A DNA stretch of 29,075 bases from IMG/VR virus record IMGVR_UViG_3300046010_000953, positions 1-29,075 of that record; one strand, 5' to 3'. The position numbers and the translations under genes were made by a program. Below, piece by piece: positions 1 through 29,075 of the stretch. This stretch comes from a virus. Each line of letters starts with the position of its first letter. The stretch's first letter is position 1. The notes below the pieces were generated by a model. The model was not told the DNA's origin. It was given only the letters and a program-made list of their open reading frames with translations, and did no database searches.

Positions 1-2
1 GA

Positions 3-50
3 AGATTAATTACTCGCTACCTGTTCAAGTTCTCTAAATTTAATCTATGA
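3..50 (+). CDS. Possible 3' tip of an upstream gene (partial)
   Basis: Frame 3 is open from the window edge to a TGA at 48-50. It would overlap the next start codon as ATGA, the same coupling seen at 3061 and 5572. The visible tail, about 15 residues, is basic and aromatic (RLITRYLFKFSKFNL). A competing reading in frame 2 ends at a TAA at 35-37. Too little is visible to name a family, and the choice of frame rests only on the overlap pattern. Confidence 0.3.
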   Translation, partial: RLITRYLFKFSKFNL

Positions 51-1081
51 GTAAATTTCGTCCAAGGATTACGCGAGAAGAGTTTGAGATAGTTTCTCAG
101 TACCGCGCAATCAAAAACGAGGCAAATGAATTAGGTCTCGACGATGCCGATGTAAAACACGGTTGGATAAAATCCAAGACAGCCTCACTCTTCTTTAAGA
201 ACCCTAACTTCAAGTCGAAGGAAGAGGAGAATTACGAGCGGATTCGTGAGTCTATCTTAAAGGATATTGATGCGCATACCCCCAAGTATGAGATATTAAA
301 GAGAGAGAACTCAGGTGAATCTCATCTATTGGTAATAGACCCCGCTGACGTGCACATAGGTAAGCTATGTGACGCTTTTGAGACAGGAGAGACCTACGAC
401 AATCAGATAGCCGTAAAGCGCGTCTTAGAAGGTGTTCAAGGAATACTTGACAAGTCAACCGGGTTCAAAATCGACAAGATACTTTTTATTGGTGGTAACG
501 ACATCCTTCACATTGACACACCGAGACGAACCACTACGGCAGGTACTCCTCAGGATACCGATGGTATGTGGTACTCGAATTTTTTAATAGCAAAACAATT
601 ATATGTTGAGATTCTTGAAAGGCTGCTTACTGTGGCTGACGTTCATTTTACTTTTAATCCCTCAAACCACGATTATGTTCATGGCTTCTTCCTTGCTGAC
701 GTTATTAGAACGTGGTTTAAAGACTGTAAGCAAATTACTTTTGACTGCTCAATTTCGCATCGCAAGGCTTTTAGGTACGGACTAAACCTTATTGGAACTA
801 CCCACGGTGATGGTGCTAAGAACCAAGACCTTCCTCTTTTGATGGCTACGGAGTTTCCTATGGATTGGAGCTTGACCAAGCATCGTTACGTGTACACGCA
901 TCACGTTCACCATAAGTTCTCAAAAGACTACATCGGGGTAACCGTTGAGTCATTGCGCTCTCCATCGGGCACAGATTCATGGCATCATCGTGCAGGCTAT
1001 CAGCACGCCCCCAAAGCGATTGAAGGATTTTTGCATCATAAGATTAATGGGCAAGTTGCACGTTTATCCCATATATTCTGA
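47..1081 (+). CDS. Calcineurin-like metallophosphoesterase
   Basis: A 344-residue protein predicted to be a two-metal phosphohydrolase or nuclease of the calcineurin-like (MRE11/SbcD-type fold) superfamily. The metal-site motifs appear in the family order: D101-V-H103 (DxH), G150-N151-D152, N207-H208-D209 (NHD), H253-G-D255 (THGD) and the closing H286-V-H288 (HxH). The first ~95 residues are helical and charged, with a segment around 32-52 that looks like a small helix-turn-helix or DNA-contact region; that part is inference. Substrate is unknown; related phage enzymes are usually annotated only as phosphoesterase or DNA-repair exonuclease. The ATG may be coupled to an upstream stop by an ATGA overlap. 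A gap of about 33 bases with a promoter box separates it from the next gene. The fold is well supported; the biological role is not. Confidence 0.8.
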   Translation: MSKFRPRITREEFEIVSQYRAIKNEANELGLDDADVKHGWIKSKTASLFFKNPNFKSKEEENYERIRESILKDIDAHTPKYEILKRENSGESHLLVIDPADVHIGKLCDAFETGETYDNQIAVKRVLEGVQGILDKSTGFKIDKILFIGGNDILHIDTPRRTTTAGTPQDTDGMWYSNFLIAKQLYVEILERLLTVADVHFTFNPSNHDYVHGFFLADVIRTWFKDCKQITFDCSISHRKAFRYGLNLIGTTHGDGAKNQDLPLLMATEFPMDWSLTKHRYVYTHHVHHKFSKDYIGVTVESLRSPSGTDSWHHRAGYQHAPKAIEGFLHHKINGQVARLSHIF

Positions 1082-1088
1082 TTTTCAT

Positions 1089-1096
1089 TATCTTTG
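1089..1096 (+). promoter_or_regulatory. Bacteroidota-type -7 promoter box TATCTTTG
   Basis: TATCTTTG fits the Bacteroidota sigma-factor -7 consensus TAnnTTTG and sits 18 bases before the ATG at 1115. The upstream -33 element is poor: TTTA at 1063-1066, 22 bases away. Transcription would start close to 1103, giving a leader of only about a dozen bases. The nine-base word TATCTTTGT recurs in two other gaps of the window. Confidence 0.55.
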
Positions 1097-1114
1097 TCAT
1101 ATAAATTTAATAAA

Positions 1115-1354
1115 ATGAAAGTAGAAAAATTTTTAAAGACAGAAGAATTAGAGACGTTGCAGAAGATGCAGTCGGACTTTAACAAGGCAAAGATTGCTTT
1201 AGGAGATTTAGAGTTGGAGAAGCATGAGCTTCTTAAACGAATGGATTTCTTGCGAGCTCAATTTAGTGAACAAGAGAAGTCACTCATTGCTATTTACGGA
1301 CAGGATGCTGTCATTAATATGCAGACGGGTGAGGTAACCAAAAAAGAAAAATAA
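1115..1354 (+). CDS. Small coiled-coil protein, function unknown
   Basis: A 79-residue charged protein, predicted almost wholly helical, with heptad-like Leu spacing in its first two thirds (FNKAKIALGDLELEKHELL...). It ends in a short motif, YGQDAVINMQTGEVTKKEK, that I remember as recurring in small phage proteins of this group, without a known function. I chose the ATG at 1115 over the TTG at 1094. The TTG lies inside the promoter box, while the ATG has an A-rich leader typical of Bacteroidota. Five bases separate it from the fibre gene, so the two are probably co-transcribed. Confidence 0.7.
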   Translation: MKVEKFLKTEELETLQKMQSDFNKAKIALGDLELEKHELLKRMDFLRAQFSEQEKSLIAIYGQDAVINMQTGEVTKKEK

Positions 1355-1359
1355 AAGAC

Positions 1360-2274
1360 ATGGGAAAGATTAGTACATACGCAGTTGATTCAAATCCTTC
1401 ATTATCAGATAAACTTATTGGTACTGAGGTGGGGAACCTAGATGCTACAAAGAACTACACTATTTCGTCTATTCTTTCCCTTGGAACGTCATCAGGACTA
1501 CTTGTTCCTTACACAGGAGCTACAGGACCTGTCACACTAGGTGTGCATGGCATTACTGCTAATTCTTTTACTAAAGCGGGTGGTACATCGGCTCAGTTCT
1601 TGAAGGCTGATGGTTCTGTAGATTCAACTACATATGCTGCAGCTGCATCATTAAATAGTTACGTTCCTTATACAGGTGCATCTACTAATGTAAACTTAGG
1701 TTCTAACAACATTACTGCTAACTCTTTCGTTAAAGTTGGAGGCACATCTTCTCAATTTTTGAAGGCCAATGGTACAGTTGACTCTAATACTTACTTAACT
1801 GCAAATACGTTAAATGTTCCTCAAGTATTAAACGGAACGTCATTTGTTACCCAAGCTCCGTCAGCATTAGATACACCATTACTTGTATCATTTGGCGCTG
1901 CACAATCAAATGTAGATGTTTCACTTGATGCAGGTGGCACAATCACATTTAACACAGGAGGTGTTTACTTTATAAATGCATTTGGCTCTGTTGAGAGACA
2001 AGGTTCATCGGGTGGTGTAGCTATTCTTTTATTTAGAGTTCTTTTAAATGGAACTCAAATTAGTACTACAAAAGGATTCCATCTTGATACGCCAAACCTT
2101 GATATACCATATGAAGTGACTATTCCGTTTAAAGCGCAAGCAGGAGATTCTCTTCGTTTTCAAATTATGCGTGACTCATCAGGTGTTAACCAAGGTGGTT
2201 TATACGGACATACAGTTCTAGGTGGTTGGCCTAACGTTCCGTCATCTCAAATTCAAATTTGGAAACTTAGCTAA
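1360..2274 (+). CDS. Tail fibre / receptor-binding protein with tandem repeats
   Basis: A 304-residue protein with the architecture of a Bacteroidota-phage tail fibre. Residues 1-45 (KISTY...LIGTE...TKNYTISSIL) look like the virion-attachment start. Two tandem repeats follow, at about 49-92 and 102-145, with a 53-residue period. Each has PYTGA, then V-LG, then ITANSF, then K-GGTS-QFLKA-G-VDS-TY. Residues ~160-304 form a beta-rich C-terminal domain (SLDAGGTITFNTGGVYFINAFGSV... QAGDSLRFQIMRD...) resembling TNF/C1q-type jelly-roll fibre tips, which often bind the host receptor. The repeats are direct observation; the fold and receptor role are inference. The gene lies upstream of the terminase rather than in the tail module. 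Its stop overlaps the next start by one base (TAATG). Confidence 0.75.
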   Translation: MGKISTYAVDSNPSLSDKLIGTEVGNLDATKNYTISSILSLGTSSGLLVPYTGATGPVTLGVHGITANSFTKAGGTSAQFLKADGSVDSTTYAAAASLNSYVPYTGASTNVNLGSNNITANSFVKVGGTSSQFLKANGTVDSNTYLTANTLNVPQVLNGTSFVTQAPSALDTPLLVSFGAAQSNVDVSLDAGGTITFNTGGVYFINAFGSVERQGSSGGVAILLFRVLLNGTQISTTKGFHLDTPNLDIPYEVTIPFKAQAGDSLRFQIMRDSSGVNQGGLYGHTVLGGWPNVPSSQIQIWKLS

Positions 2275-2501
2275 TGGACATTAGAAAAATATCTATCGGT
2301 CCTGACTACAAAGGTAGCGCTATGCACTACATCTGTGGTCAAGAGATATTGGGTGGGTCAAATACGATTCATCTAATCCGATACGATATTGACAAATCTT
2401 CAATCAAGATTTACATCATAAATAAAAAAGAGGAGGTTGTGTTGTGGAAAGAGTTCACGCACACCATGCCAATTGCAATCGAATATAATATAAATTATTA
2501 A
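2274..2501 (+). CDS. Conserved small phage protein, function unknown
   Basis: A 75-residue protein (MDIRKISIGPDYKGSAMHY...) with an alternating strand pattern and no membrane segment. I recognise the opening and the closing PIAIEYNINY as a sequence type often seen in uncultured Bacteroidota phages near the terminase and structural genes, always without function. It starts by a one-base TAATG overlap with the fibre gene and ends by the same overlap with the next, so it is translationally coupled on both sides. Chaperone or fibre-assembly help would be guesses from position alone. Confidence 0.75.
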   Translation: MDIRKISIGPDYKGSAMHYICGQEILGGSNTIHLIRYDIDKSSIKIYIINKKEEVVLWKEFTHTMPIAIEYNINY

Positions 2502-3064
2502 TGAAATCCCCATTCTACTTCATAGTAAAACCTATGGAGGGGAAGAGATACAGCAATACCGGGGACTTTGGAGGAGTTGAGTTAATAGTTAGCACTTCAG
2601 AAGAAGACTTCAAATTCTCGAACAGGTACGCTGAGGTTATTGAAACCCCTATAGGATACACCGGTCCAATTGAGCCGGGTGATACACTAATCGTTCACCA
2701 CAACGTATTTAAGTTCTACAACGACGTTCAGGGCCGTAGAAAAAGCGGAATGAGCTTTTTTAAAGACGACTTGTTCTTTGTTGACTTTGACCAATTCTAT
2801 ATGTACAAAAAGGATGGTGATTGGACTGCCAATGGACGCTTCTGCTTTGTTGAGCCGGTTGATACGGTTGATTCGTTTATTTATAAGCCATTTAGCGAAG
2901 AGCCACTTATGGGTACAATGCGTTACCCAAGCGAGTACTTGAAATCTCAAGGTATTAATTCGGGTGATTTAATTTCCTTTGAACCTGACTCTGAGTATGA
3001 GTTCACTATCAACGATAAGAAGATGTATCGTATGCTTGAGCAAAACATAAAAATTCTGTTATGA
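2501..3064 (+). CDS. Putative GroES-like (tandem co-chaperonin fold) protein
   Basis: A 187-residue protein that appears to contain two beta-rich GroES-like halves. Half 1 (about 5-120) has FYFIVKP at the start, GGVEL near 24-28, then AEVIETP, PGDTLIVHHN (59-68) and KDDLFFV (88-94). This resembles the GroES order of an opening strand, a GG loop, V-A-VG, GD-V, and a closing DI-LV. Half 2 (about 136-187) has a compact version with INSGDLISF (152-160), EYEFTI and MYRM. Phage GroES analogues (T4 gp31 type) assist host GroEL in capsid folding, which would fit a gene just before the packaging and head genes. No catalytic motif is visible. The fold assignment rests on pattern only. It overlaps the next gene by ATGA. 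Confidence 0.5.
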   Translation: MKSPFYFIVKPMEGKRYSNTGDFGGVELIVSTSEEDFKFSNRYAEVIETPIGYTGPIEPGDTLIVHHNVFKFYNDVQGRRKSGMSFFKDDLFFVDFDQFYMYKKDGDWTANGRFCFVEPVDTVDSFIYKPFSEEPLMGTMRYPSEYLKSQGINSGDLISFEPDSEYEFTINDKKMYRMLEQNIKILL

Positions 3065-3351
3065 GCAAGGTAAAAGAAATAAAACTTAGAATCATCTCGG
3101 CAGGAGAACAGGCCGTTGAGCAGTTGATAAAGGTAGCTAAAGAGCAAATCATTAAGCCTGACCCCGAGGATGAGCTTTCAGCAGATAGATTAAAAAATGC
3201 AGCAGCCACCAAGAAGCTCGCTATATTCGATGCATTTGAGATTCTAAATCGAATTGAGCTAGAACGAGAGAACTTGGAGATACTAGATAAAGGCCCTAGT
3301 AAGGTAGATACTAAACAAGGATTCGCTGAACGTCGTGCAGGAGGGAAGTAG
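3061..3351 (+). CDS. Small helical protein in terminase-small-subunit position
   Basis: A 96-residue, charged, mostly helical protein directly upstream of, and overlapping, the large terminase gene. That is the usual place of the small terminase subunit, which binds the packaging start site. Residues 1-60 read as helices (SAGEQAVEQLIKVAKEQI, then RLKNAAATKKLAIFDAFEILNRIE), and the C-terminus is basic (FAERRAGGK). I see no clear helix-turn-helix signature, and the length is shorter than most small terminases. The start is coupled to the upstream stop as ATGA. The call is mostly positional. Confidence 0.5.
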   Translation: MSKVKEIKLRIISAGEQAVEQLIKVAKEQIIKPDPEDELSADRLKNAAATKKLAIFDAFEILNRIELERENLEILDKGPSKVDTKQGFAERRAGGK

Positions 3352-5575
3352 TTTATATAAGGTTGTCGAGAAGGCTATACCAAAGACTGCGTTCACTCGA
3401 AAGAATAACGACAGGTCTTGGACGTATGGTTATAACGAAGACTACGACGTGGTCGTTATATCAAAGACGGGTCGTATTGGAGAGATAGTAGACATACAAG
3501 GTCTAAGAGTTGCTCTTCCTGAGGTTCCTCAAAAGTGTCTTCAAAGACACTCTAAATCATCTGAGCAGTATTGGGAGAGAATGGATATGCCAAAGGAACT
3601 CACTCGTATTCAATCCATATTCCAATGGAATGATATGCCTGCAGAGTTCAAGAATAGGTGGGTAGATTACATTGAACAGGAATTTGACTACCGTGAACAG
3701 GGGTGTTGGTTCATGAACAATGGCAAGCCTACCTATATAACGGGGTCACATTATATGTACCTTCAGTGGTCTAAGATTGACATCGGATACCCTGACTATC
3801 GTGAAGCAAACCGTATCTTCTTTATATTTTGGGAGGCCTGCATGGCTGACCCGCGCAGCTTTGGTATGATATACCTAAAGATACGTCGCTCGGGATTCTC
3901 ATTCATGTCGTCATCCGAATGTGTAAACATCGCAACTCTCGCTAAGGATTCGCGTGTTGGTATGCTCTCAAAGACGGGAGCGGATGCCAAGAAGATGTTC
4001 ACCGATAAGGTTGTACCAATTAACAGCAACCTACCTTTCTTCTTCAAGCCTGTTATGGATGGTATGGACAAGCCAAAGACTGAGCTTGCGTACCGCGTTC
4101 CTGCAGCTAAGATTACAAAGAAGAATATGCATGACGTGGATGACAACGAGATTACGGGTCTAGACACCACGATTGACTGGAAAAATACCGAAGAGAACTC
4201 TTACGATGGCGAGAAGTTAAAGTTCTTAGCACACGATGAATCTGCCAAGTGGACAAAGCCAAACAACATCCTAAACAATTGGCGTGTAACCAAGACGTGT
4301 TTGCGTTTGGGTTCAAAGATTATTGGTAAGTGCATGATGGGCTCTACGTCCAATGCGCTGAGTAAGGGTGGTGAGAACTACAAAAAACTTTATGAGGACT
4401 CTAGGGTTACAACAAGAAATGCCAATGGACAGACCAAGTCAGGCCTTTACGCATTGTTTATTCCTATGGAGTGGAACATGGAGGGATTTATTGATATTCA
4501 TGGTATGCCTGTGTTTAGAAAGCCTTTTGATAAAATCAGAGGTGTAGACGGCAATTGGATTACAAACGGAGCTATCGATTATTGGGAGGCAGAGGTTGAC
4601 TCGCTTAAAGGTGACGCCGATGCGCTCAATGAGTTCTATCGTCAGTTCCCTCGTACTGAGTCGCACGCATTTAGAGATGAGAGTAAATCCTCATTGTTTA
4701 ACCTTACTAAAATATATCAGCAGATTGACTACAACGACGCCTTAATATCAGAGCACTACTTAACACGTGGGTCTTTCCATTGGAGAGATGGTATTAAGGA
4801 TAGCAAAGTTGTATTCTCACCTGACAAAAATGGTAGGTTCTTGGTGTCGTGGGTTCCTCCTGCTCACTTGCAGAATAGAATAATAGAGAAGAACGGACTT
4901 AGATACCCTGCCAATGAGCACATGGGGTGCTTTGGATGTGACCCATATGACATATCTGCAGTTGTTGGCGGTAGGGGCTCCAACGGCTCACTGCATGGAA
5001 TGACTAAGTTTCACATGGATGAGGGTCCTACAAATGAGTTCTTTTTGGAGTACATTGCTAGGCCTCAAACAGCAGAGATATTCTTTGAAGAGGTTTTGAT
5101 GGCCTGCGTATTTTACGGTATGCCAATTCTTATTGAGAACAACAAACCTCGTTTGCTTTACCACTTTAAGAACAGAGGCTACAGGCCATACTCAATTAAC
5201 AGACCCGACAAGCACTACTCTAAATTGACGCCAACAGAGCGTGAGCTAGGTGGTATACCAAACTCCTCAGAGGATGTTAAGCAATCTCATGCATCTGCTA
5301 TAGAGAGCTATATTGAGAAGTACGTTGGATTAGATTCAGCAGGTATATACAGGCAACCTGATGAGATGGGCTCAATGCCGTTCACTAGAACGCTTAGTGA
5401 TTGGGCTAGGTTCGATATTAGCGATAGGACTAAATTTGATGCCTCTATTAGCTCGGGATTGGCTATTATGGCCAATCAGAAGCACTTATACATACCGGAG
5501 AAAAAAGAATCAAAAATATCTCTTAAATTTGCAAGATATAGTAATGATGGGAATATAAGTCAACTTATTAAATGA
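3335..5575 (+). CDS. terL: Terminase large subunit
   Basis: A 746-residue ATP-driven DNA packaging motor with nuclease. The ATPase half shows a Walker-A-like loop at about 182-193 (KIRRSGFSFMSS), a Walker B with catalytic acid at 296-302 (LKFLAHDE), and a coupling motif GSTSN at 336-340. The C-terminal RNase-H-like nuclease is marked by GCDPYD (first metal acid D536) and IENNKPRLL (second acid near E601). The first ~150 residues are longer than in many terminases. The first usable start is a GTG at 3335, overlapping the preceding gene by 17 bases; the nearest in-frame upstream stop is at 3305-3307. The next ATG (codon 83) would remove a conserved-looking N-terminus. A copy of a 20-base stem-loop repeat lies inside the gene at 3531-3550. 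It overlaps the portal gene by ATGA. Confidence 0.93.
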   Translation: MQEGSSLYKVVEKAIPKTAFTRKNNDRSWTYGYNEDYDVVVISKTGRIGEIVDIQGLRVALPEVPQKCLQRHSKSSEQYWERMDMPKELTRIQSIFQWNDMPAEFKNRWVDYIEQEFDYREQGCWFMNNGKPTYITGSHYMYLQWSKIDIGYPDYREANRIFFIFWEACMADPRSFGMIYLKIRRSGFSFMSSSECVNIATLAKDSRVGMLSKTGADAKKMFTDKVVPINSNLPFFFKPVMDGMDKPKTELAYRVPAAKITKKNMHDVDDNEITGLDTTIDWKNTEENSYDGEKLKFLAHDESAKWTKPNNILNNWRVTKTCLRLGSKIIGKCMMGSTSNALSKGGENYKKLYEDSRVTTRNANGQTKSGLYALFIPMEWNMEGFIDIHGMPVFRKPFDKIRGVDGNWITNGAIDYWEAEVDSLKGDADALNEFYRQFPRTESHAFRDESKSSLFNLTKIYQQIDYNDALISEHYLTRGSFHWRDGIKDSKVVFSPDKNGRFLVSWVPPAHLQNRIIEKNGLRYPANEHMGCFGCDPYDISAVVGGRGSNGSLHGMTKFHMDEGPTNEFFLEYIARPQTAEIFFEEVLMACVFYGMPILIENNKPRLLYHFKNRGYRPYSINRPDKHYSKLTPTERELGGIPNSSEDVKQSHASAIESYIEKYVGLDSAGIYRQPDEMGSMPFTRTLSDWARFDISDRTKFDASISSGLAIMANQKHLYIPEKKESKISLKFARYSNDGNISQLIK
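3531..3550 (+). repeat. Stem-loop repeat copy 1 (inside terL)
   Basis: The 20-base word AAAAGTGTCTTCAAAGACAC occurs here and again at 25790-25809. Its 16-base core also forms the capsid terminator at 10624-10639. It is an inverted repeat (GTGTCTT and AAGACAC around CA). As RNA it would fold with a TCAA loop, and here an extra A-T pair extends the stem. It encodes K-C-L-Q-R-H, a different reading frame from copy 3. No T-run follows, so it should not terminate transcription. Confidence 0.8.
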
Positions 5576-8007
5576 AAGAAGTAAAAGTAAACGTACCCTC
5601 AACTGCATTTCCGAGTCAATTTGTTTCTGACGCAGAAAAGAACACTGCAGAATTTGGCATCCAAATAGGGCAAGCTATCCAATACGAGTGGTTTCGTAAG
5701 GACGGTAATCAATGTAGATATTATAGCCAATGGAGAGACTTCCATCGTTTAAGGTTGTATGCCCGTGGCGAGCAGTCTGTTGCTAAATATAAAAATGAAC
5801 TTGCAGTTGATGGAGACCTATCATACTTAAATCTAGATTGGACTCCCGTTCCAATCCTTCCTAAATTTGTTGACATCGTCGTTAACGGTATGTCTGACCG
5901 TATGTTTAAGGTTAAGGCTTACGCACAAGATGCAATGTCTCAATCAAAGAGAAGTAAGTTTCAAGATGTCCTTGAGGGGCAAATGGTTGCAAAAGCACCA
6001 TTAATGATGATAAAAGAAAAGTCGGGATTCGACCCATTTGTTATGGACCCCGAGGAACTTCCTGAAACAGATGAGGAACTATCATTGTATATGCAGCTTA
6101 ACTATAAACCTGCTATCGAGATTGCAGAGGAAGAAGCTATCAATACTATTTTAGAGGAGAATAAATATTTAGACCTACGAAAAAGACTTGACTACGACCT
6201 TACTGTATTAGGTATCTCTGTTGCAAAACACGAGTTCCTTCCCGGTTCAGGTGTACAGGTTTCCTATGTAGACCCCGCTAACGTGGTCTATAGCTACACT
6301 GAGGACCCTTACTTTAAAGATTGTTTTTATTGGGGTGAGATTAAGACAGTTCCTATTACGGAGCTCTTGAAGATTGACCAAACGCTTACCCGAGAAGACC
6401 TTGATGAGATATCAAAGTACAGTCAAAGTTGGTACGATTACTATAACGTGGCTCAGTACTACCAAAATGATATCTTTTATCGTGACACTTGCACATTACT
6501 ATACTTTAACTACAAGACCACCAAGAAAGTTGTTTACAAGAAGAAATTCTTAGATAACGGTGGCGTTCGTGTAATTGCAAAAGACGACACGTTTAACCCA
6601 CCTACTGATATGATGGAGGAGGGCAAGTTTGAGAAGATTGAAAAAATAATTGATGTTTGGTACGAAGGCGTAATGGTCATGGGTACAAACATTCTACTTA
6701 AGTGGGAGATGTCTGAGAACATGGTTCGTCCTAAGTCATCATCTCAACACGCTATACCAAACTACGTGGCTATTGCACCTCGTATGTATAAGGGTGTAAT
6801 TGAGTCATTGGTTCGCCGAATGATTCCATTTGCAGACTTGATTCAAATCACACACTTAAAGATGCAGCAGGTTATTGCACGTACCGTTCCTGACGGTGTA
6901 TTCATTGATGCTGATGGTCTTAATGAGGTTGACTTGGGTACAGGGGCCGCTTACAATCCCGAGGATGCGTTACGATTATACTTCCAAACGGGTAGTGTAA
7001 TTGGTCGTAGCTACACTCAAGATGGTGAGTTCAACAACGGACGAGTTCCTATACAAGCCATTACAGGAAGTACAGGCGCATCAAAACTACAGACATTAAT
7101 TGCAAACTACAACCACTACATGGATATGCTACGTTCGGTCACAGGACTTAACGAAGCACGCGATGGCTCTATGCCTGACCCGAGAGCTTTAGTTGGTGTA
7201 CAGAAGCTTGCAGCTCTTAACTCAAACACAGCTACACGCCACATATTAGAGGCTAGTTTGTTTATGTTCCGCTCATTGGCAGAGGCATTAACATATAGAG
7301 TAGCTGACATTTTGCAATACGCTGACTTCAAGGATGACTTTGCAAATAGAATTGGAAAGTACAACGTATCTATCTTAAATGAGATTAAGGATTTATACGT
7401 GTATGATTTTGGAATCTTTATTGAAATTTCACCGGATGAAGAAGAAAAGGCACAACTCGAGCAGAACATTCAAATCGCGTTATCTAAAGGCGATATTAAC
7501 CTTGAAGATGCGATTGATATCCGTGAGATTAAGAACATTAAATTGGCTAATCAACTTCTTAAGGTTAAACGAGTTAAGAAGCAGGATAGAGAGGAGCGAC
7601 TTCAAATGCAGCAGCAGGCTATGGTTGCTCAGCAAAACCTACAATCACAGCAAATGGCAGCTGAAACAGCTATGGCTAAAATTCAAGCAGAGACTCAAGC
7701 TAAGATGCAAATAAAGCAAGCTGAGGTAGCGTTTGAGATTGAGAAGATGAAGAACGAGGCCGTGCTCAAGCAGCAGCTTATGCAGACTGAGTTTGATATG
7801 CAGATGCAATTAAAGGGCATGGATACTCAGACACTAAAGCAGAGAGAGGACGAAAAGGAGAAGGCTAAGGATAAAAGAATCTCCATTCAAAATACTCAGC
7901 AATCAAAGTTAATTGAGCAACGAAAGAACAACTTACCTCCAATTGATTTTGAATCAAATGAGGATAGCTTGGATGGATTTGACTTAGCTGAGTTTGAGCC
8001 TAGATAG
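5572..8007 (+). CDS. Portal protein
   Basis: An 811-residue protein directly after the terminase, in the portal position. The portal forms the dodecameric ring through which DNA enters and leaves the head. The middle carries portal-like features: a helical N-terminal region with W/Y-rich segments (YEWFRKDGNQCRYYSQWRDFHRL, first part at about 38-60), a stem-like stretch near 400-440 (RMYKGVIESLVRRMIPFADLIQITHLKMQQV), and the helical segment with SVTGLNEARDGS at about 520. From about 676 to 770 there is a long Gln/Met/Lys-rich coiled coil (QMQQQAMVAQQNLQSQQM onward), probably the barrel or crown extension inside the head. The final ~30 residues are acidic. Larger than typical portals (about 500-700). 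The family call rests on order, size and overall pattern. Coupled to terL by ATGA. Confidence 0.85.
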   Translation: MKEVKVNVPSTAFPSQFVSDAEKNTAEFGIQIGQAIQYEWFRKDGNQCRYYSQWRDFHRLRLYARGEQSVAKYKNELAVDGDLSYLNLDWTPVPILPKFVDIVVNGMSDRMFKVKAYAQDAMSQSKRSKFQDVLEGQMVAKAPLMMIKEKSGFDPFVMDPEELPETDEELSLYMQLNYKPAIEIAEEEAINTILEENKYLDLRKRLDYDLTVLGISVAKHEFLPGSGVQVSYVDPANVVYSYTEDPYFKDCFYWGEIKTVPITELLKIDQTLTREDLDEISKYSQSWYDYYNVAQYYQNDIFYRDTCTLLYFNYKTTKKVVYKKKFLDNGGVRVIAKDDTFNPPTDMMEEGKFEKIEKIIDVWYEGVMVMGTNILLKWEMSENMVRPKSSSQHAIPNYVAIAPRMYKGVIESLVRRMIPFADLIQITHLKMQQVIARTVPDGVFIDADGLNEVDLGTGAAYNPEDALRLYFQTGSVIGRSYTQDGEFNNGRVPIQAITGSTGASKLQTLIANYNHYMDMLRSVTGLNEARDGSMPDPRALVGVQKLAALNSNTATRHILEASLFMFRSLAEALTYRVADILQYADFKDDFANRIGKYNVSILNEIKDLYVYDFGIFIEISPDEEEKAQLEQNIQIALSKGDINLEDAIDIREIKNIKLANQLLKVKRVKKQDREERLQMQQQAMVAQQNLQSQQMAAETAMAKIQAETQAKMQIKQAEVAFEIEKMKNEAVLKQQLMQTEFDMQMQLKGMDTQTLKQREDEKEKAKDKRISIQNTQQSKLIEQRKNNLPPIDFESNEDSLDGFDLAEFEPR

Positions 8008-8024
8008 TATTGAAAAAATACTAT
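8004..8024 (+). other. AT-rich hairpin over the portal stop codon
   Basis: Eight-base arms ATAGTATT and AATACTAT flank a GAAAA loop and include the portal TAG stop at 8005-8007. The tract after the hairpin is A-rich, not T-rich, so it is not a standard terminator on the + strand. It could be a weak 3'-end or processing structure before the scaffold gene, or an effect of AT-richness. Confidence 0.35.
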
Positions 8025-8036
8025 TAAAAAAATGTA

Positions 8037-8044
8037 TAATTTTG
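8037..8044 (+). promoter_or_regulatory. Possible -7 promoter box TAATTTTG before the scaffold gene
   Basis: TAATTTTG matches TAnnTTTG and ends 19 bases before the ATG at 8064. The best upstream element is a TTG at 8010-8012 within TATTG, 24 bases away, which is a little wide. It could provide an extra promoter for scaffold and capsid. Confidence is limited because the gap is very AT-rich. Confidence 0.4.
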
Positions 8045-8063
8045 TAATGTAAATTTTAATCAA

Positions 8064-9155
8064 ATGGAAATCAAAGTAAGAGATTTGGGAGCGACCGAAT
8101 CAAAAAGCGTTCAAGAAGTTGAACAACAATTATTAGATGAACATCAACAACAACTAGAAGGAACTCAAGAGCCCCCTATAGAAGTTGTAGATGAACCGAC
8201 ACCAACACCTGCTCAGCCTGAAGAGATTGAGTTAGATGATGATAAAGTTCTTTCATATTTAGGTAAGCGATATGGTCGCGAGCTCAAGTCCTTTGATGAC
8301 TTGGCATCTCAAAGAGATGAGCAAGAGGAAATGGATGAGGAGGTTAAGACCTATCTTAAGTACAAAAAAGAAACAGGGCGTGGTTTTGAAGACTTTAAGG
8401 AGTTGAACAAAGACTACGATTCTATGAATGAAGACGACTTGCTTCGTAAATTCTACTTGTCTACACAAGAGGGATTAGATGATGATGACGTCGATGTACT
8501 ATTAGATGAGTTTTTCTACGACGAAGACTACGATGATGAGTCAGCAGTTAAAAAGACAAAACTCAAAAAGAAAAAGGCTGTTAATGAGGCAAAGAAATTC
8601 TTTAACGACCAAAAAGAGAAATACAGAGTTCCGCTTGAGTCAAGCACGAGCTCTTCTCCTAAAGTCGATTTAGAAGAGTATGAGTCTTATAAACAATATA
8701 TGTCGGAAGCTAAAAGCCTCGAGGAGGAAAATATGCGTAAAGCCGAATGGTTTCAGCAAAAGACTGAAGAGTTATTCAGCGGTGAGTTCAAAGGTTTTGA
8801 TTTTACTGTTGATGACAAAAAATTCACCTTTATGCCTGCAGACCGCGAGGAGATAAAAAAGATTCAAAGTAATCCATACAGCTTTATCACGAAGTATTTG
8901 GATGACAACGGATTGATGAAAGACGCAGCAGGATACCACAGGTCTTTAGCAATGGCAATGAACCCTGAGCGCTTCGCTAAGTTCTTTTATGAGCAAGGCC
9001 AAGCAGATGCAACGGATGACTTGAGTCGTAAGATTAAAAATGTAAATATGTCTGAGAGGAGAGCGCCTGAGAGCATTGGCAATGGGGAAATGAAAATTAG
9101 AGCAGTAAACCCTGATTCGGGTAGCAAGCTCAAAATTGTAAGTAGAAAAAATTAA
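8064..9155 (+). CDS. Scaffold-like capsid assembly protein
   Basis: A 363-residue, strongly acidic, helical protein between portal and major capsid genes, where scaffold proteins usually lie. Residues 1-70 are Gln/Glu-rich with a Pro/Thr linker (PTPTPAQPEEIELDDDK). A highly acidic middle follows (about 115-170, DDDDVDVLLDEFFYDEDYDDE). The section to about 300 is helical and charged, including a Ser-rich patch near 195. The last ~50 residues are basic (SERRAPE... SKLKIVSRKN), as expected for a capsid-binding scaffold tail. No protease motif is visible in or near the gene, so how a scaffold would leave is unclear. It ends in tandem stops TAATAA. The call is from position and composition. Confidence 0.65.
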   Translation: MEIKVRDLGATESKSVQEVEQQLLDEHQQQLEGTQEPPIEVVDEPTPTPAQPEEIELDDDKVLSYLGKRYGRELKSFDDLASQRDEQEEMDEEVKTYLKYKKETGRGFEDFKELNKDYDSMNEDDLLRKFYLSTQEGLDDDDVDVLLDEFFYDEDYDDESAVKKTKLKKKKAVNEAKKFFNDQKEKYRVPLESSTSSSPKVDLEEYESYKQYMSEAKSLEEENMRKAEWFQQKTEELFSGEFKGFDFTVDDKKFTFMPADREEIKKIQSNPYSFITKYLDDNGLMKDAAGYHRSLAMAMNPERFAKFFYEQGQADATDDLSRKIKNVNMSERRAPESIGNGEMKIRAVNPDSGSKLKIVSRKN

Positions 9156-9158
9156 TAA

Positions 9159-9177
9159 CTAACAAAAACACAAAACA
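9159..9177 (+). promoter_or_regulatory. A/C-rich translation leader of the capsid gene
   Basis: The 19 bases before the capsid ATG consist almost only of A and C (CTAACAAAAACACAAAACA), with no G and no Shine-Dalgarno sequence. Unstructured A-rich leaders are the known mark of strong translation starts in Bacteroidota. This fits the capsid protein being the most abundant product of the window. Confidence 0.55.
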
Positions 9178-10599
9178 ATGCCAGTTTTATCAACCCCCGG
9201 GTTTAATTTGCAGCCAAATGCTCAACAAGTAGCATTGCAAACAAACTACATTACTAACTTCGACTTCTTGAATCAGTATCTTCCTGATACTTACGAGAAG
9301 GAATTTGAGCGTTACGGAAATCGTACTGTATCTTCATTCTTACGAATGGTAGGTGCTGAGATGCCGTCTAACTCAGATATGATTAAGTGGACTGAACAAG
9401 GTCGTCTACACACTAAATACACTAACTGTAACGCTAACTCAGCTATTACATCTGATACAGCTACAATCACAGTTAACGACGTATTGATTCCAACTGCTTC
9501 AGGTAAGCCAATCGCTATCCGCGTAGGACAAACAATCAACGTTTCTGACAACGCTACAGGTGTTTCTAACAAAGCTATCGTAACTGCTGTTAACACTACT
9601 ACAGGTGTTATTGACGTTGCTTACTACGAAGCTGCAGGTCAAGCTTTTGCTATTAACTCAACTGTTACCATCTTTATCTATGGTTCTGAGTTTAAAAAAG
9701 GTACTAACGGAATGGTTGGTTCTTTGGAAGCTGATGACGATTTCTTCTCTAACAGCCCAATCATCCTTAAGGATAAGTATGCTGTTAACGGTTCTGACAT
9801 GGCTCAAATTGGTTGGGTTGAAGTAACCACTGAGAATGGCGCTACAGGTTACCTTTGGTACTTGAAGTCTGAGCACGAAACTCGTCTTCGCTTTGATGAC
9901 TACCTCGAAACATCTATGATTGAAGCTGTTCCTGCTGCTTCAGGTTCAGGTGCTGTAGGTGCAGGTTTCAAAGGTTCTGAAGGTGTATTCTACGCAGTAA
10001 ACACTCGTGGTAACGTGTTTGGTGGTGGTATTCCATCTAACATGGGTGACTTTGACACCATCCTCCAACGTTTGGATAAGCAAGGTGCTATCGAAGAGAA
10101 CGTATTGTTCTTAAATCGTGCATTTAGCTTGAACGTAGATGACATCCTTGCATCTCAAAACTCTTACGGTGCTAGTGGTACTTCTTACGGTTTGTTTGAC
10201 AACGATAAGGATATGGCTTTGAACCTTGGTTTCACAGGTTTCCGTCGTGGTTCTTACGACTTCTACAAGTCAGATTGGAAATACCTTAACGACCCAACAA
10301 TGCGTGGTGGCCTTCCTACAGGCGCTGCTGCCGTAGGTACTATTACAGGTATGTTGGTTCCTGCAGGTTCTACAACTGTTTACGACCAAGTACTTGGTAA
10401 AAACGCTAAGCGTCCGTTCTTACACGTTCGTTACCGTGCTACTGAGGCTGAGAATCGTCGTTACAAGACTTGGATTACAGGTTCTGCCGGTGGTGCTGCT
10501 ACTAGCGACCTCGATGCAATGGAAGTTAACTTCTTATCTGAGCGTGCTGTATGTACACTTGGTGCGAACAACTTCTTCTTGTTCCGTTACGGTGCATAA
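9178..10599 (+). CDS. Major capsid protein
   Basis: A 473-residue protein expected to form the HK97-fold head shell. It follows the scaffold-like gene, and its C-terminal block at 410-473 (AKRPFLHVRYRATEAENRRY..., ending SERAVCTLGANNFFLFRYGA) resembles, from memory, the ending of capsid proteins in crAss-like and related phages. Residues ~1-80 hold the N-terminal arm (GFNLQPNAQQVALQTNYI). A segment at about 85-170 is rich in Thr/Val beta strands (TATITVNDVLIP... STVTIFIYG) and looks like an inserted surface domain. Codon choice differs from the neighbours: mostly AAC, TTC, TAC, GGT, CGT, GCT and TCT, as in very highly expressed genes. An A-rich leader precedes it and a strong terminator follows 20 bases after the stop. 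Confidence 0.88.
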   Translation: MPVLSTPGFNLQPNAQQVALQTNYITNFDFLNQYLPDTYEKEFERYGNRTVSSFLRMVGAEMPSNSDMIKWTEQGRLHTKYTNCNANSAITSDTATITVNDVLIPTASGKPIAIRVGQTINVSDNATGVSNKAIVTAVNTTTGVIDVAYYEAAGQAFAINSTVTIFIYGSEFKKGTNGMVGSLEADDDFFSNSPIILKDKYAVNGSDMAQIGWVEVTTENGATGYLWYLKSEHETRLRFDDYLETSMIEAVPAASGSGAVGAGFKGSEGVFYAVNTRGNVFGGGIPSNMGDFDTILQRLDKQGAIEENVLFLNRAFSLNVDDILASQNSYGASGTSYGLFDNDKDMALNLGFTGFRRGSYDFYKSDWKYLNDPTMRGGLPTGAAAVGTITGMLVPAGSTTVYDQVLGKNAKRPFLHVRYRATEAENRRYKTWITGSAGGAATSDLDAMEVNFLSERAVCTLGANNFFLFRYGA

Positions 10600-10618
10600 T
10601 CAATAGGATTAATAAAAT

Positions 10619-10651
10619 GGGGGGTGTCTTCAAAGACACTCCCCTATTTTT
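10619..10651 (+). terminator. Rho-independent terminator after the capsid gene (repeat copy 2)
   Basis: An 11-base-pair stem, with one G-T wobble, joins GGGGGGTGTCT (10619-10629) to AGACACTCCCC (10634-10644) around a TCAA loop. TATTTTT follows. It should end or attenuate transcripts after the capsid gene. Its core GTGTCTTCAAAGACAC (10624-10639) is identical to sequences inside terL and inside the giant 3' gene, here extended by a G-C clamp. Confidence 0.88.
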
Positions 10652-10674
10652 AAAGTTTAATTATATCAAATAAA

Positions 10675-11433
10675 ATGAAAGCAACACAAAAACCAATTAG
10701 CGTAAATAAAATTTACAAGCTTAAGAATGATGCAGCTCCGCTATCATTCATTTTACCATCTCGAGGAACTGACCGATACCCATTACTTTGGTGGGATGAA
10801 GAGAATGGTATCAACCGAGAAATCCGCTACGCGGTAAATCAAAAAAGCCCATTTCAAGATGAGCAAGATGGCAATGCAATTGTAGAGCCAATTATCTTTG
10901 AGGATGGATTTTTAAGTGTCCCAAAAACAAATCCTGTTTTACAGCAGTTCTTGAATTATCATCCACTTAATAATATTTCTTTTGAAGAGATTAACTTTGA
11001 GAAGGATGCGTCTAAAGAACTAGAGATAATCAATCACGAGGTTGATGCCTTGATTCGTGCTAAAGAGCTTACCGTTGACCAAATGGAGACTGTATACAGA
11101 ATCCTATTTAACGTTAGTCCTGATAAGATTACAACAGCAGAGATGAAACGCGACATCTTGGTATTTGCCAAGAATGAGCCGGTAAACTTTGTTAATCTAC
11201 TTGACGACCCAATGTTAAACACTCAGTCAACAGTACAAATATTCTTTGAGAAAAGACTTCTTGTATTCAAGAATCAAAATAAAGAGATTTGGTTTAACAC
11301 ACCATCTAACAAAAAGAAGATGATGAATGTACCATTTGGTGCAGACCCATACGCAGAGCTTGTCGAGCACTTCACATCTAAAGAAGGTCTAGACGCATTA
11401 AAAATGTTAGAGAGCAATTTGGAGTTAATGTAA
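10675..11433 (+). CDS. Conserved structural-module protein, function unknown
   Basis: A 252-residue protein located between capsid and connector genes. Residues ~28-66 hold a distinctive aromatic and charged block (PSRGTDRYPLLWWDEENGIN, then REIRYAVNQKSPFQDEQDG). The middle is helical and acidic, and residues ~195-235 carry KRLLVFKNQNKEIWFNTPSNKKKMMNVPFG. I recall similar proteins next to capsid genes of uncultured Bacteroidota phages, with no assigned role. Candidates are an auxiliary head protein or an internal regulator; nothing in the sequence decides. It begins 23 bases after the capsid terminator, with no promoter box in between, so its expression probably depends on read-through. Its last codons contain the -33 element of the next promoter. 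Confidence 0.7.
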   Translation: MKATQKPISVNKIYKLKNDAAPLSFILPSRGTDRYPLLWWDEENGINREIRYAVNQKSPFQDEQDGNAIVEPIIFEDGFLSVPKTNPVLQQFLNYHPLNNISFEEINFEKDASKELEIINHEVDALIRAKELTVDQMETVYRILFNVSPDKITTAEMKRDILVFAKNEPVNFVNLLDDPMLNTQSTVQIFFEKRLLVFKNQNKEIWFNTPSNKKKMMNVPFGADPYAELVEHFTSKEGLDALKMLESNLELM

Positions 11434-11449
11434 TTACTTCATATATTTG
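11418..11449 (+). promoter_or_regulatory. Complete Bacteroidota promoter TTTG-N20-TATATTTG
   Basis: A -33 TTTG (11418-11421) and a -7 TATATTTG (11442-11449) lie 20 bases apart, inside the usual spacing range. The -33 box sits within the 3' end of the preceding gene. Transcription should begin near 11455. No start codon follows before the terminator at 11495, so the transcript would be non-coding or a leader. This is the best full promoter in the window. Confidence 0.7.
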
Positions 11450-11454
11450 CACAT

Positions 11455-11526
11455 CTACTTTAGCGTTTCTGAAAAGAAGTGTTCTTACCACATCAAAGGC
11501 GTCTTAATCGGGCGCCTTTTGTTTTT
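11455..11526 (+). ncRNA. Candidate ~70-nt structured small RNA or attenuated leader
   Basis: The segment is bounded by a full promoter upstream and a rho-independent terminator downstream and contains no ATG. Its 5' half folds into a hairpin at 11462-11483: nine pairs, including three G-U pairs, closed by a GAAA tetraloop. The 3' half is the terminator hairpin. It resembles a small RNA gene in layout, but I do not recognise a family. It may instead be a leader that attenuates transcription into the tail genes. The boundaries are predictions. Confidence 0.45.
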
Positions 11527-11527
11527 T
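11495..11527 (+). terminator. Rho-independent terminator before the tail module
   Basis: A seven-base-pair stem, AAAGGCG (11495-11501) with CGCCTTT (11513-11519), has an 11-base loop. It runs into TTTTGTTTTTT (11517-11527). It ends the short transcript predicted from the promoter just upstream and would also stop read-through from the preceding gene. A new promoter box begins four bases later. Confidence 0.8.
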
Positions 11528-11530
11528 ATG

Positions 11531-11538
11531 TATCTTTG
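11531..11538 (+). promoter_or_regulatory. -7 promoter box TATCTTTG before the tail module
   Basis: TATCTTTG (TAnnTTTG type) ends 14 bases before the ATG at 11553, predicting a leader of under ten bases. No good TTTG lies at the usual -33 distance, because that region is the terminator stem. Its place directly after a terminator makes it the likely start of the tail-gene transcript. Confidence 0.6.
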
Positions 11539-11552
11539 TAAAAAGGATTAAA

Positions 11553-12299
11553 ATGATTAACTCAGTAAGAAATACTGTACTCTCCGTTTTAAACAAAAAC
11601 AACTACGGGTATATATCACCATCTGACTTCAACTTGTTTGCAAAACAGGCTCAGATGGAGATTTATGAGGAGTACTATAGTAGCTATAATAAAGCAATAA
11701 ATGCAGAGAATGCTCGATTATCAGGTACAGAGTACGCTGACATCGAGAATCCCATAGCTGAGGTCTTAGAAGGCTTCTTACGCAATGATACATTAGTACA
11801 GGTTGCACCTGCTACAAATCAATACTATGTACCGTCTCTTGTGACGACAGGTTTTAACTTCTACATGATTAGTAGACTTACTTGTTTTAATGGCACTACA
11901 AGGTTAGGTGATGCGGAGAAGGTTGCTAACGCTAGGCTTTATATGCTATTGGATTCAATGCTTACAGCTCCTACTACACAATATCCTGCATACATAATTG
12001 AAAGTGACGTCATATCTGTTTATCCTGACACAATCAACGGCGTATCGTCTTTGAAGTGTTCATACTTTAGATTACCATTAGACCCTAAGTGGACTTACAT
12101 TAGCTTACCTAACGGTGAGCCTGCATTTGACCAATCACAGCCTGATTATCAGGACTTCGAGCTTCCGTTGGAAGATGAATATAAGTTGGTTATGAAAATA
12201 CTTCAGTACTGCGGTATGTCAATTAGAGAGATTCAAGTTGCACAGTATGGTATTCAGCAAGAGCAGTCTGAGAATCCTGCATTTAGCACACAACAATAA
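11553..12299 (+). CDS. Putative head-tail connector / ring protein
   Basis: A 248-residue protein, first of the tail module. The N-terminus (MINSVRNTVLSVLNKNNYGY, then ISPSDFNLFAKQAQMEIYEEYY) is helical. It resembles, from memory, a protein found next to the tubular protein gene in many Bacteroidota podoviruses. The middle is mixed, with beta strands around residues 85-170 that end in a YIIESDVISVYPDTI segment. Residues ~195-235 form a helical ending rich in Gln and Glu. It has no enzyme motif or membrane segment. A ring or adaptor between portal and tail fits the gene order. Its promoter box overlaps the end of an intergenic terminator region; six bases separate it from the next gene. Confidence 0.55.
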   Translation: MINSVRNTVLSVLNKNNYGYISPSDFNLFAKQAQMEIYEEYYSSYNKAINAENARLSGTEYADIENPIAEVLEGFLRNDTLVQVAPATNQYYVPSLVTTGFNFYMISRLTCFNGTTRLGDAEKVANARLYMLLDSMLTAPTTQYPAYIIESDVISVYPDTINGVSSLKCSYFRLPLDPKWTYISLPNGEPAFDQSQPDYQDFELPLEDEYKLVMKILQYCGMSIREIQVAQYGIQQEQSENPAFSTQQ

Positions 12300-12305
12300 T
12301 AAACC

Positions 12306-13229
12306 ATGGCATATATTTCACAATATCAATACTACGAGAATGGTGGTAACGCGCCTGAGGACGCTAATTGGGGCTCCTATCAATACGTTAGCTTAAAGGA
12401 CATTGTAAACAACTTTATGCTTATGTACTCAGGCAATCACTCATTGATTAATAATGAGGAGCGTTATAAGATTATATTTCACGCAAAGCGTGCAATTCAA
12501 GAGCTAAACTACGATGCGTTCAAGGAAATCAAGGTGCTAGAACTAAACGTTTGTGAGAAGCTCCGTTTTGTTTTACCATCTGACTACGTTAATTGGGTAC
12601 GCATTTCCTTATACAAGGATGGATGGTTACGCCCACTTAGCGAGAACATTCAAACGTTGTCATCCAAGGCTTACTTGCAGGATAATAACTGCAACATTCT
12701 ATTTGACCAAGACGGTAACGTTCTTGAGCCTCAGTACTCTGCGATTGACTTTGACAGAATTACAGGCAGCAAAAAGAGTATTTATTTAAACCCGGGTAGC
12801 CAATTTGATGGGCAAGAGGGGTGGTTTATTGATGGCAATTGGTATTTCGACTACGGAATCTCTGCGCGCTTTGGTTTAAATACTGAAACAGCAAACTTCA
12901 ATCCTACTTTTAATGTAGATAAAAAAGCAGGTGTAATTAACTTCTCCTCAGACATGGCAGGTGAGTTGTGCATCCTTGAGTATATCTCTGATGGTATGGA
13001 GAATGGAGACGATAGCTTGGTAACTGTAAACAAGTTATTTGAGAAGTATGTTTATGCATACATTATGTATGAGATACTTAACTCAAAACTTGGTGTTCAG
13101 GAGTACATCATAATGAGAGCTCGAAAGGAAAAGACTGCATTATTACGTAATGCTAAAATTAGAATCAGTAATATACATCCGGGTAGACTTCTAATGAATC
13201 TTCGTGGTATGGATAAGATTATGAAGTAG
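12306..13229 (+). CDS. Tail tubular protein A-like adaptor
   Basis: A 307-residue protein that resembles the T7 gp11 / P22 gp4 type of adaptor, which docks below the portal and carries the nozzle. The characteristic opening is YVSLKDIVNNFMLMYSGNHS (about 27-46), followed by AKRAIQELNYD (helical) and LRFVLPSDYVNWVRISL (about 87-103). The last section is a long helical stretch (KYVYAYIMYEILNSK... MRARKEKTALLRNAKIRI) and an NIHPGRLLM tail. The match is to a pattern I recall from many environmental podoviruses. It is followed after one base by the nozzle gene, the usual pairing of the two proteins. Confidence 0.65.
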   Translation: MAYISQYQYYENGGNAPEDANWGSYQYVSLKDIVNNFMLMYSGNHSLINNEERYKIIFHAKRAIQELNYDAFKEIKVLELNVCEKLRFVLPSDYVNWVRISLYKDGWLRPLSENIQTLSSKAYLQDNNCNILFDQDGNVLEPQYSAIDFDRITGSKKSIYLNPGSQFDGQEGWFIDGNWYFDYGISARFGLNTETANFNPTFNVDKKAGVINFSSDMAGELCILEYISDGMENGDDSLVTVNKLFEKYVYAYIMYEILNSKLGVQEYIIMRARKEKTALLRNAKIRISNIHPGRLLMNLRGMDKIMK

Positions 13230-13230
13230 T

Positions 13231-16200
13231 ATGGCTAATCTTACAAGAAACTTTAATGCAGGTAAAATGAACAAAGTCGTCGATGAGCGACTTGTTCCCG
13301 ATGGTCAGTACATTGATGCGCTTAACGTGCGCATGGGTTCTACCGAAGAAAAAAGCATCGGCGCTATTGAGAACACAAAGGGTAATTTAAAATTAACCTC
13401 TTTGATTTACATAGACGGTACTCCATTGAGTACTGACGCTAGAGCAATTGGTGCTTTTGAGGATGGCTCATTAGAAACCGTGTATTGGTTTGTGCATGAC
13501 CCTAATTTTACTGTAGGGGCTACGGGTAAACTTGACTTAGTTGTTTCTTTTAATGTACTCACAAACATACTTACGTATCACGTTATTAGTATTGACGATG
13601 GAAGTGGTGTAAATACGACTCTAAACTTTAATCCTGAATACGTAATTACAGCGGTCAACAAAATTGACGACTTGTTGTTTTGGTCGGATGATTACAACCC
13701 TCCTAGATTTATTAATGTAAAGGAGAACTATCCAAATCCATCTCCTACAAATGTAGATTACTACGTGGCATTGCCGCCTGCTCCATTAGCTCCACACCCT
13801 GAGATTTTATTAGAGCGTCTACAGGTTATTAAGAAACCACCGATGAGTTCTCCGGAGATTCAACTTGCAAATGCACCGGGTCAAGAGAACTTCTTGGAAG
13901 AGAACTTTATTTGTTTTGCGTATCGATATAGATATGCTGACAACCAATACTCCGCTATATCTCAATTCAGTGAGCCTGCATTTATACCACAGGAATTTAG
14001 CTTTAGCAATGACAGCTATTTAAATAACGGTATGATTAACGAGTTTAACTCTGTTGACATAACATATAATACAGGAGGGCCATTGGTAGTTGGTATTGAC
14101 CTTATCTTCAAGGATATGGACAATAATGTTATTAAGATAATTGAGAAGTTAGATAAGTCAAAACTTGGTCTTTCAGATAACACAAACTACACATACAACT
14201 TTACCAATAGCAAGATATTTACCGTACTTCCTGACTACGAGATTTTAAGGTTGTACGACAACGTACCTCTTTTGGCTAAAGCCCAAACAATAATGGGGAA
14301 TCGTCTAATGTATGGAAATTATTTAGAAGGATACGACCTACTTGATAAATTTGGTCAACCTGTAAAGTTTGAGTACTACACATCATTAAAGACTGAGGAA
14401 ATTGGATTAACTGATGTAGCTAATACAAAGTCATCAGGTGACTACACCATAAATGGAGCAGTGTCAATTACTGATGCGGTATTAGATTTAGATTTAACAG
14501 GTGTTCCATTAACAGAAGGTTCTGTATTAAACATAGATTTCAATTTAACTCATGCTGCGTTTTCAGGAAGTACACCTTATCCTACTCAAACAAATAGTAA
14601 TGTAGACATATCGTTTACTTATTATTTGCCATCTACGTTTGCATCTGTAGCAGATATGGTAGCTGATAGTTCATTTATAGATGCTGTAGGGACTATTGCA
14701 AATATTCAAACCCTTCCTAACGCTTGCTTAGGTACTACGCTATCAGACGCATACAACTGCGCCATGAATCAAAACTTGGATACATATACTAAATACACAA
14801 GTGGTATAAACACTGCTAACTTATTAGTATCAGCAACATCTGTTGGAAATATAATATCATTTCAGTTTCCTGCAATGGTTTACGTTGATAACACAGTGTC
14901 CCCAACTTATTCTGTATATGAGTACATGAAGGTAGTGTTGGCAGAGTGTGCTTTTCAATCAATATCTCAAAATCAAAGCCTACATAGTAATCGAGATTAC
15001 GAGATTGCTATTGTTTATATGGATGATTTTGGTCGTTCTACTACTGCATTAGTTAGCGAGCTAAACACAGAGCACGTTCCATGTTCAAATTCAGATACAA
15101 AGAATAGTATTCTTGTAACTATTCCTTATGAGCAAATAGCACCATATTGGGCTACTAAGTATAAGTTTGTAATCAAGCCTAATACTGAAAATTACGAGAC
15201 TATTTACAGTAGCATATTTTTTGTTGACCCTCAAACAAGCAATGTATACTTCTTGCTAGAAGGTGAAAACTCAAGGAAGGTTGAGGTAGGTGATAGACTT
15301 ATTGTTAAAAGAGATTCATCAGGTCCTGTTGACAATTGTGCTTATGCAACTGTATTAGATAAGCAATCAGAAGCTGATAACTTTTTAATTATTCCAAGCC
15401 CTGCTGTTCCATCTACTAATATACCTGTTCCGGGTGGTGTTTATATGAAAATAAAACCAAATAGCTTTAGCGCTGTTTTTAATGAAAATTCTTATATATC
15501 ACCCGGATTAGAATCTTATACTGCTTTAGTTAGTGATTTTTATGCAACAGTGGGATATAATATGAATATAAAAGACCCTTCATCTCCGGGTAATTATATT
15601 GATTATGATGTCCCGCAAGGAACAATTATTAAACTATACTTTAACTTTTATAGAGGTGAAGAAGGAAATAGTCAAACAAATTGTGAGGCTCGTATTTATG
15701 AATTAGAAGTAACATTAGTATCTCAAGCCAATTACGCAAATATGTATGATTGGTTTATAGGAGACAATGTTGCAAGTATATTAGATAATGGAACATCTTG
15801 GGTAGGACCTGATAATAATCCTACTACAAATTGTCCTATACAGAATATATTTAATCCAACTCTTATTTTATCTTCAGGATTTATAGCAAACGGACAATGG
15901 CCGGGAACATCAACTACTCAACCTACTACTTGTATTAACTATTATCAATTCGTTAGAAATACTAGTAATAACAGACTTCAATTATTTGTATCAGGTCCTG
16001 CAAAATGTGGAACAAAAAAATCAACTGTTGAGGTTAATATTGAGATTTACAGAGCCGATTCGTTATTTGTTTTTGAAACTGAACCTGCTGATTCATTACC
16101 TGATGTGTTTTTTGAAAATAATCTATCATTTGATATTAACACCCAAGGTGAGCATCAAGGTAACATTGCAAATCAAAACTTTACATTAGGAACACCTGCT

Positions 16201-17925
16201 ATAGTAGATACAGGTTTCTTTAACTGTTACGCATTCGGTAATGGCGTAGAGAGTTACAAGATTCGTGACTCTATTACAGGAGCGTACATCACTTTGGGTA
16301 ACCGAGTGACAACTATGCTTGCTGAGGACTATAAAGCAATCAGAAGGTATGCTGACATCACCTATAGTGGTGTGTACAACAACGAAAGCAACGTAAATAA
16401 ACTAAATGAGTTCAACCTAGGTCTATTTAACTTTAAACCTTTAGAGCGCTCATTTGGACCTATCTATATTATGGACGCTCGTCAGACTGACGTGCTTGTA
16501 TTGCAAGAAGATAAAATCTCATACGTATTAGCAGATAAAAACTTGTTATCTGATGCAGGAGCAGGCGGTGCACTTACCTCAACACCTGAGGTATTAGGTA
16601 CTCAAATTGCACGCGTAGAGAAGTACGGTATATCATTCAACCCCGAGAGTTATATTCAATGGGGTGAGAATAGATACTTTACAGATGTTAAGCGCGGAGC
16701 TGTAATTAACTTAAAGGATAGCGAGACAGGCATGAGCCAACTACAGGTCATATCTGATGCAGGAATGGGCACTTGGTTTCGTGATTTATTCAATAATAAC
16801 TTTAGCACTCAAAAACTTGGTGCTTACGACCCGTACTCGGATGAATATGTATTGAGCTCAAACAATCAACCTATACCAACTGTAAGTGAATGCTTATCCT
16901 GCGGTATTACTCAAGAATTTATATTTACAGAAACCAAAAAAGCTTATGAATACTGTGTAAACGTAGGTGATTTGGTTGGAGATGTTGAAATTGAATACAA
17001 TGTAATTTCAGCAGAAGAAGGTGTAGAGTTTCAAATTACAGCAGATTACGACGGGACTCCTTACACTACAGGATTTACGTCATTTAGCGGAACTTTAAAT
17101 GTTGATAAAGACAGCAATCTTGAAGATGTAATTAATGTTTCAATTGAGACAACAGGAGCTATCGTAATCGAGATTACGGTAAATTGTCCTACTGCAAATG
17201 AACTCACTATCATCGAGGTAGTTCTTACATCAAATTCAGATGCAGGTAAGAACATCTACTCGCAATGGAGATACACAGATGGCGCTTATACAGGCTCTCT
17301 TCAGAGCTCATTGGTATTATTCGCGTCGGGTGTCAATCCAATTGTATCAAGGTTCAATAGCATATCAGGACTACAGGGTCAAGCTAATATACCAACTAAC
17401 GGAAGTACGGTTAAGATGGCATCAAATAAATTTGCATTAGCTAATTTTGACTTTAATCCATCTCAAAATAAATTTAGATACCTACGAACAAATACTGTAT
17501 ATAACAATAATACTGTAGATATTAATGCGTTAGTTGCTGCATCATCAATTGGAACAACAGCGGGTGGTGGAACTTATTATTACGCCAATATTCCTGCAGG
17601 AACAACAGGCGATTACCTATATCTTATTTGGGACCTTCGTAGTTATAGCGAAGTAAATTTATGTTGGAATGGCGACCCACTTAATGTAGACTATGTATGC
17701 TGTGAATGTGACCCATGCTCAGACCCATGTCGAGAGTGGTCACTTCAGAATGTTGGCGAAGGTACAGCGACAGTTGGATTTACTGACTGCAATGGCGAAC
17801 CTCAAACAGTTCCAATAGCCGAGGGATTGAGCGTAGTAATATGTGGATTAGCCTCAGACCCACCAACAGTTATATCAGGAGGAGTATACATAACAATTAA
17901 GCAGGAATGCGGATGTAGTGAATAA
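13231..17925 (+). CDS. Tail nozzle / stabilization protein with Cys-rich C-terminus
   Basis: A 1564-residue protein. The opening (NFNAGKMNK, DERLVPDGQYIDALNVRMG, GAIENTKGN, about 5-50) matches the signature of crAss-like stabilization proteins and, more distantly, T7 gp12 / P22 gp10 nozzles, which are beta-propeller proteins forming the tail tube. The size is about twice that of T7 gp12. The extra length lies in beta-rich inserts, notably about 400-565 and 740-980, whose codons are AT-richer than the flanks, plus C-terminal modules. Conserved core blocks resume at about 985-1210 (YKAIRRYADITYSGVYNNES, FGPIYIMDARQTDVLVLQED). Beta-sandwich segments and a DYLYLIWDLRSYSEVNLCWN block follow. The end is Cys-rich (C1490, C1491, C1493, C1496, C1500, C1560, C1562) and resembles the end of the next gene product. 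Confidence 0.68.
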   Translation: MANLTRNFNAGKMNKVVDERLVPDGQYIDALNVRMGSTEEKSIGAIENTKGNLKLTSLIYIDGTPLSTDARAIGAFEDGSLETVYWFVHDPNFTVGATGKLDLVVSFNVLTNILTYHVISIDDGSGVNTTLNFNPEYVITAVNKIDDLLFWSDDYNPPRFINVKENYPNPSPTNVDYYVALPPAPLAPHPEILLERLQVIKKPPMSSPEIQLANAPGQENFLEENFICFAYRYRYADNQYSAISQFSEPAFIPQEFSFSNDSYLNNGMINEFNSVDITYNTGGPLVVGIDLIFKDMDNNVIKIIEKLDKSKLGLSDNTNYTYNFTNSKIFTVLPDYEILRLYDNVPLLAKAQTIMGNRLMYGNYLEGYDLLDKFGQPVKFEYYTSLKTEEIGLTDVANTKSSGDYTINGAVSITDAVLDLDLTGVPLTEGSVLNIDFNLTHAAFSGSTPYPTQTNSNVDISFTYYLPSTFASVADMVADSSFIDAVGTIANIQTLPNACLGTTLSDAYNCAMNQNLDTYTKYTSGINTANLLVSATSVGNIISFQFPAMVYVDNTVSPTYSVYEYMKVVLAECAFQSISQNQSLHSNRDYEIAIVYMDDFGRSTTALVSELNTEHVPCSNSDTKNSILVTIPYEQIAPYWATKYKFVIKPNTENYETIYSSIFFVDPQTSNVYFLLEGENSRKVEVGDRLIVKRDSSGPVDNCAYATVLDKQSEADNFLIIPSPAVPSTNIPVPGGVYMKIKPNSFSAVFNENSYISPGLESYTALVSDFYATVGYNMNIKDPSSPGNYIDYDVPQGTIIKLYFNFYRGEEGNSQTNCEARIYELEVTLVSQANYANMYDWFIGDNVASILDNGTSWVGPDNNPTTNCPIQNIFNPTLILSSGFIANGQWPGTSTTQPTTCINYYQFVRNTSNNRLQLFVSGPAKCGTKKSTVEVNIEIYRADSLFVFETEPADSLPDVFFENNLSFDINTQGEHQGNIANQNFTLGTPAIVDTGFFNCYAFGNGVESYKIRDSITGAYITLGNRVTTMLAEDYKAIRRYADITYSGVYNNESNVNKLNEFNLGLFNFKPLERSFGPIYIMDARQTDVLVLQEDKISYVLADKNLLSDAGAGGALTSTPEVLGTQIARVEKYGISFNPESYIQWGENRYFTDVKRGAVINLKDSETGMSQLQVISDAGMGTWFRDLFNNNFSTQKLGAYDPYSDEYVLSSNNQPIPTVSECLSCGITQEFIFTETKKAYEYCVNVGDLVGDVEIEYNVISAEEGVEFQITADYDGTPYTTGFTSFSGTLNVDKDSNLEDVINVSIETTGAIVIEITVNCPTANELTIIEVVLTSNSDAGKNIYSQWRYTDGAYTGSLQSSLVLFASGVNPIVSRFNSISGLQGQANIPTNGSTVKMASNKFALANFDFNPSQNKFRYLRTNTVYNNNTVDINALVAASSIGTTAGGGTYYYANIPAGTTGDYLYLIWDLRSYSEVNLCWNGDPLNVDYVCCECDPCSDPCREWSLQNVGEGTATVGFTDCNGEPQTVPIAEGLSVVICGLASDPPTVISGGVYITIKQECGCSE

Positions 17926-17936
17926 AATTAATTAAT

Positions 17937-19247
17937 ATGCCATACTATTTAGACGGACCAACATTAGCTCAAGCCACATCAATATACACAGATGCAGCGC
18001 TCACATTATGCGCTGCTGATGGCGTATATTCTGACGGTTCAATTACACGAGTTCTATCAGGATGTGTGTTAGGACCTGCAAAGTTCTGCCCATCATGCGG
18101 AACCAATTGTGATGAAACATCATCTGATAACAATGGTAATGTTGGTGTATACAGAAGCACAATTGACTTGGGTAATGACCCGGGAGATATTGGAGCTATT
18201 ATCATAAGATTTGAAACACCAAAATCTCCGCATGGATTTAAGGCCGTGTACGATGGTATTACTTATAATACCTTTAGCTCACCTATATATGGTTATATGA
18301 CAGCTCCATCAGGGTTACCTGTATACATGGGAGACCAAGATTTCGATTGCGGAATCACTACATCTTCATTTATAGCAGGAAATTACGATTGGAATGGCTC
18401 TACTTATAACTACAATGGGACTACATCAATTATAAGTGTTTTGCCTTCTCAAACAAATTTAACTGTGAATGGGCCGGGTACCTGTGTAATGGTGATACCA
18501 AAGGTAAATTTAAATCCATCATCATTAGATATTACAGTTGAAGCACCATGTGAGTCAAATTTTGTAGTATACGCAAGCTGTCCAACTGTATTGTTTCCAA
18601 CATATACTAGTCAGGTAGCGCCTACTGAGGAGATTGTATGTGAGTATGAGGACAACCTCATCTACTACAACTGTCCTGTTAATGGCAACGGCGTTACACT
18701 TGGTCTATTTGATTGGATATTTATTGACATATATGGCGAGTCAGTTGCTGCCGATGGATACTACCATGCTCCAACAATGCTCCCGGGCGCGTATGATTGG
18801 TTTTTAGTTCAGAACGGCGTCATCATTCAGATGGGTCAGTGTGCATACAATGCGTATGTGATTACACGATGTGCAGATGGTTTGTCATTGGTTGCTGACT
18901 CAAGTGTTGGTATAGTAACAATTGGTCAGTTTGTGACAATATCAGACCCTGCATATGGTAGATGCGTATTTGAGGTAACAAGCCAAACATTTATTACACC
19001 TACAGTTACAATTAACTCAATTACTCCCTATACAAGCTGCGAAGAGGTATGTGTACTTTATAGCGTTGATAACATGACAGCATCTACTCAGACAGGAACA
19101 TATACTGACTGCGATGGCTTAAGTCAACCACTCTCAGTTAATGCCTATACAATTGACTATATTTGCGCTAGAGTAGGAAGCATCTCTATAGATGGCTCAC
19201 CTGCAGGTGTTATTGTCTCACTCGACTCATGCGATTGCCGTTTTTAA
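17937..19247 (+). CDS. Cys-rich tail appendage protein
   Basis: A 436-residue beta-rich protein with more than 20 cysteines. The N-terminal module (YYLDGPTLAQATSIYTDAAL, then CAADGVYSDGS; about 3-45) and the following CPSCGTNC match a sequence type I recall from Bacteroidota phage tail proteins, without known structure. The middle resembles extracellular beta domains. A second module, CADGLSLVADSSVGIVTIGQ, starts near 311, and the C-terminal ~70 residues (CEEVCVLYSVDN... YTDCDG... ICARVGSISIDG... CDC) parallel the end of the nozzle protein. A role as tail appendage or receptor-binding component is inferred. Paired cysteines could bind metal or form disulphides once the virion is outside the cell. 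It follows the nozzle gene by 11 bases. Confidence 0.6.
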   Translation: MPYYLDGPTLAQATSIYTDAALTLCAADGVYSDGSITRVLSGCVLGPAKFCPSCGTNCDETSSDNNGNVGVYRSTIDLGNDPGDIGAIIIRFETPKSPHGFKAVYDGITYNTFSSPIYGYMTAPSGLPVYMGDQDFDCGITTSSFIAGNYDWNGSTYNYNGTTSIISVLPSQTNLTVNGPGTCVMVIPKVNLNPSSLDITVEAPCESNFVVYASCPTVLFPTYTSQVAPTEEIVCEYEDNLIYYNCPVNGNGVTLGLFDWIFIDIYGESVAADGYYHAPTMLPGAYDWFLVQNGVIIQMGQCAYNAYVITRCADGLSLVADSSVGIVTIGQFVTISDPAYGRCVFEVTSQTFITPTVTINSITPYTSCEEVCVLYSVDNMTASTQTGTYTDCDGLSQPLSVNAYTIDYICARVGSISIDGSPAGVIVSLDSCDCRF

Positions 19248-19248
19248 T

Positions 19249-20085
19249 ATGGAATATACACTAACATACAGCGATGGTTCAGGCGGTTGGCCATCATTCT
19301 ATTCCTACATCCCTGATTGGATGATTGGAATGAATAACTACTTCTATACATTTAAGGGAGGTAACTTGTACAGACACAATGTGAACACGAATAGAAACAC
19401 GTTCTACTACGAATGGTGGCTTCAGTTGGGTAACCCCGACGGAGCATTTACACCATCTAAAGTGACTAGCGTTTTCAACGACGTTCCTCTTGAAAACAAA
19501 CTATTCAAAACATTATCACTACAAGGTGATGATACTTGGGAAGCTTTTCCAATTGAGACTGATATTCAAAACAGTGGATACATCGAGAAGGATTGGTTTC
19601 AGAAAAAGGAACAAACGTACTTTGCATTTATCCGAAACTCTGGAGATGTTCCTGCAGGAACTGACGAGTACGCATTACGCTCACTTAACGGTGTTGGTAG
19701 AAGCCAAGCTGTTACGGGACCTGCAGCTGCAACAGAGGTAAACTTTTCTATATCACCGCTTATTCAAATTGGTTCTATTGCAAGCGTTGGCGACTACCTT
19801 TATTACGCACTACCTCCTACGTATGGAACTCCTGTGTTGTGTGGAGAGATAACTAACATCGTGCAAAACTACCCTGCAGGTGATAACTACTTTGTTGTTG
19901 ACACAACTATTACAGGTGGTTCAGTTCCTCCTATTCAAAACGCATACTTCTTGTACGTTAAGAACTCAGTTGCTGAGTCTCACGGAGTACTTGGTCACTA
20001 CTGCGTGTTCACTTTGGAAAATGACAATACAGCAAAAATTGAACTTTTTGCCGTCGAGTCTGAGGTAATGAAGAGTTTTCCTTAA
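19249..20085 (+). CDS. Tail structural protein, recognised type without function
   Basis: A 278-residue protein. Residues ~15-45 hold the block SYIPDWMIGMNNYFYTFKGG followed by NLYRHN, which I recognise from crAss-like and other Bacteroidota phages as a structural or tail protein. The remainder is beta-rich, with QLGNPDGAFTPSKVTSVFND (about 63-82) and a segment near 105 that reads SGYIEKDWFQKKEQTYFAFIR. I start it at the ATG at 19249, two bases after the upstream stop, rather than at 19192. The upstream start would overlap the preceding gene by 56 bases and add a segment with no resemblance to the family opening. It is the last gene before the promoter of the ejection genes. Confidence 0.68.
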   Translation: MEYTLTYSDGSGGWPSFYSYIPDWMIGMNNYFYTFKGGNLYRHNVNTNRNTFYYEWWLQLGNPDGAFTPSKVTSVFNDVPLENKLFKTLSLQGDDTWEAFPIETDIQNSGYIEKDWFQKKEQTYFAFIRNSGDVPAGTDEYALRSLNGVGRSQAVTGPAAATEVNFSISPLIQIGSIASVGDYLYYALPPTYGTPVLCGEITNIVQNYPAGDNYFVVDTTITGGSVPPIQNAYFLYVKNSVAESHGVLGHYCVFTLENDNTAKIELFAVESEVMKSFP

Positions 20086-20092
20086 TTTTTAA

Positions 20093-20100
20093 TATCTTTG
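20093..20100 (+). promoter_or_regulatory. -7 promoter box TATCTTTG before the ejection-protein genes
   Basis: TATCTTTG, again followed by T, ends 16 bases before the ATG at 20117. The region about 20 bases upstream is T-rich but shows no clear TTTG. It marks the start of a likely separate transcript for the three internal-virion genes. Confidence 0.55.
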
Positions 20101-20116
20101 TATTTAAACATATAGT

Positions 20117-21070
20117 ATGTTATTTTCAGCAGCATTAGCCGCGGCAGGATTAGTAGCACAGGGGGTGACCACCGGTATTAGCTTGGCGCAGGGATTAAAA
20201 AATAGAAGCAAGATGCTTGAGGCAGAGGCCAAGGCATCACAGGCGTTGAACAAAGCAAAGGGCTTTCTTCAGGTGAACGTGTACGATAAAATGGCAATTG
20301 CAAAAGAGCCATTTAATTTAGCTCGTCAAGCGGCTTTGAGTCAGGGAGCATTAGCCCTACAGTCTGCCACTGAAGGTTCTCAACGTGGAGCAGCCGCAGC
20401 AGCGGGAGGTGTTCAAATGGCTTTCATGAATCAAGAAGCTCAGAACAGAGCTGAAATGAGTGAAGAGATGTACGCATTAGGACTCAAGTCAGCTGCTCAA
20501 GAGCAGGAGAATATGCAGTACATGGCATCGCTAAATCTACAGGAGGCCGAGGGTGCGGCTAAGGCTGCAGCTGATTACGATACAGCTGCTATGAAGTCAT
20601 TTGCGGGTGCTGCTCAAGGATTAGTTGGTATGGCCACTACTGCAGCAGGCATGGCTCCTGACGTAATTAAAACTCAAGCTGCTAGACGAGTAGGTGGTTT
20701 AAAAGAATCATACAATCAAGCTATAGAATCGGGTAATATACAATCAGGACTTTTAGACTCTGAAGGTAAACCAATTGGATTTGAGAATGCTATTCTTAGA
20801 AATATGGGAATTGATGAGGCTCAAGCTCAGGCATTACCTATTTGGATGGAAGTTCAAGATGAGGTAACTAAAGAAACTAAAAAAGTATTATCTCCTGATA
20901 TGTTTGAGACATGGCTTCAAGGTAGAAACCCGGAGGATTTAAAAGACTTATACAAAACAGGATTTAATTCATTAGGAAGATTAGAGTTAGTTAATCAGCC
21001 TAGACAACCTAAATTTACAAATCCATTTAGCATCACAAACCTACCTTTAGCAGGTTTTAAATATCAATAG
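20117..21070 (+). CDS. Putative internal virion / DNA-ejection protein 1
   Basis: A 317-residue Ala-rich helical protein. The first 27 residues (MLFSAALAAAGLVAQGVTTG...) form a hydrophobic helix. Residues ~68-110 are small-residue rich (QGALALQSATEGSQRGAAAA). A second weakly hydrophobic stretch with Gly and Ala is at ~155-182 (FAGAAQGLVGMATTAAGMAP). This profile, with its position after the tail genes and before two larger genes, parallels the smallest ejection protein of podoviruses (T7 gp14 type), which enters the host envelope to help form a DNA channel. There is no sequence proof of homology. A promoter box lies just upstream; three bases separate it from the next gene. Confidence 0.6.
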   Translation: MLFSAALAAAGLVAQGVTTGISLAQGLKNRSKMLEAEAKASQALNKAKGFLQVNVYDKMAIAKEPFNLARQAALSQGALALQSATEGSQRGAAAAAGGVQMAFMNQEAQNRAEMSEEMYALGLKSAAQEQENMQYMASLNLQEAEGAAKAAADYDTAAMKSFAGAAQGLVGMATTAAGMAPDVIKTQAARRVGGLKESYNQAIESGNIQSGLLDSEGKPIGFENAILRNMGIDEAQAQALPIWMEVQDEVTKETKKVLSPDMFETWLQGRNPEDLKDLYKTGFNSLGRLELVNQPRQPKFTNPFSITNLPLAGFKYQ

Positions 21071-21073
21071 CAT

Positions 21074-22630
21074 ATGGCAGATACTTATTACGGATATTCT
21101 GAAAGGGTAGCTGAGAATCAAATTGATTGGGCTACAATTGGTAAGGATTTATCAAAAGCCTTAAGGGATGAGGCTATCATAAGAAAAACAAAAGAGGCTG
21201 CTTTACAGACTTCAATTAGAGAGACTACAGAAAAGATATCAAACTACGAAGTAGGAGAGAGTTCTTTAGAAAATCAAAAGATGGCTCAGTTTTCGAACAA
21301 CATCTCTCAGTATATGCTAACATTGAATAAACTTTGGAAAAGCGGAGAGTTAAGTACTCAGGAGCTTACTGAGAAAGTAAATAATATAAAAACAGGTGTT
21401 GAAGGTGCTTTAGCATTAAATAAGGATTATCAAGCTGAATATAAACAAACATTAGAAAGAGCAAATGCTGCTAATCCTGAAGAAAGGTCACAGATACTTG
21501 AGCAGTGGGAGAAAGCAGAGATTGGTAGTTACGGAAACTTAAGAAACACTCAGTACTACATCGACCCAACATCGGGCCTAATTAACTTAACAAAAATTAA
21601 AAGAGATAAAATTGATGGTCAAGAGGTCACTACATCTATTGGTGATGAGTTCATGACCATTAACGACGGTAGAAGTAGACTTAAAAATAAGTACGACTAC
21701 TTTGACTCGGGCAAAGCTACTACGGATATTGCAGATGCGTTGGGTACTACTGTTGTAGAGATTAGAGAAAAGGGCGGTCCTAGCTCAGCGGGAATCATTA
21801 GGAGTATTACAGACCCTCGATATAGAAAAGACTTAAATGAGAAGGATGCTAAATTGGCATCTCTATTTGAGGACGTTGTTAATCGTCAGATTGAGGGAGT
21901 TGGCTCAAATCCTCTTAACGTATCATCTTACTTAACCAACGACGTTAAGGTAGACCCGCTTACGGGTAAGACCTATACATTTACGCGAAACCCTGCAGAG
22001 CAAACATCAAGCGAAGTGCTATTGCTCAAGATGGATGAGATGGGACGTAGCTACGTTGACTTTAGTGGTGAGATGGGTAAGAAGCAGTATCAAGTATTCA
22101 AAGACAAGATGCGCGATGATATCCTTATGAAGATTGACACCAAGGAAGAACTTGACACTTACAACGAGCCTGAGCCTAATTATGACGGCGGAAGTAGAGG
22201 CAGTGGAAACAAAAGAAAAACCAATGACTTAGGAGTAACCGTATACGAGAACTCTAACAATGCGCTAAGAACAGGAAACCTTAAAAACTTAAACACTGAA
22301 AAAGCTAAGTATGTGTTTGAGAAAAGTGATGACAAAAGAAAACAAAACTCTATATTAATTTATGAAAAGGACCCTTTAACAGGTAAAACAACAAAGACTG
22401 TAAATGGTAAAAAAGTTCCTTACAATGTAAAAAGAGTTTACTCTGCTGACCAACTTGCTGCATATGTAAAAGGAGTCGATGAATCTGAAACAATCCCTAC
22501 TAAACTTTATAATGAAGGTAAAGACGATTGGAGCTACTTGCATGAAGGCAGATATCTCAAAGGGTCAGGATACACTAAAGATGATATATCAGGTAGTGTT
22601 TATGGAGGAGTAGATGCATCACAATATTAA
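21074..22630 (+). CDS. Putative internal virion / DNA-ejection protein 2
   Basis: A 518-residue, soluble-looking protein. The first ~170 residues are helical and charged (AENQIDWATIGKDLSKALRD... LWKSGELSTQELTEKVNNI), the middle is mixed, and a disordered Gly/Ser/Lys linker lies at about 365-385 (NYDGGSRGSGNKRK). A C-terminal domain of about 130 residues ends in Tyr/Gly-rich sequence. No enzyme motif or membrane segment is seen. It sits between the small hydrophobic protein and the giant protein, the place of the middle ejection protein (T7 gp15) in podoviruses, which is the basis of the call. Ten bases separate it from the giant gene. Confidence 0.5.
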   Translation: MADTYYGYSERVAENQIDWATIGKDLSKALRDEAIIRKTKEAALQTSIRETTEKISNYEVGESSLENQKMAQFSNNISQYMLTLNKLWKSGELSTQELTEKVNNIKTGVEGALALNKDYQAEYKQTLERANAANPEERSQILEQWEKAEIGSYGNLRNTQYYIDPTSGLINLTKIKRDKIDGQEVTTSIGDEFMTINDGRSRLKNKYDYFDSGKATTDIADALGTTVVEIREKGGPSSAGIIRSITDPRYRKDLNEKDAKLASLFEDVVNRQIEGVGSNPLNVSSYLTNDVKVDPLTGKTYTFTRNPAEQTSSEVLLLKMDEMGRSYVDFSGEMGKKQYQVFKDKMRDDILMKIDTKEELDTYNEPEPNYDGGSRGSGNKRKTNDLGVTVYENSNNALRTGNLKNLNTEKAKYVFEKSDDKRKQNSILIYEKDPLTGKTTKTVNGKKVPYNVKRVYSADQLAAYVKGVDESETIPTKLYNEGKDDWSYLHEGRYLKGSGYTKDDISGSVYGGVDASQY

Positions 22631-22640
22631 TTAATAGAAT

Positions 22641-25600
22641 ATGAACGAAAAAGCGATTCAAGACGCATACAAATTATTCCAAGGAGCGGGATACGGTAAA
22701 AGTATAGACGATTTTAGAAATTTAATGTCATCCAATCAAAATGCATTAAACGATGCATACAAATTATTCCAAGGAGCGGGGTATAAAAAAAGTGTTGATG
22801 AATTTAAAGTTCTAATGGGTGCAGGCGCTTCTCAACAAGAGCCATTAAAAAAAAAAGAACCTACCGTATCGGCTTCCAAATTGGCTCAACCTACTTCGGT
22901 TTCTTCTTCCAAAGAGGTTAAACCTAAGGTTGATGTAAAATCCCCTGTAAGAAAAGAAGATAAATTTGAAGTATACAAGGGCTACACAGGTAAAGAGGAT
23001 AAAGAGTATAGATTTGATGCTAAAACAAATACTTGGTATGAAACTAAACTTTTAATTGGAGGTACAAAACAAGCAGGAAAAGAAATGCTTTCATCTGGAG
23101 CAACTGCAAGAAAAGAAGTTACTCCAAATTTAAATTTAAAGTCTGAATACGTTCAAATTACTAATCCTTCAAGGGTTGCGGAATTAAATCGTTATTTTAA
23201 AAAACAAGCTAGTACATCCAAAGGAGAAAATATATTTGTTGGTTATCCCGGTAAAGAAGCTAATGAATATAAAGTAGGTGATAATGGAGTTTGGATGAAG
23301 AGACCAAAGGGGAAGACAACTTGGTCTGTCGTCACAAACGAAGGTTCAATTACATCTTTAAATAAACAGTTTGGTCAAAAAGTAGACCCTAAAAAACAAA
23401 ACCTTCAAGATTTAGCAGCAAAGAACGCAGAACTAAATAACTTAAATCATAAAATTGATTCTTACGTTACATCTAGTTTAGTTGATGAAAATGAAGAATC
23501 TGTAATAAGCCAATTACAGTTTAAATTCCCGCAGTTTAAATTTGAAGAATCTCAAGCAGGAGCAGATAGAATGATTGTATCCCTAAGAGGTAGCAATCGT
23601 CCTGAGGATAAAATCACCATAATGTTAGACAATTGGCGTGATTCTGAAGATGCATCGGAAGCTCAAAGATTGAGAAGCTTTATGAAGGAAAGAGCTACAA
23701 TGGCTGAATCAAGAATAAATCTTGAGCAAAAAGAAGGATACTTTGTGGATAAAGAAACACAACGTAGGCAGCAAGCTATAGCAACAGGAATGGGGGAGAG
23801 AGATTTTGCTCAACCTGAATTAAAGATTAACAAAGACGGAAGTGTATCATATGCTACTGAACCCGAAACAAAACCGGGAGAAACGGCTATGAAGGATTGG
23901 GAAGCTAAACAGCAACTCATGACTGCAAGAAAAGAATACATAGCTGATAAGTCAAGCTACATGAAAAGCTTAAAGAACAGCTACGAAAGGGGAGATATTG
24001 ATAGAAAGCAATTTGGTTCGGCAGTAGCTTCTATAAAAGTTGATGACGAAGAGATGAAACGTCATGACAATTTTGTTAATGATGTAAACATAAGAAGAAA
24101 AGATTTAGCTCAAGCTGAAAAGTTTCAATCAGAATATATAGCTGATGTAGAGGCTAAGTTAAAGTCAGGAGAGATTACTCAAGAACAATACGAAACAGAA
24201 TATAAAGATAAAATAGCAGGCATAAACCAACGTGTTGAAGAGAAGAAAGCAGAGCTTAAGATAGATGACAGAAACTTAAACGTGTCTCTTAGAGCTATGG
24301 ATAGAGCGCTTGGAGAAAATAGATTGATTCAAGAGCAGATTGGTAGTACGGGTGGTGTCATGGTATATAATCTTCTAAAGGGAGCAACAAACGTAGGAAG
24401 ATTTGCAGGAATGACTGCTGAAGACCAAGATGAGTTTATTCGTGAGTTGACAGGTATTATGACAACAGAAGAATGGATGGCATCTAAAGACAGAACATTC
24501 CTTCAACAAGCTGCAATGGCAACAACATCATCTCTTGGTGCTATGGCAACTAAGTTTATTCCTGTTGTTGGACAAGCTGCTTATGTGGCAAATTTATTTT
24601 CATTGGGATTCTTTGAAATGAAGGATGAGCTTGATAATGCTACATATAAAAATCCTGAGACCGGAAAGATAGAGAAAGTGAATATACCTCCTGCTCAAAA
24701 ATTTTTAATGTCCGCAGCTTATGGTACTGTATCGTATTACTTAGAGAAATTGGGACTTGATGAATTACTTACGGGGGCTGCGGGTAAAAAATTAGCAATG
24801 ACTGTTATTATGGATGTTGCTAAAAAAATTACAAAAGATTCACCAAAAGAATTTATTGAGAACGCTTTAATTAGCGAAACCAAAACAAGGTTGCAGCAAG
24901 CAGGCGTTCAATTTGGTACAGGTATAATAACTGAGGGTGCGACTGAAGCACTTCAGTCATTAGCTAGTGTATCAACTAAAGAAATATATGACAGGTTAGC
25001 CGAGAAAAAATACTTCAATAACAAGTCATCTTGGGAAATTGCAAGCGATATAATGTACGAAGGTGCTTTAGGAGGTGCAGGTGGGGGTATGGTTACAGGA
25101 GCTATTACAGGCTCTTCATTAACCATGCAACAAAGAAGAGAGGCTAAATATAAAGATGATATAGCGGCAATGATTGCTGCTGCCGAAACAGAGGGCGCTA
25201 GTCAAGCTGTAATTACAACATTAAAAGCAAAGGTAATTAAAGGTGAATTAACTGCCCCTGAAGCAAAGGAAATTGCAAGAAATTTTAATATCATAAAATC
25301 AAAGGTAGACCAAATGCCTAATGATTTAAATGAACAAGGAAAAGCTGCATCACTTGATTTAATGATGGAGAGAGACCAATTAAATAAACAAATTGAAGGG
25401 AAAGACCCGAACCTCGTCAAGGCTCAAAAGGACCGCATTGCCGAGATTGATAAACGTTTACAAGAAATAGGAAAAGAATATGCCGTTCAAGAGCAAGCAA
25501 CAAGTGAAGTTCCTGTACAGCCAGAAGCCGGAGTTGGCGGAGAAGTGGCGCAAGGAGCACCCGAAACAACAACTGAGCAAGTTACCGAAGAAGGTGAGCA

Positions 25601-28600
25601 AGCAGTCGAAGAAGAAGTAGTACAGGTAGAGGAAGCATTAGCCCCTGAGGTACAAGAAGAATTAGATGCATTTGAGCAATTGCTATCCGATGAAGGATTA
25701 GCATTTGAAGAAGTTGTAGATGAAGAGGCTGCAGCCATGGCCCCCGAGGTAGAGGAAGAGGTAGTTGTACCTGCTCCACCATCTCAAAGAAAAGTGTCTT
25801 CAAAGACACCGACGCAGGCGACGCCAACTACTGCACCAACTCCTGCTCAGCAGATGGCTTCAGATGAAGACATTATGCTTGAGGAAGATTTGGTTCAAGA
25901 AGTAGAAAATTCTAAACAAAATATAGAAGAAGCTAAACAAAAAGCAAATGAAGCTATAGCTAAAGTAAATGCGTCTAAATGGTCTAAAGGAAGAAAGAAA
26001 ACTGAGATTGATAAAATCAAAGCAAAAAGAGATGAGGAGATTGCTAATTCTCGAGATTATTTAAATGGTTTTAAAAGAGATTTAGATAAGGTAAGACGCA
26101 GAATTAATAAAGCAAATGCTCAACAGCCTGCTGCGCCTAAACCTACTCAAAAGAAAAAGCAGACAGCGAAACAAGCAAAGGAGCAATTTATTGCAGAAGT
26201 TGATGCGCAAATAAAACGTGAGCGTGACATCACAGGCATGAAACTCGCTGAGCTTGAGAACCAAAGAATGCGCGCTTATCGAAACGGAAATAATCAGTTA
26301 GGTCGCGAACTTGCCGATAAAATTGAGGATGAAAGATTAGCATCTAGAAAACGTTTAGCTGACTTAAATGCTAAAAAAGATAACCCATCTGCGTTTGCTA
26401 GATTTAGAAAAAGAACTGAGGGAGAAGAGCGTAAGGATACGCGTAATAGCGAGTCTAAGATTACTAGTCAAATGAATAAGATGTCTGCTGAAGAGAAGGC
26501 ATTTGAGGAGCCAACTGTAAGTGGTGAGGCTGAGCTTAATCCTGTTGAGGATTCTAAGCAACCTAAGTCATTAGTTGATAAGGTGCTTAAATTCTTAGGT
26601 CTTAAAAGCAAGGATGAAATGCTTAGAAAGATTGAAGACTTTGATGGTATCCCTATGATTATGGCTATGTCTGATATTTTATCAGGCGGCACTATAGAAG
26701 ATTCTATGGGTAACTCGATGGTTGTTGACGGCGGATTACTATTTAATACCTTTGGCCGCAACATGGAGCTTGCTTGGGCAGGAGTGACAGAAGATGGCGC
26801 TCAAAAACAATATGATGAGGCTGTACAGGTTTACAACGCAAACAAAGAGTTATTCGATAGATTATGGGCTGAAGGAAAAATACCTAAAGGCCATATACCT
26901 ATGGCTGTAATGCGCATGGGTAATACCGCTATTAACTCCAACGAGGCAGTTTTTAGATATATTCTTCCTTACATTGAGTCATTACCTATTGAGAACAGAG
27001 AAGCTGCGTTAAATCAGCTTGTAGAGTCATTGAACAAAAGAGCTGAAGGCGACTCATCATCTGTATGGTTTTCTGAGTTATCAGATAAAATTGAAAATGG
27101 TGAGCTATCTACAGTCAATGACATAAAAGAATACCTAAATGATATAATCACTAATGAAGCAAATTCAAAAAAGAAAATAGAATCTGCCAAAAAATTTCTT
27201 AATAAGATTTCCAAAAACAAGGATGGAAGAGAAAGAACTTTAGATGATATTGTAGCTGACGTAAATGAGAAGATTGAAAAGATTGTTCCATTTATGATTA
27301 TTGATTATATCAATAAGAACAATATCACTACTCTTGATGGATTATTTAAAGAGATAATTGAAAAATCACAAGAAAGAGCTAAAGGTAAAAACAATATGTT
27401 CTCTTTACCAATTAGAGCTTTCATATATGACCAATTAATATCTCCTGAAGAAATAAAAACCAATAGCTTAGACACCATTAAAGTATTGCTTAATGGTATA
27501 GAGAATCCAAGAAACGAGCTATTCACTTCTGATTACTTGTACAGCAAAATCGGAGACCCATCAATGATGAAGTCTAAGATGGGTGACGTAGTAGCCGTAA
27601 TGGGTATTGACGTGCTTAATGGTGGCGTTGGAAAGGCAAAACATAACAACTACGGATTTGGGCCTAAGGGACGTTTAATCTCTTTTATATCAAACCCTAA
27701 GCAGGGGGTTGATGTATTCCCTGAGTTTAGAGCTAAAGCTGCACGTGTATTTAAAAAGAATGCAAAGGGTGAATATCCAAACACTCAAGCGGTAGCTGAC
27801 CAAACAGGTGGCGCATTCTTCATGGACTCTGCATTTAGAGGTACTAAAGCTAGATTCGGTAAGATTGGTGATTTAGATTTACTTATAGGTAAACTTCGAT
27901 TTGCTTTCCCGGAAGTATCTGTAACAACTACAGAGCAAGAGTTTAATGACTTCTTAGACCAAGAGGGTGTAAGAACTCGTGAGTCTGATGGCACAATCAT
28001 CTATGGTGTTACCAAAGATGGCCGTATATTCTTGAATCCAAACTTTGATACTCTTCGTACACCAATACACGAATTTGGTCACATTTGGATTGACTACCTA
28101 CGCTCAAAACAATCAGGACCTAAAGGAAAGGCATTACTTAAAAAAGGTTTTGAGCTTGTTGATGGTACACCTGAATACAAGAGAGCACTTAAGGAGTATG
28201 GTGAAAGAGAAATTGCATTAGAAGAGGCATTAGTTGAATTGATGGCTGTTAAAGGTGATACTATTATTAATGCTGCGAAAAAGTCTAAGTTTAAGTCTTG
28301 GATGAACGCAATGTTTAAATACATCAAGGAGCAGTTCATTACCTCAAAAAAATTCAAAAAAGAAAATATTGAGTCGCTTACACTTGATGAGTTCATTAAC
28401 ATTGGTCTTGCAGACTTATTCTCCGGAGAGAGAGTAAGTGGAAAGTTTGATGCAAGAACTGCTGAGGGTGGAGCTAAAGCTCGTGCTAGTAAGCAAAACA
28501 TAGCTAATAAGATTGTAGAAATTGGAAGAGAGAAAGGAATATCTGACGACGTCATTAAACAATCTTTAAAGAAACGTGGCTATACAAATGCTGAAATAAA

Positions 28601-29075
28601 TCAAGCGCTAAGCGTTCAGCCTGATACTACTGTTGCACCTAACGAAGCTTTAAATGACTTTATTGATAGCATCAACACAGTTGTTAAGGAATACGCTGCA
28701 GCTGCGAGAAGAAAGGTTAGAGCTGACTTGAAAGCTAAAAGAGCTGTACTTGCTGCAAAGCTCAAGGCTATGCAAACTAGTGGTAACATCACTGCAAAAC
28801 AAGCGCAAGCTTTATTAGAAAAAGTAAACAAGCTGAACTTAAGCAACTCTGTTGCAGTAGACCGCTTCATGCAATTCGCTGAAAACGTATTTAAAAACGC
28901 TGAGTATGTGGAGTCTCTTTCCACTATCAACAGATTGCTTCCTGCCGCTAGACGAAACATCAAGAGTAAGTTAGGTATTGCTAACGACTTAGTTCCTATG
29001 TTACAAAGTATGCTTGCTGTTAAGCCTTCATTTATTCCAATGTCAGTATTTGACACGTACAAATCAATTATTGAT
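22641..29075 (+). CDS. Giant internal virion protein with HEFGH metallopeptidase domain (partial, 3' end beyond window)
   Basis: The frame is open from the ATG to the window edge: 2145 codons without a stop. In order: two 30-residue repeats (5-29, 35-59; DAYKLFQGAGY); helical charged region to ~600; hydrophobic segment 620-660; an EGATEALQ motif (765-772); a glycine-zipper-like stretch at 809-825 (ALGGAGGGMVTGAITGS); acidic then Pro/Thr-rich linker, 956-1073; basic coiled coil to ~1260; a domain around 1330-1460 (GNTAINSNEAVFRY); another at ~1640-1740 (KMGDVVAVMGIDV). A zinc-protease motif, H1810-E-F-G-H1814, has a candidate third ligand at E1861/E1862 in LEEALVE. A helical GISDDVIKQSLKKRGYTNAEI motif (~1966-1986) and Ala/Lys coiled coil follow. 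Size, position and membrane-like parts fit a large ejection protein (T7 gp16 role) that could process host or virion proteins during entry. The protease call is motif-based. Confidence 0.8.
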   Translation, partial: MNEKAIQDAYKLFQGAGYGKSIDDFRNLMSSNQNALNDAYKLFQGAGYKKSVDEFKVLMGAGASQQEPLKKKEPTVSASKLAQPTSVSSSKEVKPKVDVKSPVRKEDKFEVYKGYTGKEDKEYRFDAKTNTWYETKLLIGGTKQAGKEMLSSGATARKEVTPNLNLKSEYVQITNPSRVAELNRYFKKQASTSKGENIFVGYPGKEANEYKVGDNGVWMKRPKGKTTWSVVTNEGSITSLNKQFGQKVDPKKQNLQDLAAKNAELNNLNHKIDSYVTSSLVDENEESVISQLQFKFPQFKFEESQAGADRMIVSLRGSNRPEDKITIMLDNWRDSEDASEAQRLRSFMKERATMAESRINLEQKEGYFVDKETQRRQQAIATGMGERDFAQPELKINKDGSVSYATEPETKPGETAMKDWEAKQQLMTARKEYIADKSSYMKSLKNSYERGDIDRKQFGSAVASIKVDDEEMKRHDNFVNDVNIRRKDLAQAEKFQSEYIADVEAKLKSGEITQEQYETEYKDKIAGINQRVEEKKAELKIDDRNLNVSLRAMDRALGENRLIQEQIGSTGGVMVYNLLKGATNVGRFAGMTAEDQDEFIRELTGIMTTEEWMASKDRTFLQQAAMATTSSLGAMATKFIPVVGQAAYVANLFSLGFFEMKDELDNATYKNPETGKIEKVNIPPAQKFLMSAAYGTVSYYLEKLGLDELLTGAAGKKLAMTVIMDVAKKITKDSPKEFIENALISETKTRLQQAGVQFGTGIITEGATEALQSLASVSTKEIYDRLAEKKYFNNKSSWEIASDIMYEGALGGAGGGMVTGAITGSSLTMQQRREAKYKDDIAAMIAAAETEGASQAVITTLKAKVIKGELTAPEAKEIARNFNIIKSKVDQMPNDLNEQGKAASLDLMMERDQLNKQIEGKDPNLVKAQKDRIAEIDKRLQEIGKEYAVQEQATSEVPVQPEAGVGGEVAQGAPETTTEQVTEEGEQAVEEEVVQVEEALAPEVQEELDAFEQLLSDEGLAFEEVVDEEAAAMAPEVEEEVVVPAPPSQRKVSSKTPTQATPTTAPTPAQQMASDEDIMLEEDLVQEVENSKQNIEEAKQKANEAIAKVNASKWSKGRKKTEIDKIKAKRDEEIANSRDYLNGFKRDLDKVRRRINKANAQQPAAPKPTQKKKQTAKQAKEQFIAEVDAQIKRERDITGMKLAELENQRMRAYRNGNNQLGRELADKIEDERLASRKRLADLNAKKDNPSAFARFRKRTEGEERKDTRNSESKITSQMNKMSAEEKAFEEPTVSGEAELNPVEDSKQPKSLVDKVLKFLGLKSKDEMLRKIEDFDGIPMIMAMSDILSGGTIEDSMGNSMVVDGGLLFNTFGRNMELAWAGVTEDGAQKQYDEAVQVYNANKELFDRLWAEGKIPKGHIPMAVMRMGNTAINSNEAVFRYILPYIESLPIENREAALNQLVESLNKRAEGDSSSVWFSELSDKIENGELSTVNDIKEYLNDIITNEANSKKKIESAKKFLNKISKNKDGRERTLDDIVADVNEKIEKIVPFMIIDYINKNNITTLDGLFKEIIEKSQERAKGKNNMFSLPIRAFIYDQLISPEEIKTNSLDTIKVLLNGIENPRNELFTSDYLYSKIGDPSMMKSKMGDVVAVMGIDVLNGGVGKAKHNNYGFGPKGRLISFISNPKQGVDVFPEFRAKAARVFKKNAKGEYPNTQAVADQTGGAFFMDSAFRGTKARFGKIGDLDLLIGKLRFAFPEVSVTTTEQEFNDFLDQEGVRTRESDGTIIYGVTKDGRIFLNPNFDTLRTPIHEFGHIWIDYLRSKQSGPKGKALLKKGFELVDGTPEYKRALKEYGEREIALEEALVELMAVKGDTIINAAKKSKFKSWMNAMFKYIKEQFITSKKFKKENIESLTLDEFINIGLADLFSGERVSGKFDARTAEGGAKARASKQNIANKIVEIGREKGISDDVIKQSLKKRGYTNAEINQALSVQPDTTVAPNEALNDFIDSINTVVKEYAAAARRKVRADLKAKRAVLAAKLKAMQTSGNITAKQAQALLEKVNKLNLSNSVAVDRFMQFAENVFKNAEYVESLSTINRLLPAARRNIKSKLGIANDLVPMLQSMLAVKPSFIPMSVFDTYKSIID
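22665..22690 (+). repeat. Direct repeat copy A in the giant gene
   Basis: A 26-base sequence beginning GCATACAAATTATTCCAAGG is identical to 22755-22780. It encodes the centre of the first of two 30-residue N-terminal repeats. The flanking codons have diverged. Confidence 0.85.
22755..22780 (+). repeat. Direct repeat copy B in the giant gene
   Basis: This is the second copy, exactly 90 bases after copy A and in the same frame. Nucleotide identity in the core, against divergence just outside it, suggests recent duplication or gene conversion. Confidence 0.85.
25790..25809 (+). repeat. Stem-loop repeat copy 3 (inside the giant gene)
   Basis: This 20-base sequence is identical to copy 1 in terL. 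Here it lies in the Pro/Thr-rich linker and is read in another frame (K-V-S-S-K-T). The loop CA has the same orientation as in the other two copies, so all three would form the same RNA hairpin on the coding strand. No T-run follows. Confidence 0.8.

Follow-up and report, generated by a model that had tools for sequence, protein, structure and literature searches.

Several small RNAs of phage origin have been described, among them DicF, IsrK, AsxR and CfrI, and a review of them makes no mention of Bacteroidota or flavobacteria (PMC12197685). Our literature search, with most subscription journals outside it, yielded no description of small RNAs in the phages considered here, and small RNAs of Bacteroidota phages seem to be nearly undescribed. 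In flavobacteria themselves, the sigma-A promoter box TAnnTTTG occupies positions -12 to -5, which can be used to place a transcription start (PMC9723704). Other described arrangements of a promoter followed by a short RNA include the viral RNA anti-CRISPRs (Racrs; PMC10651486) and attenuator leaders, and each is compared below with a candidate RNA module in a flavobacterium-type phage.

Architecture of the locus

The window is the 29,075-base IMG/VR virus record IMGVR_UViG_3300046010_000953, whose capsid and tail-side proteins have matches in phages of Flavobacterium, Cellulophaga, Maribacter and Tenacibaculum. The candidate module lies between the head and tail genes, with P0001 (10675-11433) on one side and P0002 (11553-12299) on the other, and its promoter overlaps the last codons of P0001. 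Elsewhere in the window, positions 22641-29075 are covered by a reading frame, 2145 codons or longer, that is cut off by the end of the record. The module and its surroundings contain the following features:

11418..11449, plus strand: sigma-A-type promoter P1, a pattern match with a -33 TTTG (11418-11421), a 20-nt spacer and the -7 box TATATTTG (11442-11449)
11454..11527, plus strand: predicted non-coding RNA of ~73 nt, with +1 placed at ~11454 by the flavobacterial promoter rule and the end at the T tract
11454..11463, plus strand: conserved 5' box TCTACTTTAG, a putative contact site, invariant in ten distinct B-type sequences from two genomic sites
11462..11483, plus strand: GAAA-loop hairpin of nine pairs, several of them G-U, from the predicted fold and not conserved by relatives
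11495..11527, plus strand: intrinsic terminator found by scanning (stem 11495-11519 plus T tract), its position kept in nearly all relatives and its stem covarying in A-type relatives
11531..11538, plus strand: second -7 box TATCTTTG, the probable promoter of the tail-side gene P0002, ancestral and outside the RNA

An initial annotation made from the letters of the window had described a TTTG-N20-TATATTTG promoter, a segment devoid of ATG, a GAAA hairpin, a terminator and a second box, and each of these is indeed present where it was placed. The hairpin consists of the strands AGCGTTTCT and AGAAGTGTT joined by the GAAA loop, and the fold of 11455-11527 has a predicted energy of -19.2 kcal/mol (z -3.0). 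No -33 TTTG is found at the right distance from the second -7 box. The 5' end predicted by the promoter rule falls on the TCTACTTTAG box in the window and on GTTGTTTTAG in a related group of RNAs, type A below.

The promoter pattern on its own is not above chance, as TTTG-N20-box matches the window twice with 0.99 matches expected. Because the motif alone should occur about once per window, the case rests on the combination of features and on their conservation. A promoter and terminator no more than 95 nt apart occur eight times in six records, of which the window and G009 are almost duplicates at this locus; when 100 Markov copies were made of every record, they yielded 0.00-0.01 such pairs per record. 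Among relatives, this combination is found once or twice per record and almost never in the Markov copies. The 2.28 Mb of compared loci contain 24 distinct promoter-terminator units, and 22 of the 24 are located at just two genomic sites. A module in L050/L051 has its box inside the end of the upstream gene and was taken as chance.

RNA types and their two sites

The module belongs to a small set of RNA types that occupy these two sites, the head-tail junction and a second site elsewhere. Type A (GTTGTTTTAG[A/G]GTT...) occupies the head-tail junction in a clade whose P0002 is 80-94% identical to that of the window. In loci recovered solely via the flanking protein, its sequence is almost constant between the -7 box and TTTAG, whereas the fourfold sites of P0002 mostly differ by 30-50%. 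Type B is the type of the window and begins with UCUACUUUAG. It occupies the same head-tail slot in L178, L183 and L312, where it is preceded by a P0001 homologue with 42-44% identity and followed by a small gene and a P0002 homologue (43-48% protein identity, 55-57% DNA identity). At the second site, type B is found in G001, L165, L302, L309 and L318, before the MEKF or the chaperonin gene. In total, it stands before four different genes: P0002, MEKF, chaperonin and MNRKF. When the window RNA is aligned with that of L177, which is the same as in L178 and L183, 26 of 31 columns are identical, a value above all 2000 shuffles. Most matches to wider B patterns lay outside any promoter-terminator unit and were set aside. 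Type C (AGTTCTGTT...) is found at the second site in G002, G003, G009 and L197.

The promoter travels with the RNA, as TTTG-N19/20-TANATTTG is kept in both the A- and B-type loci and P1 retains its 19-20-nt spacing in both clades. Five records (G001, G007, the L088/L302 record, G002 and G009) have both sites occupied. The combination is A with B or B with C in all five, so type B is present each time. Homology between A and B was considered and not established, the type A covariance model scoring the window weakly (20.8 bits, E 0.59).

The genes around the second site also recur. A phage-encoded chaperonin gene lies directly 3' of the second RNA site or one gene further in G001, G002 (L132), L165, L309 and L318, and the copy in G002 belongs by Pfam to the Cpn60 family. 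The MEKF gene (~95 aa, no Pfam match) varies in position among phages (L178, L183, L196-L208): in some it separates P0001 from P0002, in others it neighbours the chaperonin gene, and it is mostly accompanied by the RNA module. On the minus strand of G003 (oriented position 88) and L140 (G009; 10801), two nearly identical segments contain a promoter box, a hairpin ACTTACA..TGTAAGT and a terminator CCCTCTA..TAGAGGG, possibly another small RNA.

An addition to an older gene junction

Of 80 relatives collected via P0002, nearly all have a terminator hairpin and then a TAnnTTTG box immediately ahead of this gene. The cultured phages elemo and phi38:1 have the hairpin and box directly before the P0002 homologue, Gundel has them further apart and Panino has the box; the upstream promoter and RNA are absent from all four. 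The module is therefore an addition to the old junction. By this comparison, the terminator and second box are the ancestral part, and the upstream promoter with its ~73 nt is an extra module.

Close to the window, the module has been lost. In four close relatives (L003, L004, L005 and L012), the two flanking genes are still present with the terminator between them, and the rest is missing. The initial annotation had held that relatives with the flanking genes but neither hairpin would speak against an RNA gene, and these four bear this out by half: the module is gone, but the terminator hairpin persists. Relatives lacking the RNA still have the terminator and second box, so the module is dispensable for the downstream gene. 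The distribution of the module calls for three changes on the P0002 gene tree, which a single gain and two losses could explain; the P0001 tree requires the same number, with poor resolution near the window. L003 and L004, which lack the RNA, have a broken -7 box, TACATTTC, and L005 and L012 have the residual boxes TACATTGC and TATATTGC before P0002. Both residual boxes fit TAnnTTGY, a flavobacterial motif assigned to another sigma factor (PMC9723704), and for this reason promoter decay in L005 and L012 is not certain. In L009 (~1655, before the P0002 homologue), a 7-nt deletion removes the second -7 box and the upstream module stays, which could be an assembly variant.

What the RNA conserves

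In the type B RNA, the ten-base box TCTACTTTAG is the same in ten distinct sequences and coincides with the predicted 5' end. This conservation is partly ascertained, as several of the sequences came from search patterns containing the box; protein matches, by contrast, led to L008 and to the MEKF-neighbour loci L196 and L198. The region behind the box varies. In L008 another hairpin takes the place of the one in the window, L119 folds otherwise, and L302, L309 and L312 have lost the middle segment of the hairpin. Type A RNAs have a 4-bp stem with a free loop instead of the GAAA hairpin. The GAAA-tetraloop hairpin, on which the initial annotation had centered the structure, is thus not a defining feature of the family.

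The covariation proposed at the same time was examined by counting pairs in type A and is seen only in the terminator. Three terminator pairs are changed on both sides with 100% pairing, but hairpin 1 displays no compensatory changes and only one-sided G-U exchanges, though all 60 cells pair. Module sequences differ in length and composition and share no reading frame. With no conserved frame, and no ATG in the window segment, a peptide-coding role was rejected.

Search for identity and targets

Rfam returned nothing at the gathering threshold for the window or seven relatives, the best match below it being SprD (22.2 bits, with a threshold of 100). Antisense matches of at least 9 nt to the phage's own genome were within the range of shuffles, and a start-region duplex test over orthologous families was not above shuffles either (63/100 and 99/100 shuffles were as good). 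One match of 8-9 nt, where the MKVEKFL gene begins (window 1115), is shared by relatives. It is passed down within a single gene family, however, G012 lacks it and it fails the start-region duplex test; it was therefore discarded. A replication origin was likewise rejected, as the cumulative GC skew of near-complete relatives rises steadily through this region, with no turning point.

A probable independent small-RNA gene and its alternatives

Comparison of the loci reveals a unit that recurs, keeps its 5' end and terminator and places the same RNA before unrelated genes. We consider it probable that the segment is an independent small-RNA gene, likely acting in trans through its conserved 5' end by pairing with a host transcript. 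Host RNA polymerase with its primary sigma factor would start from the promoter at 11418-11449, at ~11454, and stop at the terminator near 11527, producing a non-coding RNA of ~73 nt, and P0002 would be transcribed from its own -7 box. The 5' end UCUACUUUAG would serve as the contact site that base pairs with the host transcript, the most usual mode of action for an RNA of this kind. Transcription, the start position, the pairing and the location of the target in the host are all parts that we infer. The segment has its own promoter and terminator, no conserved coding frame and a conservation independent of any one flanking gene, all in keeping with a small-RNA gene; its patchy presence and unconserved central hairpin are counterpoints, as are the negative target searches in the phage and the partly ascertained conservation of the 5' box.

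The module could also be a leader with an attenuator, in which an extra promoter for the tail operon is regulated by read-through at the terminator. The promoter and terminator do lie directly before P0002 on the same strand, and an alternative fold involving the terminator and 5' region is conceivable. Such a leader would be tied to one downstream gene as its main transcription route, which is not what the loci display: nearly every relative has a -7 box after the terminator whether or not the module is present, and close relatives with the same downstream gene lack the module. The presence of one RNA in front of four different genes points to an independent small RNA and away from a gene-specific leader, which we regard as unlikely. 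The initial annotation had likewise preferred a small-RNA gene to a leader, and the recurrence of the unit, the invariant 5' end and the range of downstream genes favor that choice at the level of sequence.

We are similarly doubtful that the RNA binds a host protein rather than an mRNA, for example as a decoy or a Racr-like counter-defence factor. A promoter with a solitary short RNA matches the layout of viral RNA anti-CRISPRs (PMC10651486), but an RNA that binds protein would ordinarily have a better conserved structure than the weakly conserved one seen here. One A-type variant resembles what we take to be the start of a type II repeat, a lead only. When genome contigs were scanned with an A-type pattern for a CRISPR-repeat mimic, eight isolated matches turned up at scattered places; the inspected ones fall within genes or in unremarkable sequence, and none belongs to a repeat array. 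A broader proposal may be entertained with little confidence: the three types would be interchangeable small-RNA cassettes, housed at two fixed sites, that jointly act against the host as RNA factors of counter-defence or takeover. Finally, the patchy presence of the module and its loss from close relatives would suit a relic or by-product in which a spare promoter points at a terminator and no functional RNA is made. This seems very improbable, since fourfold sites have changed by 30-50% and the proteins have diverged widely, yet the promoter and 5' box persist.

Comparison with known systems

Both ends of the candidate RNA are predicted precisely, its putative contact site is conserved, and the family includes natural loss variants and two insertion sites; expression and function are thereby open to direct testing. 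Similar to an attenuator leader, the candidate places a promoter, a short structured segment and a terminator before a gene. Unlike such leaders, the same RNA is found before four genes, a separate -7 box follows the terminator and no leader peptide is seen. Racrs are also viral, intergenic, promoter-driven short non-coding RNAs (PMC10651486), but they have high identity to a CRISPR repeat, and the genome scan with the A-type pattern met no array. The small RNAs of Flavobacterium psychrophilum, such as Rfp18, share with it a TAnnTTTG sigma-A promoter, a stand-alone position and a putative role as trans-acting regulator; they differ in being chromosomal and are described as strongly structured (PMC9723704). 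DicF, IsrK, AsxR and CfrI are likewise short, non-coding, of phage origin and proposed to pair, and several of the reviewed RNAs have a similar terminator-like 3' end (PMC12197685). These belong to other host groups, and no sequence relation to them was found. Phage small RNAs are a known kind, of which the candidate would be a new family.
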